Source: Halobacillus sp. Marseille-Q1614
GTDB taxonomy: Bacteria; Bacillota; Bacilli; Bacillales; Halobacillaceae
DNA length: 64,000 nt
Reading direction: 5' to 3'
Assembly: GCF_902809865.1 (NCBI RefSeq)
Contig: NZ_CADDWH010000001.1
Coordinates: 2,232,001-2,296,000, forward strand
Position 1 is the first letter of the stretch, and the number at the start of each line of letters is the position of its first letter. Shown piece by piece: positions 1-64,000 of the stretch. The notes under the pieces were generated by a model that saw nothing but the letters and a program-made list of their open reading frames with translations, was not told the DNA's origin and ran no database searches. A program made the translations under genes and the position numbers.

Positions 1-921
1 CAAATCGGCGAGAACAAGAAAACCTCCACCTGTCAGGATCGATAATGGCAGGACATGCTTGTGGTCCGGACCAGTAATGAGCCGGACGAAATGAGGAATA
101 ACGAGGCCGACGAAACCTATAGATCCGGAAACGGCCACAGATGCACCTGTCAGTAATGATGCCCCGACTAAAATCATCACTTTCCCTCCCTGGACATTCA
201 CACCTAAGTGCCCCGCAGATTCCTCACCAAGTGCAAAAGCATTGAGATCAGAGGCTCGTGATAACAGGAGGAGAACACCAACGATGAAGAATGGAACGAT
301 CAGCTGTACATGTTCCCAGCCTCTCATGCCGATGTTCCCCATCAACCAGTAGAGGATCTGGCGCATATCTTCCCGATCGCTGAGCGCGATAATCAGGGAA
401 ATAACCGCGCCGATGAACGCACTGATTATAATTCCAGCCAGAATGATCGTCTCGATATTTAAGTCACGGCTTGCCAGCCTGGTGATAATAAAAACGCCCA
501 TCATCGTGATGAAACCGCCGAGGATGGCAATGACCGGCAGCGTATAACTGCCCAAAAAAGCGATGGTTATTTGAAAGTAAAGGACGGCCACTGCTCCAAG
601 TGCCGCCCCAGAGGAAACACCAATTGTATATGGATCGGCCAGAGGGTTCCTGAGGAGACCCTGAAAAGAAGCTCCCGCTACCGATAAAGATGCACCGACG
701 AATAACGCTAACAATACACGCGGCAAACGTATTTCCCAGATGATAACTTCGATATTATCAACGGCTTCCCCGCCGAAGATAGCTGTACCGAACATTTTTA
801 CAGAAAGCACATCAAGGATTGCAGACAGTGGAAAAGCAACACTGCTGACAAATAAACCAAGAAGGGCTGTACTAAGTACAAACCCTCCACTGACTAAGTA
901 CAGCCAAACTGTTTTATTCAC
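1..921 (-). CDS. btuC: Cobalamin/iron-siderophore ABC transporter permease, BtuC/FecCD family (3' end outside window)
   Basis: Membrane permease of an importer for vitamin B12 or a related corrinoid; it would work with the binding lipoprotein encoded just upstream and an ATPase expected beyond the left edge. The frame is open for 307 codons from a GTG at 921 to the first base of the window. It reads as a multi-helix FecCD permease with typical segments: LRNPLADPYTIGVSSGA, GAVISLIIALSD, LGEESAGHLGVNVQGGK and GFVGLVIPHFVRLITGPDHK. The family is about 330-350 residues, so roughly the last 30 residues are missing. The GTG overlaps the end of btuF by 8 bases, so the two are translationally coupled. 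Family assignment is firm; B12 as substrate is inferred from the neighbouring cobalamin genes and leader. Confidence 0.88.
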   Translation of the reverse strand, partial: MNKTVWLYLVSGGFVLSTALLGLFVSSVAFPLSAILDVLSVKMFGTAIFGGEAVDNIEVIIWEIRLPRVLLALFVGASLSVAGASFQGLLRNPLADPYTIGVSSGAALGAVAVLYFQITIAFLGSYTLPVIAILGGFITMMGVFIITRLASRDLNIETIILAGIIISAFIGAVISLIIALSDREDMRQILYWLMGNIGMRGWEHVQLIVPFFIVGVLLLLSRASDLNAFALGEESAGHLGVNVQGGKVMILVGASLLTGASVAVSGSIGFVGLVIPHFVRLITGPDHKHVLPLSILTGGGFLVLADL

Positions 922-1918
922 TAAAAACTTCCGGATAAATGAGTTCTCCAAGTCTCTCAACTCCATCAATTAAGCGCGGTCCCGGTCTAGTAACGGTATC
1001 ATTGTCTACATCGTATACTTGCTCATTTTTGACAGCAGGCACTTCGCTCCACCCGTCGCGGTTCAAAACCTCTTCTTCTGGATTTTCCACATAATAACCG
1101 TACGTAGTGATGATGACTTCAGGGTCCAGGGTCACCGCTTCTTCTTCCGTGAATTTGACCCATCCCTGTTCATCCGCGGCTGCGTTACTCGCATTGATGG
1201 CTTCGAGCATTTCATTCATAAAAGTGTCTGTACCTGTGGTGAAAATGTCAGGAGCAGGGGCCACTTCTACCCAGACCTCTTTCTTTTCTTCCACTTGTTT
1301 TCCTTTGTCTTTTACTTCAGCTAAACGTGTTTCCATGTCTTTCACTAGTTCCTCCGCTTTTTCGGAACTGCCTGTTGCTTTTCCTACAAGACGGATATTG
1401 TCATACACAGCCTCGAACGAATTCGCATCATCCACGACTACGACATCGATGCCTGCTTGCTTGAATTGATTCAGGATGTCAGCGTGGTTTTCGTGGTGGT
1501 ATGGGGATACAAGTACCATGTCAGGCATCATCGACAGAATCTTTTCTGCATTCATTTCCTGGCCTCCGACCTTTTCGATCGATTTTGTCTCTTTAGGATA
1601 ATTACAGGAATCGGATACACCAATCACTTTATCTCCGTGACCAAGGGCAAAGGCGATCTCGGTATTGCTTGCAAGCACCGATACGATACTTTCCGGTTCA
1701 GATTCTATCTCAACCTTCTCTCCCGAGCCATCCTCAATAGTGACAGGGAAGGCTCTACCTGATTCTTCCCCTTGTTTTTCTCCGCTTTCGTTTTCCGTTT
1801 CATTTGCACTTTCCTGGTTTTCGCTTCCTTCTTCCGCTGCTCCGCAGCCAAGCATTACAGCCATCATAACTGCCAGAAGGACAGATAATAATAACCCTTT
1901 TGATTTACTTACCGTCAT
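914..1918 (-). CDS. btuF: Cobalamin-binding lipoprotein of ABC importer, BtuF/FecB family
   Basis: Extracytoplasmic, lipid-anchored substrate-binding protein for the BtuC permease that follows. The chosen ATG at 1918 gives 334 residues; it is preceded by AGGAGAG, and an upstream in-frame start would add 13 non-signal residues. The N-terminus is a lipoprotein signal with the lipobox ending at Cys25 (VMLGC), then a Glu/Asn/Ser-rich linker. The body is a type III periplasmic-binding fold: VSVLASNTEIAFALGHGDKVIG at the start, a VGGQEMNAEKILSMMPDMVL strand, and a C-terminal lobe with GPRLIDGVERLGELIYPE. It overlaps btuC by 8 bases. Its leader holds a B12-box element, which supports corrinoid rather than siderophore transport. 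Confidence 0.88.
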   Translation of the reverse strand: MTVSKSKGLLLSVLLAVMMAVMLGCGAAEEGSENQESANETENESGEKQGEESGRAFPVTIEDGSGEKVEIESEPESIVSVLASNTEIAFALGHGDKVIGVSDSCNYPKETKSIEKVGGQEMNAEKILSMMPDMVLVSPYHHENHADILNQFKQAGIDVVVVDDANSFEAVYDNIRLVGKATGSSEKAEELVKDMETRLAEVKDKGKQVEEKKEVWVEVAPAPDIFTTGTDTFMNEMLEAINASNAAADEQGWVKFTEEEAVTLDPEVIITTYGYYVENPEEEVLNRDGWSEVPAVKNEQVYDVDNDTVTRPGPRLIDGVERLGELIYPEVFSE

Positions 1919-1967
1919 CTTTAAAACACTCTCCTCTTTATTAGCAACAAAACACACGCCTGCTCCT

Positions 1968-2044
1968 GGGGAAAAGGAAAATTAAGCAATAAGAACGGTA
2001 CGGTATATGTATGAAGACGGTACCTAAAGCTTAACCTTTTCCCC
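1968..2044 (-). promoter_or_regulatory. Leader foldback between the B12 element and btuF
   Basis: On the minus-strand RNA, a GGGGAAAAGGTTAAGC arm (2044-2029) can pair with a GCTTAATTTTCCTTTTCCCC arm (1987-1968), with a few unpaired bases. Inside lies a second short stem, GGTAC (1997-2001) with GTACC (2020-2024). There is no U-run directly after the structure, so it does not look like a simple terminator. It is the likely expression platform of the upstream element, acting perhaps by occlusion near the btuF start. The pairing is seen; the role is inferred. Confidence 0.45.
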
Positions 2045-2065
2045 GAAGAATCCGACTTTCTTAAG

Positions 2066-2146
2066 AACAGCAGGCAGGTCTCCCGGCTTTTTCGTATCAC
2101 CGTAAGAGCTTTTCCTTCCCGTTTACATGTCCAAGAACCTGCTGTT
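2066..2146 (-). promoter_or_regulatory. Compact cobalamin-riboswitch-like element upstream of btuF
   Basis: The minus strand carries a clear B12 box, GCCGGGAGACCTGCC, closed by a perfect 9-bp P1-like stem (AACAGCAGG at 2146-2138 with CCTGCTGTT at 2074-2066). An AAACGGGAAGG stretch resembles the conserved GGGAA region. The hallmark GGTGAAA-TCC and CCCGCCACTG segments present in the other riboswitch of this window are missing or reduced to ACGGTGATACG. The whole is about 81 bases, far below the usual size. It is either a reduced variant or a decayed riboswitch. Confidence 0.55.
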
Positions 2147-2187
2147 TAAACTATTTAGTTTTTTTGTATGGTTATATCCTGTGAAAT

Positions 2188-3255
2188 TCACTGAATGGGC
2201 CGTCCCTTATTCGTGACTCTGGCAGAATCAAAAGTAGCCATTTCATTCCGCATTCTGACCGCTGCCTCAAGAAGGGGAAATGCAAGTGCTGCCCCGGTTC
2301 CTTCCCCAAGCTTCAGCTCAAGATCTAACAGCGGTTCAAGACCTATGTCCTCAAGAGCAATTCGGTGGCCAGGCTCTAGAGATACGTGTCCTGCCATCAG
2401 ATAATCTTTGATATTGGCATTCAGCCGGCAGGCGACCATCGCACCTGATGTACAGATAAGACCATCGATGATGACAGGAATTCTTGCTTTTCCTGCTGCC
2501 AGAATCGCCCCTGAAATGGCAGCAATTTCAAATCCGCCCAGTTTTTTGAGCACGTCGATAGGATCCGTACGGTCAGGGTCACGAAGCCTTACCGCTTCTT
2601 CTATAACTGACTTTTTATGGAGCTTCTTATCATCAGATATCCCGGTGCCATAGCCGACTGCCTTCTCGACACTGCATCCAGTCAGCACCGAAACTATGGC
2701 ACTTGCAGGGGTGGTGTTTCCGATACCCATTTCGCCTAAGATGAGGCATTTTATTCCCCGGGCAATCATCTCTTCCGCAGATTCGATTCCCGCGAGTAAA
2801 GCTGCGTGCGCCTGCTGCTTTGTCATCGCATCTGTTTTTAAAAAATTCCGTGTTCCGGCAGCTATTTTCCTGGAAACTAACCGTTCATTCTGTATCTCAC
2901 TCACTGCGCCTACATCGACCACTTGAAGCTCGGCACCAATCTTCCGGGCAAACACATTGATCGCCGCCCCGCCTTCTAGAAAATTCCGGATCATTTGTAC
3001 GGTCACTTCCTGTGGAAAAGCAGATACACCTTCTTCTACAATTCCGTGATCCCCGGCAAACACAAGAATTCCAGGCGGGGAAACCGGCGGTGCCTCCTGG
3101 CCTGTGATTCCTGATAATCTCACCGCAATGTCCTCAAGCCTCCCTAAGCTTCCCGGCGGCTTAGTCAACGTATCCAAATAGGCTTCTGTTTCTCCCATTC
3201 GCTCCTGGTGGATCGGTTCAATCGATTGAATCAGCTTCTGTATTTGTCTATTCAT
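2188..3255 (-). CDS. cobT: Nicotinate-nucleotide--dimethylbenzimidazole phosphoribosyltransferase
   Basis: CobT makes alpha-ribazole phosphate from nicotinate mononucleotide and 5,6-dimethylbenzimidazole, giving the lower ligand arm of cobalamin. The protein has 355 residues, as expected. Recognisable stretches are TKPPGSLGRLEDIAVRLSG near the N-terminus, FAGDHGIVEEGVSAFPQEVT, LGEMGIGNTTPASA, GYGTGISDD and, near the end, KLGEGTGAALAFPLLEAA, which holds the catalytic glutamate. The ATG at 3255 overlaps the stop of cobQ by 4 bases, so it is the last gene of the coupled cobO-cbiA-cobQ-cobT run. No strong terminator separates it from the btuF leader. Confidence 0.96.
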   Translation of the reverse strand: MNRQIQKLIQSIEPIHQERMGETEAYLDTLTKPPGSLGRLEDIAVRLSGITGQEAPPVSPPGILVFAGDHGIVEEGVSAFPQEVTVQMIRNFLEGGAAINVFARKIGAELQVVDVGAVSEIQNERLVSRKIAAGTRNFLKTDAMTKQQAHAALLAGIESAEEMIARGIKCLILGEMGIGNTTPASAIVSVLTGCSVEKAVGYGTGISDDKKLHKKSVIEEAVRLRDPDRTDPIDVLKKLGGFEIAAISGAILAAGKARIPVIIDGLICTSGAMVACRLNANIKDYLMAGHVSLEPGHRIALEDIGLEPLLDLELKLGEGTGAALAFPLLEAAVRMRNEMATFDSARVTNKGRPIQ

Positions 3256-4766
3256 CTCATTCCTCCGGCTGTCATGAATTTATTGATTTGCTCATAAAGC
3301 TTCGGGATATCCACAGCTTTTCGTACATGCTCGGCCAGCCGATCAAATTCCTGCTCCTGATGCTCCCGGAACGAAGCTGCCACCGGGAGTGGAGCGAGCC
3401 CCTTTTTCTTTCGCACCAAGTTCAAGAATTCGGTCCGGAACTCATCATTATGAAAAATTCCATGAAAATAAGTTCCCATCACATTTCCTTTTTTAGTTCC
3501 ATCGGTCTGCCCGTCCATGCTTATAAAAACTTCTGCATCCTCCGTGGCAATCGTTGTGCCCATATGGATTTCATAGCCAGTTACAGGGAGAATGCGGCCA
3601 TTCATTGCGACTGTACCGCTTGAACGGACCGTTGTTTTATTCCTTGCAAGCCTTGTTTCGATCGGGAGCAGTCCCAGCCCCTGAACTTCTTCCAAGCTGG
3701 TTTCGACCTGGTGCGGATCCTTCACCCGCATGCCTGACATTTGATAGCCGCCGCAAATCCCGAACACGGATGCTCCTTGCTTTTGAGCCGCAGCAATCGC
3801 TTGATCCAGTCCTCTTTCTTTTAGAAAAATGAGATCCTCGATCGTATTTTTACTGCCAGGTAAAATGATCACATCCGGCTGCCTAAGATCCTCACCATCC
3901 CTGACAAATCGGATATGACAATCAGGCTCGATAAGGAACGGGTCGATATCGGTGAAATTAGAAATCTTCGGATATTCGATGACGGCAATGTCGATCGATT
4001 TGTCATTGTTCTGATTCCGTGTATATTGATTCAGGCTTAGAGAATCTTCAGCGTCGATATGGAGGTCGTTTATGTACGGAATGACCCCGAGCACCGGTTT
4101 TCCCGTGTATTCCTCAAACCATTCCAGCCCGGGATCAAGAAGCGTTTTGTCACCGCGGAATTTATTGATGATCACACCAATTACACGAGGGCGGTCTTCT
4201 TCCGCGAGCAGCTGGAGCGTCCCTACCAGACTGGCGAACACCCCGCCTTTATCAATGTCCCCGACCAGGATGACAGGCGCATCTGCCATTTGGGCTACGC
4301 TCATATTAACGAGCTCGCGGTCGTTCAGGTTAACCTCAGCCGGACTGCCGGCCCCTTCGATAACAATCCGATCATAAGTTCCAGCAAGACGGAAGTAAGA
4401 CTCTGTGATCACTCTTTTGGCTGTTTCATAAAAATCAGAACGGTAGGTACTGGCTTTCATGTTCGACACCGGTTTTCCATGGATGACGATCTGGGCATCA
4501 AGGTCACGGTTCGGCTTGATCAAGATCGGATTCATGTCGGTAACAGCCGGAATCCCGGCTGCTTCGACCTGAACCCCCTGGGCACGTCCGATCTCTTTTC
4601 CGTCTACGGTTATGTAGGAATTCAAGGCCATATTCTGAGACTTATAGGGTGCCGTCTGATAGCCATCCTCGGTAAATATCCGGCACAAAGCGGTGACGAG
4701 AATGCTTTTGCCTGCATCGGAATGGGTACCTTGGACCATGAGGGGAACTGCCTTTTTATCAACCAT
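3252..4766 (-). CDS. cobQ: Cobyric acid synthase (glutamine-hydrolysing)
   Basis: CobQ/CbiP amidates the b, d, e and g side chains of adenosylcobyrinic a,c-diamide with glutamine and ATP. At 504 residues it is full length. The N-terminal dethiobiotin-synthetase-like domain carries the P-loop VQGTHSDAGKS near residue 12, followed by YKSQNMALNS. The C-terminal class I glutaminase domain has its nucleophile in GICGGYQMSG and the histidine region in GTYFHGIFHN. The ATG at 4766 overlaps cbiA by 8 bases, and the stop overlaps cobT by 4, indicating one coupled operon behind the riboswitch at 6814-6934. Confidence 0.96.
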   Translation of the reverse strand: MVDKKAVPLMVQGTHSDAGKSILVTALCRIFTEDGYQTAPYKSQNMALNSYITVDGKEIGRAQGVQVEAAGIPAVTDMNPILIKPNRDLDAQIVIHGKPVSNMKASTYRSDFYETAKRVITESYFRLAGTYDRIVIEGAGSPAEVNLNDRELVNMSVAQMADAPVILVGDIDKGGVFASLVGTLQLLAEEDRPRVIGVIINKFRGDKTLLDPGLEWFEEYTGKPVLGVIPYINDLHIDAEDSLSLNQYTRNQNNDKSIDIAVIEYPKISNFTDIDPFLIEPDCHIRFVRDGEDLRQPDVIILPGSKNTIEDLIFLKERGLDQAIAAAQKQGASVFGICGGYQMSGMRVKDPHQVETSLEEVQGLGLLPIETRLARNKTTVRSSGTVAMNGRILPVTGYEIHMGTTIATEDAEVFISMDGQTDGTKKGNVMGTYFHGIFHNDEFRTEFLNLVRKKKGLAPLPVAASFREHQEQEFDRLAEHVRKAVDIPKLYEQINKFMTAGGMR

Positions 4767-6129
4767 TACGCTGTTCCTCCTTGCATTTCTGCAAAAAGTT
4801 CTTCAATACAAGTGGGTTAGAAGCAAAATGGATATGCGTATAACCAGCAATGACATTTTTATAAAGAAACCCTTCTTCTCCTGTTCCAAACCGGCTGCTC
4901 ACACGATATGCACCAGGCAGTTCTACAGCCGGCTTGAAGGTGGAATAATGGAACTCATGCCCGCGGACTTCCATTCCATCATTAAACAAATAGTTGTTCT
5001 CAAGACCAGAAATCTCCCGGTAGCCCAGCGCTGCAAGTTTCGCCTGCATCTCCGTTTTCCCCTTAAGCACTCCTGCCATCGGGTAAGTATTTCCATCGAT
5101 GGTAGTGATAGATTCGGATAAATACATCAGTCCGCCGCATTCCGCTAAAACCGGCATCCCTTTTTCTATTCGTTCTGCAATTGAATGCTTCACCTCATTA
5201 TTTTCCGCCAGCTTTTCAGCAAACTGTTCCGGAAAGCCGCCGCCCAAATACAATCCATCTGCTTCAGAAGGAAGCACTTCTCCCTTTACGGGAGAGAAGT
5301 ATAGAATTTCTGCTCCATAAGCCTCGATTAGCTCAAGATTTTCCGGGTAATAGAAATTAAAGGCTTCATCACGGGCTACCGCTACCTTAACGTCAATCGA
5401 TGCCTTTCGTTGGAACAAGGACGGCTCAGCATTCAATGGAGGACGCTTACTGATTTGATAAATTCGTTCAACGTCGATGGTCTCCGCCACCGCATCCCCC
5501 AGCTGCGCCAGCTGCTCATCCAGTTCCCCTCGCTCGATCGAAGGCACCAGCCCGAGGTGCCGCTCAGGCATCTCGATGTTTTTGTTTTTTAACAGATAGC
5601 CACAGACTGGTATGCCGCATTCCTGTTCCACGGCTTCCTTAATCAGCTCGTAATGTCCTTTGCTTCCGACTTTATTAGCGATAACACCGGCAATGTTAAC
5701 CTCAGGATCCAGCACCTGGAATCCTTTGACGATGGCAGCAGCGCTTCGTGCCATTGCAGAGCAGTCGACAATCAGAAACGTCGGTGCATCCAAAACGACA
5801 CTCAGCTCTGCTGTCGATCCTTGATTGGAAGTCGGCGACTTTCCATCATAAAAGCCCATGACACCCTCGATAATGGAAATGTCCGCCCCCTCACTGCCCT
5901 TGACATAAACTTCTTTTACGACTTCTTTAGGAAGCATCCAGCTATCCAGGTTGCGTGAAGGCCGGTTGGTTACAGCAGTATGATAAGAGGGATCAATGTA
6001 GTCGGGACCGCATTTGAAGCCCTGGACCGTGAACCCTTTTTTCATGAAGGCCGCCATCAAGCCGATCGTAATGCTTGTCTTGCCGACACCACTGGATACT
6101 CCTGCAAGAACGAGACGGCGGGAAGTCAA
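4759..6129 (-). CDS. cbiA: Cobyrinic acid a,c-diamide synthase
   Basis: CbiA/CobB amidates the a and c carboxylates of cobyrinic acid, the step before corrinoid adenosylation and CobQ. The protein has 456 residues, with an ATP-binding domain at the N-terminus (GVSSGVGKTSITIG, about residues 9-22) and a C-terminal glutaminase domain (LAECGGLMYLSE with the nucleophilic Cys). GHEFHYS near the C-terminus is typical. The start codon is TTG at 6129, which overlaps the TGA of cobO by 4 bases; no convincing Shine-Dalgarno precedes it, so translation probably depends on reinitiation. The weak start could set CbiA output below CobO. Confidence 0.95.
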   Translation of the reverse strand: MTSRRLVLAGVSSGVGKTSITIGLMAAFMKKGFTVQGFKCGPDYIDPSYHTAVTNRPSRNLDSWMLPKEVVKEVYVKGSEGADISIIEGVMGFYDGKSPTSNQGSTAELSVVLDAPTFLIVDCSAMARSAAAIVKGFQVLDPEVNIAGVIANKVGSKGHYELIKEAVEQECGIPVCGYLLKNKNIEMPERHLGLVPSIERGELDEQLAQLGDAVAETIDVERIYQISKRPPLNAEPSLFQRKASIDVKVAVARDEAFNFYYPENLELIEAYGAEILYFSPVKGEVLPSEADGLYLGGGFPEQFAEKLAENNEVKHSIAERIEKGMPVLAECGGLMYLSESITTIDGNTYPMAGVLKGKTEMQAKLAALGYREISGLENNYLFNDGMEVRGHEFHYSTFKPAVELPGAYRVSSRFGTGEEGFLYKNVIAGYTHIHFASNPLVLKNFLQKCKEEQRNG

Positions 6130-6665
6130 AACTCAACACCACGCACGGCTGGAATTCCTTCATCATAATAATGCTTTTCAACATTAATGACAGAGACCAG
6201 ATCAGCCGCTTCCTTCACCTCTTCCGCAGCGTTCCTTCCAGTGATCACAAGATGGACATGCTCCGGCCTATTGTTGATCAGTTCAATCACTTCATCAAGC
6301 GGCAGCACATCATCGACTGGAAAAGAATCAATCGCAAGGGCATTGTTTAGTTCATCGAGGATGACCACATCATAGTCCCCGGACATGACCGTTTCTTTGG
6401 CGACAGCCCAGGCCTTCTTTAAGGCTGCCCGGTGGATTTCCGGTGTTTTCGTCCAGGTGAACCCTTCGCCAAGCTGCACAATTTCAGCCCCCAGCTTCTG
6501 CAGGGATTTTCTTTCCCCATATGGACGCCTCGGTGATTTGATGAATTGCAGCATTTTCACCGTTTGATCATGTCCTAATGCGCGGACAGCAAGCCCCGTC
6601 GCAGCTGTCGTCTTTCCTTTACCATTTCCGGTAAAAACGAGTGTCAATCCCTGTTTCTTTTTCAT
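6126..6665 (-). CDS. cobO: Cob(I)alamin adenosyltransferase, CobO/BtuR type
   Basis: Transfers the adenosyl group of ATP to the corrinoid cobalt. The ATG at 6665 is chosen because AGGAGGAG sits 5 bases upstream; the protein has 179 residues. The P-loop FTGNGKGKTTAATG at residues 11-24 is the CobA/CobO signature, and VVILDELNNAL and VHLVITGRNAAEE are family-typical. It is the first gene of the cobalamin operon and lies directly after the riboswitch terminator, so its expression should fall when cobalamin is plentiful. Confidence 0.95.
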   Translation of the reverse strand: MKKKQGLTLVFTGNGKGKTTAATGLAVRALGHDQTVKMLQFIKSPRRPYGERKSLQKLGAEIVQLGEGFTWTKTPEIHRAALKKAWAVAKETVMSGDYDVVILDELNNALAIDSFPVDDVLPLDEVIELINNRPEHVHLVITGRNAAEEVKEAADLVSVINVEKHYYDEGIPAVRGVEF

Positions 6666-6702
6666 AGAATCTCCTCCTGTATCCATAACGATATATAAAC
6701 AT

Positions 6703-6731
6703 AAAAAAACACCTTCCTAAAAGGAAAGGTG
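6703..6731 (-). terminator. Riboswitch expression-platform terminator
   Basis: On the minus strand CACCTTTCC and GGAAGGTG pair around a TTTTA loop (6731-6710), followed by seven T (6709-6703). It lies between the cobalamin aptamer and the cobO ribosome-binding site, where a B12-triggered intrinsic terminator is expected. Confidence 0.85.
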
Positions 6732-6813
6732 TTTATCTAAATAGGCAGAATATAAACCACAGGTATTCCACGTACTTAAAAGCCCCTTTCCTCGAAGGGT
6801 GAACTTTCTCAGC

Positions 6814-6934
6814 AAACAGGCAGGCATCCTGACTTACATTCTAAAACCTTAGAATGCTTACAGTGGCGGGACCCTGTTGGACTTTCACCAACTTCCCCCT
6901 TTTACCTTAAAAGCTTCCCTTTTAGGACCTGTTT
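6814..6934 (-). promoter_or_regulatory. Cobalamin riboswitch (canonical aptamer)
   Basis: On the minus strand all conserved blocks occur in order: AAACAGG (P1, 5' arm), AAAAGGGAAG, GTTGGTGAAAGTCC, GGTCCCGCCACTGTAAG, a P6-type stem, GTCAGGATGCCTGCC (B12 box) and CCTGTTT closing P1. The element senses adenosylcobalamin or another cobalamin and is coupled to the terminator at 6703-6731 to control cobO-cbiA-cobQ-cobT. Confidence 0.95.
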
Positions 6935-6954
6935 GGTGCTATTAAATTAACCTT

Positions 6955-6983
6955 ATTGTAGACGAACACGAACATAATGTAAA
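6955..6983 (-). promoter_or_regulatory. Sigma-A promoter of the cobalamin operon
   Basis: Minus strand TTTACA (6983-6978), a 17-base spacer, and TACAAT (6960-6955), about 20 bases upstream of the aptamer. Confidence 0.75.
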
Positions 6984-7102
6984 CCAGACATTTTTTTGTC
7001 AGGACTTTTTGTTAACACAAAAGAAAAAGAATTCAGCCCCCTGAACCGACAGTAATAGAGCCATTTAAATTACATCATTAAAATCGAAAAATATTTAACC
7101 GT

Positions 7103-7131
7103 TTTACAAAGGAGATAAAGACTATTATAAT
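7103..7131 (+). promoter_or_regulatory. Sigma-A promoter of the small zinc-finger gene
   Basis: TTTACA (7103-7108), 17-base spacer, perfect TATAAT (7126-7131). Transcription should begin near 7138, about 25 bases before the TTG start of the next gene. Confidence 0.7.
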
Positions 7132-7163
7132 GAACAAAACTTCCATAATAAAGAAGGGATACA

Positions 7164-7346
7164 TTGAATTACCATAGGGATAAAATATGTTCTACATGTA
7201 GAAAGAAAAAGTCATCTTATCACTTTATAGGTAAAGGACAAGACTTTTTAAATTGCCAGTCTTGTCGTGATATGAAGAAGAAAAAACGTCAAAAAGCAAG
7301 ACAGCAGTTTTTGAACGAAGGAAGAATTAATTTGGATCGTTTATAA
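7164..7346 (+). CDS. Small zinc-finger-like protein of unknown function
   Basis: A 60-residue very basic protein. Two Cys-x2-Cys pairs (C9/C12 and C31/C34) could bind one zinc ion, followed by a lysine/arginine-rich helix (MKKKKRQKARQQ). This suggests nucleic-acid or ribosome binding, but nothing in the sequence fixes a function. The start is TTG at 7164 with AGAAGGG about 7 bases upstream, and a strong promoter lies just before it at 7103-7131. It stands alone, facing away from the cobalamin operon. Confidence 0.6.
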   Translation: MNYHRDKICSTCRKKKSSYHFIGKGQDFLNCQSCRDMKKKKRQKARQQFLNEGRINLDRL

Positions 7347-7515
7347 TTAAATGCCAGTTTACTAGAACGATAAAACTGCTCACTACATGAATTACAATCA
7401 GTACCTGTATGAATGAACCATATTATGAGAAGGGCCTCCTTTATATCCATTTTTCTTGCATGAACTCATTTATTTAAAAATCAAGCCGATACTATTAATA
7501 GGAGGAGGTTTTATC

Positions 7516-8247
7516 ATGAATTTGAAATTCATACTGTCTACGGCGGTCGCAGTAGTGGCTTCAGTTCTTGTGATTTTATCTCTATATGAGGAAATAACAG
7601 CTGCGATCACGGACGATTGCTCTGGAAACCGTTTTTGCTCTTTTTACGAGCTGAGAGAAGTATATGAGGAAGGGGAAGATTGGGAGATTGAGAAAAGCAG
7701 CGCCGGTAATGAACGATGGCTCGTGAGTGCGATCCATGGCGGCGGGATTGAAGAAGCGACCTCTACACTAGCCGAGGCAATTGCCGGATCCTCTTATCCC
7801 TTTTACTCATTTAAAGGAAGGTTAAAGTCGAATAATTTCAGCAACTTACACATCACATCCACCCGTTTCGATGAACCGGAGGCTCTAGAGATGGTTGCTA
7901 ATGCTGAATATCATATTTCCATTCACGGTTCAGCCGGAGATGAGCCAAAAACAATGATCGGTGGGCTGGACAAAGATATGAAGGAAATCGTGAGTCGGCA
8001 TTTAGAGGAAAATGGGTTTGAAGTAGCTGTAACTCCTGAGCACCTTAACGGCGATCACCCTGACAATTTCACAAACAAAACAAAAACAGAACGAGGCGTG
8101 CAGCTGGAGATTACAAGAGCACAGAGAAAAGCATTTTTTAAAAACGGAGATATCAGCTTTTCCTCTCGCAACAACTCCTCCAATCAAACGGAAGAGTTCA
8201 AAATATATGTAGAAGCTATCCAATCATCAATGAAAGAATATGAATAA
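7516..8247 (+). CDS. Poly-gamma-glutamate hydrolase family protein with N-terminal membrane anchor
   Basis: Resembles the PghP/YjqB family (DUF867), zinc enzymes that cut poly-gamma-glutamate. The ATG at 7516 follows TAGGAGGAGG; the protein has 243 residues. Residues 4-23 form an uncleaved-looking hydrophobic segment, so the enzyme is probably held outside the cell. Candidate zinc ligands are H74 and E79 in AIHGGGIEE, and the histidine in SIHGSAGDEP; GVQLEITRAQRKAF is the family's C-terminal motif. It could attack phage or capsule polyglutamate, or the cell's own. No capsule genes are nearby, so the substrate is inferred only from the family. Confidence 0.8.
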   Translation: MNLKFILSTAVAVVASVLVILSLYEEITAAITDDCSGNRFCSFYELREVYEEGEDWEIEKSSAGNERWLVSAIHGGGIEEATSTLAEAIAGSSYPFYSFKGRLKSNNFSNLHITSTRFDEPEALEMVANAEYHISIHGSAGDEPKTMIGGLDKDMKEIVSRHLEENGFEVAVTPEHLNGDHPDNFTNKTKTERGVQLEITRAQRKAFFKNGDISFSSRNNSSNQTEEFKIYVEAIQSSMKEYE

Positions 8248-8323
8248 ATGCAGATGCGGCTTCCTGCTACATTCGTCAACAAGTCACTAAATTGAATGGT
8301 TTACCGCTATGTATACACATAAG

Positions 8324-8349
8324 AAAAACCCTTGCAGGGCAAGGGTTTT
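8324..8349 (-). terminator. Terminator of tRNA-Ala
   Basis: AAAACCCTTGC-CCT-GCAAGGGTTTTT on the minus strand, beginning 6 bases after the tRNA. The hairpin is symmetrical and could also stop the plus-strand transcript of the upstream hydrolase gene. Confidence 0.85.
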
Positions 8350-8354
8350 GAGAG

Positions 8355-8427
8355 TGGAGCATAGCGGGCTCGAACCGCTGACCTCTACACTGCCAGTGTA
8401 GCGCTCTCCCAGCTGAGCTAATGCCCC
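8355..8427 (-). tRNA. tRNA-Ala(GGC)
   Basis: A 73-base cloverleaf on the minus strand. The acceptor arm is GGGGCAT with ATGCTCC. The D arm is AGCTCAGCTGGGAGAGC. The anticodon stem-loop is CTACA-CTGGCAG-TGTAG with anticodon GGC. The T arm contains GGTTCGAGCCC. The CCA end is not encoded in full, since the discriminator A is followed by C and then T. Confidence 0.97.
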
Positions 8428-8552
8428 ATATGTGAACCGACAAGGATTATTATAGCGTCTTTTCCATTAAGTTTCAATACTTTTTTACATGACTAATTTC
8501 CTTAATGTGACTGGGTGTTTCGTAGGGTTATGGTCAAGATGGGCTCCTTTTC

Positions 8553-8578
8553 GTTTAAGCCCTTTTTACATCGGGTAT
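8553..8578 (+). promoter_or_regulatory. Sigma-B (general stress) promoter
   Basis: GTTTAA (8553-8558), a 14-base spacer and GGGTAT (8573-8578) match the Bacillus sigma-B consensus exactly. It sits 28 bases before the stress-protein start codon. Confidence 0.82.
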
Positions 8579-8606
8579 CCGTCAGACTATAAAGGAGGAT
8601 GTTCGA

Positions 8607-8948
8607 ATGGAACCAAAATATAAAATTTTTCATGATGATGAAGCACTCAGTGAATCAATCGAGACCCTGAAATCAGGCGGAGTAAGTGAAAAAGATATTT
8701 ATGTTCTTGCCTACGATAACTCTCACTTAAGACGCACGAAGCGGAGAACAGACGCTAATAAGATTGGTGTCCGGGTTACTGGAGTTGGTACCGCTACGAA
8801 GAACATATTTAGAAACAAAAGTGATAAGCTGGTCTCCAAAATGAAGAAGATCGGCTTTGACCAGGCAAAGGCACAGCGTATTGAAAAAGAGCTCAACAAA
8901 GGAAAGTCCCTGCTGGTCGTGAGAAACGAAGACGCTGTAAAATTTTAA
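8607..8948 (+). CDS. General stress protein, YflT domain
   Basis: A 113-residue cytosolic protein of the heat-induced stress protein YflT family. The conserved layout is an N-terminal region KYKIFHDDEALSESIETLKSGGVSEKDIYVLAYD, then basic linkers and a C-terminal helix-strand ending SLLVVRNED. Its biochemical role is not known. The ATG at 8607 follows AAAGGAGGA. The perfect sigma-B promoter just upstream fits membership of the general stress regulon. It forms a single-gene unit ended by the hairpin at 8964-8992. Confidence 0.85.
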   Translation: MEPKYKIFHDDEALSESIETLKSGGVSEKDIYVLAYDNSHLRRTKRRTDANKIGVRVTGVGTATKNIFRNKSDKLVSKMKKIGFDQAKAQRIEKELNKGKSLLVVRNEDAVKF

Positions 8949-8963
8949 ATTCTATAAGTACAG

Positions 8964-8992
8964 AAGTCCCCCAGAGAATATCTGAGGGACTT
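8964..8992. terminator. Bidirectional terminator between yflT-like gene and trpG
   Basis: AAGTCCCCCAGA and TCTGAGGGACTT form a hairpin followed by TTTTT on the plus strand; on the minus strand it lies directly after trpG and ends the trp operon. Confidence 0.85.
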
Positions 8993-8998
8993 TTTAAT

Positions 8999-9580
8999 TT
9001 ATGCCGGAGCTTTTATTTTCTGCTCAATTAAGTTCTTTAACAGCTGCATGCCATCACTCGTTCCAATGGATTCCGGGTGAAATTGGACACCTTCGATTGG
9101 GTAATCCAGGTGACGGATCCCCATGATTTCACCTTCAACGGTCGCAGCGGTAATTTCAAAGCATTCCGGCACGTCTTTGACATCGACAATCAAGGAATGG
9201 TAGCGCATCGCTTCCATCGGGTTATTTAAACCTTTGAAAATAGAACGGCCGTCATGGTGAATTTCAGAACTCTTTCCGTGCATCAATCTGTCGGCTCGTA
9301 CGACTTTTCCGCCAAATACCTGTGCGATTGACTGGTGCCCCAGGCAGACCCCAAAGATAGGAATCGATGTTTTGTAATGGTCGATGACTTCCAGTGTAAT
9401 CCCGGTCTCATCCGGCGAGCAAGGACCCGGGGAAAGAAACAATAAATCCGGCTTCAGCTCATCTATCTCTGCAAATGTCACTTCATCGTTCCGCCTTACG
9501 ACAACCTCTTCACCCAGTTCACCCAGGTACTGAACGAGGTTATAGGTAAACGAGTCATAATGATCAATCATATAAATCAA
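8999..9580 (-). CDS. trpG: Anthranilate/aminodeoxychorismate synthase glutaminase subunit
   Basis: Class I glutamine amidotransferase that supplies ammonia to TrpE, and in bacilli often also to PabB. It has 193 residues with the nucleophile in FGVCLGHQSIAQVFGG and the His-Glu pair in VQFHPESIGT. The TTG at 9580 is preferred: GGAG lies 10 bases upstream and the start MIYMIDHYDSFTYNLVQYLGELG matches the family. It follows trpA after 27 bases and is the last gene of the trp operon. In B. subtilis this gene is in the folate operon instead, so its place here puts it under trp control. Confidence 0.95.
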   Translation of the reverse strand: MIYMIDHYDSFTYNLVQYLGELGEEVVVRRNDEVTFAEIDELKPDLLFLSPGPCSPDETGITLEVIDHYKTSIPIFGVCLGHQSIAQVFGGKVVRADRLMHGKSSEIHHDGRSIFKGLNNPMEAMRYHSLIVDVKDVPECFEITAATVEGEIMGIRHLDYPIEGVQFHPESIGTSDGMQLLKNLIEQKIKAPA

Positions 9581-9607
9581 CTCGGCTCAGCTCCTCTCAC
9601 TCTGCAC

Positions 9608-10408
9608 TTACTTCACAAGTTCATGAATCTCTTGATAAAAACGTTCAAGTGCCTCTTCTTGATTTCCTTTTTCTAAGTCTTCCAGATTATCCTCAATCAA
9701 GCGGATAATCTTACTTCCGATAATCACACCGTCTGAATGCTCGCGAACAAGCTTCACGTGCTCGTTCTTTGAGATGCCAAACCCGACAGCAACGGGAACC
9801 TGGCTGTGTTCTTTTACCTTTTTAATAAAAGATAAAGCTTCTGCAGACATATCATTTCGTTCCCCTGTTACACCTAACGAAGATACGCAATACACAAAAC
9901 CCTTCGCATGCTCAGCGATCTGTTTAATGCGTGCATCTGAGTTAGGAGCGACAAGTGAAATAAATTCTACACCTTTCTCGTCTGCCAGCTGGCGGATTTC
10001 TTCACTTTCTTCATAAGGCAGGTCAGGGATTAATACACCCTCTGCCCCATTTTCCTCAAGCATTTCAAAAAAGCGGTCATAACCGAGCTGCAGTACAGGG
10101 TTATAATACGTAAAAATAACGACCGGAATTTCAACCCCAGCTTCACGAAGCTTAGGTACTAATTCAATAGCTGCGGTTAAGGACATGCCGTTTTTTAAGG
10201 AACGCTGAGCGGCTCTTTGAATGGTTGGACCGTCTGCGAGCGGATCAGAGTAAGGAACACCCAGCTCTAAGATATCCGCACCGGCTTTTTGAAGCTTTAG
10301 TGCAAATTGGATCGTTAGTTCAGGCGTGGGATCGCCGGCTACCACAAACGGGATGAAGAGATCTTTAGTTTTTGTCAGTTTGCCTTGAAATGATGTCTGT
10401 GTCAGCAT
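9608..10408 (-). CDS. trpA: Tryptophan synthase alpha chain
   Basis: Cleaves indole-3-glycerol phosphate to indole and glyceraldehyde 3-phosphate; the indole is channelled to TrpB. The ATG at 10408 follows AGGAGGGAG; the protein has 266 residues. The catalytic glutamate is in LELGVPYSDPLADGP near the N-terminus, and the catalytic aspartate in GVLIPDLPYEES; VAVGFGISKNEHV is the phosphate-binding region. The start is one base beyond the trpB stop, so the two are tightly coupled. Confidence 0.97.
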   Translation of the reverse strand: MLTQTSFQGKLTKTKDLFIPFVVAGDPTPELTIQFALKLQKAGADILELGVPYSDPLADGPTIQRAAQRSLKNGMSLTAAIELVPKLREAGVEIPVVIFTYYNPVLQLGYDRFFEMLEENGAEGVLIPDLPYEESEEIRQLADEKGVEFISLVAPNSDARIKQIAEHAKGFVYCVSSLGVTGERNDMSAEALSFIKKVKEHSQVPVAVGFGISKNEHVKLVREHSDGVIIGSKIIRLIEDNLEDLEKGNQEEALERFYQEIHELVK

Positions 10409-10409
10409 A

Positions 10410-11603
10410 TTATTCTCCCTCCTGAAAGTGTTCCATAAGTGTCGCCATATCTTTATCACCGCGTCCGGAAAGATTGATTAAAATCGTCTGGTCCTTCGGC
10501 ATGTCTTTTACCTCTTTAAAGGCCTGTGCTAACGCATGGGCACTCTCAATCGCGGGTATGATTCCTTCCTGCTGAGTTAACAGTTTTAAAGCATCAAGGG
10601 CTTCCTGGTCAGTAATCGACTCATAGCGCACCTGCTTTGTCTGAAAAAGGTGGGCATGCTCCGGCCCGATACCTGGGTAGTCTAACCCGGCAGAAATCGA
10701 ATACGGCTCGGTGATCTGACCATTAATGTCCTGCATCAGATAGGTCATAGAACCGTGAATGACTCCAGGTGTCCCTTTTGTTAACGTGGCTGCATGCATT
10801 GGTGTATCAATCCCTTTACCTGCTGCTTCTACACCAATCAGCTCAGGTGAATCACTTAAGAATGGATAGAAAATCCCCATAGCATTACTGCCGCCGCCTA
10901 CGCAGGCATAAATGCGATTAGGAAGCTCGTCTTCCACTTCCAGGAACTGCTTTTTCGACTCATCACCGATCACACGCTGAAAGTCACGGACCATGCGCGG
11001 ATACGGGTGAGGGCCTACGACAGATCCAATTAAATAAAAGTGGTCTTCACAATTGGCCACCCAGTAACGGATGGCTTCATTTGTTGCATCCTTTAACGTG
11101 CCGTTTCCGCTTGAAACAGAAACCACTTCTGCTCCTAAGAGTTTCATTCTAAAGACGTTAAGCTCCTGCCTGCGAATATCTTCTTCGCCCATAAACACTT
11201 TACATTCAAGGCCGAATTTTGCCGCTACAGTCGCTGATGCTACACCGTGCTGGCCGGCTCCGGTTTCTGCGATAATTTTCTTTTTACCCATTCTTTTCGC
11301 AAGGAGACCCTGGCCGATTGCATTATTCAGTTTATGAGCCCCTGTATGGTTTAAATCTTCACGTTTTAAATAGATTTTTGCTCCGCCTAAATGTTCCGTC
11401 AGCTGGTCGGCATAGCTTAAAGACGTCGGGCGTCCAGCATACTCTTTAAGGACATGATGGTATTCATCAAGAAAAGCTTGATCATTCATCGCTTCATCCA
11501 GTGCTTCTTCTAATTCTTGCAGTGGACCCATTAGAGTTTCCGGAACATATTTCCCGCCGAAATCTCCGTAACGTCCTTTTATATCAGGAAATGTTTGCAA
11601 CAT
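10410..11603 (-). CDS. trpB: Tryptophan synthase beta chain
   Basis: PLP enzyme that joins indole and serine to tryptophan. It has 397 residues. The PLP lysine is in the [21 protein letters not shown] region, and [13 protein letters not shown] binds the cofactor phosphate. [13 protein letters not shown] and [10 protein letters not shown] are typical. The start overlaps the 3' end of trpF by 20 bases, so translation is coupled. Confidence 0.97.
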
Positions 11604-12243
11604 GCTGGTTCACCTCTTTTAAAATAGATTGGATTTTATAAATGTCTTTCTGTTCATTTGTTTCAATGCCGCTTGAGATATCGATGCCTTCTGGTTCATG
11701 CTCGAGCAGTTCTCCCACATTTTCTGGAGTAATCCCGCCGGCAATCAGGCAGGGCACGTTCTGTTCGTTCGCAATCCGGCTGTATTCTTCAACCGTGCTC
11801 CAGTCAAAGCTGACTCCTGTTCCTCCATGGGCACCGCGGACTTTTGAATCAACAACATAGCCATCGGCCACCCCTTTAAAGACTTCCATCTCTTTAAAAG
11901 CATCACCATGGTGCTTAATTACCTTCCAGACTGGCAGGTTAAATGAAGCTTTAATTTGTAAGATTTCAGATACAGTCTCACTGCCATGAAGCTGGATGAC
12001 ATCTAATGAAATGAAGGATAATACCTCTTCCAATAATTCTACAGATGGATTTACAAATACACCGACAAGCTTCTGCTTTGGACGTGTTGTACGGATCCAC
12101 TGTCTGACCCTCTCCGGCCTCACGTAGCGCTTCGTCCCTCTTACAAATATAAAACCTAGATGACTGGCATTTGAAGAGGCGCTTTTCTCGACGTCGGCTG
12201 CTGAACGGTTGCCGCACAGCTTAACGACCGGTACGTGAATCAT
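11584..12243 (-). CDS. trpF: Phosphoribosylanthranilate isomerase
   Basis: Amadori isomerase converting phosphoribosylanthranilate to CdRP. It has 219 residues as a single beta/alpha barrel. The active-site motif at the start reads KLCGNRS where KICG is usual; [18 protein letters not shown] and GIDISSGIE are conserved. The start overlaps the trpC stop by 4 bases and the end overlaps trpB by 20. Confidence 0.95.
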
Positions 12244-13001
12244 ACGCTCACCCCGCTCATTAATTCGGTGACGGCTTTCTTAATATTCTTCTGGCGCATC
12301 AGAGATTCACCAACTAACACGCCTTTAGCACCATAACCGACCACCTGCTCAATATCCTGATAAGTGAAAATCCCGCTTTCAGAAACTAATAGACATTCTG
12401 ACGGGGCCATCTCAGCCATTTTTTCAGTCTGCTCAAGCTTCGTTTCAAAAGTGTGGAGGTTACGGTTGTTGATGCCAAGCACCTCTGGCGTGAATTCCTT
12501 TAGAACACCTTCTAAAGTATCTTCACTGTGCACTTCAACTAATACTTCAAGGCCGCTTTCGTAAGCCTGTAAATATAGCTCGTGAAGCTTCTTCGGCTCC
12601 AGTGCTTCACCAATTAATAGAATAGCATCGGCACCGATCAGCTTACTTTCTTCCACTTGGACAGGCTCTATAATGAAATCCTTGCGCATCACCGGCACAT
12701 CGACGAACTTCTTAATATCAGTTAAAAAGTCACGGTGCCCCTGAAAGAAATGCTGGTCTGTCAGGACAGAAATCGCCTGAACACCTGCATCGTTATATTG
12801 CTTGCCAATCATGACATGATTGAAATCTTCACGAATAATCCCTTTAGACGGAGAGGCTTTTTTCACCTCAGCGATCAGTCCGGCTGGATAATTTGTATTT
12901 TTTAGTGAGGAAGCAAATGAGATACGCTCTACCTCTGCGCGTTCGGGTAAATATAGTTTTTCGATCTCCTGATGTTTAATAGCAAGAATGGTATCAAGCA
13001 T
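12240..13001 (-). CDS. trpC: Indole-3-glycerol phosphate synthase
   Basis: Closes the indole ring of CdRP. Starting at ATG 13001 (MLDTILAIKHQEIE) the protein has 253 residues, the usual length; an open extension upstream lies inside trpD and is not typical of the family. LIAEVKKASPSKGII, VMRKDFIIEPVQVEESKLIGADAILLI and LLVSESGIFTYQDI hold the catalytic residues. The start overlaps trpD by 8 bases. Confidence 0.96.
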   Translation of the reverse strand: MLDTILAIKHQEIEKLYLPERAEVERISFASSLKNTNYPAGLIAEVKKASPSKGIIREDFNHVMIGKQYNDAGVQAISVLTDQHFFQGHRDFLTDIKKFVDVPVMRKDFIIEPVQVEESKLIGADAILLIGEALEPKKLHELYLQAYESGLEVLVEVHSEDTLEGVLKEFTPEVLGINNRNLHTFETKLEQTEKMAEMAPSECLLVSESGIFTYQDIEQVVGYGAKGVLVGESLMRQKNIKKAVTELMSGVSV

Positions 13002-14016
13002 ACTGACGTCGCTCCTTAATTTCCTGAATAGATGTGAAGTATTGCTGGACGGATCCGTTGTGAATCGCTTCCTGAACAAGGGATACGCCTTCTTTTAAGT
13101 CATTCGCTTTTCCTGATATATATAATCCAGCGGCAGCGTTCATTATTACGATAGTCATCGCACTCTGGTTAGCCTCACCTTTGATAACCTGCTGGATGAT
13201 TTCCGCACTATCTTCAGATGTGCGGATTTGAATATCTTCTAAGGAACCAGAAGGCAGTCCCACATCTTCTGGTGTTAACGTAAATCGTGTAATTTGTCCG
13301 TCTTTTAACTCAACAATGTCGGTTACGCCCGTCATCGTGATTTCATCGAGTCCATCCCGTCCGGTTGCAAGCAGTACGTGCTTGGAACCAAGTTTGGACA
13401 GCGTTTCGGCCATCTTTTCTGCATAAGCCGTATCATAAATGCCGATCAGCTGACGCTTGGCGTTTGCTGGATTCGACATAGGGCCTAATAGGTTAAACAC
13501 GGTACGGAAGCCTAGTTCCTGACGGGCAGGCCCGGCATGCTTCATCGCCTGGTGGTAATTCGGGGCGAACATAAATGTCATCCCTTTTTCATTAAGAGCT
13601 CTAGCTCCCTGTTCTGGTGTTGTATCAATCGGAATACCGAGCTTTTCTAAGACGTCAGCACTTCCGCTTTTAGAAGAAACTTTACGGTTGCCGTGCTTGG
13701 CTACTTTTACACCCATGGCTGCCAGAATAATAGATACAGCCGTTGAAATGTTAAAAGTAGAGCTTCCGTCTCCCCCCGTTCCACATGTATCTACAATACT
13801 ATCATCTTTAATCGCGAGTTTCGTCATATTCGCCCGCATCGCACGAACGAATCCAGTCATTTCTTCAACGGTTTCCCCGCGGTGGCGAATAACGGATAAC
13901 ATGCTCATCAGCTGGCCTGTTGTAACATTACCCTGCATGATCTCGTTCATCGCTTCGTAAGCCGTTTCTTCGGATAACGTTTTACCTTCTACAATCTGGC
14001 TTAATATTTCTTTCAT
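12994..14016 (-). CDS. trpD: Anthranilate phosphoribosyltransferase
   Basis: Joins anthranilate to PRPP. It has 340 residues. The PRPP-binding DTCGTGGDGSSTFNIST lies near residue 78, and KHGNRKVSSKSGSADVLEKLG follows; NLLGPMSNPA is the second signature. The ATG at 14016 overlaps the trpE stop by 4 bases. Confidence 0.97.
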   Translation of the reverse strand: MKEILSQIVEGKTLSEETAYEAMNEIMQGNVTTGQLMSMLSVIRHRGETVEEMTGFVRAMRANMTKLAIKDDSIVDTCGTGGDGSSTFNISTAVSIILAAMGVKVAKHGNRKVSSKSGSADVLEKLGIPIDTTPEQGARALNEKGMTFMFAPNYHQAMKHAGPARQELGFRTVFNLLGPMSNPANAKRQLIGIYDTAYAEKMAETLSKLGSKHVLLATGRDGLDEITMTGVTDIVELKDGQITRFTLTPEDVGLPSGSLEDIQIRTSEDSAEIIQQVIKGEANQSAMTIVIMNAAAGLYISGKANDLKEGVSLVQEAIHNGSVQQYFTSIQEIKERRQYA

Positions 14017-15524
14017 TTCGTCTCGACTCCTTCTCTGCTCTTCTCAAATGCCTGCTCTGCTATTTCTATCGTGCGTTTTAAAGCACTGGCTTTGTTAATC
14101 GTCTCTTGATACTCGGCTTCAGGATCGGAATCGGCTACAACGCCGGCCCCCGCCTGTACATATACTTGATCTTTTACTTTTGTCATCGTTCGAATCGTAA
14201 TGCAGGAATCAATATTCCCGTCAAAGCCTAGATAAACAACGCCTCCACCATATAAATGCCGGGGAGTTGGCTCTAATTCTCTTAGAATCTGCATTGCTCT
14301 TATTTTTGGTGCTCCAGATAGGGTTCCTGCCGGGTAGGCAGAAATTAATGCATCGATCGGAGATACATTTTCTTTCAGTTTTCCGGTCACTTTACTGATA
14401 ATATGCATGACCTTCGAAAATCGGCCGATCGTCATATAATCAAATACTTTTACACTGCCAAATTCAGCAACCCGGCCCATATCATTTCGGGCTAAGTCTA
14501 CGAGCATGCGGTGCTCAGCCTGCTCCTTTTCATCAGCCAGCAGCTCGGCTGCCAGTGCATCGTCTTCTTCCTGTGTCAGGCCTCGTTTTCTCGTCCCGGC
14601 AATCGGGTGAATTTCCAGCTGACCGTCCTGAACTTCAAGCAGCCTTTCAGGTGAACTTCCCATCACTTCGACATCGTTAAACTTTAAATAAAACATATAC
14701 GGCGATGGATTTACCTTTCTAAGAATCCGATAAAGCTCAAATCCGCTTCGTTCAGTTTTTGTATGAAACCGCTGGGACAGGACAGCCTGAAAGATATCAC
14801 CTGCTACGATATAGTCTTTTATTTTTTCAACATCGCGTTTAAAATCTTCTTTCTTATAGTTGCTGTGAAGTTCAATGCTGTGAGAAGTCGATTCATCACT
14901 GAGCATCAGATCCGGTAAAAAGCTGTTCTCTTTTAACCGGCGGCTGACGTTCTTCACACGCTGGACAGCCTGCTCATATTGCTCTTCTTCATTACCTTCC
15001 TCAATTCGGGCAAACGTTAAAATCGTCGTTTCCTTCGTCCGATGATGGTAGGCAACAAGTGTCTGGCAAAATAATAAATGGTAGTTTGAAACGTCGATAT
15101 CATCTGGCAGCGCTCTAGGTACCGGTTCATAATCAGAGATCGCATCGTAGGCAATATAGCCGACCGCTCCGCCTTTAAAAGGAAGAGAAACATTCGCCTG
15201 CTTTACCTTAAGGCGGTCAACGGTCTGCTCAAATGCTTCTTTAAAGCTCTCCGCTGTTCTCGTTTGATGTTCCTGAAAATCTTCGATCATAAATGTGCCG
15301 TTCTTCTGCTGGCTGATATCAATCATCGGATCTAAACCAATGAATGAGAAATTAGACCATGGTGATTCAGGGTCCTGGCTTTCGAGCATATATACGGCTT
15401 CATCTCTTAACGCATGAAACATGTGAATAGGTGTTAATGTATCTGTATAAAAAGATTGGGAAACTGGAATCGTGCGGTATTCCTTCGCATCAGCAAGGAA
15501 TGATTCCTTTGTAGTTATAGTCAT
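14013..15524 (-). CDS. trpE: Anthranilate synthase component I
   Basis: Chorismate-using subunit of anthranilate synthase, first gene of trpEDCFBAG. It has 503 residues. The feedback-site motif LES occurs at YMLESQDPESPW, and the catalytic chorismate-binding core at VLSQRF, PIAGTRKRG, LVDLARNDMGRV, AGTLSGAPKIRAMQIL and GGGVVYLGFDGNIDSCITIRT. The ATG at 15524 is preceded by GGAGAGGTGAG; the left part of that region is adjacent to a perfect palindrome. It is controlled through the TRAP-type leader and promoter just upstream. Confidence 0.97.
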   Translation of the reverse strand: MTITTKESFLADAKEYRTIPVSQSFYTDTLTPIHMFHALRDEAVYMLESQDPESPWSNFSFIGLDPMIDISQQKNGTFMIEDFQEHQTRTAESFKEAFEQTVDRLKVKQANVSLPFKGGAVGYIAYDAISDYEPVPRALPDDIDVSNYHLLFCQTLVAYHHRTKETTILTFARIEEGNEEEQYEQAVQRVKNVSRRLKENSFLPDLMLSDESTSHSIELHSNYKKEDFKRDVEKIKDYIVAGDIFQAVLSQRFHTKTERSGFELYRILRKVNPSPYMFYLKFNDVEVMGSSPERLLEVQDGQLEIHPIAGTRKRGLTQEEDDALAAELLADEKEQAEHRMLVDLARNDMGRVAEFGSVKVFDYMTIGRFSKVMHIISKVTGKLKENVSPIDALISAYPAGTLSGAPKIRAMQILRELEPTPRHLYGGGVVYLGFDGNIDSCITIRTMTKVKDQVYVQAGAGVVADSDPEAEYQETINKASALKRTIEIAEQAFEKSREGVETK

Positions 15525-15539
15525 TGTGTGCTCACCTCT

Positions 15540-15555
15540 CCATAATTGATTATGG
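15540..15555 (-). promoter_or_regulatory. Palindrome next to the trpE ribosome-binding site
   Basis: CCATAATCAATTATGG on the minus strand is a perfect 7-bp stem with a 2-base loop; it ends inside the GGAGAGGTGAG Shine-Dalgarno of trpE. Its placement suggests a role in trpE initiation; that is inference. Confidence 0.5.
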
Positions 15556-15651
15556 AAAATGAGACGTTGAGGGGATTTATATAGAAGCGGATGAAAAATT
15601 GTAGGTCAAAATAGGCTCAGGCTATCTGACAGCTCCTTCGTCCGTCGATCC

Positions 15652-15713
15652 CTAAAGCTCGCTCTGCTCATCCTTAACTTCCTCAACTCTTCTCATCTCA
15701 TTCTCTACTCAAC
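15652..15713 (-). promoter_or_regulatory. TRAP-binding leader of the trp operon
   Basis: The minus-strand RNA from 15713 holds a run of GAG/UAG triplets at short intervals (GTTGAG-TAGAG-AATGAG-ATGAG-AAGAG-TTGAG, then GATGAG-CAGAG-CGAG-CTTTAG), about ten GAG/UAG plus two AAG. This is the pattern bound by the 11-subunit trp RNA-binding attenuation protein when tryptophan is abundant. No T-box features were seen. A matching terminator downstream is not obvious. Confidence 0.88.
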
Positions 15714-15723
15714 ACTTTCAAAC

Positions 15724-15752
15724 AGTGTATAAAATTCTGATAATAATGTCAA
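15724..15752 (-). promoter_or_regulatory. Sigma-A promoter of the trp operon
   Basis: Minus strand TTGACA (15752-15747), 17-base spacer, TACACT (15729-15724); transcription would start just before the TRAP triplets. Confidence 0.85.
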
Positions 15753-15802
15753 CTGTGCAGTTTGTTAAACATAACCGGGTTAATAACCAGATGTCATGCA
15801 CA

Positions 15803-15856
15803 AGTGAGCAGGGCCTTGACCCACCTGTTTTTTAAGCAGGAGTCTTCCGGCTTTCC
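15803..15856. repeat. Degenerate copy of a dispersed intergenic repeat
   Basis: Contains the block GTTTTTTAAGCAGGAGT, also present exactly at about 59450-59466, and a weaker match near 48175. The core CCTG-TTTTTTAAG-CAGG can fold back. It lies between the divergent trp and yxl-like promoters. Confidence 0.5.
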
Positions 15857-15983
15857 AACCCACCAGCGCCTTGATATATACGTTTCAACGGTAGAATGTA
15901 TTCTTCCTCATCAATCAGGCAGAGAAAAAGGTTCCTTTTATATCTTTAGTTGCTGCATAAAATTGCCAAGGAATTTTAAAAAA

Positions 15984-16010
15984 AGAAACTTTTCATCAAA
16001 AATTTTCGTA
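15984..16010 (+). promoter_or_regulatory. ECF-sigma-type promoter of the yxlEFG-like operon
   Basis: AGAAAC (15984-15989) followed by TTTT, 17-base spacer overall, and CGTAAA (16007-16012), close to the sigma-W/ECF pattern TGAAAC-N16-CGTA. No sigma-A promoter stands out here. Confidence 0.5.
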
Positions 16011-16039
16011 AACTTAATTATAGGAAAGGAGTGACTCTC

Positions 16040-16255
16040 TTGTTAATGGATCAAACGATCACCGAATTTATACACCAGAATCTCGCATTGCTGGCTCCTG
16101 TTATTGCTATTCAATTAATACTCATGGTTATTGCCATAGTAAGTCTTATTAAAGCAGAGTATACGAACGGGCCGAAATGGGTGTGGGCACTTATCATTTT
16201 ATTTATTAATATCCTCGGACCGATTGCGTACTTCATTTTTGGAAGAAGGGACTAA
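16040..16255 (+). CDS. Small membrane protein with PLDc_N-type domain, YxlE-like
   Basis: A 71-residue protein with two membrane helices; the second, KWVWALIILFINILGPIAYFIFGRRD, is the PLDc_N signature. In B. subtilis a similar protein (YxlE) precedes the YxlFG ABC transporter and helps hold sigma-Y in check. TTG at 16040 is chosen because GGAG lies exactly 8 bases upstream; a GTG at 16031 overlaps that site. Five bases separate it from the ATPase gene. No sigma-Y, YxlC or YxlD homologue is next to it. Confidence 0.72.
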   Translation: MLMDQTITEFIHQNLALLAPVIAIQLILMVIAIVSLIKAEYTNGPKWVWALIILFINILGPIAYFIFGRRD

Positions 16256-16260
16256 CCGTC

Positions 16261-17178
16261 ATGATTAAAGTAGAGAATCTGACCAAAACGTTCAATAGGC
16301 AGGAAGCTGTAAACAATATCAGCTTTACACTTGAGCCTAGAACTTGCACCGCCCTCTTAGGACCAAATGGAGCAGGGAAAACAACAACACTTCGAATGAT
16401 GGCCGGACTTATTCATCAAACCCATGGGAGTATTCAGCTTTCAGAGAAGCCTGTAAAAGATATCCGCCAGCAGATTGGCTATTTGCCGCAGCATCCACAG
16501 TTTCATTCATGGATGAGCGGCAGGGAATTTCTCGTCTACGTCGGCAGGCTCGCCTTTTTATCTAAAAAAGAAGCCGCGGCTCGTGCCGATCAATTACTTG
16601 AACGTGTCGGAATAAGTGATGCGGGCCGCAAGCGGATTGGAAAATACTCGGGAGGCATGAAACAGCGCTTAGGAATAGCCCAGGCGATGATACATAAGCC
16701 AAAGCTCCTCATGCTGGATGAGCCTGTTTCCGCCCTTGATCCGATCGGCAGGCGGGATGTCCTTAATTTAATGGAAGAACTGAAGGAGGAAACGACCCTT
16801 CTGTTTTCCACTCACATTTTAAATGACGCCGAGGAAGCCAGTGACCACTTACTTCTAATGAACCACGGTAAGATTATTGAATCGGGTTCATTTGCTGAGG
16901 TGAGACAGCGTCATGCGTTAAATAAGGTTGTCCTTAAATTAGATGATTCACTTACTTCTATTAGTGATCTGCAGAACCTCCCCTACGTGGACCGGGTGGA
17001 AGAGAAAAATAAGGAAATTCATATTTATATGGAAGATATGAAATTGGGCCGTAAAAAATTAATTCAATATTTCTCCGAGCATGATCTGCCTGTTCAATAT
17101 TTTGAAGCCGGCAGCATGTCTCTTGAAGAACTATTTATGAAGGTGGTGAGCCAGGATGCAATGGCTGACCGTGTTTAA
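16261..17178 (+). CDS. ABC transporter ATP-binding protein, YxlF-like
   Basis: ATPase of an ABC-2-type exporter or efflux system of unknown substrate. It has 305 residues: Walker A GPNGAGKTTTLR near residue 34, the Q-loop region around LPQHPQFH, signature YSGGMKQRLGIAQAM, Walker B LLMLDEPVSALDP, and a ~90-residue C-terminal extension typical of CcmA/NatA-like ATPases. It overlaps the permease gene by 23 bases, so the two should be made together. Confidence 0.9.
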   Translation: MIKVENLTKTFNRQEAVNNISFTLEPRTCTALLGPNGAGKTTTLRMMAGLIHQTHGSIQLSEKPVKDIRQQIGYLPQHPQFHSWMSGREFLVYVGRLAFLSKKEAAARADQLLERVGISDAGRKRIGKYSGGMKQRLGIAQAMIHKPKLLMLDEPVSALDPIGRRDVLNLMEELKEETTLLFSTHILNDAEEASDHLLLMNHGKIIESGSFAEVRQRHALNKVVLKLDDSLTSISDLQNLPYVDRVEEKNKEIHIYMEDMKLGRKKLIQYFSEHDLPVQYFEAGSMSLEELFMKVVSQDAMADRV

Positions 17179-17929
17179 TAAAGAAATGCTCGAACTGTCG
17201 CGAAATTATAAATGGATTTGGGTACCTCTGGTCTTCATCCTGTTAGGCCTGATGGATCCGCTCACGGCTTATTACATGCCGCAGATTCTCGATGCAGTCG
17301 GAGGGCTTCCTGAAGGTGCAGTCATAGACATTCCTACTCCTCCTGCTGTGGACGTATTTATGATGAGTGTCGGCCAGTTTAATATGATAGGAATTGCTGT
17401 TATTGTGCTGATTGCCATGAATACAATTGCCGGTGAGCGAAAAAGCGGTGTTGCCGAACTTATACTCGTTAAGCCTGTTAGACTCTCTGCGTATGTAACA
17501 GCCAAATGGGCGGGCTATTCGCTATTAGCAGCAGCCTCGGTGTTTGCAGGCATGCTTTCTAGCTGGTATTATGTCTCAATTTTATTTGAAAAAATCCCAT
17601 TTACTCATCTATTGATCACGGCTGCTTTTTACAGCTTATGGATCCTTTTCATCATGGCTCTTACCCTGTTCATGAATACGTTAGTGAAGGTACCCGGCGT
17701 GGTTGCGTTCTTGACCATTTTTATATTGATCCTCATGCAAATCATAGGCGGTATATTCGACCATGTCATTAAATGGACGCCTTCGCTCACAACAAGCCAC
17801 CTGCCAGAGGTGCTGCAGACTGGAGAAATATCGAGTGAGCTATGGGGAACTGCAATTACTATCGTTGTGCTGATTGCCATATTGCTTACTGCAGCGAGCT
17901 TCACATTAAAACATAAAGAAATGGCCTAA
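17156..17929 (+). CDS. ABC-2-type transporter permease, YxlG-like
   Basis: Six-helix permease of 257 residues. Helix 1 lies at about residues 15-35, an extracellular loop contains PTPPAVDVF, and four or five further helices follow, including NTIAGERKSGVAELILVKPVRLSAYVTAKW, the typical cytosolic coupling segment of the NatB/ABC-2 family. The ATG at 17156 has AGGTGGTGAG upstream inside the ATPase gene. The substrate cannot be told from sequence. Confidence 0.86.
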   Translation: MQWLTVFNKEMLELSRNYKWIWVPLVFILLGLMDPLTAYYMPQILDAVGGLPEGAVIDIPTPPAVDVFMMSVGQFNMIGIAVIVLIAMNTIAGERKSGVAELILVKPVRLSAYVTAKWAGYSLLAAASVFAGMLSSWYYVSILFEKIPFTHLLITAAFYSLWILFIMALTLFMNTLVKVPGVVAFLTIFILILMQIIGGIFDHVIKWTPSLTTSHLPEVLQTGEISSELWGTAITIVVLIAILLTAASFTLKHKEMA

Positions 17930-17993
17930 AGATTGATGAATACATGAAAAGGGTAAGGATGGGGTAGAACTACCAGAAAAGGAGAGATACTTT

Positions 17994-18764
17994 GTGAAAC
18001 CAACAGCACTAATCACTGGAGCTTCCGGCGGAATAGGGTATGAACTAGCGAAGCTTTTTGCAAAATCAGGTTACGCGTTGATTGTAGTCGCACGATCAGA
18101 GGACAAACTGCAGCAGCTGAAAGAAGAACTAAAAGGGCACTCGGTTACTATTATTGTGCAGGACCTTTCTAAACCAGGCGCTGCCGAAGCACTGTACAAT
18201 AAGGTACGAGAACAGGGACGCACTGTAGAGGTTCTTGTAAATAATGCAGGATTTGGCTTAAACGGCCTGTTCGATGAAATTCTGCTTAGAGATCAGCAGG
18301 CGATGATGCAGGTAAATATTCAGACACTGACTGAACTCACCCATTATTTCCTTCCAGATATGAAAAACACCCGCATGAATGGAGTTCCTCGAGGCGTGCT
18401 TAACGTTTCAAGCGTCGCAGCGTTTCAGCCAGGTCCGAGAATGGCTGTCTATTACGCATCAAAAGCATATGTCCTGTCCTTCTCCGAAGCATTAGTGGAA
18501 GAACTTAAAGGAACAGGAGTCACTGTTACCACTCTTTGCCCAGGCGCAACGGAAACGAAATTTTTCGAAACCGCCAATGCCCAGGACACAAAATTAACCG
18601 ATCGTATGATGTCTCCTAAACAAGTGGCCAACGAAGGGTTCGTTGGGTTTATAAAAGGAAAACGTGTTGTGATCCCTGGAAAGATGAATCGCTCGATGGC
18701 GATCGCTACAAAATTCATGTCCCGTTCGGCAGCTGCTAAAGTAGCTCATTATATGGACAAATAA
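17994..18764 (+). CDS. Short-chain dehydrogenase/reductase, YqjQ-like
   Basis: Cytosolic NAD(P)-dependent oxidoreductase of 256 residues. The classical SDR features are visible: TGASGGIG at residues 8-15 for cofactor binding, NNAG after the fourth strand, a catalytic Ser in NVSSVAAF and YxxxK in YYASKAYV. LCPGATETKFF follows the active site. The GTG at 17994 is preceded by AAAGGAGAG. The substrate is unknown, and the gene is a single unit ended by a strong hairpin. Confidence 0.85.
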   Translation: MKPTALITGASGGIGYELAKLFAKSGYALIVVARSEDKLQQLKEELKGHSVTIIVQDLSKPGAAEALYNKVREQGRTVEVLVNNAGFGLNGLFDEILLRDQQAMMQVNIQTLTELTHYFLPDMKNTRMNGVPRGVLNVSSVAAFQPGPRMAVYYASKAYVLSFSEALVEELKGTGVTVTTLCPGATETKFFETANAQDTKLTDRMMSPKQVANEGFVGFIKGKRVVIPGKMNRSMAIATKFMSRSAAAKVAHYMDK

Positions 18765-18770
18765 AAAAAG

Positions 18771-18796
18771 CCTCAAATGCTCTAGAGCATTTGAGG
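18771..18796. terminator. Bidirectional terminator, SDR / GNAT
   Basis: CCTCAAATGCTC and GAGCATTTGAGG form a perfect 12-bp palindrome, with A-runs on the left and T-runs on the right, serving the convergent genes. Confidence 0.88.
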
Positions 18797-18804
18797 TTAT
18801 CTTT

Positions 18805-19209
18805 TTACGCACGCTTGAACTCTTCGGCCGCTTTTCTAAACCCGTAAAATGGACGAAAACCTTGTTTTTTATAATATTCTTCCGACTTCCCTGTCGCAAG
18901 CATCTCCATCCTTGTACTCGGATAACAGCTGTGCGCTTCTTGAATCAGACGCAGTGATACGCCTTTCCCTCTATCTTCTTCCCTGACTAGAATTTCACTT
19001 ATATACAAGGTCACTGCTGCATCAGTGATCCCCCTTAAATACCCCACAATTTCCTGATTGACAACGGCTACCAGGGCCGGTTCTGAATTAATCCAGGCAT
19101 GTAACGTATCCTCTTTGCTCACAAGCCCTTCCCAGCCTTCTTTCCTGTTAAGCTCCAGGATTGCGTCAATATCCCTTTCCTGAAAAGAACGAATCACAAG
19201 TTTCTTCAT
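18805..19209 (-). CDS. GNAT family N-acetyltransferase
   Basis: A 134-residue acetyl-CoA-dependent acyltransferase. The acetyl-CoA loop is ISEILVREEDRGKGVSLRLIQEA (motif A, R/Q-x-x-G-x-G/A), and YYKKQGFRPFYGFRKA is the C-terminal motif B. The ATG at 19209 is preferred with AAAGGGG 10 bases before it; GTG and TTG starts lie 6 and 9 bases upstream. Substrate unknown. Confidence 0.8.
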   Translation of the reverse strand: MKKLVIRSFQERDIDAILELNRKEGWEGLVSKEDTLHAWINSEPALVAVVNQEIVGYLRGITDAAVTLYISEILVREEDRGKGVSLRLIQEAHSCYPSTRMEMLATGKSEEYYKKQGFRPFYGFRKAAEEFKRA

Positions 19210-19351
19210 TTCCACCAATCCCCTTTATCAATCAATTCTTGCTGCACTAATATATAAACGAACCAGCGCTCATTTCGTTTCAAAAAACATTAGATTTACG
19301 GAAATATATGCTAAAATGTGATGCGAGGATTTTTAAGTAGGAGTGAATCAG

Positions 19352-19834
19352 TTGAAAAAATTATCAGCCGTCATCTTCATGACCGCCGTCTTATTTATAA
19401 GCGGCTGCTCATCAGATAAAAACTTAACCTTGGAAGCACTAAAAGAAACCTATCCAGATAACTTCGGAAAACCTGTCGAAGATACTTTATCTGAATCAGA
19501 GCAGGAGGCACTCGGCCTTCCCTCTGAACTTGCCTTTACACCTGAAGAAGTAAAAGCAGCTTCGCAGGAACAAGAAACCGAAGTGACCTACTCTTCTGAC
19601 AGTGAAAAAGAAGTCCTTGTCCTCACGAAGTTTAACCCGGAGAATAATATTAAAACCGCGGAAGAACAAGTCACGTTAGACTCCGGTTCTGTAGCCGGTA
19701 TAAAACGAGGGGACGCCTCCGTTATTTTTGAGTGGTACGATAGTGAAGACAACGTCATCTATCAGTTTCAGTACACAAGCGGCGATGATGAAAAAAGGCT
19801 TGAGGAAGCTTTAGAAATGGTCAACTCCATTTAG
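19352..19834 (+). CDS. Putative lipoprotein of unknown function
   Basis: A 160-residue exported protein; the N-terminus MKKLSAVIFMTAVLFISGC is a lipoprotein signal ending at Cys19. The mature part is acidic (Glu/Asp/Ser-rich), with no recognised domain. TTG at 19352 is preferred since TAGGAG lies 8 bases upstream, while an in-frame GTG at 19343 overlaps that site. It is a single gene followed by a terminator. Confidence 0.75.
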   Translation: MKKLSAVIFMTAVLFISGCSSDKNLTLEALKETYPDNFGKPVEDTLSESEQEALGLPSELAFTPEEVKAASQEQETEVTYSSDSEKEVLVLTKFNPENNIKTAEEQVTLDSGSVAGIKRGDASVIFEWYDSEDNVIYQFQYTSGDDEKRLEEALEMVNSI

Positions 19835-19835
19835 G

Positions 19836-19867
19836 AAAAATCCAAGAGATATTCTCTTGGATTTTTT
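19836..19867 (+). terminator. Terminator of the lipoprotein gene
   Basis: AAAAATCCAAGAGA and TCTCTTGGATTTTTT form a near-perfect stem directly after the stop codon. Confidence 0.88.
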
Positions 19868-19911
19868 AGGTCCGGCGGTCCACGCTTCTTCAACATCGAA
19901 TAAATTAAAAA

Positions 19912-19932
19912 GCACCTGAGCGCCTCAGGTGC
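19912..19932 (-). terminator. Terminator of the DUF3006-type gene
   Basis: Minus strand GCACCTGAG-GCG-CTCAGGTGC followed by TTTTTAA, four bases after the stop codon. Confidence 0.88.
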
Positions 19933-19935
19933 ATA

Positions 19936-20157
19936 CTATACTCCTTCTAAATCATTCATTCGATTTTCTTCATATTTAACGATGACTTCCACTTGTCTTA
20001 AATTACCCATCTGATCAAAATCGATGGACAAAATATCTCCAGGCTGCGCGAATGCGATAAGCCTTTCTTTTAAGACCATAATCTCATTCTTGGCCAGGCT
20101 TTGCTGTACCAGAATGGCGTAGTCTTTTTCGTAGCGATCCAGTGTGTAGGTATTCAT
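19936..20157 (-). CDS. DUF3006-type small protein
   Basis: A 73-residue protein resembling the DUF3006 family: YTLDRYEKDYAILV, then an uncharged strand, LIAFAQPGDILSIDFD and a charged C-terminal helix. Family members are small beta-rich proteins of unknown role. The ATG at 20157 is preceded by AAGGAGTAG. It is a monocistronic gene. Confidence 0.7.
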   Translation of the reverse strand: MNTYTLDRYEKDYAILVQQSLAKNEIMVLKERLIAFAQPGDILSIDFDQMGNLRQVEVIVKYEENRMNDLEGV

Positions 20158-20267
20158 ATATATCTACTCCTTATAGTTTCCTTATATTTATTGGAATACG
20201 CAATTTTCCGACAATTTACGCTGTAGTAAGACAGTTCCCTCCTCTGAGGAGATTAAACATTTTTCTC

Positions 20268-20316
20268 TGGACAACAAAATAAAATGGTGATAAATTAGAT
20301 ACTAACAACCGTTAGT
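20268..20316 (+). promoter_or_regulatory. Promoter and TetR-type operator of the SMR efflux operon
   Basis: TGGACA (20268-20273), 17-base spacer, TAAATT (20291-20296). Just downstream ACTAAC (20301-20306) and GTTAGT (20311-20316) form an inverted repeat over the expected start site, typical of a self-regulating TetR repressor. Confidence 0.68.
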
Positions 20317-20339
20317 TAGTTTAACAAAGGAGGGCTTCG

Positions 20340-20924
20340 ATGACAGAACAAAAAATTATTGATGCCGGTCTTGAGTGCTTTGCTCAGTCGGGTTATCAGA
20401 ATACGAGCCTTGCGGAAATCGCGGATAAGGTCGGGATTAAGAAGCCTTCGCTTTATAATCATTTTTCCAGTAAAGAAGCGATTTTCCTAAGGGTGCTTGA
20501 AGAAGTAGCGAATAAGGAATTAGAGCATTTACAAGGATTTGCGGAATATACGAAAGATCGTTCGGTAAAAGAACAAATTCATGAAGTTTTTCTCTTATAC
20601 GTGGATCACATGGCCTACTCTACGGAAGGGGCTTTTTTTAAGCGGTTTACGTTTTTCCCTCCAGAAGAGTTCGCCCGTGAAATTCAGCAGGTATTTTTAC
20701 AAACGGAAGAGCAGGTAGTCAAAATCCTTCGGCCGATCTTCCAGAGAGGTATAACCGAGGGGGAAATCCGTCCGCTCGAAATTTCAGAACTGACCTCTAC
20801 TTTCTACACGATTATTGATGGTCTGTTTTTAGAGGAAAATTTCTACGACCGAGAAACGCTTACTGACCGGCAGAAAGCAAGTTTTAAAATATTTTGGCTC
20901 GGGATACAGGCAAAGGAGGAATAA
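20340..20924 (+). CDS. TetR/AcrR family transcriptional regulator
   Basis: Repressor of 194 residues. The N-terminal helix-turn-helix is typical (IIDAGLECFAQSGYQNTSLAEIADKVGIKKPSLYNHFSSKEAIFLRVLEE, split here across several helices), while the C-terminal ligand domain is unlike specific known groups. RBS AAAGGAGGG precedes ATG 20340. It is transcribed with the two SMR genes, so it most likely represses its own operon and releases it when a drug or cation binds. Confidence 0.88.
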   Translation: MTEQKIIDAGLECFAQSGYQNTSLAEIADKVGIKKPSLYNHFSSKEAIFLRVLEEVANKELEHLQGFAEYTKDRSVKEQIHEVFLLYVDHMAYSTEGAFFKRFTFFPPEEFAREIQQVFLQTEEQVVKILRPIFQRGITEGEIRPLEISELTSTFYTIIDGLFLEENFYDRETLTDRQKASFKIFWLGIQAKEE

Positions 20925-20926
20925 AA

Positions 20927-21277
20927 GTGGCTTGGGTATATATATTAATCGGTGCCGTGTTCGAGATTGGATGGGCCGTTGGGTTGAAGTTATCTGACGG
21001 ATTCTCAAGGCCCGTCATTTCTACACTCACCGTTCTATTTATTTTTATTAGCTTCTATTTCTTTACGAAAGCTTTACGACTCATCGATATCGGAACTGGC
21101 TATGCGATTTTTACTGGCTTAGGTGCTGCGGGTACAGCTGTAATTGGAATGACATTTCTTGGCGATGGAACAGGCGCGGGAAAGGTCTTTTTTATTGTGC
21201 TTTTAATTTTTGGAGTCATTGGTTTAAAAATGGCAGATTCCCATAAAGAAACTGCCCAGGTTCAGGAGGAATTATAA
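20927..21277 (+). CDS. SMR-family efflux subunit, YkkC/SugE-like
   Basis: Four-helix small multidrug resistance protein of 116 residues. The membrane-embedded acidic residue lies in AVFEIGWAVGLKLSDGF, and the family core is GTGYAIFTGLGAAGTAVIGM. GTG at 20927 follows AGGAGGAATAAAA. It starts 2 bases after the TetR stop and its stop overlaps the next ATG, so the two SMR proteins are made together and likely pair as a heterodimer. Similar B. subtilis pairs (YkkCD) export guanidinium or drugs; substrate unproved here. Confidence 0.88.
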   Translation: MAWVYILIGAVFEIGWAVGLKLSDGFSRPVISTLTVLFIFISFYFFTKALRLIDIGTGYAIFTGLGAAGTAVIGMTFLGDGTGAGKVFFIVLLIFGVIGLKMADSHKETAQVQEEL

Positions 21278-21591
21278 TGGCTTGGATCTTTCTATTAATT
21301 GCTGGTCTAGGTGAAATGTCAGGGATGTTTTTCTTAAAGCTTTCGGATGGTTTTCGCAAAGGGAAACCTGCGATCGCAGCCTTAGTTTCCGGAATCACAA
21401 GTTTCTATTTTCTTTCCTTATCTTTAAAGGAACTTCCGATAGGAACAGCTTATGGAATCTGGACAGGAATTGGATCTGCAGGGACCGTTTTACTAGGGAT
21501 GCTCATTTTTAAAGAGGAAGCAAGCTTTAGAAGAATCTTCTTTATTGGATGCATTATTTCTGGGGTAGTCGGCCTAAAACTTGTGTCCTGA
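21277..21591 (+). CDS. SMR-family efflux subunit, YkkD-like partner
   Basis: 104-residue, four-helix partner subunit. The membrane glutamate is in AGLGEMSGMFFLKLSDGF, and the core GTAYGIWTGIGSAGTVLLGML and C-terminus VGLKLVS match YkkD-type proteins. Its ATG overlaps the preceding TAA by one base. SMR pairs of this kind insert in opposite orientation to form the pump. Confidence 0.88.
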   Translation: MAWIFLLIAGLGEMSGMFFLKLSDGFRKGKPAIAALVSGITSFYFLSLSLKELPIGTAYGIWTGIGSAGTVLLGMLIFKEEASFRRIFFIGCIISGVVGLKLVS

Positions 21592-21779
21592 TTTTTCGAT
21601 AAAACTCCCAAACTCGCATTGCAATGTATCTAGTTAGAAAGTAAAATAAATAGTGTAAATTCCTTAATTTTCGACAATTTTCGATACTAAAAAATTAATT
21701 CTAATAGTTTTGTAGGGGTATATAATAGATCTTTCGTCTATATTATATAATGATCACCATCTTATGGAGGGCTTTTTCA

Positions 21780-21911
21780 ATGAGAAGATTTTTACTTGGA
21801 GTATTGCTTTTAATTGTCTTATCCTTTAGCTTTATAGGCTACACAGACTTGGATTCTAATCCCACACCTCCTGAAACTTCTGAACAAGAAAATTCAGATC
21901 TTCAGTTTTAG
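21780..21911 (+). CDS. Short exported peptide, 43 residues
   Basis: Too short for most gene finders but well supported: GGAGGG lies 8 bases before ATG 21780. The product begins MRRFLLGVLLLIVLSFSFIG, a signal-peptide or membrane-anchor shape, and ends with a short acidic, Pro/Ser/Glu-rich tail (SNPTPPETSEQENSDLQF). A strong terminator follows 9 bases after the stop, so it is a complete unit. The layout resembles secreted signalling pre-peptides, but no Rap-type receptor gene is adjacent. Function unknown. Confidence 0.6.
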   Translation: MRRFLLGVLLLIVLSFSFIGYTDLDSNPTPPETSEQENSDLQF

Positions 21912-21920
21912 TAAAAAAAG

Positions 21921-21950
21921 AGCCGCTCTCCCCACTGTGGGAGAGCGGCT
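21921..21950. terminator. Bidirectional terminator
   Basis: AGCCGCTCTCCC-CACT-GTGGGAGAGCGGCT with A-run before and TTTATATTTT after; it ends both the small-peptide gene and, on the other strand, the MutS2-like gene. Confidence 0.9.
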
Positions 21951-21959
21951 CTTTATATT

Positions 21960-23891
21960 TTATTCTTCGCTGTTAAGCCATTCGCCTTCAACGTACTTTC
22001 GATCCATTTCCCGCTTCTTCTTACGGTATTCCTTCGATTTAAAAACTATATCAAAATCATAGTCTTCTGGATAGAGTTCTTCCGCCGGAATATGGATACG
22101 GATCCGCTTATGATTCAGGGAAAATTTCTCTCCTTTCTGTTGAACGACATAGTCCCCTTTTTCATCAGGACCTTTATAAACGATCGCTGTCTCTCCTGTG
22201 GCGAGAATCTTTACGTTATCCCCCTGTTTATAAAGGGTAACCGCCTCTTGCATCAACGTCTTTTCTTTGGATTTTTTTCTGTAACGATTGGCTGCCATTT
22301 GTTTTGTATAATTATCTCCGGCTAATTCCTCACTGTTAATTGTAAAATTCTTTTTTGATTTATAGGTGATCTCATACGCTTTTTCTAAAATTTGCGGATG
22401 AAGACCCAGCTTCTGAGCAATATCAAACGCCTGGCTCTTTCCTTCTGACCCTTGAATCAGTTTGTACGTGGGCTGCAGACTTTCTAAATCAAATTCCATC
22501 GCCGCATTTACGAACCCTTCTTTATCCTGAGCATAATCCTTCATTTCACTGTAGTGAGTGGTTGCCAGAATTTTGGCTCCTTTATAGGCGAGCTGATCTA
22601 AAATCGCAATCGCAAGTCCCATTCCTTCTCCTGGATCTGTTCCGGACCCGATTTCATCTAACAGCACTAACGATTGGTCATTGGTCTGCTGCAGCACTCC
22701 AATAATATTGACGAGCCGTGAACTAAACGTACTCAAGTTTTCCTGGATACTCTGCCCGTCGCCAATATCTACGAGAATATGCTGAAAGATCGGCAGTGAG
22801 CTTCCTTTATCTGCAGGAATCGAGAGCCCTGTCTGAGCCATTAACGATAACAATCCGACTGTTTTTAATGTAACAGTCTTCCCTCCAGTGTTCGGTCCCG
22901 TAATGAGAAGCCCTTGAGGGCTTTTATCTAAAAGGATCGTCAGTGGTACCGCCGATTCTCCCAGCAATGGGTGGCAGGCATTTTTTAAGTCGATAATGTC
23001 TTCATTATTTATAATGGGTGATTCGCCTTTGATCATTCGGCTGTACTTCGCCTTGGCAAAAATAACGTCATAAACGAGCATCGTTTCTACAGCAATCGAG
23101 AGATCCTGTTCGTAGGATAATACCTGGCTCGTTAAGGAATAGAGGATCTGTTCTATTTCCTGCTCTTCCTGCATTTTAAGAAGGTGCAGATCTTCCTGCT
23201 GTGAAGTGATTTCTGACGGCTCAATAAAAAGAGTAGCACCAGAAGCAGACTGATCAACGATGGTTCCCTTCAGTTTATTTCTGCTCTCCCGCTTAATCGG
23301 CAACGTCAGCTTCCCATTTTTCTCTATCACCCGTTTTTCTTGAAGGTGAGTGACAACCTTCGGGGACTTCGTCATCTGCTGGATTTTTTCTTTAATCTTT
23401 TCTCTCTTGTGCTGCATTTGTTTTCTAAGCTTCGCTAAAGAAGGTGTCGCATAGTCATCCACTTGCCCGTGACGAATCGAGCGGGCAATTTCTTCTTCAA
23501 GCTGGTCAAGCTCGCCGATGGAATAAGCATACGAGCTGACCATAGGTGCGATGATTTGTTTATCCTTCATAAACCTTTTGAGCTTCGTACAGTGTTCCAA
23601 AAATGAAAGTAAATGTGTGAACTGGGAGGGACGGATATACATTCCCTTTTTCCCCTGCTCGACCATCTGATGAATTTCATTTAAAGAATGAATCGGCACA
23701 TGGCTGTTCACATGCAGAATCGCTTTGGCCTCCTCAATCTCCCGGTGTAAATGATCGATTCGTTTCTTATCACGAGATGGAGTTAAGGCATGGATCGCCT
23801 TCTTTCCTTGTTCAGTTAGAGCATAAGTGCTCACTTCATTTAAAATATCTATAAAGTTCACGTTTTCAAATGTTTGTTGATTCAATTTCAT
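21960..23891 (-). CDS. MutS2-like ATPase lacking the Smr nuclease domain
   Basis: A 643-residue MutS2-family protein, shorter than the ~780 of standard MutS2. Present are the N-terminal and clamp region (coiled-coil around LAKLRKQMQHKREKIKEKIQ), FIEPSEI, Walker A GPNTGGKT at 332-339, Walker B LVLLDEIGSGTDPGEGMG and THYSEMKDYA. After a KOW-like stretch (GDNVKILATGETAIVYKGP) it ends in a basic tail, with no Smr domain. ATG 23891 follows TTGGAGGAAA. The open frame continues 43 codons upstream through the leader. Standard MutS2 acts on stalled ribosomes and recombination; the role of this shortened paralog is unknown, though the missing nuclease and the attenuator-like leader suggest an inducible ribosome-rescue role (inference). 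Confidence 0.85.
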   Translation of the reverse strand: MKLNQQTFENVNFIDILNEVSTYALTEQGKKAIHALTPSRDKKRIDHLHREIEEAKAILHVNSHVPIHSLNEIHQMVEQGKKGMYIRPSQFTHLLSFLEHCTKLKRFMKDKQIIAPMVSSYAYSIGELDQLEEEIARSIRHGQVDDYATPSLAKLRKQMQHKREKIKEKIQQMTKSPKVVTHLQEKRVIEKNGKLTLPIKRESRNKLKGTIVDQSASGATLFIEPSEITSQQEDLHLLKMQEEQEIEQILYSLTSQVLSYEQDLSIAVETMLVYDVIFAKAKYSRMIKGESPIINNEDIIDLKNACHPLLGESAVPLTILLDKSPQGLLITGPNTGGKTVTLKTVGLLSLMAQTGLSIPADKGSSLPIFQHILVDIGDGQSIQENLSTFSSRLVNIIGVLQQTNDQSLVLLDEIGSGTDPGEGMGLAIAILDQLAYKGAKILATTHYSEMKDYAQDKEGFVNAAMEFDLESLQPTYKLIQGSEGKSQAFDIAQKLGLHPQILEKAYEITYKSKKNFTINSEELAGDNYTKQMAANRYRKKSKEKTLMQEAVTLYKQGDNVKILATGETAIVYKGPDEKGDYVVQQKGEKFSLNHKRIRIHIPAEELYPEDYDFDIVFKSKEYRKKKREMDRKYVEGEWLNSEE

Positions 23892-23911
23892 TTTCCTCCA
23901 ATTATGCCCAT

Positions 23912-23946
23912 AAAAAAAGCTGCAGCAAGCTAAAGCCCGCTGCAGC
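23912..23946 (-). terminator. Second leader terminator before the MutS2-like gene
   Basis: Minus strand GCTGCAGC (23946-23939), 12-base loop, GCTGCAGC (23926-23919), then seven T (23918-23912). It ends 20 bases before the start codon, so it should attenuate the gene. Confidence 0.8.
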
Positions 23947-23992
23947 CCATGGGAAATCAAAGAGACTCTTTCCTCTTCGCCATTTTTTAATC

Positions 23993-24041
23993 CAAGATAT
24001 AAAAAAAGCCATGACATCACGTCATAGCTCAGAATATCTTG
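23993..24041 (-). terminator. First leader terminator before the MutS2-like gene
   Basis: Minus strand GCTATGAC (24028-24021), 5-base loop, GTCATGGC (24015-24008), seven T (24007-24001). The hairpin with its T-run is itself enclosed by CAAGATAT (24041-24034) and ATATCTTG (24000-23993), giving a nested fold that could include an antiterminator. Confidence 0.75.
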
Positions 24042-24062
24042 AAAAGTCTGCTATGGTTATGC

Positions 24063-24175
24063 TTGTTCTTAACTGTTCCTAAAAAAGCCATATTTAAATA
24101 AACATGCAAAGCGCGCAAGTTTTTCGAAGCTTCTTTAGAAATCCGTATAAAATTAACGGTCTTAGTTAAGAACAA
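24063..24175. repeat. Widely spaced 12-bp inverted repeat upstream of the MutS2-like leader
   Basis: TTGTTCTTAACT (24063-24074) and AGTTAAGAACAA (24164-24175) are perfectly complementary with 89 bases between. They could bracket the promoter as an operator pair or form the base of a long RNA fold. Confidence 0.5.
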
Positions 24176-24279
24176 CCACACTCATAAAAATTCTCCTTAA
24201 ATTTAAAATGACGGAGGAGGAAAGAAATCCCTCCTCTACAGAATAGCCATTCCAAATAACAAAGTCAATAGGCATTCAC

Positions 24280-24831
24280 CTAAAATGCTTCTTCTATCGA
24301 GACTTCACTCGTTCCTTTAATATTTGCAAATACTGATCGCTTAATAATCTTTAGCGCGTTCTCATTATCTTCTGATTGTTCAGAAGCAATGCAGTCTCTA
24401 GGAACCCAAAGGTTGTAATCCCTCATATAAGCATCGTTTGCGGTAAAGAGAATACAAATATCGCCGGCTACTCCTGTTAAGATCAGATTCTCCACTTCTA
24501 ATTGTTCAAGAAGTATGCTCAACTGAGTACCGAAGAAACCGGAATGCTTCGGTTTAATGATAAAGTAATCGTCTTCTTCCGGAAGTATTTCCTCGACAAT
24601 CTCTTTACCAGGGCCTTTTTTACATTCTTCAATAAGCTCATCTGCATTATCCTGCCATAATCCGAAGTTGTCATTAACATAGATTACCGGCATTTCTTTT
24701 TCATTTGCTTCTTTTCTTAAATGATTAATAGAACCTGTAATTTCTCTCGTATGCTTTAATAGGTCCTCTCCTCCGTCAAAATCCATTTTATTGATCATAT
24801 CTATAACTAGTAAGGCCGTATTATTGGCCAT
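24280..24831 (-). CDS. Isochorismatase-family cysteine hydrolase, nicotinamidase-like
   Basis: A 183-residue hydrolase of the nicotinamidase/isochorismatase superfamily. The catalytic triad can be read as D11 in LLVIDMIN, K93 in FIIKPKHSGFFGT and C126 in GVAGDICILFTA. It lies 6 bases after nadE on the same strand with its own GAGGAG site, which suggests work on an NAD precursor such as nicotinamide. The classical PncA metal-binding DxHxxxH motif is not obvious, so the exact substrate is open. Confidence 0.8.
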   Translation of the reverse strand: MANNTALLVIDMINKMDFDGGEDLLKHTREITGSINHLRKEANEKEMPVIYVNDNFGLWQDNADELIEECKKGPGKEIVEEILPEEDDYFIIKPKHSGFFGTQLSILLEQLEVENLILTGVAGDICILFTANDAYMRDYNLWVPRDCIASEQSEDNENALKIIKRSVFANIKGTSEVSIEEAF

Positions 24832-24837
24832 TCCTCA

Positions 24838-25587
24838 TCACTCCTCACTAAACTTCGGGGGCCCTGCTGGAATCTGGCGTTTGTGTGCACTTTTCTCATG
24901 AAGATTCTGTAAGGTCTTCTCATCTTCAGGGTCAATGGATTCTCCTCTTAAATAAGCATCGATCGCTGCATAAGTGATGCCCATTTCTTCTTCATCCGAC
25001 TGCCCTTCCCATAGTTCAGCACTCGGCTTCTTCGTAATCACACTTTCAGTTATTCCTAAATACTGTGCCATTTCTCTTACTTCTTCTTTTCTCATATTAA
25101 TAAGCGGTACGAGGTCTACCCCTCCATCGCCGAATTTTGTAAAGTAACCAGTATAATCTTCCGCTGCGTTATCTGTGCCTATGACTAAGTAATTATAATT
25201 TTGGGCAACGGCATATAACGTACTCATTCTCATACGTGCCTGCAGATTGGCGCTTCTTAACTGTGCGGTTTCTTCGTTCCAGTCTCCCTTTTCTTCAAGC
25301 TTCTGCTTGATGGAGTCATACGTCGCCTGATACCCATTTGTCAGTTCAATGCAGACATAGTCAAGGCCGGCTCCTTCCACGACCGCTAAAGCATCATCCT
25401 GCTCTTCAACAGGTTTATTTATAGGAAGCAGTACACCTAAGGAATTATCCGGAAATGCTTTTTTAATTAAATAAGCGACTACCGCTGAATCAATACCACC
25501 GCTTATTCCTACAAGTGCTCCGTTTGCTCCAGCATCTTTTATTTTATCCTGAAGCCAGGATACTAAGTAATTCACTCGTTTCTCCAT
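24838..25587 (-). CDS. nadE: NH3-dependent NAD+ synthetase
   Basis: Last step of NAD synthesis: amidation of nicotinate adenine dinucleotide with ammonia and ATP. It has 249 residues. The ATP-pyrophosphatase loop SGGIDS is at 29-34; NLQARMRMSTLYAVAQ, GTDNAAEDYTGYFTKFGDGGVDLVP and KPSAELWEGQSDEEEMG are conserved. There is no glutaminase domain, so it must use free ammonia. Its partner gene 6 bases downstream is a nicotinamidase-like hydrolase. Confidence 0.96.
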   Translation of the reverse strand: MEKRVNYLVSWLQDKIKDAGANGALVGISGGIDSAVVAYLIKKAFPDNSLGVLLPINKPVEEQDDALAVVEGAGLDYVCIELTNGYQATYDSIKQKLEEKGDWNEETAQLRSANLQARMRMSTLYAVAQNYNYLVIGTDNAAEDYTGYFTKFGDGGVDLVPLINMRKEEVREMAQYLGITESVITKKPSAELWEGQSDEEEMGITYAAIDAYLRGESIDPEDEKTLQNLHEKSAHKRQIPAGPPKFSEE

Positions 25588-25768
25588 AATAATACCCCTC
25601 TCTTTTTTTTACGCATTTATATGTTCTGATTTATATGTTCCTGAAAAATTCTCCCAATAAACATTTTAAGCAGTGCAGCAATAACTGAAACGTAATCAAA
25701 TGACTTTTCATAGATTTAAATATACGTGATAATGAAAGATAAGATCGACTGGTCAAGGAGGAAATAAA

Positions 25769-26449
25769 ATGATTGAACAAGAAGGTCATGTGCTCGTTAT
25801 CTTTCCACACCCCGATGATGAAGCCTTCGGAGTCTCTGGAACGATCACTTCTTATATAAAAGCCGGAACACCTGTCACCTATGCTTGTCTTACACTTGGC
25901 GAGATGGGCCGAAATCTCGGCATGCCGCCTTTTGCGACAAGAGAAAGCCTGCCTGAGATCCGCCGCAAAGAGCTTTTAAAAGCCGCGGAGGCTATGGGGC
26001 TTGAGGATTTAAGGATGATGGGGCTTCGTGATAAAACCTTAGAGTTTGAAGACGATGACAAAATGAAGCAGCTGGTGTCCGATTTAATAGAGGAATTAAA
26101 TCCGTCTCTTATTATCAGCTTTTTTCCAGGTTACGCCGTACATCCCGACCATGAAGCAACGGCCCGGGCTGTCGTAGCAGCCCTAAAAGAAATCGATCCG
26201 CCCCGCCGTCCAAAGCTTCACGCGGTGGCGTTTGCTAATAATACGGAAGAAGATTTAGGAGAGCCGGACGTTGTTCATGACATTCGCCATGTTCAGACAG
26301 AAAAGCTCAATACGATGCGGGCCCATATTTCCCAAACCGCCCGAATGCTTGAGATGCTCGATGAAGGCATTAAAAATAACGACCCTGAAGCAATGAAATG
26401 GGTAACGAACGAACGATTTTATACGTACAACTTTGATGAGCTGGTCTAA
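25769..26449 (+). CDS. bshB2: Bacillithiol biosynthesis deacetylase BshB2
   Basis: PIG-L/LmbE-family zinc deacetylase that removes acetate from GlcNAc-malate on the way to bacillithiol, the low-molecular-weight thiol of bacilli. It has 226 residues. Zinc ligands are expected in HPDDE (14-18) and HPDH (125-128). TLGEMGRNLG and the MGLRD segment match the BshB2 branch. RBS AAGGAGGAA precedes ATG 25769. It is a single gene with a terminator that overlaps its stop codon. Confidence 0.9.
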   Translation: MIEQEGHVLVIFPHPDDEAFGVSGTITSYIKAGTPVTYACLTLGEMGRNLGMPPFATRESLPEIRRKELLKAAEAMGLEDLRMMGLRDKTLEFEDDDKMKQLVSDLIEELNPSLIISFFPGYAVHPDHEATARAVVAALKEIDPPRRPKLHAVAFANNTEEDLGEPDVVHDIRHVQTEKLNTMRAHISQTARMLEMLDEGIKNNDPEAMKWVTNERFYTYNFDELV

Positions 26450-26467
26450 TTGACCAGCTTTTTTTCA
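26439..26467 (+). terminator. Terminator overlapping the bshB2 stop codon
   Basis: AGCTGGTC-TAAT-TGACCAGCTTTTTTT; the stop codon TAA lies in the loop. Confidence 0.88.
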
Positions 26468-26561
26468 CTGAATCGACAAAATCATCAGGGTTGAGCCATA
26501 GGATTGGGTATTGGATTCGTGGTAATCTATTGTTAGGAATAGATCAAAGGAGTCTTTTGAT

Positions 26562-27344
26562 ATGAGAAAATTGACATTACTTATGGCTTTAATAATTTTA
26601 TCTGCTATCTTAGCAGCATGCGGCTCATCTAAAGAAGAGGAAAAGAACACGGTCGCCGAAGAAGAGCTTTTTAACCCTGAAGTTGAGGTAAAATTTGAGG
26701 AAGAACCGCTGCCACTTAGTGAAGATACTGCCATTCAAGCTGTTGTTACTTCTAATAATACCCCTGTAGAAGACGCAGATTATGTTGAATTTGAAATCTG
26801 GAATGACGCGAAGGGGCAGGATTCTTCAGAAACGATAGAGACTGAACACAAAGGTGAAGGCGTGTACGAAGCTGTCTACACATTTGAAGAGGCAGGTACT
26901 TATCAAGTGATCGCGCATACTCAAGCACGAAACATTCATACAATGCCTCAGGTAGAAGTACAGGCGGGAGAGAAAAGCGAAGCATCCGATACTCATGATG
27001 ATTCCCACTCCCATGATGAAGAAACGGATGGACATCATGATCATGGTGGAGGAAAATACAGCGTTACTTTAAATTCGAATGAGTTTACGAGCGGAAAGAA
27101 GTCTGAGCTTCTCACACATATTGAGAAACAGGGTGAGAATTTTGAAGGTGCTGAAGTTTCCTTTGAAATCAGTTCTGAACAATTAAACAAGCATGAGTTT
27201 ATTGCAGCTCAGGAACAGGAGAATGGAGAGTATTCCGCCCAGTATAAGTTCCCATCCGCCGGGGAGTACCTGATAAATGTTCATTACGTTAAACAAGACG
27301 AAGATATCCATGGCCATAAGGAAATAAATGTCCAAGTAAATTAA
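26562..27344 (+). CDS. Lipoprotein with two YtkA-like domains and a histidine-rich linker
   Basis: A 260-residue exported lipoprotein; lipobox LAAC with Cys20. Two immunoglobulin-like YtkA/FixH-type domains follow, the first at about residues 38-135 (VEVKFEEEPLPLSEDTAIQA ... AGTYQVIAHTQARNIHTMP), the second at about 165-258 (NSNEFTSGKKSELLTHIE ... AGEYLINVHYVKQD). Between them residues 145-161 are rich in His and Asp, a likely metal-binding linker. The family is linked to copper or cytochrome assembly in some bacteria, but no such genes are here. RBS AAAGGAG is good. A 7-bp inverted repeat (26525-26544) sits just before it. Confidence 0.8.
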   Translation: MRKLTLLMALIILSAILAACGSSKEEEKNTVAEEELFNPEVEVKFEEEPLPLSEDTAIQAVVTSNNTPVEDADYVEFEIWNDAKGQDSSETIETEHKGEGVYEAVYTFEEAGTYQVIAHTQARNIHTMPQVEVQAGEKSEASDTHDDSHSHDEETDGHHDHGGGKYSVTLNSNEFTSGKKSELLTHIEKQGENFEGAEVSFEISSEQLNKHEFIAAQEQENGEYSAQYKFPSAGEYLINVHYVKQDEDIHGHKEINVQVN

Positions 27345-27468
27345 GTAAAAGCTGACTTTAGATTGTGTTCAGTTTTTATGGATCAGTTTAATCACGTGCT
27401 AACGTGCTGACTTAGAAGACTCGCCCCCTGACTTCCACCCCATAAAAAAAAGAGCCGGTAATCGGAGG

Positions 27469-27740
27469 TCACTGAAAAAGTCCTTACTAATCTAAAGGAG
27501 TTGTTAACGTTTGTTGTTTAGAACCGCTTGTCGGTGGGTGCTTGCCAGCGGGCACGGCCTCAGCTAACTTGGTCAAGAAGATCACTTGACCAAGTGGATC
27601 TTCGGCTCGCGCTGTTCCCGCAGGCGTCACCACCGAACGCTCATCGTGGAATCAACAGAGGCCAATTTAAAAAGAGTGATTTTCTTTAATTTATAAAAGA
27701 AAGTCACTCTTTTCTCTTGTTGTCTAGGAAATTATAAAAT
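27469..27740 (-). repeat. Structured dispersed repeat, copy A (inverted relative to copy B at 55316-55582)
   Basis: About 270 bases that match 55316-55582 in reverse orientation with few differences. It holds two hairpins: AAGAGTGATTTTCTTT with AAAGAAAGTCACTCTT, and ACTTGGTCAAG with CTTGACCAAGT. The conserved stretch CCACTTGGTCAAG lies near GACGCCTGCGGGA. No ORF or transposase is inside. Lies between two convergent genes. Confidence 0.85.
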
Positions 27741-27809
27741 TCCAAGCTGTGGATATATATGTTTAAAAGTGCGACATCCAGCTCCAGCGCCCAGACACTC
27801 GGGTCATAA
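27719..27809 (-). repeat. Half-copy of a second dispersed repeat (matches 41235-41324)
   Basis: Reverse complement of 41235-41324 with few mismatches, including CACAGCTTGGAATTTTATAA and GTGTCTGGGCGCTGGAGC. It adjoins copy A of the first repeat, sharing the TTTTATAATTTCCTAGACAA block, so the two make a composite. Confidence 0.8.
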
Positions 27810-27909
27810 ACAATTCAAGGTGCGATGGCGATTTTACAGCTAATGTGAAACGTATAGTTAAACTTATGAAAGCATAGAGGGAATAAATCTCTTAAAATTA
27901 GAAGAAAAA

Positions 27910-27943
27910 CGGTCTGTTTGGAAATTAAATTCCACACAGACCG
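27910..27943. terminator. Terminator downstream of typA
   Basis: CGGTCTGT and ACAGACCG with inner GGAA/TTCC pairing, T-runs on both sides; serves the minus-strand typA transcript (loop and stem continue to TTTTT at 27909-27905). Confidence 0.8.
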
Positions 27944-28014
27944 CTTTTTAAAATTCTACCTTTCACAGATCTTCTTCAGTTTTTCAGTGGCCTCAGTAAT
28001 CGGCTCGTTTTTTT

Positions 28015-29856
28015 CTATAACTCAGCGTTTTGAAGTTTTTTCTTCTTCGCTGCTTTTTCACGTTCATTTTTATTAAGATGTTTCTTACGAAGTCGGACCG
28101 CTTCAGGTGTTACTTCGCAGTACTCATCGTCATCAAGATACTCGATCGCTTCTTCAAGAGTAAGCTTACGAGTCTTCTTAATTGTTGACGTAGAATCTTT
28201 CGTTGCAGAGCGCACGTTTGTTAAGTGCTTCTCTTTCGTAATGTTAACCGTTAGGTCGTTATCACGATTGTGCTCTCCTACGATCATTCCTTCGTATACT
28301 TCTGTACCAGGATCAACGAAAATCGTACCACGATCTTCAAGGTTCATAATTCCATAAGTGGATGCTTTCCCTTTATCTAGAGAAACAAGCACACCTTGAC
28401 GACGTCCGCCCACTTGGCCTTGTGCTAAAGGTGCGTAACCGTCAAACGTATGGTTTAAGATTCCATAACCACGTGTCTGTGTCATGAACTCTGTAGAGTA
28501 ACCGATTAATCCACGAGATGGCACTAGGAATTCAAGCCGCACTTGACCGTTACCATCATTAACCATATCCTGCATTTCACCTTTACGAATACCGATGGAT
28601 TCCATAACAGCACCCTGGTACTCTTCAGGTGTATCGATTTGAACGCGCTCAACAGGCTCACAAGTCACGCCGTCAATCTCCTTAAGAATAACTTTCGGCT
28701 TGGAAAGCTGAAGCTCAAAGCCTTCACGACGCATGTTCTCTACAAGAATAGATAAGTGAAGCTCCCCACGGCCGGATACTGTAAAGGCATCAGGTGAATC
28801 AGTAGGATCTACACGTAAGCTTACGTCTGTTTCCAATTGAGTTAACAGGCGTTCTTCAATCTGACGAGACGTTACATATTTACCTTCGCGGCCTGCGAAA
28901 GGACTGTTGTTTACAAGGAATGTCATTTGAAGAGTAGGCTCATCAATACGCGGGATTTCCATAGCTTCCTGGTGGTCTGTCGGACAAACCGTTTCACCAA
29001 CGTTAATGTCTTCCATACCAGCAAGGGCAATGATATCCCCAGCCTGCGCTTCTTCAATCTCAATACGCTTAAGGCCGATAAAGCCAAACAGCTTAGAAAC
29101 ACGGAAGTTCTTCACCGATCCGTCTTTTTTCATGAGTGAGACCTGCTGTCCTACTTTAATACTGCCGCGGAACACACGTCCTACTCCGATACGGCCAAGA
29201 TAATCATTATAGTCCAGCAAAGTTACCTGGAATTGCAATGGCTCATCTTTTGTATCAACTGGTGCAGGAATGTTGTTCATGATCAGCTTAAAGATTGGAT
29301 CCATAGTGTCTGCCTGCTCATCTGGTTCATCACCAGACGTACCATTAAGAGCAGAAGCATAGACAACTGGGAAATCGAGCTGCTCATCGTCAGCACCTAA
29401 CTCGATAAACAGGTCAAGAACTTCATCCACTACTTCTTCTGGACGAGCGTTCGGGCGATCAATTTTATTTAACACAACTACAGGAGTCAGTTTCTGCTCA
29501 AGAGCTTTCTTAAGAACGAAACGAGTCTGCGGCATACATCCTTCATAAGCATCGACTACTAGAAGTACACCATCCACCATTTTAAGGATACGTTCTACTT
29601 CCCCGCCGAAGTCCGCGTGACCCGGTGTATCCAGAATGTTGATTCGCGCATCATTATAATTGATCGCAGTATTTTTCGCTAAGATCGTAATACCACGTTC
29701 TTTTTCCAAATCATTAGAGTCCATGGCTCGCTCATCGACTTGCTCGTTATCACGGAAAGTTCCAGAATAGTGAAGCATCTGGTCAACTAATGTTGTTTTC
29801 CCGTGGTCAACGTGTGCGATGATCGCGATATTTCGAATATCATTTCTGTGTTGCAT
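28015..29856 (-). CDS. typA: Ribosome-associated GTPase TypA/BipA
   Basis: Translational GTPase that binds the ribosome and aids assembly and growth under stress. ATG 29856 gives 613 residues, equal to known TypA; AGAGGTG lies upstream, while a longer open frame adds 9 residues without support. The G1 box is AHVDHGKTT at 14-22, then RGITI (G2), DTPGHADFGGE (G3), NKIDRPNA (G4). EF-G-like domains and the TypA-specific C-terminus with LEFLVPSRGLIGYSTEFMT follow. Confidence 0.97.
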   Translation of the reverse strand: MQHRNDIRNIAIIAHVDHGKTTLVDQMLHYSGTFRDNEQVDERAMDSNDLEKERGITILAKNTAINYNDARINILDTPGHADFGGEVERILKMVDGVLLVVDAYEGCMPQTRFVLKKALEQKLTPVVVLNKIDRPNARPEEVVDEVLDLFIELGADDEQLDFPVVYASALNGTSGDEPDEQADTMDPIFKLIMNNIPAPVDTKDEPLQFQVTLLDYNDYLGRIGVGRVFRGSIKVGQQVSLMKKDGSVKNFRVSKLFGFIGLKRIEIEEAQAGDIIALAGMEDINVGETVCPTDHQEAMEIPRIDEPTLQMTFLVNNSPFAGREGKYVTSRQIEERLLTQLETDVSLRVDPTDSPDAFTVSGRGELHLSILVENMRREGFELQLSKPKVILKEIDGVTCEPVERVQIDTPEEYQGAVMESIGIRKGEMQDMVNDGNGQVRLEFLVPSRGLIGYSTEFMTQTRGYGILNHTFDGYAPLAQGQVGGRRQGVLVSLDKGKASTYGIMNLEDRGTIFVDPGTEVYEGMIVGEHNRDNDLTVNITKEKHLTNVRSATKDSTSTIKKTRKLTLEEAIEYLDDDEYCEVTPEAVRLRKKHLNKNEREKAAKKKKLQNAEL

Positions 29857-29898
29857 GAAGCACACACCTCTTTCAAATTGCAATTATTCAACTTACCT

Positions 29899-29930
29899 AG
29901 TATAACATACTTCAGCTATTGTCAATAGCT
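29899..29930 (-). promoter_or_regulatory. Promoter-like region of typA with overlapping inverted repeat
   Basis: Minus strand TTGACA (29925-29920) and TATACT (29904-29899) with a short 15-base spacer. AGCTATT-GTC-AATAGCT (29914-29930) overlaps the -35 box and could be an operator. Confidence 0.5.
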
Positions 29931-30073
29931 AGAGTACACATATATGGCTTATTTTACACATTCCCCGCGAAAATCTTTAAATAAAAACGGCTGTATTCTT
30001 TCGCAAACAAGGGAATCCTTGTACAATAGAATCACTTGTGTTTACGCACGGCAATAGGGAAAGGAAGATTTTC

Positions 30074-31000
30074 ATGAAAACAAGAAGGCTGGGAGAATGG
30101 CTCGAAGTCACCATACCAGAAAAATGGGACGGTTTTACAATTGAACGGATTATGAAAAAAGAATGGAAAGTTCCCCGCAAACTTCTCCATAAGTTTCGAA
30201 CAGAGCGCGGGGTCACACTCAATGGAGAATCGAAACATTGGAAGCAGTCAACCGTGAAGCAGGGGGATGCTTTTCGGGTGAGAGTCTTTGAACCGCAAGA
30301 GCTTGAAGTCACGCCAGCATTTATCGATATCGATGTCGTTTATGAAGATGATCATTTACTCGTAATCAATAAACCAGCCGGACAGTATACACATCCCAGC
30401 CAGCCGAATCAGACCGATACGTTAGTAAACGCTGCTGCCTTTTATTTTCAAATAAACGGAATTGAAGCAACACCTAAATATGTTCATAGACTCGACCGTG
30501 ATACTTCAGGGGCCGTCTTGTTTGCGAAGCACGATTTAGCGATTGCCATGCTTGGGGAACAGTTAAAGAAACGCGATATTCAAAGAACTTACATTGCCTG
30601 GGTGGAAGGAAAAATAAAGCCTGCCAAAGGAAACATCAATGAGCCGATTGGCAAAGACCGGCATCACGCTGTAAGACGAAGAGTTTCTAAAGGCGGTCAG
30701 GAAGCTGAAACATCTTATGAATTGCTTCGGTATGAGGCTGATCAAAAAGCCAGCCTGATTAAGCTTCAGCTGAAAAGCGGACGGACCCACCAGATTAGAG
30801 TTCATATGAGCCATATTGGTTATCCGCTGTTAGGTGATGAACTGTATGGAGGCAAAAGAAACTTTAGCGGACATCAGGCGCTGCATGCTGCCAAAATGGC
30901 TTTTGTCCATCCATTTACAGAGGAGACAATTGAATGCCTCGCCATGCCTTCCGATACGTCCTCCATCTTCAAGCCGGAGCATGTACGCTTGCTTGAATGA
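30074..31000 (+). CDS. RluA/RluD-family pseudouridine synthase, YhcT-like
   Basis: RNA-uridine isomerase of 308 residues. The N-terminal S4-like region (MKKEWKVPRKLLHKFRTERGVTLNG) is followed by the catalytic core with HRLDRDTSG; D141 is the catalytic aspartate. LKSGRTHQIRVHMSHIGYPLLGDELYG is the conserved RluA motif. ATG 30074 follows AAGGAAG; an upstream start would add 12 residues without support. Which RNA it modifies cannot be told. Confidence 0.92.
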   Translation: MKTRRLGEWLEVTIPEKWDGFTIERIMKKEWKVPRKLLHKFRTERGVTLNGESKHWKQSTVKQGDAFRVRVFEPQELEVTPAFIDIDVVYEDDHLLVINKPAGQYTHPSQPNQTDTLVNAAAFYFQINGIEATPKYVHRLDRDTSGAVLFAKHDLAIAMLGEQLKKRDIQRTYIAWVEGKIKPAKGNINEPIGKDRHHAVRRRVSKGGQEAETSYELLRYEADQKASLIKLQLKSGRTHQIRVHMSHIGYPLLGDELYGGKRNFSGHQALHAAKMAFVHPFTEETIECLAMPSDTSSIFKPEHVRLLE

Positions 31001-31070
31001 CTTTAAAGGACTATTGTTGATCTATCATTTAGATTGCTCCAATTTTTTCAGTAAGAGCACTTAAAATAGA

Positions 31071-31104
31071 AAACCCTCTGAGAATTTCATTTCTCTGAGG
31101 GTTT
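31071..31104 (+). terminator. Terminator between the pseudouridine synthase and phhB
   Basis: AAACCCTCTGAGAA and TTCTCTGAGGGTTT flank a short loop; the run is T-rich on the plus side and A-rich on the other, so it may work both ways. Confidence 0.85.
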
Positions 31105-31161
31105 ATTCTTTGAACCTGTTTCGACTCGCCAAAAGACAGCGTGAGTAAAGACCGGCAGTTC

Positions 31162-31458
31162 CTACTTATACTCTTGGTACAATTCATCATAATGATCGGC
31201 ACATTCTAAATCTAAATACGTCAGCCCTTTTGCATTCCAAGAAGTAAGCTTTAGAGTAACCATTTTATAATCAATGCTTATAAAAGGATGATGCTGAATC
31301 TCTTCAGAGTAAGAAGCAATTTTGTTTACAAAATCAATGCCTGTTAAAAACTCTTTAAACCGATACCTCTTCACGATAAATTTATCGTCCTCGAGCTTCC
31401 AGCCATTCAGTTCATCTACACGACTCTGTTTTTCTTCCACAGGAATTCTCTTTTCCAT
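31162..31458 (-). CDS. phhB: 4a-hydroxytetrahydrobiopterin dehydratase (pterin carbinolamine dehydratase)
   Basis: A 98-residue PCD-like protein that would dehydrate 4a-hydroxytetrahydropterin, recycling the pterin cofactor. The catalytic histidines are in EEIQHHPFISIDYKMVTLKLTSW. Its ATG overlaps the TAA of pepF by one base, with GAGGAGGG upstream. No phenylalanine hydroxylase gene is close by, so the physiological partner is unknown. Confidence 0.86.
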   Translation of the reverse strand: MEKRIPVEEKQSRVDELNGWKLEDDKFIVKRYRFKEFLTGIDFVNKIASYSEEIQHHPFISIDYKMVTLKLTSWNAKGLTYLDLECADHYDELYQEYK

Positions 31459-33257
31459 TATACACCCTCCTCTGTTCGTAGTCGTCTACTTAATTCCATG
31501 AACTCCGTGACATCCTTCATGCATAACTTAAGCGCTTCTTCCCAGAATTCTGTTTTTTCCAAGTCGGCCCCAAGGTGTTTTTCCGCAAGCTCTTCCACCG
31601 TCATTCGCCCTGTATCCTGAAGCAGGGAAATATATCTCGATTCAAAGCTGGTTCCCTCTTTAACAGCTATCGCATATATTCCTAAACTGAACAGGTAACC
31701 AAACGTGTAAGGAAAGTTGTAAAAAGGAACACCAGTAATATGAAAATGCAGCTTGGAAGCCCAGAAGGTCGGATCGTATTCCTCCAAGGAATTTTTGTAA
31801 GCTTCACGCTGGGCCTCGACCATCAATTCATTCAGCCGCTCAGTAGAAACCGCACCATGTTTTCTTTCTTCATAAAAGCTTGTCTCAAACAGGAAGCGTG
31901 AGTGGATATTCATGAAAAAGGCAACACTACGCTGGATTTTATCTTCAAGCAATATGAGCCTTTCCCTATCGTCAGAAGCATTATTCACTGCAGCATCAGA
32001 GACGATCATTTCGGCAAAAGTTGAAGCTGTTTCAGCCACGTTCATCGCATAACCCTGATTGAATATAGGCATTTCATTCATTACGTGCTGATGATACGCG
32101 TGCCCCAGTTCATGAGCTAAAGTGGCCACATTGGAAAGTGTTCCTGAATACGTCATGAAAATTCTCGTTTCTTGACTATGTGGAAAACTTGTACAAAACC
32201 CTCCAGGCCTCTTCCCTGGCCGGTCTTCTGCTTCAATCCAGCTTTTTTCAAAGGCCATTTCTGTAAAGTCGGCTAGTAAAGGACTAATCGTGCGGAAATG
32301 ATCAATGATAAATTGAGCCCCTGTCTGATAATCCATCTTTTTTTCCGTTTTGCCAATAGGGGCATTGACATCAAAAATGCTTAGCTTTTCCACTCCAAGC
32401 CATTTTGCTTTTTCATCAAAGTACTCTAAATAATCGGATTTATATTTATTGATCGCCGTCCACATCGCGTTTAATGTATCTTCACTCATTCGGTTATAAG
32501 AAAGAGGCTCTTTCAATGGGTTCTCCCAGCCACGGTGTTTGTACGTGTGGAGGCGGAATCCGGCTAAGTGATTAAGCGTTTCTGTAAATAAGTCCGCTTG
32601 AGTACTCCACACCTCCTGCCACTTTTTAAAAACTTCCTGTCTTACCTCACGATTTCCATCAGTCATCCTGTTAGAAGCCTGGCCCATCGACAATTCCTTT
32701 CCATCTAAGGTCAACGTCATTTTACCGACAATGGCATCATACATCTGACCCCAGCCGTGGTAGCCGTCGACCGCCAAGTTATTGATAATGGACTCAATTT
32801 CGATCGCCAATTTTTCCTTGGCTTTCTCGCGGCGTTCATCAAGGATAAACGCTACTTCCCTGATTTCTGGTTCACTGATTAGAGATTTCCAAATATTATC
32901 GTCTGTCTGAAGAAGCTTCTGATCAAGCTCAAGCTGAATGTTTTGATAACGTGCAGCCATTTCACTTCGTCTTGTGACCCACTTCTGTGCCTGTTTGTCT
33001 TCAACGTCCTGAGCTGAAAGACAACTTGAAAAAGCTCCAAACTCCCGAAGCCTTTTTATAACATCCTGCGAGTGATCGATGATTTCCATCAAATCTTTTG
33101 TCTGCTCTGGATTCATAGGATAGGTAAACCTATCAACCAATCCTCTTAACTGCTCCATTCTTTCCTGCAGGTTTTTCACATAATCCTCCAGTTCTTTTGA
33201 ATGACTGCCTCCGCTGAAGATACTATTTAAATCCCATGTCAGCTTGTATTCTTCCAT
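31458..33257 (-). CDS. pepF: Oligoendopeptidase F, M3 family
   Basis: Cytosolic zinc endopeptidase of 599 residues that cuts short peptides. The HExxH site is HELGH at 382-386, with the third ligand expected in the downstream glutamate region (VAETASTFAEMIV). GGFCTSFPHSQETRIFMTYSG precedes it. The ATG at 33257 lies after AGGAGCTTATTCT. It is the first gene of the pepF-phhB pair. Confidence 0.94.
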   Translation of the reverse strand: MEEYKLTWDLNSIFSGGSHSKELEDYVKNLQERMEQLRGLVDRFTYPMNPEQTKDLMEIIDHSQDVIKRLREFGAFSSCLSAQDVEDKQAQKWVTRRSEMAARYQNIQLELDQKLLQTDDNIWKSLISEPEIREVAFILDERREKAKEKLAIEIESIINNLAVDGYHGWGQMYDAIVGKMTLTLDGKELSMGQASNRMTDGNREVRQEVFKKWQEVWSTQADLFTETLNHLAGFRLHTYKHRGWENPLKEPLSYNRMSEDTLNAMWTAINKYKSDYLEYFDEKAKWLGVEKLSIFDVNAPIGKTEKKMDYQTGAQFIIDHFRTISPLLADFTEMAFEKSWIEAEDRPGKRPGGFCTSFPHSQETRIFMTYSGTLSNVATLAHELGHAYHQHVMNEMPIFNQGYAMNVAETASTFAEMIVSDAAVNNASDDRERLILLEDKIQRSVAFFMNIHSRFLFETSFYEERKHGAVSTERLNELMVEAQREAYKNSLEEYDPTFWASKLHFHITGVPFYNFPYTFGYLFSLGIYAIAVKEGTSFESRYISLLQDTGRMTVEELAEKHLGADLEKTEFWEEALKLCMKDVTEFMELSRRLRTEEGV

Positions 33258-33423
33258 AGAATAAGCTCCTTTCGGCCGCTAAAATATTATGTAATCGCTT
33301 TATTTTATTATATCAGAGATTTTCCAGCTGTCTGTTAATTCAGTTATTCCCTCCCCCTTTTTAACGGTTTGTTCTACTTCTTTTACTGTTCTGGATGCCG
33401 AAGATTTCGAGCTGGCTTCCACC

Positions 33424-33639
33424 ATGGGAAGGGGATCACTTTTAAATATAAGCCCAAATGGAATGCTTCTCTCCACTAACCTGAAATTGCCTATCCATCA
33501 AAACATTCAGCTCCTGATTGAAACTACTCTTATACATAACCATCCCTTTCTATGTAAGGCAGAAATAGTCTGGGGAAAACCATGGCGAACTAAATCTCAT
33601 TACGGACTTCGGCTGCTGGATGACCCCGGGAAGAAATAA
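33424..33639 (+). pseudogene. PilZ-domain fragment, 5' part missing
   Basis: The frame reads GSLLNISPNGMLLSTNLKL ... CKAEIVWGKPWRTKSHYGLRLLDD, the middle and end of a PilZ (cyclic-di-GMP-binding type) domain, with the D/N-x-S-x-x-G loop visible as NISPNG. Upstream the same frame stays open to 33295 without any ATG, GTG or TTG and without the Arg-rich first half of the cyclic-di-GMP site. No ribosome-binding site precedes ATG 33424. It therefore looks like a decayed gene rather than a working 71-residue protein. Confidence 0.55.
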
Positions 33640-33987
33640 TTCAAATGCTTAAATCTCTGAATAAAGCAGAAAAATAAAAGATATTTAAGCAGCGGCAGCT
33701 GCTATTCCCATTCAAAAATCCTTCTAAACCTTGTATTTTCAAGGTTTTTTAATTTTTCAAAAATTATCCTAATATGGTTGCTTTATATCCAAATTATGTT
33801 ACACTATGTTTGTAACATAAATGAAATATTACTGTTACATAAGAAAGTTTTTTGTAACAATATGTCGATTTAACACCTTAGAAAAAGAAAACATTTAGTT
33901 TAAGGCGATGAACTAATGGGAAAAGTCCTTTAAGAAATTATTCTTATTAGTTATATTACAATTCTTCCATAGAAAGGAGCTTTTTTA
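33640..33987. other. AT-rich gap without recognisable gene
   Basis: Apart from the small terminator at 33729-33750 and the ribosome-binding site of the following peptide gene, only AT-rich sequence with TAACA repeats (33790-33870) was seen. Confidence 0.5.
33729..33750 (+). terminator. Small intrinsic terminator
   Basis: CCTTG-TATTTT-CAAGG followed by six T; short stem, downstream of the PilZ fragment. Confidence 0.6.
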
Positions 33988-34089
33988 ATGAGACACAAAG
34001 CTGAGTATGATTCAACTGATTTTATCTATGGTTTAGGTGGTTCGGCTATTCTAACTGGATTCTTATATGTACTTATTTATGTCATTTAA
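33988..34089 (+). CDS. 33-residue membrane peptide
   Basis: ATG 33988 lies 8 bases after AAAGGAGC. The product has a polar start (MRHKAEYDSTDF) and one hydrophobic helix (GSAILTGFLYVLIYVI) that ends at the stop codon. A terminator follows after 22 bases, so it is a complete one-gene unit. No family recognised. Confidence 0.6.
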   Translation: MRHKAEYDSTDFIYGLGGSAILTGFLYVLIYVI

Positions 34090-34111
34090 ATTTCTGCATT
34101 CATACATTATA

Positions 34112-34146
34112 TAAGCCCGTTCCTTTTAAAAAAGGCCGGGCTTTTT
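34112..34146 (+). terminator. Terminator of the membrane-peptide gene
   Basis: AAGCCCG and CGGGCTT with inner CC/GG pairs around an A-rich loop, followed by TTTT. Confidence 0.82.
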
Positions 34147-34210
34147 TATGCGCTAATTTCTTTCGTTTTGTACTTTTCTCACCTATACTTGGGGCAAGAG
34201 GTGATACATG

Positions 34211-35149
34211 ATGACTGTACATAAAGGCTATTCTTCCGCTTTTCAGACTGGTAAAATCAGCTTCGGGCTGACGATACCTCTCGAAAACTACGGCAGGGAT
34301 ACACCTGTAATGAAACATCAAATCTCACTTGCCCAGCTCGCAGAAAAAATAAACTTTCACACGCTTTGGCTTCAAGACGTTCTGTTAGAGGATCCTACGT
34401 TTGAAGATCCAGCCACAGGCCAGATTTATGACAGCTTCATTTACACAGTCTATTTAGCATCACATACGTCTTCCATCTTAATAGGAACAGCGGCTACTGT
34501 CCTTCCATTACGTCATCCTTTACGAATTGCCAAAGAAGCCGCAAGCATTGACCGTCTTTTTCCCGGCCGCTTCATATTGGGAGTTTCCTCAGGAGACCGC
34601 CGAAAAGATTTTGAAGGATTAGGGATACCCATTATGGAGCGGGGGGAAAGATTCAGAGAGACTTACAAAGATATACAGAGAGCTCTCTATGAAGAATTCC
34701 CTCACTATCAATCACGATTTGGAAAGATGGAAAAAGCAAACCTCGTGCCAAAACCTTCCCAGCGCATTCCAATGCTGCTCACAGGTTACTGCCAGCAAAC
34801 GATCGACTGGGTAGCCGAAAATGGCGATGGCTGGATGTTCTATCCGCAAAGACCCACACAGCAGAAACAGACGATCGACCTCTACCACGAAAAAGTAAAC
34901 ATGTACCATGGGGATGTTTTTCGCCCATTTGTTATGCCCTTGCCAATCGACCTATTGAAAGACCGTCATGCTCCGGTGGAAAAAATTCCAGCGGGATATC
35001 GGACCGGACGATTAGGTTTAATTAAGCTGATCGAACAGTATAGGCTGATCGGTGTAAATCATATTATGTTCGGCCTTTCCCAAAGCACAAGACCTGTAGA
35101 AGAAATAATCAAAGAAATTGGAAATGAAGTCATTCCACATTTTCAGTAA
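34211..35149 (+). CDS. LLM-class flavin-dependent oxidoreductase
   Basis: Flavin-dependent luciferase-like monooxygenase of about 312 residues with a TIM-barrel: WLQDVLL, GTAATVLPLRHPLRIAKEAASIDRLFPGRFILGVSSGDRRKDFEGLGI and GYCQQTIDWVAENGDGWMFYP are typical. ATG 34211 has better spacing from AGAGGTG than ATG 34208. The substrate is unknown. It is followed after 15 bases by the DUF5694 gene and likely shares its transcript. Confidence 0.86.
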   Translation: MTVHKGYSSAFQTGKISFGLTIPLENYGRDTPVMKHQISLAQLAEKINFHTLWLQDVLLEDPTFEDPATGQIYDSFIYTVYLASHTSSILIGTAATVLPLRHPLRIAKEAASIDRLFPGRFILGVSSGDRRKDFEGLGIPIMERGERFRETYKDIQRALYEEFPHYQSRFGKMEKANLVPKPSQRIPMLLTGYCQQTIDWVAENGDGWMFYPQRPTQQKQTIDLYHEKVNMYHGDVFRPFVMPLPIDLLKDRHAPVEKIPAGYRTGRLGLIKLIEQYRLIGVNHIMFGLSQSTRPVEEIIKEIGNEVIPHFQ

Positions 35150-35164
35150 CAGGAGGAAACAGCA

Positions 35165-35875
35165 GTGAACTCTTTACCAAAACCCCAAATACTAATACTA
35201 GGCATTTCTCATTTTGCTATGGATCCTGACATCGTTAATCACCAAAAAGATAATATCAGCGCAGTCGTGGAAGCATTAAAAGAGTTCCAGCCGACTAAAG
35301 TCGCTGTCGAAAAACCCTTTCTTATTGAAGAAGAGTTACAAAGAAAATATCATGAATACTGTTCAGGGCAATTAATTCCAGCCTATGATGAAGTGGAGCA
35401 GATTGCCTTCCCTTTGGCTCACCACTTTGAACACTCTGCTCTCTTCCCAGTGGATGAAATTGTCGATATGTCAAACCCGGCATTAAATCAAGTTTTTGAG
35501 TGGGCAAAAGAGCACCAGCCCCGCCTTTTCCAGGACATTTTATTGGTGCAGCAGCGGTTAAAAGAAATGGAAGATGACCAAACCTTCCTTTCCACTCTAA
35601 AAACAATTAATGATCCCTCCTACCTCAAGGAGCTTCAGCGTGTTTATATGAAGCTCACACGTGTTGGTGACCGCCAGCACCAAGTTGGCGTTAAATGGAT
35701 AAAACAGTGGCATGAACGTGATTTGGCAATTGCGGCGAATATCGCCCGTATCACTGAGCCGGAAGACCGGGTGCTAGTTTTAATCGGCGGAGATCATGTC
35801 CATCTCTTGAGCCAATTTCTAAAAGAAAGTCAGGATTTTGAATTAATCCCAAGCCTCAAGTTTATTCCGCAATAA
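35165..35875 (+). CDS. DUF5694 protein, TraB/PrgY-like hydrolase fold
   Basis: A 236-residue cytosolic protein of the DUF5694 family, remotely related to TraB/PrgY proteins. Typical parts are ILGISHFAMDPDIVNHQ at the start, KVAVEKPFLIEEELQRKYHEYC, and VLVLIGGDHVHLLSQFLKES near the C-terminus. The GTG at 35165 follows AGGAGGAAACAGCA. Its function is not known; it follows the LLM gene on the same strand. Confidence 0.72.
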   Translation: MNSLPKPQILILGISHFAMDPDIVNHQKDNISAVVEALKEFQPTKVAVEKPFLIEEELQRKYHEYCSGQLIPAYDEVEQIAFPLAHHFEHSALFPVDEIVDMSNPALNQVFEWAKEHQPRLFQDILLVQQRLKEMEDDQTFLSTLKTINDPSYLKELQRVYMKLTRVGDRQHQVGVKWIKQWHERDLAIAANIARITEPEDRVLVLIGGDHVHLLSQFLKESQDFELIPSLKFIPQ

Positions 35876-35900
35876 AAGGGACCGCATAAGCGATCCCTTT
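35875..35900. terminator. Bidirectional terminator, DUF5694 / BCCT
   Basis: AAAGGGACCGC and GCGATCCCTTT pair around ATAA; T-run beyond. Confidence 0.85.
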
Positions 35901-35902
35901 CT

Positions 35903-37537
35903 TTATTCATCATCTTCTCTTTTTTTATCTTCCAATACTTCAAGCGCCGAGCGCTTTCTCTTTTTCTTCCCTTTATCCTTCCAGCGTTTTATATAAATCG
36001 TCGGGGATTCATAATCATCAGAGGCCTGAATATCAGAGTTAGAAGCTCTCATAAATGACCAGGCCAGCAGGAATATAATAAATATCAGCGGGAAGCCGCC
36101 TACAATACTTGCTGTCTGCAATGTCTCAAGTCCGCCGAGGAACATTAAGGTTAAAGGCATGATACAGAGCGAAAACGCCCAGAACAAACGGTTCCAGCGA
36201 ATTGGCTCGTCTTCAACCCGCTTCTGAACAACAGCAGCCAGAATATATGAAGAAGAATCGAAAGTGGTGGCTAAGAAGATAATGGCCAGCACCGTAAATA
36301 TAAGGACTAAAAATTTAGCAAGCGGCAGCTGGTTGATTATTTCAATAATCGTGGCAGGCGCACCATTTGTATTTAAAAACTCAATAACATTAAATTGTCC
36401 TGTCAGCTGCATGTAAAGGCCGAAGTTCCCCATAATTCCAAAGAATAAGATACACCCGAGTGTTCCATACAGCATCGTTCCTAAAATCATCTGACGGATC
36501 GTTCGTCCTCTCGAAATACGCGCTACAAACAAACCAACAAATGGAGCGTAAACGAGCCACCATGCCCAGTAGAAAACGGTCCATGATTCAGGAAAAGCAG
36601 TTTCTTCAAACTCGGCCAGGTTACCAAATGGTTCTACCCATGTGGCCATCTTAAAGAAATTATCTAGAATGATACCAAGAGAATTAAAAGTCGTTTCACT
36701 AATAAACCGGGTAGGACCAAATATAAAGATATATCCTAACAAAAATATCGCAAGCCACAAATTTATATCACTTAGTACTTTAATTCCTCTGCGCAGACCC
36801 GAATAGGCGCTGATCGCAAAAATCGTCGTACAAATAAGCATAATTACAGCCTGCATCCCTAAAGTTACTTCTAAACCGGTTATGTCACTGATCCCCTCTG
36901 CAATCATTGGGGTTCCAAGTGCTAAAGTAGTACCTGCTCCTCCCATCAGTCCAAACATAAAGAACACATCAATGATTGTTCCTACCGGTCCGTCCACCAG
37001 TTTCCCTAAGACTGGACGGACTGCTTCACTCACTTTAAGGACAGGTTTTTTCCTTACATAATAAAAATAGGCAATGGGCAGTGCCGGCAGTGTATAAATC
37101 GCCCAGGCAATAGGCCCCCAATGAAAAATACCATAGGCTGTAGACCATTGGATGGCTTCTTGTGTACCGCCTTCTACACCAAAAGGAGGTGCTTCATAAT
37201 AGTAAGCCCACTCAATAACCGCCCAGTATAGGATACTTGATCCGATACCAGCAGCAAATAACATGGCTGCCCAGGAGAAAGTATTAAATTCCGGCTTTTC
37301 CCCTTCATCACCCAGTTTAACTTGTCCATTTTTACTAAAAGCGACAAATAATAAAAAAGCAAAGATTATTAATCCCATCATCATATAAAGAACGCCAAAA
37401 TTACCGCTGACAAATCCATTCGCCTGGTTGACTACCTCTTTACCTGCGTCAGGAAATAGTATTAAAGGAATGGTGACCCCGAGCAGTAAAACAAGGGCCC
37501 CGATAAACGTACTCCAATCAATTAATTTAGTATCCAT
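35903..37537 (-). CDS. BCCT-family transporter (betaine/carnitine/choline type)
   Basis: Twelve-helix osmolyte transporter of 544 residues. The BCCT signature region reads GIFHWGPIAWAIYTLPALPIAYFYYVRKK, with further conserved aromatic segments in GIGSSILYWAVIEWAYYYEAPPFG and FYWAWWLVYAPFVGLFVARISRGRTIRQ. The C-terminal tail is highly charged, as in osmo-sensing members. ATG 37537 follows AAAGGAGAAGGG. The substrate (glycine betaine, choline or carnitine) cannot be fixed. Such carriers give osmoprotection in salty habitats. Confidence 0.9.
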   Translation of the reverse strand: MDTKLIDWSTFIGALVLLLGVTIPLILFPDAGKEVVNQANGFVSGNFGVLYMMMGLIIFAFLLFVAFSKNGQVKLGDEGEKPEFNTFSWAAMLFAAGIGSSILYWAVIEWAYYYEAPPFGVEGGTQEAIQWSTAYGIFHWGPIAWAIYTLPALPIAYFYYVRKKPVLKVSEAVRPVLGKLVDGPVGTIIDVFFMFGLMGGAGTTLALGTPMIAEGISDITGLEVTLGMQAVIMLICTTIFAISAYSGLRRGIKVLSDINLWLAIFLLGYIFIFGPTRFISETTFNSLGIILDNFFKMATWVEPFGNLAEFEETAFPESWTVFYWAWWLVYAPFVGLFVARISRGRTIRQMILGTMLYGTLGCILFFGIMGNFGLYMQLTGQFNVIEFLNTNGAPATIIEIINQLPLAKFLVLIFTVLAIIFLATTFDSSSYILAAVVQKRVEDEPIRWNRLFWAFSLCIMPLTLMFLGGLETLQTASIVGGFPLIFIIFLLAWSFMRASNSDIQASDDYESPTIYIKRWKDKGKKKRKRSALEVLEDKKREDDE

Positions 37538-37859
37538 TAAACCCTTCTCCTTTCATTAAGATGCCTTTGCCACCTAAATTAATAACGATTTCCTGCTAAC
37601 ATTCATAAAGTCAGGATATATAACTATTATTTTATACCCTTCATTCGACAAAAATAAAGCTTTTTTCGACATTTCACGACAAACACAGATGGTTACACTA
37701 TATTCTTTGATGATTTATACCAATCCATTCACGATCAAGCTTTTTGTAGAATTCACGCTTTACTTTCGTTATGATCAAAGAAGGCTGAACAAACAAAAAC
37801 GCAGCCCCTTATTAGAGCTGCGCTTTATCAACTATGTTTTCTTAGAAAGGAGAACGGCC
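37538..37859. promoter_or_regulatory. Divergent promoter region, BCCT gene and small membrane gene
   Basis: For the minus-strand BCCT gene, GGGTAT (37639-37634) with GCTTTA (37660-37655) at 15-base spacing is a weak sigma-B-like candidate and overlaps TATAAA-type sequence. On the plus strand a hairpin (CGCAGC 37800-37805 with GCTGCG 37817-37822) lies in the leader of the next gene. No gene is visible in this gap. Confidence 0.35.
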
Positions 37860-38132
37860 ATGTTTAAAAGGCTTAAAGAGCTATGGTATAAATTAAATCC
37901 GTTATATTTTCCTTTGTTTACAGCTGTTCCAGCGGGCATATGGCTGATCTTCTCTAATCCTCCATGGACGAGTACATATCTTAGTCTTTATTTATTGCTC
38001 ATAGGGTTTTTAACCTTTTCCGGTGCTGTTGAGATCAGCGATGAAGAACTAAAACCACAGTTGTTAGGCGGTTTATATATGATGCTGGCTCTCACCATGG
38101 CGGTTATCGGTCTTATTCGCTGGTTATTTTAA
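37860..38132 (+). CDS. Small membrane protein of unknown function
   Basis: A 90-residue protein from ATG 37860 (after AAAGGAGAACGGCC). It has a polar N-terminus, then helices FPLFTAVPAGIWLIF, YLSLYLLLIGFLTFSGAVE and LGGLYMMLALTMAVIGLIRWLF with the short acidic loop ISDEELKPQ between. No family recognised. Confidence 0.7.
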   Translation: MFKRLKELWYKLNPLYFPLFTAVPAGIWLIFSNPPWTSTYLSLYLLLIGFLTFSGAVEISDEELKPQLLGGLYMMLALTMAVIGLIRWLF

Positions 38133-38162
38133 TCCAATTTTCGTTTTTACATTTCAAAATAC

Positions 38163-38417
38163 TTAAATAAAGAACAGGAATGGCAGGATCATTGGAATCA
38201 TTATGATTATAGTAAAGATCAGCCACGCACTCGGGTTATCACTCGTCAGCTGCTTGCGGTAGGACATCCCCCAAGCGATGAAAAGCAGGACTGTCATTAT
38301 AATGCTTCGCAAGTGAAAGTCGCCATCTTTATTATTAGTAAAAATATAGACACCGCCTTCGACTAATAAAAGAAGTCCAACAGCGATATTAAATGTATGG
38401 GTAAAAAACTTGCTCAT
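38163..38417 (-). CDS. Small membrane protein of unknown function
   Basis: An 84-residue protein with three hydrophobic helices (FNIAVGLLLLVEGGVYIF, SIIMTVLLFIAWGMSY, AWLIFTIIIMIPMILPFLFFI). AATGGAGTGATGG lies before the ATG at 38417. No family recognised. It converges with the small membrane gene on the plus strand. Confidence 0.65.
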   Translation of the reverse strand: MSKFFTHTFNIAVGLLLLVEGGVYIFTNNKDGDFHLRSIIMTVLLFIAWGMSYRKQLTSDNPSAWLIFTIIIMIPMILPFLFFI

Positions 38418-38502
38418 GTTTCCATCACTCCATTTAGAACTTTAACCTTCATTCAGTATAGCAGAATCTTGTTCATAGCAGAAAACATAAGCCGCCTTTT
38501 GG

Positions 38503-38925
38503 CTACAATTCATTAACGGCCTTCTGGAGTGAATTTGTGATCTGAAATGACGACCCATTCCTTTTTAGAATTCTCCAGTGATCGCTGTAAAATAAAACTT
38601 CTAAGAGCGTCTCTCCATCTGAAGTGAGTGTCAAGCCGCCTCTTACATCACTGGCATGATTAGCTTCGTCTTCAGCAGGACTTGCTTTTAATTCACGAAG
38701 TACTTTTCTAATCTCCACTTCTCCATAAACAATTTTCGTTTCGCGCTGCTCCTCTAATGTATATAGCTTAATCGTTAATGGACGCTCGTATGCACTCCAA
38801 TTATGTGGAGTTACTTTATCTTTTTCAAAAGATAGTGGATTATAGAAGTATTGGTAATTTATGTAAAGTAAACTTGAAGAAACCAACACTACAATTGCTA
38901 GACAGATTACTGACTTTTTCTTCAT
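38503..38925 (-). CDS. Membrane-anchored or exported protein of unknown function
   Basis: A 140-residue protein from ATG 38925 (AGGGGTGATGG upstream). The N-terminus KKKSVICLAIVVLVSSSLLYINY forms a membrane anchor or signal; the rest is a soluble extracellular domain with LTIKLYTLEEQRETKIVYGEVEIRKVLREL and GETLLEVLFYSDHWRI. No family recognised. Confidence 0.65.
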   Translation of the reverse strand: MKKKSVICLAIVVLVSSSLLYINYQYFYNPLSFEKDKVTPHNWSAYERPLTIKLYTLEEQRETKIVYGEVEIRKVLRELKASPAEDEANHASDVRGGLTLTSDGETLLEVLFYSDHWRILKRNGSSFQITNSLQKAVNEL

Positions 38926-39013
38926 TCCATCACCCCTGATTACTTTCACTTTCCTACCTATTCATACGATAGACTCCTACATTCGTTTCATAAAAATTCC
39001 GTAAAATGACAAA

Positions 39014-39051
39014 AAAGCCCTAAATCCTTATCTCGAAGAATCTAGGGCTTT
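39014..39051 (-). terminator. Terminator of the acyl-CoA synthetase/GNAT operon
   Basis: Minus strand AAAGCCCTAGATTCTT and AAGGATTTAGGGCTTTTTT; it starts 3 bases after the GNAT stop. Confidence 0.88.
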
Positions 39052-39053
39052 CA

Positions 39054-39494
39054 CTATAATTTTTTATAGAAACCAGTCGCTTTTCCTTCAAATCCTAATT
39101 GTTCGTAAATGGAATGCGCCTGCTTACGTTCATCCCGATTACCGCTGTTTAACGTCAGGCGTGTCGCTTCTTTATCACGCCCCCATTTTTCAGCTTCATT
39201 CATTAGGGCTCTTCCCACTCCATTGCCTTGATAATCAGGATGGACAACAAATGCAATGACGCGGATATGGGAGTCATCCGTATGGTACGCGCGGCTGTAC
39301 ATCATACCAATCATCCCGATTAACTGTCCTTTTGCTTCATATACGCAGGTATGGTAAATCGGATCATTCAAAATTAAAGGAAGCCGATCCTCCATTTCTT
39401 CAAGAGCAGCCGGATATCCTAAGAAGGACATAAGGCGGGCCATATCCTTCGCATCCGCAATTTCAGCTGTTCGAACATACCCTATTGGTTTCAT
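39054..39494 (-). CDS. GNAT family N-acetyltransferase coupled to an acyl-CoA synthetase
   Basis: A 146-residue acyltransferase: IRVIAFVVHPDYQGNGVGRALMNEAEKWG is motif A (QGNGVG), and ARLTLNSGNRDERKQAHSIYEQLGFEG (here read ATRLTLNSG) is motif B. The ATG overlaps the synthetase stop by 4 bases, so the two are translated together. In other bacteria GNAT enzymes of the AcuA/Pat type acylate and switch off acyl-CoA synthetases; that this one does so here is an inference from the coupling. Confidence 0.82.
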   Translation of the reverse strand: MKPIGYVRTAEIADAKDMARLMSFLGYPAALEEMEDRLPLILNDPIYHTCVYEAKGQLIGMIGMMYSRAYHTDDSHIRVIAFVVHPDYQGNGVGRALMNEAEKWGRDKEATRLTLNSGNRDERKQAHSIYEQLGFEGKATGFYKKL

Positions 39495-41065
39495 ATCTGA
39501 CGTTGTTCTTGTCTCCTTAATTCCACGCGGCGGATCTTGCCGGAAGTAGTCTTCGGAAGAGTTTCAATGAATTCGATCTTCCTTGGATATTTATATGGAG
39601 CGGTTAATTCCTTCACATGTTCTTGAAGATTTTTAATCAATTCATCGTCTCCCTTATATCCTTCCTGTAAAACGATGAAAGCTTTCACGACGTTTCCTCT
39701 CACTTCATCTGGACTGGCGACAACCGCACATTCCTGAACCGCAGCATGCTTAACAAGAGCATCCTCCACTTCAAAAGGTCCAATCGTATACCCGGAACTG
39801 ATAATAATGTCATCACTTCTGCCTTCAAACCAGAAATATCCATCAGCATCTTTAGAGGCCTGGTCTCCTGTAATATAGTATTGACCACGCTGAGCCATTT
39901 TCGTTCGCTCAGGGTCTTTATAGTATTCACGAAATAATGCCGGCGTTTCTAAGTGTACGGCAATATCTCCTACTTCTCCGGGTCCCACGGGTTCTCCCAA
40001 ATCATCAATGATTTCTACTGTATTCCCCGGTGTAGGCTGCCCCATGGAGCCTGGACGTACTTCCATATCCTTCATAATCCCTACAAGGAGTGTATTTTCA
40101 GTCTGCCCGTAACCATCCCTGACTGTTACGTTAAAATGTTTCTGGAAAGTCTCAATCACTTCCCTGTTTAACGGCTCACCGGCCGATACGGCGCTGTGCA
40201 GATTCTCAAGCTTGTAATCAGGCAAATTATCAACCTTGGCCATAAGGCGGTACTCAGTCGGCGTACAGCATAAGACATTTACTTTATGTTCATCCAACAG
40301 GTTTAGATAAGTCTTAGGATTAAACTTTCCGTTATAGACTAATCCTGTTGCTCCTGCTCCAAGAACGGATAAAAACGGGCTCCATACCCATTTCTGCCAT
40401 CCAGGACCAGCAGTCGCCCAAACAGTGTCCCCTTCCTTAATCGAAAGCCATTGATACGCAGCGGTTTTTAAATGAGCAAATCCCCAGCCGTGTGTGTGGA
40501 CCACTCCTTTAGGGTTGCCCGTCGTTCCGGAGGTATAGGAGAGAAAAGCCATATCCTCCCGGTTCGTTTGAGCAATTGGCAGATCACTTGTTTCATCTTC
40601 TTTTAGGTCGTCTAAGCTCAGCCACCCTTCCGTCTGTCCCCCAGCCGAGAAAGCGGTTACATTTTTAAGTTCTGGGACATCTTTAAATTGGTCAGTAAAC
40701 GGGGCATAACAGACGACCGCATTGGCTTCCCCGTGGGATAAGCGATATGAAATATCTTTAGGTCTCAGCATTTCAGAACTCGGGATGATGACCAGACCCG
40801 TTTTTAAAGCTGCTATATACACCTCATAGGCTGAAATAAGTCGAGGGATCATTACTAACACTTTATCTCCCTTTTTCAGACCTGCATTTAGAAAAGTATT
40901 TCCAATCTTGTTCGCATTTTTTATTAAAGTTTCATATGTAATCTCATCTTTTTCGCCTTGCTCATTTTCCCACAGGATAGCTTTCCTTGATGGGTCACTA
41001 GCATGCTTTTCGAATTCCTGTACCAGATTATAATTTTCCGGAGCGATCAGTTCTTCACGATTCAT
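39491..41065 (-). CDS. AMP-forming acyl-CoA synthetase (medium-chain/AcsA-like)
   Basis: A 524-residue member of the ANL superfamily. The ATP-binding YTSGTTGNPKG lies at 177-187, GYGQTENTL is the A5 motif, YYITGDQASKDADGYFWFEGRSDDIIISSGYTIGPFEVE the A7-A8 hinge, and PKTTSGKIRR the C-terminal A10 with the catalytic lysine. It activates a short- or medium-chain carboxylic acid to its CoA thioester; chain length cannot be told. It is coupled by a 4-base overlap to a GNAT enzyme. Confidence 0.88.
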   Translation of the reverse strand: MNREELIAPENYNLVQEFEKHASDPSRKAILWENEQGEKDEITYETLIKNANKIGNTFLNAGLKKGDKVLVMIPRLISAYEVYIAALKTGLVIIPSSEMLRPKDISYRLSHGEANAVVCYAPFTDQFKDVPELKNVTAFSAGGQTEGWLSLDDLKEDETSDLPIAQTNREDMAFLSYTSGTTGNPKGVVHTHGWGFAHLKTAAYQWLSIKEGDTVWATAGPGWQKWVWSPFLSVLGAGATGLVYNGKFNPKTYLNLLDEHKVNVLCCTPTEYRLMAKVDNLPDYKLENLHSAVSAGEPLNREVIETFQKHFNVTVRDGYGQTENTLLVGIMKDMEVRPGSMGQPTPGNTVEIIDDLGEPVGPGEVGDIAVHLETPALFREYYKDPERTKMAQRGQYYITGDQASKDADGYFWFEGRSDDIIISSGYTIGPFEVEDALVKHAAVQECAVVASPDEVRGNVVKAFIVLQEGYKGDDELIKNLQEHVKELTAPYKYPRKIEFIETLPKTTSGKIRRVELRRQEQRQI

Positions 41066-41158
41066 TCTTCATTTCCTCCTTAAGATCCATTGATAGCAAC
41101 GTCTTTATTATATCAAAAATTCAAAATTATTAAAAATCAACTAAGAACAAAGGCTTAA

Positions 41159-41324
41159 AGCGCCCTGGTAGACACGAAACGCATAAGCAAAACGGCCGGA
41201 GGAAGGTGGCCTTCCCTTCCGCAGGGCGGATGGCTTATGACGCGAGTGTCTGGGCGCTGGAGCTGGATGTCGCTCTTTTAAACATATATCTCCACAGCTT
41301 GGAATTTTATAATTTCCTAGACAA
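41159..41324. repeat. Structured dispersed repeat with large foldback
   Basis: The outer arms AGCGCCC (41159) and GGGCGCT (to 41258), then AGACAC with GTGTCT and GCATAAGC with GCTTATG(A)C pair in order, giving an imperfect stem about 100 bases long. The right half (41235-41324) recurs inverted at 27719-27809. No ORF is present. It fills the gap before the acyl-CoA synthetase. Confidence 0.8.
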
Positions 41325-41330
41325 TAAAAA

Positions 41331-41354
41331 AAGAGCGGCTGTCTTGCCGCTCTT
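41331..41354. terminator. Hairpin terminator
   Basis: AAGAGCGGC-TGTCTT-GCCGCTCTT, preceded by an A-run; adjoins the dispersed repeat. It is about 145 bases beyond the yitT-like stop, so which transcript it ends is uncertain. Confidence 0.65.
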
Positions 41355-41500
41355 ACAGACTGTTGAGAAAATCGACTAACTTTAATGAAATGAATGTTTA
41401 TAGGAAATAGACAAGTTGATTGTAGTTACACTGTCTTCTTGCATGCCTCTTTACGCTAGCCAGAGAGAAGACCGTGAGACTCCGTGCAATCTGCGAATTT

Positions 41501-42349
41501 TCAGGCTAAACGCTTGAAGTTCTGCCCGAGGATTTCGTTCATTGAATGAACAGTGATAAACGCACTTTCATCAACTGCCAGCATATATTTTTTTAGTTTG
41601 GAGTAATCTCTTCTATTCATAATGGAAGTGATAACTTCTTTATCCTCTTGATTAAAGGCGCCGCGAGCATAATGAATCGTAGCACCTCTTCCCAGATGTT
41701 GAACGATGAATTCACGTACTTCATCACTTCTACGGCTGATAATGACGATTTCTTTATTATCATCGAACTGTTGAAGAGCATAGTCAATCACTAGTCCGTT
41801 TAAAATAACACCGAAGAAGGCATACATTCCAATAGCAGGCCCAAAAATGAACGCAGAAGATAAAGCTATTGCAATATCAGAGAATAGAACGCCTTTTCCT
41901 ACTTCAACAGAGAAATATTTATTTAGAATCATCGCGATAATATCGGTACCTCCCGTTGAGGCACCCTGGTGAAATACCAGTGCCATTCCGGATGCAGCAA
42001 TAATCTGCCCGATGATCAGCTGAATTAATAAATCATTACTTAACGGCTGCTGAATAGGGAAAAATGTTTCAAGCCCCCATACCATAAACGAAAGTGCGAA
42101 ACTTGCGTAAATTGTTTTCGTTCCAAACTGAAAACCTAGGAAGATAAAGCCGATAATAAATAAGACAATGTTTAGCAGGATCATAATTGTACCTAAGGTT
42201 AAATCAGGAAAGACTTTATTTAAAACGATAGATAAACCACTGACTCCTCCAGTAGCTAAGTCATTAGGTGAAAGAAAGAAATGGACGTTTACAGCTACTG
42301 CAAAAGCACCTAGATTTATGAGTAAAAATGATAGCAATTTCTTTGTCAT
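41501..42349 (-). CDS. YitT-family membrane protein (DUF161/DUF2179)
   Basis: A 282-residue protein from ATG 42349 (GAAGGAGG upstream; an open upstream extension lacks support). Five or six membrane helices start with INLGAFAVAVNVHFFLSPNDLATGGVSGLSIVL, then a cytosolic C-terminal DUF2179 domain (KEIVIISRRSDEVREFIVQHLGRGATIHYARGAFNQEDKEVITSIMNRR). Members occur in several copies in bacilli; their function is unknown. Confidence 0.88.
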   Translation of the reverse strand: MTKKLLSFLLINLGAFAVAVNVHFFLSPNDLATGGVSGLSIVLNKVFPDLTLGTIMILLNIVLFIIGFIFLGFQFGTKTIYASFALSFMVWGLETFFPIQQPLSNDLLIQLIIGQIIAASGMALVFHQGASTGGTDIIAMILNKYFSVEVGKGVLFSDIAIALSSAFIFGPAIGMYAFFGVILNGLVIDYALQQFDDNKEIVIISRRSDEVREFIVQHLGRGATIHYARGAFNQEDKEVITSIMNRRDYSKLKKYMLAVDESAFITVHSMNEILGQNFKRLA

Positions 42350-42560
42350 TTGAAAGCCTCCTTCTTCGGAATTTATTCCGCTGCAGTTAACGTTACATAC
42401 GGGATTATAGAAGGCTTTCTGGCGCTTGTAAACCATTATGCAAGAAAAAGTTTTATTAAGTTTTTGTAAGCGATTGTAGTAAAAGTATTGCAAAAATTAT
42501 CCTTTTCCATTGCCGTTTTTTTGACACTTTCTCTTATAATTTCCCAGGAAATACGAATAA

Positions 42561-42592
42561 AAAACCGAAGACTAAAATCAGCCTTCGGTTTT
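42561..42592 (-). terminator. Terminator overlapping the end of the histidine-kinase gene
   Basis: Minus strand AAAACCGAAG and CTTCGGTTTTTT; the 5' arm is coding sequence and the stop TGA is in the loop. Confidence 0.85.
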
Positions 42593-44458
42593 ATAAGGAA
42601 GCCGGACTGTAACACGAGTACCTTCGCCGACTGTGCTTTCATATAAGATTTTTCCATCGAGGTCATCGATCATCTTTTTCGTAACCATAATCCCTAAACC
42701 GGTTCCCTTTTCTTTTGTCGTATAAAAAGGCTCTCCCAGTTTAGTGAGCTCGTAATCACTTAACCCATGTCCATTATCAATTATAGATAAAACAAGCTCA
42801 TTGGCATTTAAAAGGGCTTCTACTTGAACTTCGCCCTTTTCCCCAAGAGCATCGATGGCATTACTCAATAAGTTGATTAAAATCTGCTTGAGCCTTTTCG
42901 GTTCACTGTAAAAAGGACTTAGTTCTGGATCACACGTATGATACAGCTTTATATTTTTGTTTGCGGAGTCCGGATCCAGAAGCCGGCTGACATAAGTGAT
43001 GATTGATTCTAAATTCACCGTTTCCAGTTGAACAGATGATTTCGGCTTCGACAACATCATAAAGTCCTGAACAATGGATTCAATCCGATTGACTTCGTCC
43101 AGAATAATATCATGATAGCTGTCCCTGAGATCAGGATTGGCCGCACCAATCTGAAGAAAGCCTTTAATGGCTGTGAGCGGGTTCTTAATCTCGTGGGCCA
43201 CGCCTGCTGCCATCTGTGTAATTGTAGAAAGCTGCTGCGATTTTTCCTGCAGCTCGGTCATCTCTTTGAACTTCGTAATATCTTCATCCATACCGATTAC
43301 GAACGTCTGTCCGTTTTCTTTAATAGGGAATCCACGCATGCGGACCCATTTTTTATCACCAGCCGGAGTGGTAATTGAAAACTCGACTTCATGATTCTGC
43401 TCCATCATCAGCTTAGCAGCTTCGTGTACCTCAGGAAGAAATTCATCGTCGATTAAACTAAAAATCAAGGAAGGTTCTTTCATAACTTCTTCCTTATCTA
43501 AACCGTAGATGTCATTGAAAGCCTGACTGATATAAAGCAGCCGGTTTTCCTGAGGATAGCAGATCCAGCAGGCTTCTTTAATGTTTTCAGACAGCAGTGT
43601 AAACCGCTCTCTAACCTCTTCCAAATCTCTCAGCTGCTGGGTGGAACTCGTTACATCCTGAGCTATAATCGTGATGCCCTGCTCACTTGGAACGACAGTA
43701 ACTCCCATTAAAATGTGCGGGTTGTAAACCTCCCCGATAAAGTTCACCGTTTCCTGTGTTTCCATCGCTCTTAAATAGTGTTGAAAAAAGTCGTAATAGT
43801 CATCAATTGGAAAGAGGTCCCATAACTTTTTACGGTAATATTGGGAGATCTGTAAATTAACCATTTTTTCCATCGTCGTATTCGCATAAATTATTTCCCA
43901 ATTTCGATTAAGCATGGCAATGCCGTGTGGAAAATAATCAGAAGCTTGTACAAGCCGCTCTTTCACCTGGGACGTACGGATGGCTTTTGGGTGTGTAGCA
44001 AGCACCTCTGTCTGATGCAGAACCGTCCCATGAGGCAAAGGATTTATCTGGTCATAATTTTCTTTATGTTTATGCTTAAAAACGGGCAGGTAGGGTTTTT
44101 TATATTGTGAGGAAAAAATAAAGGCAATATTGTCATTAGAAAGATGAAGCATCTTGCAATAGTAACGCTTCGTGATATCGGCGGTCTTTACAGAAACGCT
44201 TAATTCTTTTTCGCTCCATTCCGAAGAGTGGTGGATCATACGGTAAATTTCGCCCCGTTCCAGCATTTGAAACAGAGAGAGCCATCTTGACATGTGAAGG
44301 TTTGATTCATCGAGTAAAAGTTCATTTTTCAGTACGTTATTAAGCGTAACGGTCTGGTGATGTACATCTAGAAGACACGCTGGAGTTCCGCTTACACCTA
44401 GGATGTAAAGCATTTCATCGCTATAAACGTGGTCTGAATACCTCTCTTTTATCACCAA
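42578..44458 (-). CDS. PAS-domain sensor histidine kinase, sporulation-kinase-like (orphan)
   Basis: A 626-residue soluble kinase with no membrane helix. An N-terminal sensor-like region (to about 120) is followed by two clear PAS domains at about 165-275 and 280-395, the HisKA box with H422 (GVAHEIKNPLTAIKGF), then the ATP-binding N box (LINLLSNAIDALG), IIDNGHGL and GTGLGIMVTKK. The layout matches KinA/KinE-type kinases that feed the sporulation phosphorelay. No response regulator is nearby. TTG 44458 lies 7 bases after GAGGTC; a GTG 3 bases on is an alternative. Confidence 0.9.
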   Translation of the reverse strand: MVIKERYSDHVYSDEMLYILGVSGTPACLLDVHHQTVTLNNVLKNELLLDESNLHMSRWLSLFQMLERGEIYRMIHHSSEWSEKELSVSVKTADITKRYYCKMLHLSNDNIAFIFSSQYKKPYLPVFKHKHKENYDQINPLPHGTVLHQTEVLATHPKAIRTSQVKERLVQASDYFPHGIAMLNRNWEIIYANTTMEKMVNLQISQYYRKKLWDLFPIDDYYDFFQHYLRAMETQETVNFIGEVYNPHILMGVTVVPSEQGITIIAQDVTSSTQQLRDLEEVRERFTLLSENIKEACWICYPQENRLLYISQAFNDIYGLDKEEVMKEPSLIFSLIDDEFLPEVHEAAKLMMEQNHEVEFSITTPAGDKKWVRMRGFPIKENGQTFVIGMDEDITKFKEMTELQEKSQQLSTITQMAAGVAHEIKNPLTAIKGFLQIGAANPDLRDSYHDIILDEVNRIESIVQDFMMLSKPKSSVQLETVNLESIITYVSRLLDPDSANKNIKLYHTCDPELSPFYSEPKRLKQILINLLSNAIDALGEKGEVQVEALLNANELVLSIIDNGHGLSDYELTKLGEPFYTTKEKGTGLGIMVTKKMIDDLDGKILYESTVGEGTRVTVRLPYKTEG

Positions 44459-44622
44459 TAGTATGACCTCTTTCCTTTAGTACTCAATATTTTCCAACAC
44501 GGTTTTTATTATAAACCATAAAAGCAAAATTTTGAATATTATATTACCATTATACAAATAAAATAATTGTAGAAACAACAGTAGTATTAAAAAGGAATTC
44601 TGTAGAAAGATATAACTCCTTG

Positions 44623-45495
44623 TTAAGCCCCTTCAATGCTCCTCCACAATGTCAGTGACGCATAGCTCCTAAATGGGTCCCATTCCCCACTTAACTTTAC
44701 CATTTCTTCATAGTTTGGCTTCTTATCAAGCCGAAAATATTGCTTCATTGCATTTTGAATTCCTATGTCGGCTTTTGGAAATAAATTTTCTCTTCCTACT
44801 CCAAACATGAGCCAGTTTTCAGCTGTCCACGGACCGATCCCTCTAATCTTTACGAGCTGTTTAATCACTTCTTCATCCGGCTGTTCCGCCAGGTGGTTCA
44901 AATCAACTTCACCTTCTGCTATAAGTTTAGATGTGTCAATGACATACTCTGCTTTCCTTTGACTAAATTGAAGCTCGCGCAGCTGGTCGTAATCAAGGCT
45001 GGCGGCTTTTTCAGGAGAAGGATAAAACCAGACGCCATTTATTTCTGAACCGAACTTCTGAACAAACCTTGTGCTTAACGTATAGGCAAATTTCATATTT
45101 AACTGCTGATGAATAATAACTTTCATTAAGCAGTCATACAAATGAAAATCTTTAACAATTGGTGTCCCATAATGATTGTGAAATAATTTAGCAAGGTTGG
45201 TTTTTTGAAAATGCTGATAAACTTCTTCTAAGTCTCTCCCCCATTGGAAAAGCTCAAAAATGTGTTGAAGAAGAATGTCTCTGTTCTCATTACTTGAGCT
45301 GCTTACTTCAAAGCAGGGGTGTGATGTCGTGCCTAGGGCTTTCACCCGTACAATATGATGCTCATCATTAAGCTTCACGGGAACATCCACCCAGCGCTCT
45401 TCACGATTTAACCGCGTTAAAGGATCCAGCGACCATCGCAGCAGCGTATAATCGAAATCATATTCACGAACGGACGCTATTTCTTCTTTCCACAT
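44623..45495 (-). CDS. DNA-3-methyladenine glycosylase II, AlkA-like (YfjP type)
   Basis: Base-excision repair enzyme of the HhH-GPD superfamily, 290 residues, removing alkylated purines. The helix-hairpin-helix is IRGIGPWTAENWLMFGVGR and the catalytic aspartate is D243 in FPKADIGIQNAM. The N-terminal AlkA-like half carries FDYTLLRWSLDPLTRL. GAGGTG precedes ATG 45495. Lying next to pdaA, it repeats the gene order of the B. subtilis yfjP-yfjS region. Confidence 0.9.
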   Translation of the reverse strand: MWKEEIASVREYDFDYTLLRWSLDPLTRLNREERWVDVPVKLNDEHHIVRVKALGTTSHPCFEVSSSSNENRDILLQHIFELFQWGRDLEEVYQHFQKTNLAKLFHNHYGTPIVKDFHLYDCLMKVIIHQQLNMKFAYTLSTRFVQKFGSEINGVWFYPSPEKAASLDYDQLRELQFSQRKAEYVIDTSKLIAEGEVDLNHLAEQPDEEVIKQLVKIRGIGPWTAENWLMFGVGRENLFPKADIGIQNAMKQYFRLDKKPNYEEMVKLSGEWDPFRSYASLTLWRSIEGA

Positions 45496-45518
45496 AAGTT
45501 CACCTCATTCAATAAAAA

Positions 45519-45550
45519 AGATCTGGCTATTTTATACAATAGCCAGATCT
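45519..45550 (-). terminator. Terminator of pdaA
   Basis: AGATCTGGCTATT and AATAGCCAGATCT, followed on the minus strand by TTTTTTATTG, between pdaA and alkA. Confidence 0.85.
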
Positions 45551-45564
45551 CTATTTTATCAAAC

Positions 45565-46341
45565 TTAAAGGCGGAAAACAGGATAAGGCAGTAATTCTTT
45601 AGACATTAAATCATTAAGACTTCCGAATTGATACCCGCGTTTACGCAGCTCCACAATCATCTGTTCCAACGCTTCAGCATTATCCTCTGACACAGTGTGC
45701 ATTAAAATTACAGCCCCAGGGTGAATTTGCTCAAGAACGTTATTATAAGCGTATTCCCACCCCTTTTGGTTATCTGTCTCCCAGTCTTTAAAGGCAATCG
45801 ACCAAAAGGCATGAGTATACCCAAATTCTTTCGCCCATTTTAAGGACTGCGAGTTGAAAGTACCTCTTGGCGGACGGACGTAAGTCATCGCTTCCTGGTC
45901 GGTTAATTCTTGAACCGCTTCATTTACTTGATCGAGTTCTTTTTTCATCTCTTCTTTAGGTATCTTGGTGAAGTCAGGGTGAGACCATGAATGATTCCCA
46001 ATTAAATGGCCTTCCTTGTTCATTCTTTTTACTAACTCAGGGGCACTGTTAATATAATGCCCAGTTACGAAAAAAGTCGCCGGTACCTGCTGTTCCTTTA
46101 AAACATCAAGCACCTTTCCGGTATACCCCTGCTCATAACCATTATCAAATGTAAAATACACCATTTTATCTCCGGAACGGTCTGCATAAAATCCGTCATA
46201 TTCTTCCACCATAGGACCATAGCGTCCTACGTCAGGAAGTTTACCTTCTTTATTTTTTGAAAATCCCCATCCTTCTGCATGTACGGCTGATGGCGCAGCG
46301 AGCATTGCCGCTAAAAGGATGAGGGCCAGTAATTTTTTCAT
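45565..46341 (-). CDS. pdaA: Delta-lactam-biosynthetic polysaccharide deacetylase PdaA
   Basis: Removes the acetyl group of MurNAc stripped of its peptide, a step in making muramic delta-lactam of spore cortex needed for germination. From ATG 46341 it has 258 residues: signal peptide to about residue 22, then a NodB domain with TFDNGYE at 64-70 (Asn in place of the second Asp, as in PdaA), HSWSH at 117-121, and RPPRGTF and HTVSEDNAEAL further on. The presence of pdaA suggests a spore former. Confidence 0.93.
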   Translation of the reverse strand: MKKLLALILLAAMLAAPSAVHAEGWGFSKNKEGKLPDVGRYGPMVEEYDGFYADRSGDKMVYFTFDNGYEQGYTGKVLDVLKEQQVPATFFVTGHYINSAPELVKRMNKEGHLIGNHSWSHPDFTKIPKEEMKKELDQVNEAVQELTDQEAMTYVRPPRGTFNSQSLKWAKEFGYTHAFWSIAFKDWETDNQKGWEYAYNNVLEQIHPGAVILMHTVSEDNAEALEQMIVELRKRGYQFGSLNDLMSKELLPYPVFRL

Positions 46342-46397
46342 GTAGGTCACCCACTTTTTCTTTAGTATGTGTGGGTTGATTTCTTACTATTATAAAA

Positions 46398-46424
46398 GAC
46401 GAACGGGAATAATACCCATTCGCC
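46398..46424 (-). terminator. Terminator of the antiporter gene
   Basis: Minus strand GGCGAATGGG and CCCGTTCGTC around a short AT loop, followed by TTTTA. Confidence 0.75.
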
Positions 46425-46431
46425 TTTTTAA

Positions 46432-47748
46432 TTAAAGTATGAGAGCTGCTGCCCATCCAAAGATAAATAGCGGAATATTAAAATGGATAAATGTCGGTAC
46501 ACACGTATCCCAAATGTGATTGTGTCTTCCATCGGCATTCAATCCGGATGTCGGCCCTAACGTACTATCAGAAGCAGGAGAACCGGCATCACCAAGCGCT
46601 CCGGCCGTTCCAATTAAAGCAGCTGTGGCTAATGGAGAGAAGCCTGCACCGATACAAATCGGAACAAATAATGCTGCGATAATAGGAATTGTGGCAAATG
46701 AAGATCCAATCCCCATAGTAACGATCAGTCCAACTAACAGCAGTACAAAGGCGATCAGCATCTGATTATCTCCAAGGAACTGAGAACTTACATCTACTAA
46801 AGAAGAAACTGATTCCGTTGCCGTCAGCACATTCGCATATCCACTTGCAATCAGCATAACGAACGCAATCGTTCCCATCATCGCAATACCATCACTGACT
46901 ACTTTATCGCCTTGTTTAAAAGGGACAATTCTAAACGCAAACATTATGATCAGTCCGGCTAAAGCCGCAAGAACCAATTCTTCGTAAAATGCCTGGATAA
47001 ATAAAGTAACGATAATAGCAAGAATCGTAAAGACATGTTTTTTTGTGAATTTAATTGATTGAAGATCTTCAGACCTTAGTTGGAAATCTAATTCGTGTGA
47101 AGCCTGAGCTTCATTAGGGTCTTTTTTCTTTTTATATGTGATAAAAACAGCAATTAACAGCCCGACAATCATTCCAGAACCCGGAATAAGCAGAGACTGG
47201 GCAATCTGACTGATTCCCAAAGATACACCATTCGCTTCCATTGCCTCTTGGATTGTTTGATGAAAGATAAGCCCAAAACCTGCAGGGATCATTACATAGG
47301 GCGCTTTCAAGCCAAAAGTTAAAGCAGTCGCTACAGCTCTGCGGTCAAGCTTCATTCGATCAAATAAATGCAATAACGGAGGAATTAATATTGGGATAAA
47401 AGCAATATGAACGGGTACCACGTTTTGAGATAAACTGGCTACCCCGGCGATTACTAATACTGTGAATGTGCGTTTATCTTTAAATACTTTTAGCAGTCTC
47501 CCGACTAATATACTCGTAATTCCTGAATACGTAATAGCCACAGCGAAGGCTCCAAGCAAAATATAACTTAACGCTACACTCGCCTGGTTTCCCATACCGT
47601 CAACGATCAGCTGTAAAGAACCAATAAGGGATTCTCCGCTCATCACGCCTGCTGTTAAACCAGCAGCTAATATAGCAATAATGACATTTACACGCAATAA
47701 ACTTAAAACAGTCAGCACAAGGACTGACACTATAACAGCTAGTGCCAT
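46432..47748 (-). CDS. NhaC/YuiF-type Na+/H+ antiporter or amino-acid transporter
   Basis: A 438-residue membrane protein with about 11-12 helices. Conserved regions are AITYSGITSILVGRLLK, SLSQNVVPVHIAFIPILIPPLL, LKAPYVMIPAGFGLIFHQTI and the C-terminal GDAGSPASDSTLGPTSGLNADGRHNH-type stretch of the YuiF family. Members are annotated as Na+/H+ antiporters or as amino-acid (histidine) carriers; sequence alone does not decide. AAAGGAGATC precedes ATG 47748. Confidence 0.85.
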   Translation of the reverse strand: MALAVIVSVLVLTVLSLLRVNVIIAILAAGLTAGVMSGESLIGSLQLIVDGMGNQASVALSYILLGAFAVAITYSGITSILVGRLLKVFKDKRTFTVLVIAGVASLSQNVVPVHIAFIPILIPPLLHLFDRMKLDRRAVATALTFGLKAPYVMIPAGFGLIFHQTIQEAMEANGVSLGISQIAQSLLIPGSGMIVGLLIAVFITYKKKKDPNEAQASHELDFQLRSEDLQSIKFTKKHVFTILAIIVTLFIQAFYEELVLAALAGLIIMFAFRIVPFKQGDKVVSDGIAMMGTIAFVMLIASGYANVLTATESVSSLVDVSSQFLGDNQMLIAFVLLLVGLIVTMGIGSSFATIPIIAALFVPICIGAGFSPLATAALIGTAGALGDAGSPASDSTLGPTSGLNADGRHNHIWDTCVPTFIHFNIPLFIFGWAAALIL

Positions 47749-47849
47749 GACACGATCTCCTTTCTAGTTTCTTTTCTTCATTAGCGATTTACCATAATAA
47801 AGGACGAGGGTAAAAAATGCAACCCTCATATAGAAATGAGAGCAGCTTT

Positions 47850-47996
47850 TTATAGCTTCTTCTCTAGATCTTCCAGCATTCTAATTAATGCATCTATATC
47901 CTCAAGGGAGGTTTGTTCAGGATCCATTTCTTCAATTCTGCTCATAAAATCCGTCAATCTCAGCTTCAGTTCAGTCATTTTTTCATCTTGTGACAC
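47850..47996 (-). CDS. SE1561-family small protein
   Basis: A 48-residue gene easily missed. It starts at GTG 47996 with AAAGGAG 9 bases upstream and ends with TAA at 47850. The product, MSQDEKMTELKLRLTDFMSR then IEEMDPEQTSLEDIDALIRM and LEDLEKKL, is a charged, helical (leucine-zipper-like) protein that resembles the SE1561 family of staphylococci and bacilli. Function unknown. Confidence 0.78.
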   Translation of the reverse strand: MSQDEKMTELKLRLTDFMSRIEEMDPEQTSLEDIDALIRMLEDLEKKL

Positions 47997-48101
47997 AGGC
48001 AAACTCCTTTTTCAATTGATTGCACCTTGCCTATCATAGTACATGTCTCCTGTTCTGTCCACCACTGAACGCGTTCTCCACTAATTACCAAATAGAAGGG
48101 T

Positions 48102-48215
48102 ACGGGGAGCGAATACTTTTTCGCTTTTTGCACGAGCTTACTCGAGAAACTTTAGCTGCCGGGTCTCGGGTCCGCCCGTTTATTATGCAGAATTCTCGCG
48201 GTATTCGCTCCCCGT
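48102..48215. repeat. Intergenic foldback element
   Basis: ACGGGGAGCGAATAC (48102-48116) and GTATTCGCTCCCCGT (48201-48215) are perfectly complementary, with 84 bases between. The middle (GGGTCTCGG, CGCCCGTTT, GCAG) matches the repeat near 59428-59490 loosely. No gene is seen between 47997 and 48314. Confidence 0.75.
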
Positions 48216-48314
48216 GCCGCCACGTTTTAAACCGCGGTTCCCCTAAGGGTATTGAAACATTAAAAAAGCGCGGAAGAATTCGGGCTTACCGCTCAAATTC
48301 AATAGCGCCTTTTC

Positions 48315-49103
48315 TTAATTTAATTCATAGGAGAAGCTGACATGATCCTGAACAGGAATCCAGGCTCCCACGTTCTGCCTTGTTACATTTTTAATCTCAA
48401 GCATTTTCTTCGAACCTTTAAGTTTGATGTAAACATCTCCAAAAGCTACCTCTCCCTTTTCATTAAGGGCCGGAGCGTATGCTTTCAGATGACCGATTTT
48501 ATTAACTGGAACCGAGTATTTATTCTGCTGGGTAGTTCCTCTTCCAATCACGGCTTCATAAGAAAGGGGAAGGTTGGAATGACTTTGGGCTTCGAGTAAG
48601 ATAAGCCTCATCATCTGCTCACTTTCTTCAGCCTTTGTGGTAAGACCACCATTGACGGTCTTTTCTTCCTTCTGCTCATAACTCATCTCTTCGGTTTTCT
48701 GTCCACCTTGGTTATTGAGCTCATTCGTATTAATCTGCTGATATTCCCAGTTGACGTTGCTTTCTTTGGACTCATAGGATAGAGGCCAGCGGCCAAGAAA
48801 GATTTCACCTCGATAACCGATAGCAAGCGGTGAAGGTTTAATCGTTGTTTCATTTAACATTTCAATAAGCTCAGGATTTACGACAGGAACCTCTGATTTA
48901 TTGATGAGTTCCCCCGTAAGTTCTTCGGCTTCAAGAATTTCCTGTTGGTCTGTTGAATTAGGGTACGTATTGTCTTTTGAGATATTCAACACGTGGCTCG
49001 GTATCTCAGATTGGCCTTCTTTCTCTTTAGCCCCAATTTGAAAAGGCAGAGAAAGAGAGATAAAACCAATAAGTACAATAAGTCCTAAATATTTTATTCT
49101 CAT
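48315..49103 (-). CDS. yfkD: YfkD-like exported protein
   Basis: A 262-residue secreted or membrane-anchored protein of the YfkD family. From ATG 49103 (AGGTGGTCC upstream) residues 2-25 are a signal peptide (YLGLIVLIGFISLSLPFQIGA). The mature part contains PSHVLNISKDNTYPNSTDQQ, GYRGEIFLGRWPLSYESKESNVNWEYQQINTNELNNQGG-type blocks (read across several segments) and ends in a beta-rich region. Function unknown. Its position near pdaA and yfkF recalls B. subtilis. Confidence 0.85.
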   Translation of the reverse strand: MRIKYLGLIVLIGFISLSLPFQIGAKEKEGQSEIPSHVLNISKDNTYPNSTDQQEILEAEELTGELINKSEVPVVNPELIEMLNETTIKPSPLAIGYRGEIFLGRWPLSYESKESNVNWEYQQINTNELNNQGGQKTEEMSYEQKEEKTVNGGLTTKAEESEQMMRLILLEAQSHSNLPLSYEAVIGRGTTQQNKYSVPVNKIGHLKAYAPALNEKGEVAFGDVYIKLKGSKKMLEIKNVTRQNVGAWIPVQDHVSFSYELN

Positions 49104-49161
49104 GGCGGGGACCACCTTTCTTTTTTCTTTTATCATGTGAAAAATGACCCCCGCCTATTCG

Positions 49162-49776
49162 TTAAGATGAAATGAGACGATTCATCACTCGTTCGGCTTT
49201 CGGATTGAAAAATTGTATAAATGGACCAATAAAAAGAAGAATAATGATTGTACCGATTCCTATAGGTCCGCCCATTAAAAGCGCAATAATTAAAGCAAAC
49301 GATTCTGTCAAAGTTTTAGATACGGTAAGGCTTAAGCCGAATCTTTTCTGCAAAGCTACCATGAAATTATCGATAGGATTTAAGGAAAATTCAGGCTGTA
49401 GATACAAAGCTACACCGATGGCAATTACACAAATACCAAGCAATAGTATGAAACCCTGGTAAAACCAGCCAATAATCTCCATATCAGCTAAAGCGATCAT
49501 CATCCAGAAGTCGACCATTTTACCAACAATTACTATTGTGATAACGGCGAGTAAGTCCGGTTTTTCTTTTGCTATAAACGCATTGGATACAATGAGCATT
49601 CCACCAATAATGATGACCCAGTTACCTATGGTCAAGCCGATTTTCTCCGTCAAGCCGACATTCAAGGCATCCCATGCACCGGCGCCCAAATCGGCATTGA
49701 TGGTTAAAGTAATTCCTAATGAAATGATAATAAGGCCAATGATATAAAACGAACCTCTAATGAACCATTTTTTCAA
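49162..49776 (-). CDS. YczE/YyaS-type membrane protein
   Basis: A 204-residue integral membrane protein with five helices, starting FYIIGLIIISLGITLTINADLGAGAWDALNVGLTE, the typical YczE/YyaS/YitT N-terminus. PEFSLNPIDNFMVALQKRFGLSLTVSKTLTE is the middle motif. The family has unknown function (YczE affects Sfp-dependent synthesis in B. subtilis). Confidence 0.85.
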   Translation of the reverse strand: MKKWFIRGSFYIIGLIIISLGITLTINADLGAGAWDALNVGLTEKIGLTIGNWVIIIGGMLIVSNAFIAKEKPDLLAVITIVIVGKMVDFWMMIALADMEIIGWFYQGFILLLGICVIAIGVALYLQPEFSLNPIDNFMVALQKRFGLSLTVSKTLTESFALIIALLMGGPIGIGTIIILLFIGPFIQFFNPKAERVMNRLISS

Positions 49777-49917
49777 TTGTGCACCTTCTCTTCTGTTTAT
49801 TCTTAAGTGAGAATGTTAAAGGTTTATAAAAAAAGTAATTCCTTATTCTTCGTTAACGGAACTCACTTTTGCGACTAGTCGTTTGGATTAAATATAACGT
49901 TTACATAGCGAACAAAA

Positions 49918-49953
49918 AAAAGAGCGCTCTCCTGATTCCAGGACGAGGCTCTT
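49918..49953 (-). terminator. Terminator of the OsmC-family gene
   Basis: Minus strand AAAGAGC and GCTCTTT with inner CCTG/CAGG, followed by a long T-run. Confidence 0.8.
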
Positions 49954-49959
49954 TTTATT

Positions 49960-50352
49960 TTACTTCGATAATTCGATAGACTCAAGGGTTTCTTCTACTT
50001 TTATACTATAGAGTACCGATTGAACCATGGAACAGTTTTTCTTAGAAATCTCCAGGTTTTTAAGCAGCTTGTCTTGATTCAGGCGATAACCTTTAACAAC
50101 GAAATGAAGGTTGATTCGAGTGATCCGGTTCGCTTCTTCCGGATTTCTCTCAATATCAGCGGACACCTTAATGTCTTCATAATTAATTCTCTGCTTGTCC
50201 AGGATTTTCCGATAAACCCCCAGGCTGCAGCCGGCGACTGAGGCAACCATCAGCTGAAAAGGTCTGAAGCCATATGTCTCATCTCCGGAAATTTCTAATT
50301 CTCCATATTCAAAGGATGTACGGATTCCGCCTTCTTTCAGGTAAAAGTCCAT
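49960..50352 (-). CDS. OsmC-family peroxiredoxin-like protein
   Basis: A 130-residue member of the OsmC/Ohr superfamily, thiol peroxidases acting on organic peroxides. The two redox cysteines are C42 (SVAGCSLGVYRKIL) and C107 (SKKNCSMVQSVL). The short N-terminus is typical of the YhfA-like branch rather than OhrA. GGAGGAGG precedes ATG 50352. Single gene. Confidence 0.86.
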   Translation of the reverse strand: MDFYLKEGGIRTSFEYGELEISGDETYGFRPFQLMVASVAGCSLGVYRKILDKQRINYEDIKVSADIERNPEEANRITRINLHFVVKGYRLNQDKLLKNLEISKKNCSMVQSVLYSIKVEETLESIELSK

Positions 50353-50481
50353 TTATAATCCTCCTCCTTTTTCTTAGTCCCATATTAGTATAGTAACCTA
50401 ATTTCACGTATCGATAAAATGTAGTTGCCCTTTAAAAAGGAAATCGTATAGGATTAAAAAGTATGATGTCTTTTCAGGGGG

Positions 50482-51660
50482 GTGTTTTTAATAGTATCAA
50501 ATAGAACGCGTTTTTGGATACTTATCGGTCTTGTTACGATCTCAGGATTCTCCCAGGGGATGCTGCTTCCTTTGCTTGCTGTTATTTTAGAGCAGAACGG
50601 TGTTTCATCATCGGTAAACGGACTTCATGCCGCTGCTTTATACATAGGTATTTTAATTTCATCGCCATTTATGGAAAAACCTCTGCAAAAGTTCGGCTAT
50701 AAACCCGTCATTATGTTTGGAGGCATATTAGTGATTGTTTCCTTGGCACTTTTTCCAGTTTGGCAGTCCCTGTGGTTCTGGTTCATTCTCCGCATGACGA
50801 TCGGGATTGGCGACCAGATTCTGCATTTCGGAACCCAGACATGGATAACGGCTACCGCCCATGAAAAATCACGCGGCAAAAGCATCGCTTACTACGGGCT
50901 TTTCTTTAGCGTTGGCTTTACATTAGGGCCGCTGATGACCAACCTTTTATCGATTAGTATTTACCTGCCGTTTATTATTTCAGCTGTCATCAGCTTAGCT
51001 GTCTGGATGACAATGTGGTTTGTACGCAATCAGATGCCGCCACAGGAGCATCAAACTGCTTATGGCACGAGTTCTATCAAAAGGTTCGGCCTGGCGATCA
51101 AGCTTGGATGGGCTGCCTTCCTGCCTCCATTAACCTACGGGTTTCTGGAAGCAACGCTGCATGCTACTTTTCCGATCTATGGATTAAGGATCGGGCACGA
51201 CGTTAATACGCTGTCGCTTATCATTCCATCGTTTGCGGCTGCCAGCCTGCTGTCTCAGATTCCTTTAGGATCGCTGAGCGACCGATATGGAAGAAAAATT
51301 GTCATTACTACAGTAATAGCCGGTGGAATTGCTGCCTTTACGTTAGCCGGCATTTTTGAAAGCTCAACAGCTGGACTGTTTATTACATTTGCAATCGGCG
51401 GTTTCTTTGTCGGTTCACTGTTTTCGCTCGGAATTACCTATATGACTGATCTCCTGCCAAAAGAGCTCCTTCCAGCGGGTAATATTCTCTGCGGCATGTC
51501 CTTTAGTATCGGAAGTATTGGAGGACCGTCGATTACAGGGATTTTTATTGACGTATTTGAAGGGATCTCTTTCTTTTATCTCATAGTCGTTACGTTAGTT
51601 ATTGTTTTTCTCGGTGTTGCACTAAAACCGGCACCACAAAAAGCTGCCTCTTCCGCATGA
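50482..51660 (+). CDS. Major facilitator superfamily transporter, YfkF-like
   Basis: A twelve-helix MFS exporter-like protein of about 392 residues. The MFS motif A in the second half is PLGSLSDRYGRKIVI, and the region GIGDQILHFGTQTWITATAHEKSRGKS is motif-B/C-like. The GTG at 50482 touches the AGGGGGG run that should be its ribosome-binding site; ATA at 50491 has perfect spacing (8 bases), so the real start is unusual or the GTG is used poorly. The substrate is unknown. The stop codon lies inside the terminator stem loop. Confidence 0.85.
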   Translation: MFLIVSNRTRFWILIGLVTISGFSQGMLLPLLAVILEQNGVSSSVNGLHAAALYIGILISSPFMEKPLQKFGYKPVIMFGGILVIVSLALFPVWQSLWFWFILRMTIGIGDQILHFGTQTWITATAHEKSRGKSIAYYGLFFSVGFTLGPLMTNLLSISIYLPFIISAVISLAVWMTMWFVRNQMPPQEHQTAYGTSSIKRFGLAIKLGWAAFLPPLTYGFLEATLHATFPIYGLRIGHDVNTLSLIIPSFAAASLLSQIPLGSLSDRYGRKIVITTVIAGGIAAFTLAGIFESSTAGLFITFAIGGFFVGSLFSLGITYMTDLLPKELLPAGNILCGMSFSIGSIGGPSITGIFIDVFEGISFFYLIVVTLVIVFLGVALKPAPQKAASSA

Positions 51661-51675
51661 GAAGGGCAGCTTTTT
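51641..51675. terminator. Bidirectional terminator, MFS / znuA
   Basis: AAGCTGCC and GGCAGCTT around a 16-base loop, followed by TTTTTG; it includes the MFS stop codon and lies 3 bases past the end of znuA on the other strand. Confidence 0.8.
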
Positions 51676-51678
51676 GCT

Positions 51679-52713
51679 TTATTCTGTTAACGCCTGATTC
51701 AGCACATTAATGTTCTTATTCATTAAGCTGAAATAGTCTTCCTCAGCTTCGATATCTTCTTCCGTAAGTACGGATAAATTGTGAACACGAAGAGGCTCTG
51801 CTCCAATTTCCTTCTGGACGACTTCAGAAACCTTCGGCGTGATATTCTGTTCAAATAGTACGTAATTCAAATCATTCTCTTCGGCTGTCTTAATAATGTT
51901 TTCCAATTCTTTCTGAGAAGGTTCGTTTGTCGGACTAAGGCCGGAAACTGCAATCTGTTCTATGCCGTAAGCCTGCTCCCAGTATCCATAAGCCGCATGA
52001 GAAACTATAATTTCTTTTTTATCCTGTCCTGCTACTTCATCATGGAATTTTTTATCCAGTTCTTCCAATTCAGCTTTTAACGCTTCAAAATTCTCATTAA
52101 ACTGTTCCTCGGATTCCGGCTGCAGCTCTACCAGCATTTCCTTAATATTTTCTGCTAGCTGAATGGAACGCACCGGATCCAGCCAGATGTGCGGGTCATT
52201 TTCTCCATGGTCATGTCCTTCATGGCTTTCCTTCTCATCATGGGAGTCCTGTTCCCCATTACCCTCTTCGTGACTATTTTCATCGCTATGACTCTCTTCT
52301 TCATAGACGTGATCGTCGTCATGATTTTCTTCCTCATCATGCGAGTGGCCGCTCTTTTCAAGATCCAGACCATTTGCGGCTTCTAGAATGGCTACATCCT
52401 CTGACTCAATTGCGTCTGAGATTTTCTCAGCATATGACTCAAGTCCTGCACCATTATAAATAAATGCTTCAGCCTCTGCCAATTTCACCATTTCTTTCGT
52501 CGATGGTTCATACGAATGGGCATCAGATCCAGCCGGCAGGATAGAATTCACCTCTGCCTTCTCCCCTGCTATGCGTTCCGTAAAATACTGGAGAGGATAA
52601 ACAGTTGTATTGATTTTTAACGTCTTCTTTTCTTCTTCAGATGATTGATTACTGCACGCTCCAAGTAATAAAATTCCTATAAGTATAAAAACACTAATTA
52701 TTGCACGTCTCAT
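51679..52713 (-). CDS. znuA: Zinc-binding lipoprotein of ABC importer, ZnuA/AdcA family
   Basis: Extracellular lipid-anchored Zn(II)-binding protein of 344 residues (ATG 52713, GGAGG upstream). Lipobox LLGAC with Cys20. First ligand His66 in AGSDAHSYEPS. Residues 123-175 form a long loop packed with His, Asp and Glu, the metal-sensing loop of ZnuA-type proteins. Further ligands lie in HIWLDP, SHAAYGYW and the C-terminal ENDLNYVLFEQN. It is set apart from znuCB-zur and has its own pair of Zur boxes. Confidence 0.94.
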   Translation of the reverse strand: MRRAIISVFILIGILLLGACSNQSSEEEKKTLKINTTVYPLQYFTERIAGEKAEVNSILPAGSDAHSYEPSTKEMVKLAEAEAFIYNGAGLESYAEKISDAIESEDVAILEAANGLDLEKSGHSHDEEENHDDDHVYEEESHSDENSHEEGNGEQDSHDEKESHEGHDHGENDPHIWLDPVRSIQLAENIKEMLVELQPESEEQFNENFEALKAELEELDKKFHDEVAGQDKKEIIVSHAAYGYWEQAYGIEQIAVSGLSPTNEPSQKELENIIKTAEENDLNYVLFEQNITPKVSEVVQKEIGAEPLRVHNLSVLTEEDIEAEEDYFSLMNKNINVLNQALTE

Positions 52714-52755
52714 CAATTGTAATCCTCCTTGATCTAATCACACTTCAACAGTATA

Positions 52756-52791
52756 TAGTAATGATTACGTTCTGTAAATAGTAATCATTAC
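52756..52791 (-). promoter_or_regulatory. Two Zur boxes upstream of znuA
   Basis: GTAATGATTAC (52758-52768) and GTAATCATTAC (52781-52791), each a near-perfect copy of the Zur core GTAATNATTAC, 23 bases apart centre to centre. Zinc-loaded Zur should block znuA here. Confidence 0.82.
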
Positions 52792-52871
52792 TTCTAACCT
52801 CGAAAAGAGACCTTTCTAAGGCGGTTGAGAAAGTCTCTAAGCTACGGCAGCTAAAGGCGGCAGGCTAAAAA

Positions 52872-52905
52872 AGCTTGAAGAAAACCTAAGGTTTCTCTTC
52901 AAGCT
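52872..52905 (-). terminator. Terminator after zur
   Basis: Minus strand AGCTTGAAGA, loop, TCTTCAAGCTTTTTT. Between it and znuA a second hairpin GAGACTTTCT/AGAAAGGTCTC (52807-52837) is seen. Confidence 0.85.
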
Positions 52906-52927
52906 AAGAAAGATCTTTTATAAAGAA

Positions 52928-53338
52928 TCAACTGCAAAAAGGACACTTACCGTAGATTTCGAATTTATGATTTTCAACATCATAGCCTTGGAGGTTCTCG
53001 TTAATACTCTCCATCGGACAAAAATTAATGGACTTGGTCTTTCCGCAATCGGTGCAGATAAAGTGATGATGGTGACCTTTTGTATCGCAGCCCATACGAA
53101 AATGTTTTTCCCCATTAAGCTCTGTAGATTCAAGGATTTCTTCCTCTGTGAGCAGATATAAATTACGGTAAACCGTATCATAACTGACTCCCGGGAAATC
53201 CTTCTGAATCTTTTTTAATATTGATTTCGCTGCAATATATTGATCATGCTCAATAAAAATCTCTAATATTCTTTCCCTTTGCCTTGTTTTCTTATATCCG
53301 CTGCTTTTTAACTTTTGTAAAGCCGATTCTAGTTTCAT
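52928..53338 (-). CDS. zur: Fur-family zinc uptake regulator Zur
   Basis: A 136-residue repressor. The winged helix is in the first 80 residues (KKTRQRERILEIF, VSYDTVYRNLYLL), the metal-binding dimer domain follows. Structural zinc cysteines C95/C98 and C132/C135 are visible, with His-rich GHHHHFIC before. It is the last gene of znuCB-zur (4-base overlap with znuB), and the same operon carries its target boxes; this context makes Zur more likely than Fur or PerR. Confidence 0.9.
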   Translation of the reverse strand: MKLESALQKLKSSGYKKTRQRERILEIFIEHDQYIAAKSILKKIQKDFPGVSYDTVYRNLYLLTEEEILESTELNGEKHFRMGCDTKGHHHHFICTDCGKTKSINFCPMESINENLQGYDVENHKFEIYGKCPFCS

Positions 53339-54192
53339 GCGGTTTCACCCTTTACGTGTAACTGATTTCTAACTTTTTTAAATAAGATAGCCATAATGAG
53401 AACGAGTATGGCAATTACTACAATCGTTCCACCTGGAGGCACGCTTAAATGATAAGAAGAAATTAAACCAAGTATCACAGAGAACTCTCCAAAGAATATC
53501 GACAGACCAATCGTCTGTTTAAAGCTGGACGCAATCCTTAAGGCAGCCGCAACAGGAAGTGTCATCAGCGCTGAAACAAGCAAAATTCCAACCACCTGCA
53601 TTGATGAAGCAATAACCAGTGCCACCATAACGATAAACATTAAGTGGATCCAGCGGCCGTTCACTCCTGAGATGGCAGCATGTTCTTCATCAAAAGAAAG
53701 GATAAAAAGCTCTTTGTAAAACATGATAACAATAGCAACAACTGCAAGTGTAATAAACACTACCGTCCACATACTTGACCGGCTTACGGCGGTTACACTT
53801 CCAAACAGATAGCTGAATAAGTCTGTATTAAAACCCTCAGCCAGGGAAATTAAGATCACTCCTACCCCAATACCTCCAGATAAAATGATAGGGATCGCAA
53901 GCTCTTCATAATGCTTATATACTTTCCTCAGTTTTTCAATTAGAATGGCCCCGCCCACAGAGAACACCATTCCCATGTAAACTGGGTTAAGCTCGTTGAT
54001 ACTAGACACCCTTTTCTCTAATAACAGGCTGGCCGCTATTCCGGTCAGGGTGATGTGTGAAAGGGCATCTGCGATTAGCGAGAGACGCCTGACTACTATA
54101 AATACGCCCAGCAATGGTGCTACGATTCCGATTAATAAGCCGGTCACTGCGGCATTTTGTAAGAATTCATATTCCAGAAAGCCGCTGATCAT
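53335..54192 (-). CDS. znuB: Zinc ABC transporter permease, ZnuB/AdcB family
   Basis: Integral membrane permease of 285 residues with eight to nine helices. GIVAPLLGVFIVVRRLSLIADALSHITLTGIAASLLL at the N-terminus and LFILSFDEEHAAISGVNGRWIHLMFIVMVALVIASSMQVVGILLVSALMTLPVAAAL in the middle are family-typical. It overlaps znuC and zur by 4 bases each. Confidence 0.94.
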   Translation of the reverse strand: MISGFLEYEFLQNAAVTGLLIGIVAPLLGVFIVVRRLSLIADALSHITLTGIAASLLLEKRVSSINELNPVYMGMVFSVGGAILIEKLRKVYKHYEELAIPIILSGGIGVGVILISLAEGFNTDLFSYLFGSVTAVSRSSMWTVVFITLAVVAIVIMFYKELFILSFDEEHAAISGVNGRWIHLMFIVMVALVIASSMQVVGILLVSALMTLPVAAALRIASSFKQTIGLSIFFGEFSVILGLISSYHLSVPPGGTIVVIAILVLIMAILFKKVRNQLHVKGETA

Positions 54193-54962
54193 GAATGACT
54201 CACCTCATGATTGTGGGTGAGCTGCTGAACCGAATGACCATAGAGACGGTTAAGGTCTTCCTCATCAAACTCTTTATATTCCTCCGAGGCTCCATGGAAG
54301 TGGATTGTCTTGTTCATACAAACCACGTGCGTTGCATGCTCTGTAATCGTCCCGATATCATGGGTGATCATCAGCAGCGAGATGCCTTTTTCTTTATTTA
54401 ATTTTCCAAGCAGATTGTAAAATGCCGTCACATGCTCAGCATCGACACCCACAGTTGGTTCATCAAGAATTAATAGTGCAGGGTCGCTGACTAAAGCTCT
54501 AGCAATAAAAACCCGCTGCTGCTGACCACCGGATAATTCTCCGATACTTACATCTGCATAGTCTTCCATCTCAACTGTCCGCAGAGCTTCCATTGCTTTT
54601 TGCTTATGATTCTTATTAAAAAAGCGAAAAGCACCTATCCTTGAAACCAATCCTGTTTTAACCACCTCAATTACGGTTGCAGGGAACCCGGAATTAAAAC
54701 TGTTGGCTTTCTGCGAGACAAACCCAATCTCCTGCCACTGATTGAACTGCTTTAGGGGCTGGCCGAACAACTTTACGGATCCTCTGTCTGCTTTTTGAAG
54801 CCCCAGCATCAGTTTGATCAAAGTGGATTTGCCTGAACCATTCGGTCCAACCAACCCTAGAAATTGGCCTTGTTCAATAGAAAGATTGACATCCTTAACG
54901 ACCCATTCCCTGTCGTATTTAAAAGACACCTGGTTCATTTCTATAATTTTATTAGCATTCAT
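54189..54962 (-). CDS. znuC: Zinc ABC transporter ATP-binding protein, ZnuC/AdcC family
   Basis: ATPase of the zinc importer, 257 residues. Walker A GPNGSGKST at 39-47, signature LSGGQQQRVFIARAL, Walker B LLILDEPTVGVD and H-loop THDI. Gene order znuC-znuB-zur, with a Zur box and promoter in front. Confidence 0.94.
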   Translation of the reverse strand: MNANKIIEMNQVSFKYDREWVVKDVNLSIEQGQFLGLVGPNGSGKSTLIKLMLGLQKADRGSVKLFGQPLKQFNQWQEIGFVSQKANSFNSGFPATVIEVVKTGLVSRIGAFRFFNKNHKQKAMEALRTVEMEDYADVSIGELSGGQQQRVFIARALVSDPALLILDEPTVGVDAEHVTAFYNLLGKLNKEKGISLLMITHDIGTITEHATHVVCMNKTIHFHGASEEYKEFDEEDLNRLYGHSVQQLTHNHEVSHS

Positions 54963-54980
54963 AGATAATCCCTCTCAAAA

Positions 54981-55029
54981 TAATAATCATTACGAATTAA
55001 ATTATAATACGTTCATATATTGAAGTAAA
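54981..55029 (-). promoter_or_regulatory. Promoter and Zur box of znuCB-zur
   Basis: Minus strand TTTACT (55029-55024), 17-base spacer, TATAAT (55006-55001). TCGTAATGATTATTA (54995-54981) matches the Zur core in 13 of 15 positions and lies right at the start site. Confidence 0.82.
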
Positions 55030-55046
55030 TGGCAGTGAATTTTTAA

Positions 55047-55106
55047 TTGACAAAAACTATTTTTAAGGCAGAATAGTGAATGGTAAATGTAATAGTTACG
55101 ATTTAC
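55047..55106 (+). promoter_or_regulatory. Promoter with Zur-like box for the truncated permease
   Basis: TTGACA at 55047-55052 and a weak -10 (GAATAG at 55071-55076). TAAATGTAATAGTTACGATTTA (split: TGTAATAGTTACG at 55088-55100) is one or two bases off the Zur core, inside the outer palindrome GTAAAT...ATTTAC. Confidence 0.62.
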
Positions 55107-55126
55107 ACTTTAAAGGAGGACAACCA

Positions 55127-55351
55127 TTGGATCAAGTAAATCAACCTTCCAATAAGTGGGGATATCTATTACTTTTTTTATTTTTTGCGGCTTTTATCTA
55201 TGGAGACCTTTTCCCTACTTCCGTCATTGCATCAATCGCCCCTTCCCTGCTGGATGTAAACACAATCTTTCTAAGCATCGTGCTTGAGGCCATCCCCTTT
55301 ATCCTGCTCGTTGTGTTTTATAATTTACTAGACAACAAGAAAAAAGAGTGA
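55127..55351 (+). pseudogene. Truncated YcgR/DUF318-type permease, broken by a repeat
   Basis: A 74-codon frame from TTG 55127 (AAAGGAGG upstream). It starts like a UPF0718/YcgR-type permease: one helix (YLLLFLFFAAFIYGDLF), then VNTIFLSIVLEAIPFILLVVF, the conserved start of the family. The last residues YNLLDNKKKE are encoded by the first bases of the dispersed repeat copy B (from 55316), and most of the expected ~300-residue protein is absent. Its Zur-like box and position divergent to znuC suggest that it was once a zinc-linked permease. Confidence 0.68.
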
Positions 55352-55582
55352 CTTTCTTTTATAAATCAAAGAAAATCACTCTTTTTAGATTGGCCTCTGT
55401 TGATTCCACGATGAGCGTTCGGTGGTGACGCCTGCGGGACCAGCGCGAGTCGAAGATCCACTTGGTCAAGTGATCTTCTTGACCAAGTTAGCTGAGGCCG
55501 TGCCCGCGGCAAGCATCCACCGAGAAGCGGTTCGGAACAACAAACTTTAACAGCTCTTTTAGAGAAAGGACTTTTTCAGTGA
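55316..55582 (+). repeat. Structured dispersed repeat, copy B
   Basis: Matches the reverse complement of 27469-27740 nearly base for base, including the AAAGAGTGACTTTCTTTTAT hairpin and the ACTTGGTCAAG/CTTGACCAAGT hairpin. Its left end runs into the truncated permease reading frame. Confidence 0.87.
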
Positions 55583-55603
55583 ACTCACTGGTGTGAAGGG
55601 TTT

Positions 55604-56296
55604 TTATAAATATTTACTGTATCTTTTCTCAAGGCGGTCCTGTAAAAAGGAAAAAACCATAGTTAACGGCCAGTAGACAAGAGCCGCTAATACATACATC
55701 GTCATTGAATCATTAGTCCGCCCTGCAACAATTTGAGCTTGATTTAATATTTCAGGTACTGAAATCATAGCCGCCAGGGAAGTGGCTTTTAATAAATCTA
55801 AGAATACGTTGCTAAGCGGCGGAATCGCAATCCTGGTAGCCTGTGGAACGATGATTCTTCTCATCGTCTGCCAATAGGAGAGTCCTAAAGCCCTGGCTGA
55901 TTCCCACTGGCCTTTAGCAACACTTCCTAGGGATGATCTGTTGATTTCAGCAATATAGGCTGCACTGTTTGTCCCAAAACCAATTATGGCAGACATCACT
56001 GCAGACAGTGTGATACCCAGAATAGGCAGCCCAAAGTAAAGAACAAATAAATATACTAAAACAGGAGTTCCCCGCATAAAAGAAATATAAAGCCGGGCCG
56101 GCCACCGCAGCAGCCGGTTACCCGAGCTTCTTGCCAGAGCAAGGAAAAATCCGAGGATTAGTCCAATTCCCATACCTATGACCGCAACTAGTAAAGTGTA
56201 CGGGACCCCTTCTAAAATAAAGGGCAGATTCTCCCAAGCCCGCTCGGGAACAAAGAACTTTTCTAAGTTGATTTCTCGAACGTCAACTGAAAACAT
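55604..56296 (-). CDS. Polar amino-acid ABC transporter permease (TcyB/HisM-like)
   Basis: A 230-residue permease with five helices. The EAA-like loop with the coupling helix is EINRSSLGSVAKGQWESARALGLSYWQTMRRIIVPQATRIAIPPLSN, as in amino-acid ABC transporters. It lies 14 bases after the binding-protein gene, with GGTGAGGAG upstream. The ATPase gene normally placed next is absent: copy B of the repeat and the broken permease follow. Substrate (cystine or another polar amino acid) uncertain. Confidence 0.88.
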   Translation of the reverse strand: MFSVDVREINLEKFFVPERAWENLPFILEGVPYTLLVAVIGMGIGLILGFFLALARSSGNRLLRWPARLYISFMRGTPVLVYLFVLYFGLPILGITLSAVMSAIIGFGTNSAAYIAEINRSSLGSVAKGQWESARALGLSYWQTMRRIIVPQATRIAIPPLSNVFLDLLKATSLAAMISVPEILNQAQIVAGRTNDSMTMYVLAALVYWPLTMVFSFLQDRLEKRYSKYL

Positions 56297-56310
56297 AAGA
56301 ACTCCTCACC

Positions 56311-57180
56311 TTACAGATCCAGTCCTTCAATCTCTTTCACTTCTTCTTCCGGCTCCACAGAAGCATCTTTACCGCCAAAGAATTCTTTAGACAGTTCAGT
56401 CAATGTTCCGTCTTTACGCATTTTCTGAAGAGTTTCATCGATCTTAGTTTTCAGCTCTTCTTCACCATTTGGCATGACAATAGCAGATTCGGTTGGATGG
56501 AATTTAAGATCTGGATGAAGAGTTACATCTATATCAGGCAGAGCTTTTAAAGCAAGTGTCTGTAAATAGTAATCATTAATAATTAAATCAGTATTACCGT
56601 TTTCAACATCTCTCAAATACACATCATTCGCAACATTGCCGTAAGAGACAATTTCCGCACCGTAATGCTCAGCAATTTGAGCAAATACAGTAGTTGCTCC
56701 CCCACCGTGTCTCTTTCCTTCTATATCTTCAAGCGTTTCAATTCCAGATAAATCGTCTTCTCGGACAATCATAGTAGAATAGGAATATTTGTAAGGCTCA
56801 CTAAAGTTAAAGCTTTCCTTCCGGCTTTCCGTGATCTCCATATCGTTAATGACCATATCTACGCGGCCGCTTTCAATGGCAGACAGCAAGCCATCTACTC
56901 CGTATTCTTCAAAAGATAGTTCTAAATCGAGACGATTGGCAATTTCTTTCATAACTTCAACATCATACCCTGTTAATTCATTGGATCCTTCAGGGTAAAA
57001 AGAAGCAGGGTACAAGGTTCCGGATGTACCTACAACAAGCTTACCATCTTCCTTAATTTCATCCCATTTTGAAGATGAAGACTCACTGCTCTCATTGGAT
57101 TCTTCGCTTCCTTCTGTACCACAAGCGATAAGTACAACTGAGAATAAGAGGATAAGTATAGTTAAAATACCTTTTCGCAT
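56311..57180 (-). CDS. Amino-acid ABC transporter substrate-binding lipoprotein
   Basis: A 289-residue lipoprotein (lipobox VVLIAC) of the SBP_bac_3 family. After a Ser/Glu linker come GKLVVGTSGTLYPASFY, ELTGYDVEVMKEIANRLDLELSFEEYGVDGLLSAIESGRVDMVINDMEITESRKESFNFSEPYKYS, read across segments, as in cystine or polar amino-acid binders. AAGGTGAA precedes the ATG. Paired with the permease below. Confidence 0.9.
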   Translation of the reverse strand: MRKGILTILILLFSVVLIACGTEGSEESNESSESSSSKWDEIKEDGKLVVGTSGTLYPASFYPEGSNELTGYDVEVMKEIANRLDLELSFEEYGVDGLLSAIESGRVDMVINDMEITESRKESFNFSEPYKYSYSTMIVREDDLSGIETLEDIEGKRHGGGATTVFAQIAEHYGAEIVSYGNVANDVYLRDVENGNTDLIINDYYLQTLALKALPDIDVTLHPDLKFHPTESAIVMPNGEEELKTKIDETLQKMRKDGTLTELSKEFFGGKDASVEPEEEVKEIEGLDL

Positions 57181-57292
57181 TATATTTCACCTTCCTGTAA
57201 AAATTTCATACCTATACAATATTGCAACATGTTGACGGGAATATCAACCTCTCTGCTCTCTTTACTTTTAATGGATATTTCGTAATCCTATA

Positions 57293-57351
57293 TTGCACTA
57301 TCCCTTAGTTATGCTATGATAATAATTAATATAAAATTAAAATCATTTTAA
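57293..57351 (+). promoter_or_regulatory. Promoter and PerR-like box of the metal-efflux ATPase
   Basis: TTGCAC (57293-57298), 16-base spacer, TATGAT (57315-57320). TTAAAATCATTTTAA (57337-57351) is a perfect 7-1-7 palindrome, 13 of 15 bases matching the PerR consensus TTATAATNATTATAA, just downstream of the start site. Confidence 0.75.
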
Positions 57352-57397
57352 TCTGTTCACCTTATGTTTTGAATACTTATAAAAAGGGGCTGATTTA

Positions 57398-59314
57398 ATG
57401 TCCATTCTGTCTTCTGCCTTGCGTAAATCAATGTTATCCCGGCCGTCCCCTGCTTTCTTGGCAAAAGTAAAACCGCACGTTGAACTAATCGCAGCCTTAA
57501 CGAGCGGGGCTCTTCTTTTATTTGCATGGATCGCTTCCGAACCGTCTTCAGCGAGCTTCACAGCCCTGCACATTCTGGCCTTTGTAATAGGCGGATATGC
57601 GAAAGCAAAAGAAGGCATTATGGAAACGCTCCAGGAAAAAGAAATGAATGTTGAACTGCTGATGATTTTAGCAGCCATCGGCAGTGCTTCGATCGGCTAT
57701 TGGACAGAAGGGGCTATTCTCATCTTTATCTTCGCGCTCAGCGGGGCACTTGAAACCTATACATTGAATAAAAGCAACCGGGAAATCTCGGCATTAATGG
57801 ACATACAGCCTGATGAAGCTTTAAAAGTAACCGAAACGGGGTATCAGCTGGTCCCTGCCGAGGATTTAAATATCGGCGATCGTATCCTTGTTAAAGCCGG
57901 AGAAAGGCTCCCAGCAGACGGAGTGATTGTAAAAGGAAGCACTTCAATTGATGAGAGTGCCATCACAGGAGAGTCACTGCCCGTTTATAAGGAAAAACAA
58001 ACCGAAGTCTTTGCAGGCACCGTGAATTTAACCGGAAGCATCACTTGCGAAATTACAAAACGAGCAGAAGATACTCTTTTTCAGCGGATTATTCATATGG
58101 TCCAGCAGGCTCAAAGTGAGAAGTCTCCCTCCCAGCTGTTTATCGAACGATTTGAAAATATATATGTAAAAGCCGTCCTTATTACAGTGGCCATAATGCT
58201 TTTTCTTCCTCATTATCTTTTCGGATGGTCCTGGACAGATACGATTTACCGGGCAATGATACTGCTTGTGGTCGCATCCCCATGTGCTTTAGTGGCATCC
58301 ATTATGCCGGCAACTTTATCTGCTATTTCTAAAAGCGCGCGCCAGGGACTGCTTTTTAAAGGCGGCGTTCACGTAGAGAACTTATCCCATATAGAAGCCA
58401 TCGCTTTTGATAAGACAGGAACACTTACTAACGGAAATCCGAAAGTCACGGACATTGTGCTTAAGGATGAATCTTTAAAAGAAGAAATTTTCGCTGTCAC
58501 TATGGCTATTGAACAAGAATCCAATCATCCTCTGGCGAAAGCCATAGTTTATGCCCTTTCTCAATATGAGCTCTCTCTCCCTTCTATGGACCATGTCGAG
58601 AATGTCAGCGGCCAGGGAGTAGAAGCGCAATATAAAGGTGAAACCTGGAAAGTAGGAAATGCAGAATTCGCAGGTAAAGAGGAAGCACTTTCTTTCAAAT
58701 ATGGTTTAGCCGAACACTTGGCTTCTGAAGGAAAAACGATTGTTTTCATTTCAAAAAATAATGAAATACTGGCTTTATTTGCTCTTAAAGATACGGTTCG
58801 AAAAGAAGCCAAACAAGCAATTGAAAGCTTAAAAAAGCAAGGAATTTATACAGTCATGCTAACGGGGGATAACCCTATTACAGCTGAAGCCATTGCCAAA
58901 GAAGCAGGTGTTCAAAGTTATATCGCTGAGTGCATGCCTGAAGACAAAGTCCGTGAACTTAAGGTATTGAAGCAGCACTTCAGACACGTCGCTATGATCG
59001 GAGACGGTATTAACGACGCGCCGGCATTAGCCTCAGCAAACCTGGGAATTGCTATGGGAGAAGGAACAGACGTGGCATTAGAAACAGCCGACTTAGTGTT
59101 AATGAAAAATAACCTGAACCGGCTGGAGGAAGCCATTCACCTTTCCAAAAGAATGAATCGAGTTATTAAACAAAATGTTATTTTTTCGATTTCAGTCATT
59201 ACATTATTAATCGCCAGTAACTTTTTACAGTTACTTGATTTGCCTTTAGGCGTCATCGGCCATGAAGGCAGTACGATCCTCGTTATATTAAACGGGTTGA
59301 GGTTATTAAAATAA
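57398..59314 (+). CDS. Heavy-metal P1B-type ATPase, PfeT/ZosA-like
   Basis: A 638-residue cation-transporting ATPase. SPC at 294-296 in the membrane helix, phosphorylation site DKTGTLT with D338, TGES, HP locus (NHPLA), and TGDN...MIGDGINDAPALA. It has no N-terminal HMA metal-binding domain, and its length equals B. subtilis PfeT (ZosA), the PerR-controlled Fe(II) efflux pump. The PerR-like box in front supports iron export under peroxide stress or iron excess; zinc was an earlier proposal for the family. Confidence 0.87.
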   Translation: MSILSSALRKSMLSRPSPAFLAKVKPHVELIAALTSGALLLFAWIASEPSSASFTALHILAFVIGGYAKAKEGIMETLQEKEMNVELLMILAAIGSASIGYWTEGAILIFIFALSGALETYTLNKSNREISALMDIQPDEALKVTETGYQLVPAEDLNIGDRILVKAGERLPADGVIVKGSTSIDESAITGESLPVYKEKQTEVFAGTVNLTGSITCEITKRAEDTLFQRIIHMVQQAQSEKSPSQLFIERFENIYVKAVLITVAIMLFLPHYLFGWSWTDTIYRAMILLVVASPCALVASIMPATLSAISKSARQGLLFKGGVHVENLSHIEAIAFDKTGTLTNGNPKVTDIVLKDESLKEEIFAVTMAIEQESNHPLAKAIVYALSQYELSLPSMDHVENVSGQGVEAQYKGETWKVGNAEFAGKEEALSFKYGLAEHLASEGKTIVFISKNNEILALFALKDTVRKEAKQAIESLKKQGIYTVMLTGDNPITAEAIAKEAGVQSYIAECMPEDKVRELKVLKQHFRHVAMIGDGINDAPALASANLGIAMGEGTDVALETADLVLMKNNLNRLEEAIHLSKRMNRVIKQNVIFSISVITLLIASNFLQLLDLPLGVIGHEGSTILVILNGLRLLK

Positions 59315-59399
59315 GAGTCTGCTTTATAAGCAGTCTCAGCTTGTAGAGTAACCCCCAGGTTTCCCGCAGGAGCAAAACTCCCTCCCTTTTTCGCGGACG

Positions 59400-59490
59400 A
59401 ACGCCCGAGACTCCTCGCGAAACCCATGCTCGGGGTCTCGGATCGCCCGTTTTTTAAGCAGGAGTGTCGGGATATTCGTACCTGCTAAAT
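59400..59490. repeat. Copy of the dispersed intergenic repeat
   Basis: Contains CCCGAGACTCCTCGCG, then GGGTCTCGG and CGCCCGTTTTTTAAGCAGG, AGT and a fold-back AGCAGG...CCTGCT. Related to 15803-15856 (exact GTTTTTTAAGCAGGAGT) and more loosely to 48165-48210. Confidence 0.6.
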
Positions 59491-59504
59491 GTCACGACAC
59501 TAAA

Positions 59505-59555
59505 AAAAGACTATCCTTTACCTAGCTGACCCTAGCCAGGTGAAGGATAGTCTTT
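59505..59555. terminator. Long hairpin terminator
   Basis: AAAAGACTATCCTT and AAGGATAGTCTTTTT with inner CCTAGCT/AGCCAGG pairing; it separates the ATPase gene from the convergent yfkH-like gene. Confidence 0.9.
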
Positions 59556-59600
59556 TTAACTTCCTCGCAAACGCTCTTTTAACAGTCACTATATTGTTCA

Positions 59601-60413
59601 TCACTGGTGATGAACTTGGCTTTTATGGACCAAGGCATTAATTTCGCCGCCCAGCAAAATAATTACCCCGGAAATATAAAACCAGATCATAAGGACGATC
59701 ACCCCTCCAAGGCTTCCATAAGTAGCAGAATAATTGCTTAAATTAGCTACATAGAAAGAAAACAGCAACGAAACCAGCTGCCACCCTAAAGTTGCGAATA
59801 ATGCCCCGTAAAAAACCTCTTTCACCTTTAAATGCTGATCAGGCGCCATAAAATACAAGAAGGAAAGTACAACAAAGAAGATAAAGGAAGAGATTACCCA
59901 TCTTAATGTATCCCATAACTCCCTGAACCCATCAGACAATCCAAAAATAGATGCAACAAAAATACCTATAGCGTTTCCAAGGACAGGAAGCAAAAAGGCA
60001 ACCGCAATCACGAGCACCATGGAAACTGTCAGAAGCAGTGCCACAAGCCTAGTGACTATAAAAGATCTTCTCTCACGTACTTCATAAGCGCGGTTAAATG
60101 AGCGAATAAGAGCCGTTACCCCGTTAGACGCCGCCCAAAGGGTACCAAGGATACCTATTGAGAGAAGCCCGCTGTTTCGTTCACCTAAGAGAGTCATGAC
60201 ATTTTCAGAAATCAATTCATAAGTACTAGGGGGGGCATAAGTGCTGATAATGACAAGCACCCTTTGTTCATCTATATTTACATAGCCAAGCAAGGTTATT
60301 AAAACAATCAAAAGCGGAAATAGAGACAGCAGGAAAAAATATGAAAGCTGAGCTGCCATTCCTGGCACTTCGTGTTTACCAATTTTGCTAAGCAGCTCCT
60401 GAATAAAACGCAT
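59601..60413 (-). CDS. yfkH: YihY/virulence-factor-BrkB-family membrane protein (YfkH-like)
   Basis: A 270-residue membrane protein with six helices: MAAQLSYFFLLSLFPLLIVLITLLGYV, the family's YGSLGGVIVLMIWFYISGVIILLGGEINAL near the C-terminus and RSFNRAYEVRERRSFIVTRLVALLLTV in the middle. Once called RNase BN; its true role is unknown. It follows the YtxH-like gene by about 27 bases, and together with the phosphatase forms a yfkJ-yfkH type operon. Confidence 0.88.
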   Translation of the reverse strand: MRFIQELLSKIGKHEVPGMAAQLSYFFLLSLFPLLIVLITLLGYVNIDEQRVLVIISTYAPPSTYELISENVMTLLGERNSGLLSIGILGTLWAASNGVTALIRSFNRAYEVRERRSFIVTRLVALLLTVSMVLVIAVAFLLPVLGNAIGIFVASIFGLSDGFRELWDTLRWVISSFIFFVVLSFLYFMAPDQHLKVKEVFYGALFATLGWQLVSLLFSFYVANLSNYSATYGSLGGVIVLMIWFYISGVIILLGGEINALVHKSQVHHQ

Positions 60414-60440
60414 ATCCCCCGTCTCCTTCCAATGATGTCG

Positions 60441-60773
60441 TTACGAAGCTTCTTTAGAATTATCTGCTGATCCTAACTGATTATTCACAGCTTCATCTAC
60501 CTCGCCTATTTTATTTAATGCAGCTTCGATCTTGTTTAGAAGTTCAATAGCTTGGTCAATTCCATTGTTTAACCTTTCGGAGAATGACTCGTAATTGGTT
60601 CGTAAAGTATGAATCGCTTCAGAAGGATGCTGAGCAGCATTTCTGCAGGAGCATGCCGCCGTTTTCGATTTTCCTATTACATACTGTCGGGTTTCTTTAT
60701 CCAGCATCATAATGGCACCTCCTAATAATGCGCCTGCTGCCATCCCTTTTATTAACTTGTTATTATCCATCAT
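60441..60773 (-). CDS. Small YtxH-like protein
   Basis: A 110-residue protein with a short glycine-rich hydrophobic segment near the N-terminus (GMAAGALLGGAIMML), a Cys-x-Cys (ACSCRN) and a long amphipathic coiled-coil-prone C-terminal part (TLRTNYESFSERLNNGIDQAIELLNKIEAALNKI). Such proteins are stress-related and of unknown function. The ATG at 60773 overlaps the phosphatase stop; GGAGG lies upstream. Confidence 0.75.
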   Translation of the reverse strand: MMDNNKLIKGMAAGALLGGAIMMLDKETRQYVIGKSKTAACSCRNAAQHPSEAIHTLRTNYESFSERLNNGIDQAIELLNKIEAALNKIGEVDEAVNNQLGSADNSKEAS

Positions 60774-61252
60774 TATTTTTCCTCCTTCAATTGGTTTTGT
60801 TCTTTTATTTCTTTTAGTAAACCCTTACAGCCCTCAGTTACTAAATCATATACATAATCAAAATTACCTGTAAAATAAGGGTCAGGAACGTCATTTGATT
60901 CTTCACCTTCTACATAATCCATAAACAACCTGACTTTGACATCATTTTTTTCACGTATCGCCCGTAAATCCTCCATATTCTGAGTATCCATGGCAATAAT
61001 GTAATCAAAACGATCCCAATCGCTGTCTTGTACCTGACGAGCTGAAATTCCTTCATAAGTAATCTTATTTTGATCTAAAATATTTTTAGTCCCCTCATGA
61101 GGCTGCTTTCCAATGTGCCAATGGCCTATTCCTGCCGAGTCTACAATAACTTCTTTTGAGAGCTCTTCTTTTTCAAGAAGATTTTTCAATATAGCTTCTG
61201 CCATCGGTGACCGGCAAATATTGCCAAGGCAAACAAATAAAACTTTTATCAT
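60773..61252 (-). CDS. Low-molecular-weight protein-tyrosine phosphatase (YfkJ-like)
   Basis: A 159-residue phosphatase. The P-loop C8-LGNIC-R14-S lies at the N-terminus and the general acid aspartate in the NDVPDPYFTG loop. YfkJ of B. subtilis is a stress-linked tyrosine phosphatase; its gene lies with yfkH and yfkI, as here. First gene of a three-gene operon. Confidence 0.92.
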   Translation of the reverse strand: MIKVLFVCLGNICRSPMAEAILKNLLEKEELSKEVIVDSAGIGHWHIGKQPHEGTKNILDQNKITYEGISARQVQDSDWDRFDYIIAMDTQNMEDLRAIREKNDVKVRLFMDYVEGEESNDVPDPYFTGNFDYVYDLVTEGCKGLLKEIKEQNQLKEEK

Positions 61253-61478
61253 TTATTAGCGTCCCCCATCATCTCCATTTTCATTTAATTATATCATGAA
61301 AAGCTTCTAACTCCCCTTTAAAGAGCGCAATCACTATACTTCTTCTTATCCCTAACTTGCAGTTATTAAACCCTCCTCATTGATTACCTATTCATAAATA
61401 AACTTGACTTTTACGTTAAATTTTCGGAATATTTTATATATAGACATTTTTTCACATTTAATAAAGGGGGGGAGTCGA

Positions 61479-62858
61479 ATGGGCCATTTAGGTGCTATTC
61501 ACAATTTTTTATCACAAGCAAGTGCATTTGTTTGGGGTCCTGTATTATTGATTTTAATCGTTGGTACAGGTATTTATTTAACCCTGAGGTTAGGGTTTTT
61601 ACAATTTAAAACTTTACCTTATGCACTAAAACTCGTTTTTAAACCAGGCAAGACTCAAAAGAAAGAAGAAGGGGATATTTCCCACTATGAAGCTCTGACC
61701 ACAGCTCTAGCCGCTACAATAGGAACAGGGAATATTGCCGGTGTTGCTACCGCAGTTATTCTTGGGGGACCTGGAGCAGTGTTCTGGATGTGGATTACCG
61801 CTATATTTGGAATGGCTACTAAATACGCAGAAGCCATTTTAGCTGTTAAATACCGTGTTACTGATAGAAACGGTAAAATGTCGGGCGGTCCTATGTATTA
61901 CTTAGAAAGAGGATTGAAACAAAAATGGCTCGGAGTACTTTTTGCCATCTTTGGAGCAGTGGCTGCTTTTGGAATTGGAAATATGGTGCAGTCAAATACT
62001 GTTTCCGACGTAGTAGAATCCACTTTTAACATCAACCCTTGGATTACAGGTATTCTTCTGACGGTATTTGCTGCACTTGTACTTATCGGTGGAATTAAAG
62101 GAATTGGTCGTGTTACAGCGTTTTTCGTCCCAATCATGGCTCTCTTTTATATAATAGGTGCACTTATTATTATTTTCTTAAATTTAGATGCTGTGCCGGG
62201 AGCATTCGGCGTGATTTTTAATGACGCCTTTACCGGAAGTGCTGTTGGAGGCGGTATTTTAGGTACTGTTATCCGTTTCGGTGTGGCACGCGGGGTATTC
62301 TCCAACGAAGCAGGTCTTGGTTCTGCACCGATCGCTGCTGCTGCGGCGCGTACGGATTACCCTGGACGTCAGGCCTTGGTTTCTATGACTCAGGTGTTCA
62401 TCGATACGATTATCGTATGTTCCATGACTGGTATCACGATTGTAATGGCTGGTCAGTACGCCAATGAAGAGGTAAATGGTGCAGACCTAACGACAACTTC
62501 CTTCCAATATTTCTTAGGTGATATCGGAATGTACATTGTTACAATTGGAGTTATTTTCTTTGCCTTTTCAACCATTGTGGGCTGGTCCTATTATGGAGAA
62601 AAATGTTTCGGTTATTTGACAGGCGACCGCGGAATTACGCTATATAAGTCTCTGTTCGTTATTTTTGTTCTAGTGGGAGCTGTGGCTCAGCTGGATACTG
62701 TATGGCTGTTTGCCGACGTAATGAATGGTCTGATGGCTGTTCCTAACTTGATCGGACTTCTTCTCCTTTCTGGTGTAGTTGCATCTGAAACAAATAAATT
62801 CCTAAATGTGGCCAGACAGGAACGACTAGAAGAGAAACGAGCTAGATCCACCAGCTAA
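61479..62858 (+). CDS. Sodium:alanine/glutamine symporter, AlsT/AgcS family
   Basis: A 459-residue symporter from ATG 61479 (AAGGGGGGGAG upstream). Signature regions: TALAATIGTGNIAGVATAVILGGPGAVFWMWI, KYAEAILAVKYR, RGVFSNEAGLGSAPIAAAAA and the C-terminal GWSYYGEKCFGYL. It takes up alanine, glycine or glutamine with Na+. It is a single gene. Confidence 0.93.
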   Translation: MGHLGAIHNFLSQASAFVWGPVLLILIVGTGIYLTLRLGFLQFKTLPYALKLVFKPGKTQKKEEGDISHYEALTTALAATIGTGNIAGVATAVILGGPGAVFWMWITAIFGMATKYAEAILAVKYRVTDRNGKMSGGPMYYLERGLKQKWLGVLFAIFGAVAAFGIGNMVQSNTVSDVVESTFNINPWITGILLTVFAALVLIGGIKGIGRVTAFFVPIMALFYIIGALIIIFLNLDAVPGAFGVIFNDAFTGSAVGGGILGTVIRFGVARGVFSNEAGLGSAPIAAAAARTDYPGRQALVSMTQVFIDTIIVCSMTGITIVMAGQYANEEVNGADLTTTSFQYFLGDIGMYIVTIGVIFFAFSTIVGWSYYGEKCFGYLTGDRGITLYKSLFVIFVLVGAVAQLDTVWLFADVMNGLMAVPNLIGLLLLSGVVASETNKFLNVARQERLEEKRARSTS

Positions 62859-62908
62859 ATGGTATGCCCTCTCGCGGGGGTTAAAAACAAAATGATTCTA
62901 TACAAGCT

Positions 62909-62946
62909 AAAATCCCCTTAAAGCCTTTGAGCTTAAAGGGGATTTT
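62909..62946. terminator. Bidirectional terminator
   Basis: AAAATCCCCTTAA and TTAAAGGGGATTTTT; the other arm of the palindrome reads AGCTCAAAGGCT. It lies between the symporter gene and the convergent repeat-containing membrane protein gene. Confidence 0.88.
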
Positions 62947-62948
62947 TG

Positions 62949-64000
62949 TTATTCGGTTTCCCTAACTTCTCTATTACTGTTCTTTTTCAGTAAATAAAGA
63001 CCACTTCCTATTAGGATGGCGGATACAAGCACCACCTGGAAATAGCGCTGGTAGTAATACCAAATATCGATATGAAAGACCCTCCGCAGATCATCCGCTA
63101 ATAAAGGAAAGAGAACGGTATCTATAAGATAATAAATACCTAATACAATAAGTGCACCGCCTATCAGGCCTTTACGTATATGGAGATTTTTTATAATCGG
63201 CCGATCTTCCGCTCTTCCCTGCTTCACATTACTGGTCTGCTGAAGCGCATCGAAGAAACTGTAAAACCAAATGACCGGGATGAGAAACAAGAACAACGAT
63301 AACCTTAGAACATCTAATACATAGATAGCTGCAAGAAATCCGAGCATAAGCTGAAGTCCGCGTTTCTGCAGCCCTAAGTACATATGCCCCGCTCCCGGAA
63401 AGATAGCCAGTACTGTAGCGAGCATCCCGCTCTTTTCCCCTCTTATTCTTAATTCATTAAGATCTTCCATTAACGGCCGGTCTTCAATCGGCTCACCTGC
63501 CTGTTTTTTATTGAGTGCCTGAATAGCATCAAACAGGCTGTATACCCAAATCACAAGCAGAGCAGGCAGAAAGACGAGAAAACCTGACTGTGAAGTTAAT
63601 AATGTTACAAAAATAATCATTGTTCCCGATCCAAGGAAAATCGCAAGAAATGTTAAGCCTCTTTGTTTTAAGCCCATTTGAAAATGGCCTACTCCCGGAA
63701 CAAAGGAAAGTAAAATCGTAAAAAAGCGTTCATTCTGTTTTTCACTTTCTAATTGAACCGCAGCTGTCAGCGAGGTGGCTTCCCCTTTTACAGAAGAGTT
63801 TTTATTTCTTAACAGCAGCGTAATAACCATGTCTAACATATTGACCGCCCAGATGAATAAAGCCGCGATAAGAAAGACAGCAAGAATTCTTCCATTCACT
63901 GAATTCATTAAAACAGTAAAAAAAGCGGCCGCTAAAATACCGAAGAATACCAATGGGTATAAGATCCCTCTGACAGCACGCCCCAGATACATATGTCCAA
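62949..64000 (-). CDS. Multi-pass membrane protein with ~100-residue internal repeats (5' end outside window)
   Basis: Frame runs off the right edge: the codons before the internal ATG at 63992 read Gly-His, so the frame continues as GHMYLGRAVRG, which is itself a copy of the repeat motif. Later copies are PGVGHFQMGLKQRGLTFL and PGAGHMYLGLQKRGLQLM, 100 residues apart, each followed by hydrophobic helices and W-[VF]-YS-[LF]-FDA-[IL]-Q and EDRP. At the C-terminus come one or two more helices. The motif G-x-G-H-x-[YQ]-x-G-L resembles the TM2 type only loosely. Function unknown. Confidence 0.8.
   Translation of the reverse strand, partial: GHMYLGRAVRGILYPLVFFGILAAAFFTVLMNSVNGRILAVFLIAALFIWAVNMLDMVITLLLRNKNSSVKGEATSLTAAVQLESEKQNERFFTILLSFVPGVGHFQMGLKQRGLTFLAIFLGSGTMIIFVTLLTSQSGFLVFLPALLVIWVYSLFDAIQALNKKQAGEPIEDRPLMEDLNELRIRGEKSGMLATVLAIFPGAGHMYLGLQKRGLQLMLGFLAAIYVLDVLRLSLFLFLIPVIWFYSFFDALQQTSNVKQGRAEDRPIIKNLHIRKGLIGGALIVLGIYYLIDTVLFPLLADDLRRVFHIDIWYYYQRYFQVVLVSAILIGSGLYLLKKNSNREVRETE

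Follow-up and report, generated by a model that had tools for sequence, protein, structure and literature searches.

A gene on the minus strand of a 64,000-nucleotide stretch of Halobacillus sp. Marseille-Q1614 DNA (hereafter "the window") encodes a paralog of MutS2 that lacks the Smr domain, and it is preceded by a short leader open reading frame (ORF), a complementary RNA strand and two tandem intrinsic terminators. These elements appear to form an RNA switch that responds to ribosome stalling on a mini-gene of seven residues. We favor, with moderate confidence, the interpretation that this is an attenuated unit with an arrest-sensing leader, whose product is an inducible, HflXr-like ribosome-splitting ATPase. 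The comparative evidence points to the Smr-less paralog as an unrecognised, widespread, translation-stress-induced ribosome factor.

If this reading is true, induced ribosome splitting is not limited to HflXr, and MutS2 function without collision recognition becomes testable. Despite annotations of the "endonuclease MutS2" type, the loci examined mostly have a leader-peptide switch of their own. Searches of open-licence PMC papers showed no attenuated MutS2-like resistance gene of this kind among the titles and abstract beginnings listed, and a search there for proteins lacking the Smr domain listed a plant paper.

A MutS2 paralog without a Smr domain

The gene occupies positions 21960..23891 (minus strand) and encodes 643 amino acids from the ATG at 23891 or 641 amino acids from the TTG at 23885. 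A Shine-Dalgarno sequence, GGAGG (23899-23895), is located 3 nucleotides from the ATG and 9 nucleotides from the TTG, and because of this spacing the true start is probably TTG 23885 rather than ATG 23891. Converging on the gene are a TetR regulator followed by two SMR-family small multidrug resistance transporter genes (20340-21591, assigned by Pfam). Transporters of this type are found near the Smr-less gene in 11 of 79 related loci.

The NCBIfam model TIGR01069 (mutS2) covers the predicted protein, P0001, at profile positions 1-546 of 790 with a score of 575 bits, and residues 2-507 (~505 aligned) are of the MutS2 type when compared by hhalign with full-length MutS2 from 13 genomes (probability 100%). 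Among Pfam families, MutS_V alone exceeds its cut-off, and Smr is not found even at E 10; the same scan applied to the full MutS2 of this genome (L002, 782 aa) returns MutS_V, MSSS and Smr. Walker A (GPNTGGKT) and the stretch DE(I/L)GSGT(D/E)P are invariant in all 30 aligned rows. By these profile matches, the Smr-less paralog retains the MutS2 core, clamp and ATPase, the last two of which had been noted in a sequence-only reading of the window. The KOW-like stretch described in that reading is less secure, as MSSS scores 12.6 bits in Pfam, below its cut-off of 26.8, and the last 94 residues have no hhalign match to the KOW-Smr region of MutS2. A remnant of Smr that was suspected by eye in the last 40 residues was rejected when the hhalign comparison of the C-terminal profile with the KOW-Smr profile gave a probability of 0.3%.

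It had also been considered that a Smr domain might persist downstream of a sequencing error. We looked for this and found that it is not so: the coding frame closes at 21960, directly followed by a strong terminator (21917..21954, minus strand; terminator search, read as 21954-21917). Moreover, the proteins of all 30 first-found loci, including that of the window, end at 635-644 aa, so the missing domain is not such an error. The full-length MutS2 that was to be sought elsewhere in the genome is indeed present as L002, with its Smr domain.

A conserved seven-residue leader ORF

Upstream of both terminators is the leader ORF ATG AGT GTG GTT GTT CTT AAC TAA (MSVVVLN*; 24162..24185, minus strand), the codons of which constitute RNA strand R1. 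Sequence and relatives alike indicate a Shine-Dalgarno element for this ORF, AAGGAG with a 7-nt spacer (24193..24198, minus strand), and a probable promoter, TTGACT-17-TATTCT (24240..24268, minus strand), matches the consensus at 9 of 12 positions. Promoter matches of at least 10/12 are present ahead of 69 of 91 leaders versus 7 of 91 shuffled sequences.

An equivalent leader ORF is present in each of the 30 first loci, window included (28 were recovered by script, and the other two encode MLGVVLN*), and in 77 of 80 named loci, so that the leader conservation anticipated in relatives is borne out. The three named loci that lack it have a broken frame (L071), a contig end (L074) or no leader that could be found (L084). 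When 107 leader regions were deduplicated to 91 non-redundant ones, the end GTT CTT AAC TAA was found in 87 and proved to be the most fixed part. The inner residues vary, with MSVVVLN (22), MLGVVLN (15) and MSVNVLN (8) accompanied by 20 further forms (n = 91), although the start codon and the Shine-Dalgarno spacing are kept. Judged by its sequence and conservation, the leader ORF is translatable.

Among 40 further regions, a leader of the ..LN* kind together with a downstream GTTAAGA strand is present in 20, at protein identities down to 37%. Another 17 belong to the type-2 clade described below, L171 and L196 lack the GTTAAGA strand but carry an ORF that resembles the leader, and L195, which has a broken gene, has neither. 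The L171 ORF (genome G587) starts with GTG and precedes a 738-aa homolog with a repeated GGEVK linker. At L009 the leader is positioned at -977, where several hundred extra bases that resemble an insertion separate a complete attenuator from the gene. The leader matches no known Rfam family at gathering score; the window as a whole matches only tRNA and a cobalamin riboswitch (6802-6947, minus strand, 68 bits). A search of open-licence PMC papers found no mention of the peptide MSVVVLN.

It had been suggested earlier that a leader peptide or alternative start might lie in the gene's own frame, which was noted to be open through the second terminator. That frame is indeed open in the window, for 53 codons, but the same is true of only 3 of 23 scored loci, window included. 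The open frame is therefore incidental, and the suggestion of an own-frame leader is abandoned.

Predicted alternative pairings upstream of the gene

Leader and terminators together span the segment 24280-23912, whose predicted fold is much more stable than those of shuffled sequences (z -7.7) and pairs the leader ORF with a downstream strand, R2 (AGTTAAGAACAAGCATAACCATAGC; 24050..24074, minus strand). R2 could bind the leader ORF in this way; alternatively, its terminal CATAGC could bind terminator 1 at the 5′ arm. Terminator 1 (GAGCTATGAC..GTCATGGCTT plus a T run; 24001..24030, minus strand) has an 11-pair stem at 24030-24006 that covaries in an alignment of 47 loci. Terminator 2 (GGGCTGCAGC..GCTGCAGCTT plus a T run; 23912..23948, minus strand), located by terminator search, has a 14-pair stem at 23948-23917. 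Thus both terminators with T runs that had been noted from the sequence were recovered, and a scripted search of the 91 leaders identified R2 with two terminators in 71. Terminator-like sites number 16 in 8.5 kb versus 8.3 ± 2.9 in shuffles.

Two further elements are located between R1 and R2. The predicted fold includes a short hairpin (CCG..CGG; 24143..24160, minus strand) immediately after the leader stop, and the alignment places TTTATTT (24096..24102, minus strand) behind a weak hairpin, as a candidate RNA polymerase pause motif of the NusG type (TTNTTT). At this place 37 of 47 loci share TTNTT (shuffled mean 15.3, highest 21), and TTTATTT is likely a pause site.

The 71 leaders were thinned to 19 diverse loci for a permutation test and to 47 for the covariation alignment. 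R1 pairs with R2 better within loci than between them, as only 4 of 5000 permutations were as good. The intended negative control in the same test, which set R2 to pair with terminator 2 in its 5′ half, was likewise low (25/5000), which makes the test weak by itself. Both leaders with AAT in place of AAC carry the compensating base in R2. Of the 10 pairs in the R1-R2 core, three never vary among the 47 sequences and two show double changes. Because the core barely varies, a sequence constraint beyond pairing likely acts on these arms. Its predicted fold and conservation mark the R1-R2 structure as an anti-antiterminator that overlaps the leader ORF.

The near invariance of the nine-base arms, which exceeds what pairing requires, might instead be expected if the inverted repeat GTTCTTAAC..GTTAAGAAC were the DNA operator of a repressor and the short ORF were incidental. 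However, the first arm closes an ORF that varies in its inner codons but preserves its start codon and the distance to its Shine-Dalgarno sequence, the arms are separated by ~70-120 bases and are followed by terminators, and a sister clade retains the logic with other letters. We consider an operator very improbable and continue with an RNA switch that includes a leader predicted to be translated.

R2 may also act in antitermination. Terminator 1 has GCTATG or GCTGTG in its 5′ arm, which complements the R2 tail CATAGC. At least six contiguous pairs can be formed in 63 of 71 loci, and the pairing ranks in the best 5% of shuffles in 25 of the 71. Matched combinations have no advantage over mismatched ones (756/5000), a result that conserved sequence on both sides would also give. 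An antiterminator formed by R2 and terminator 1 is possible. Relief of terminator 2 by R2 was rejected, as matched combinations were no better than mismatched ones (1575/5000) and 7 of 71 loci fell in the best 5% of shuffles.

Distribution and a sister clade

The first survey covered 61 genomes, namely that of the window and 60 relatives. An intact type-1 homolog (635-644 aa) is present in 30 of these, a more distant one in two and broken copies in four; the nearest homolog of P0001, 79% identical, is in G004. A MutS2-like match in an open frame of 782-812 aa occurs in 60 of the 61 genomes, with G041 having none among the matches listed. For the full-length proteins, a Pfam scan of L002 showed the Smr domain, which can also be seen in the 13 that were aligned. 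Among 299 genomes sampled across class Bacilli, a family-specific C-terminus replaces Smr in 70, representing 26 of 119 genera. The named genomes used in this analysis share some members with the other sets.

A quick tree of 73 chosen proteins separates type 1 (48 rows, support 96), type 2 (12 rows, support 100) and full-length MutS2 (13 rows, support 100), each forming one side of a branch. The rows were hand-picked, leaving out L173, L182 and L187, whose estimated start read a stop, as well as L181 and L183. L113, from a record titled Chryseobacterium sp. ISL-80, clusters among Bacillales in the gene tree, and a mix-up of name or assembly is probable.

No gene neighbor is common to more than 12 of 79 related loci, and two plasmid copies of the Smr-less gene each carry their own leader. 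Both observations support the view, which we hold with moderate confidence, that the gene is transcribed as an attenuated unit of its own and encodes an ATPase acting on ribosomes.

One such alternative is that the leader senses ribosomes while the MutS2-like protein acts on DNA in the control of recombination, being induced in a general stress response only. MutS2 proteins have been described as recombination suppressors, and public annotation names these genes "endonuclease MutS2" or, for one plasmid copy, "DNA mismatch repair protein MutS". The missing Smr domain argues against a role on DNA, as do the two precedents seen for leader attenuators of the same layout, vmlR and hflXr, of which the first serves ribosome protection and the second ribosome splitting. 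We hold this alternative to be quite improbable and retain the ribosome-acting ATPase as the working interpretation.

The type-2 leader differs from that of type 1. Of the 17 type-2 regions, 11 were taken for a leader test, and 10 of these carry, under a loose rule, a leader that resembles MSAVGSK/MSVVGSK or varies on it; no such leader is visible by eye in L182. In 299 genomes the type-2 leader pattern matches five, in every case at a type-2 gene. Complementarity of R1 and R2 is in the best 5% of shuffles in six of 10 type-2 loci, whereas the other four miss this mark. Judged by these letters and pairings, the type-2 clade keeps a similar attenuator logic in other letters.

Type-2 R2 also pairs with the last 90 nucleotides before the gene, to an extent that is in the best 5% of shuffles in nine of 10 loci, which suggests a further, translational layer near the gene start. 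A TAGGTATCTTCAT-like strand that is complementary to R2 occurs upstream of the gene's ribosome site in loci such as L175, L177 and L178, although the pairing with the last 90 nucleotides is not always made through this strand. Pairing of R2 near the gene start was rejected for the window, where 160 of 300 shuffles were equally good.

The same attenuator ahead of other genes

The pattern GTTCTTAAYTA-N(65-95)-RTTAAGAAC was searched in 299 Bacilli genomes and matches 36 of them at 42 places, while reversed-pattern controls in the same genomes give zero matches. At 32 of these places a type-1 gene is ~2 kb away; at nine the gene that follows encodes a BpsA_C protein, and at the remaining one a GNAT acetyltransferase. 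Leaders before the BpsA_C proteins encode MSVFVLN, MSVCVLN and MSALVLN, and the leader before the GNAT gene encodes MFVVVLN. In 398 genomes of the phylum there are six matches to the type-1 pattern, all among its 16 Bacilli, and none in the 382 others. A stricter leader pattern matches 14 of 299 genomes of the order. Eleven of these matches are ahead of the Smr-less gene (tblastn), L115 and L116 are inside other reading frames (by eye), and the remaining one, L126, is ahead of a decayed bpsA-like copy. At this last locus (L126 / L248, genome G042) the VLN leader is intact, and no Smr-less homolog is among the G042 matches listed.

Closer association with BpsA-like genes is evident at individual loci. 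The VLN leader is present in 12 of 17 loci of the BpsA-like type (L259-L275), and in three of the five leaderless ones (L272, L274 and L275) the gene immediately ahead is mutS2-like. These three cases come from three genomes of a single genus, where one attenuator heads the pair of mutS2-like and bpsA-like genes, with one pair being clean. In L279 only 4 nt separate the mutS2-like stop from the bpsA-like ATG, in L280 the second gene has its first ~24 residues out of frame, and the two genes overlap in L283, where the second is broken. In both L279 and L280 the mutS2-like protein stops early, near position 597 of the window's protein. The bpsA-like gene of L281 (G512) has a leader whose stop is lost (MSAIVLNEAGIA*) and a degenerate R2.

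These associations raise the alternative that the signal read by the leader is not a drug but the metabolic or ionic condition of translation, such as polyamine level or stalling at its Asn-stop end. The BpsA_C family makes branched polyamines that support ribosomes, and polyamines are described as supporting ribosome function in a review (PMC12979288). The location of BpsA_C genes behind nine of the 42 attenuator sites and in the paired loci would fit such a signal, as would the fixed end of the leader. However, the VLN leader is present in none of 10 loci with a strong, classical full-length BpsA_C match (L249-L258), and the window's genome has no BpsA_C match. Moreover, although the BpsA-like protein matches solved BpsA (PDB 5xnc) at E 4e-21 and keeps the GDDD motif, its end is Cys-rich, as read by eye from a single protein (L224). 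The acidic aminopropyl carriers are located at the C-terminus of BpsA, according to PMC12979288. Because the Cys-rich stretch stands where BpsA has this acidic cluster, the BpsA-like protein may not be a polyamine synthase. We consider metabolic or ionic sensing unlikely, and prefer a leader that responds to ribosome-targeting drugs or similar stress.

The shared switch points to the uncharacterised BpsA-like gene as a partner of the Smr-less paralog. We tentatively propose, with a confidence that falls somewhat short of even, that the xxxVLN* attenuator defines a small translation-stress regulon of Bacilli comprising the Smr-less MutS2 ATPase, the BpsA-like transferase and the GNAT acetyltransferase. 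The first two would provide a two-part protection in which one protein splits arrested single ribosomes and the other modifies or shields the ribosome, against an inhibitor linked to neither so far.

A model for induction and action

When the leader is translated normally, the R1-R2 structure would form and RNA polymerase would stop at terminator 1, with terminator 2 catching leakage past this site. If a drug that targets ribosomes, or a comparable stress, arrested a ribosome on the leader, this ribosome would cover R1, leaving R2 to pair with the 5′ arm of terminator 1 and permitting transcription of the gene. The product would then split or clear stalled ribosomes by using its MutS2 ATPase. 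Because the Smr domain that recognizes collisions is absent, its targets may be not collided pairs but single ribosomes that are arrested, such as those halted so near the beginning of a message that collisions are impossible.

Such an activity is compatible with what is described for MutS2 in one study (PMC10897456). There, splitting of disomes in vitro needs ATP binding and hydrolysis and does not need the DLR motif of Smr. A Walker B mutant is erythromycin-sensitive and KOW and Smr mutants are modestly so, and the Smr and KOW domains aid binding to collided ribosomes. The original suggestion of a stress-inducible ribosome factor under attenuation is strengthened by the conserved leader, the predicted pairings, the candidate pause site and the tandem terminators, and loses its own-frame leader.

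Comparison with known systems

The paralog resembles B. subtilis MutS2 (YshD) in having the core, the clamp and a MutS2-type ABC ATPase with invariant Walker motifs. Unlike that protein, it has no Smr domain, a shorter linker after the ATPase and an unassigned C-terminal domain, and it is controlled by a leader-peptide attenuator and coexists with a full MutS2. B. subtilis MutS2 itself is a collided-ribosome splitting factor (PDB 8qpp, 7qv3; PMC10897456). The co-regulated BpsA-like gene likewise shares the BpsA_C domain and GDDD motif with the N4-bis(aminopropyl)spermidine synthase BpsA (PDB 5xnc), and differs from it by its Cys-rich C-terminus and by the VLN attenuator ahead.

For the RNA, the closest layout among the systems compared is the vmlR leader of B. 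subtilis. In that leader, which has been studied experimentally (PMC9226507), the anti-antiterminator contains the uORF, a TTATTT motif for NusG accompanies the pause hairpin, and an antiterminator and a terminator complete the series. An agreeing layout, with a possible antiterminator, can be read here from sequence alone. The two differ in that a heptapeptide replaces the tripeptide MIN, the terminators are in tandem and the gene controlled encodes a MutS-family ATPase rather than an ABCF protein.

The nearest functional parallel may be HflXr of Listeria monocytogenes, an attenuated copy of a splitting factor that gives resistance to lincomycin and erythromycin, according to PMC6310831. As with HflXr and its rli80 leader, the system reported here adds to a housekeeping factor for ribosome splitting a second copy under attenuation, with a short ORF in the leader and structures that can alternate. 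It differs from them in using a MutS2-type ATPase instead of HflX and in a leader, MSVVVLN, that is without the RLR motif of rli80. An attenuator-led extra paralog beside a housekeeping splitting factor is HflXr-like by anatomy only. Extending this analogy, we infer that the Smr-less gene would relate to MutS2 in the way that HflXr relates to HflX.
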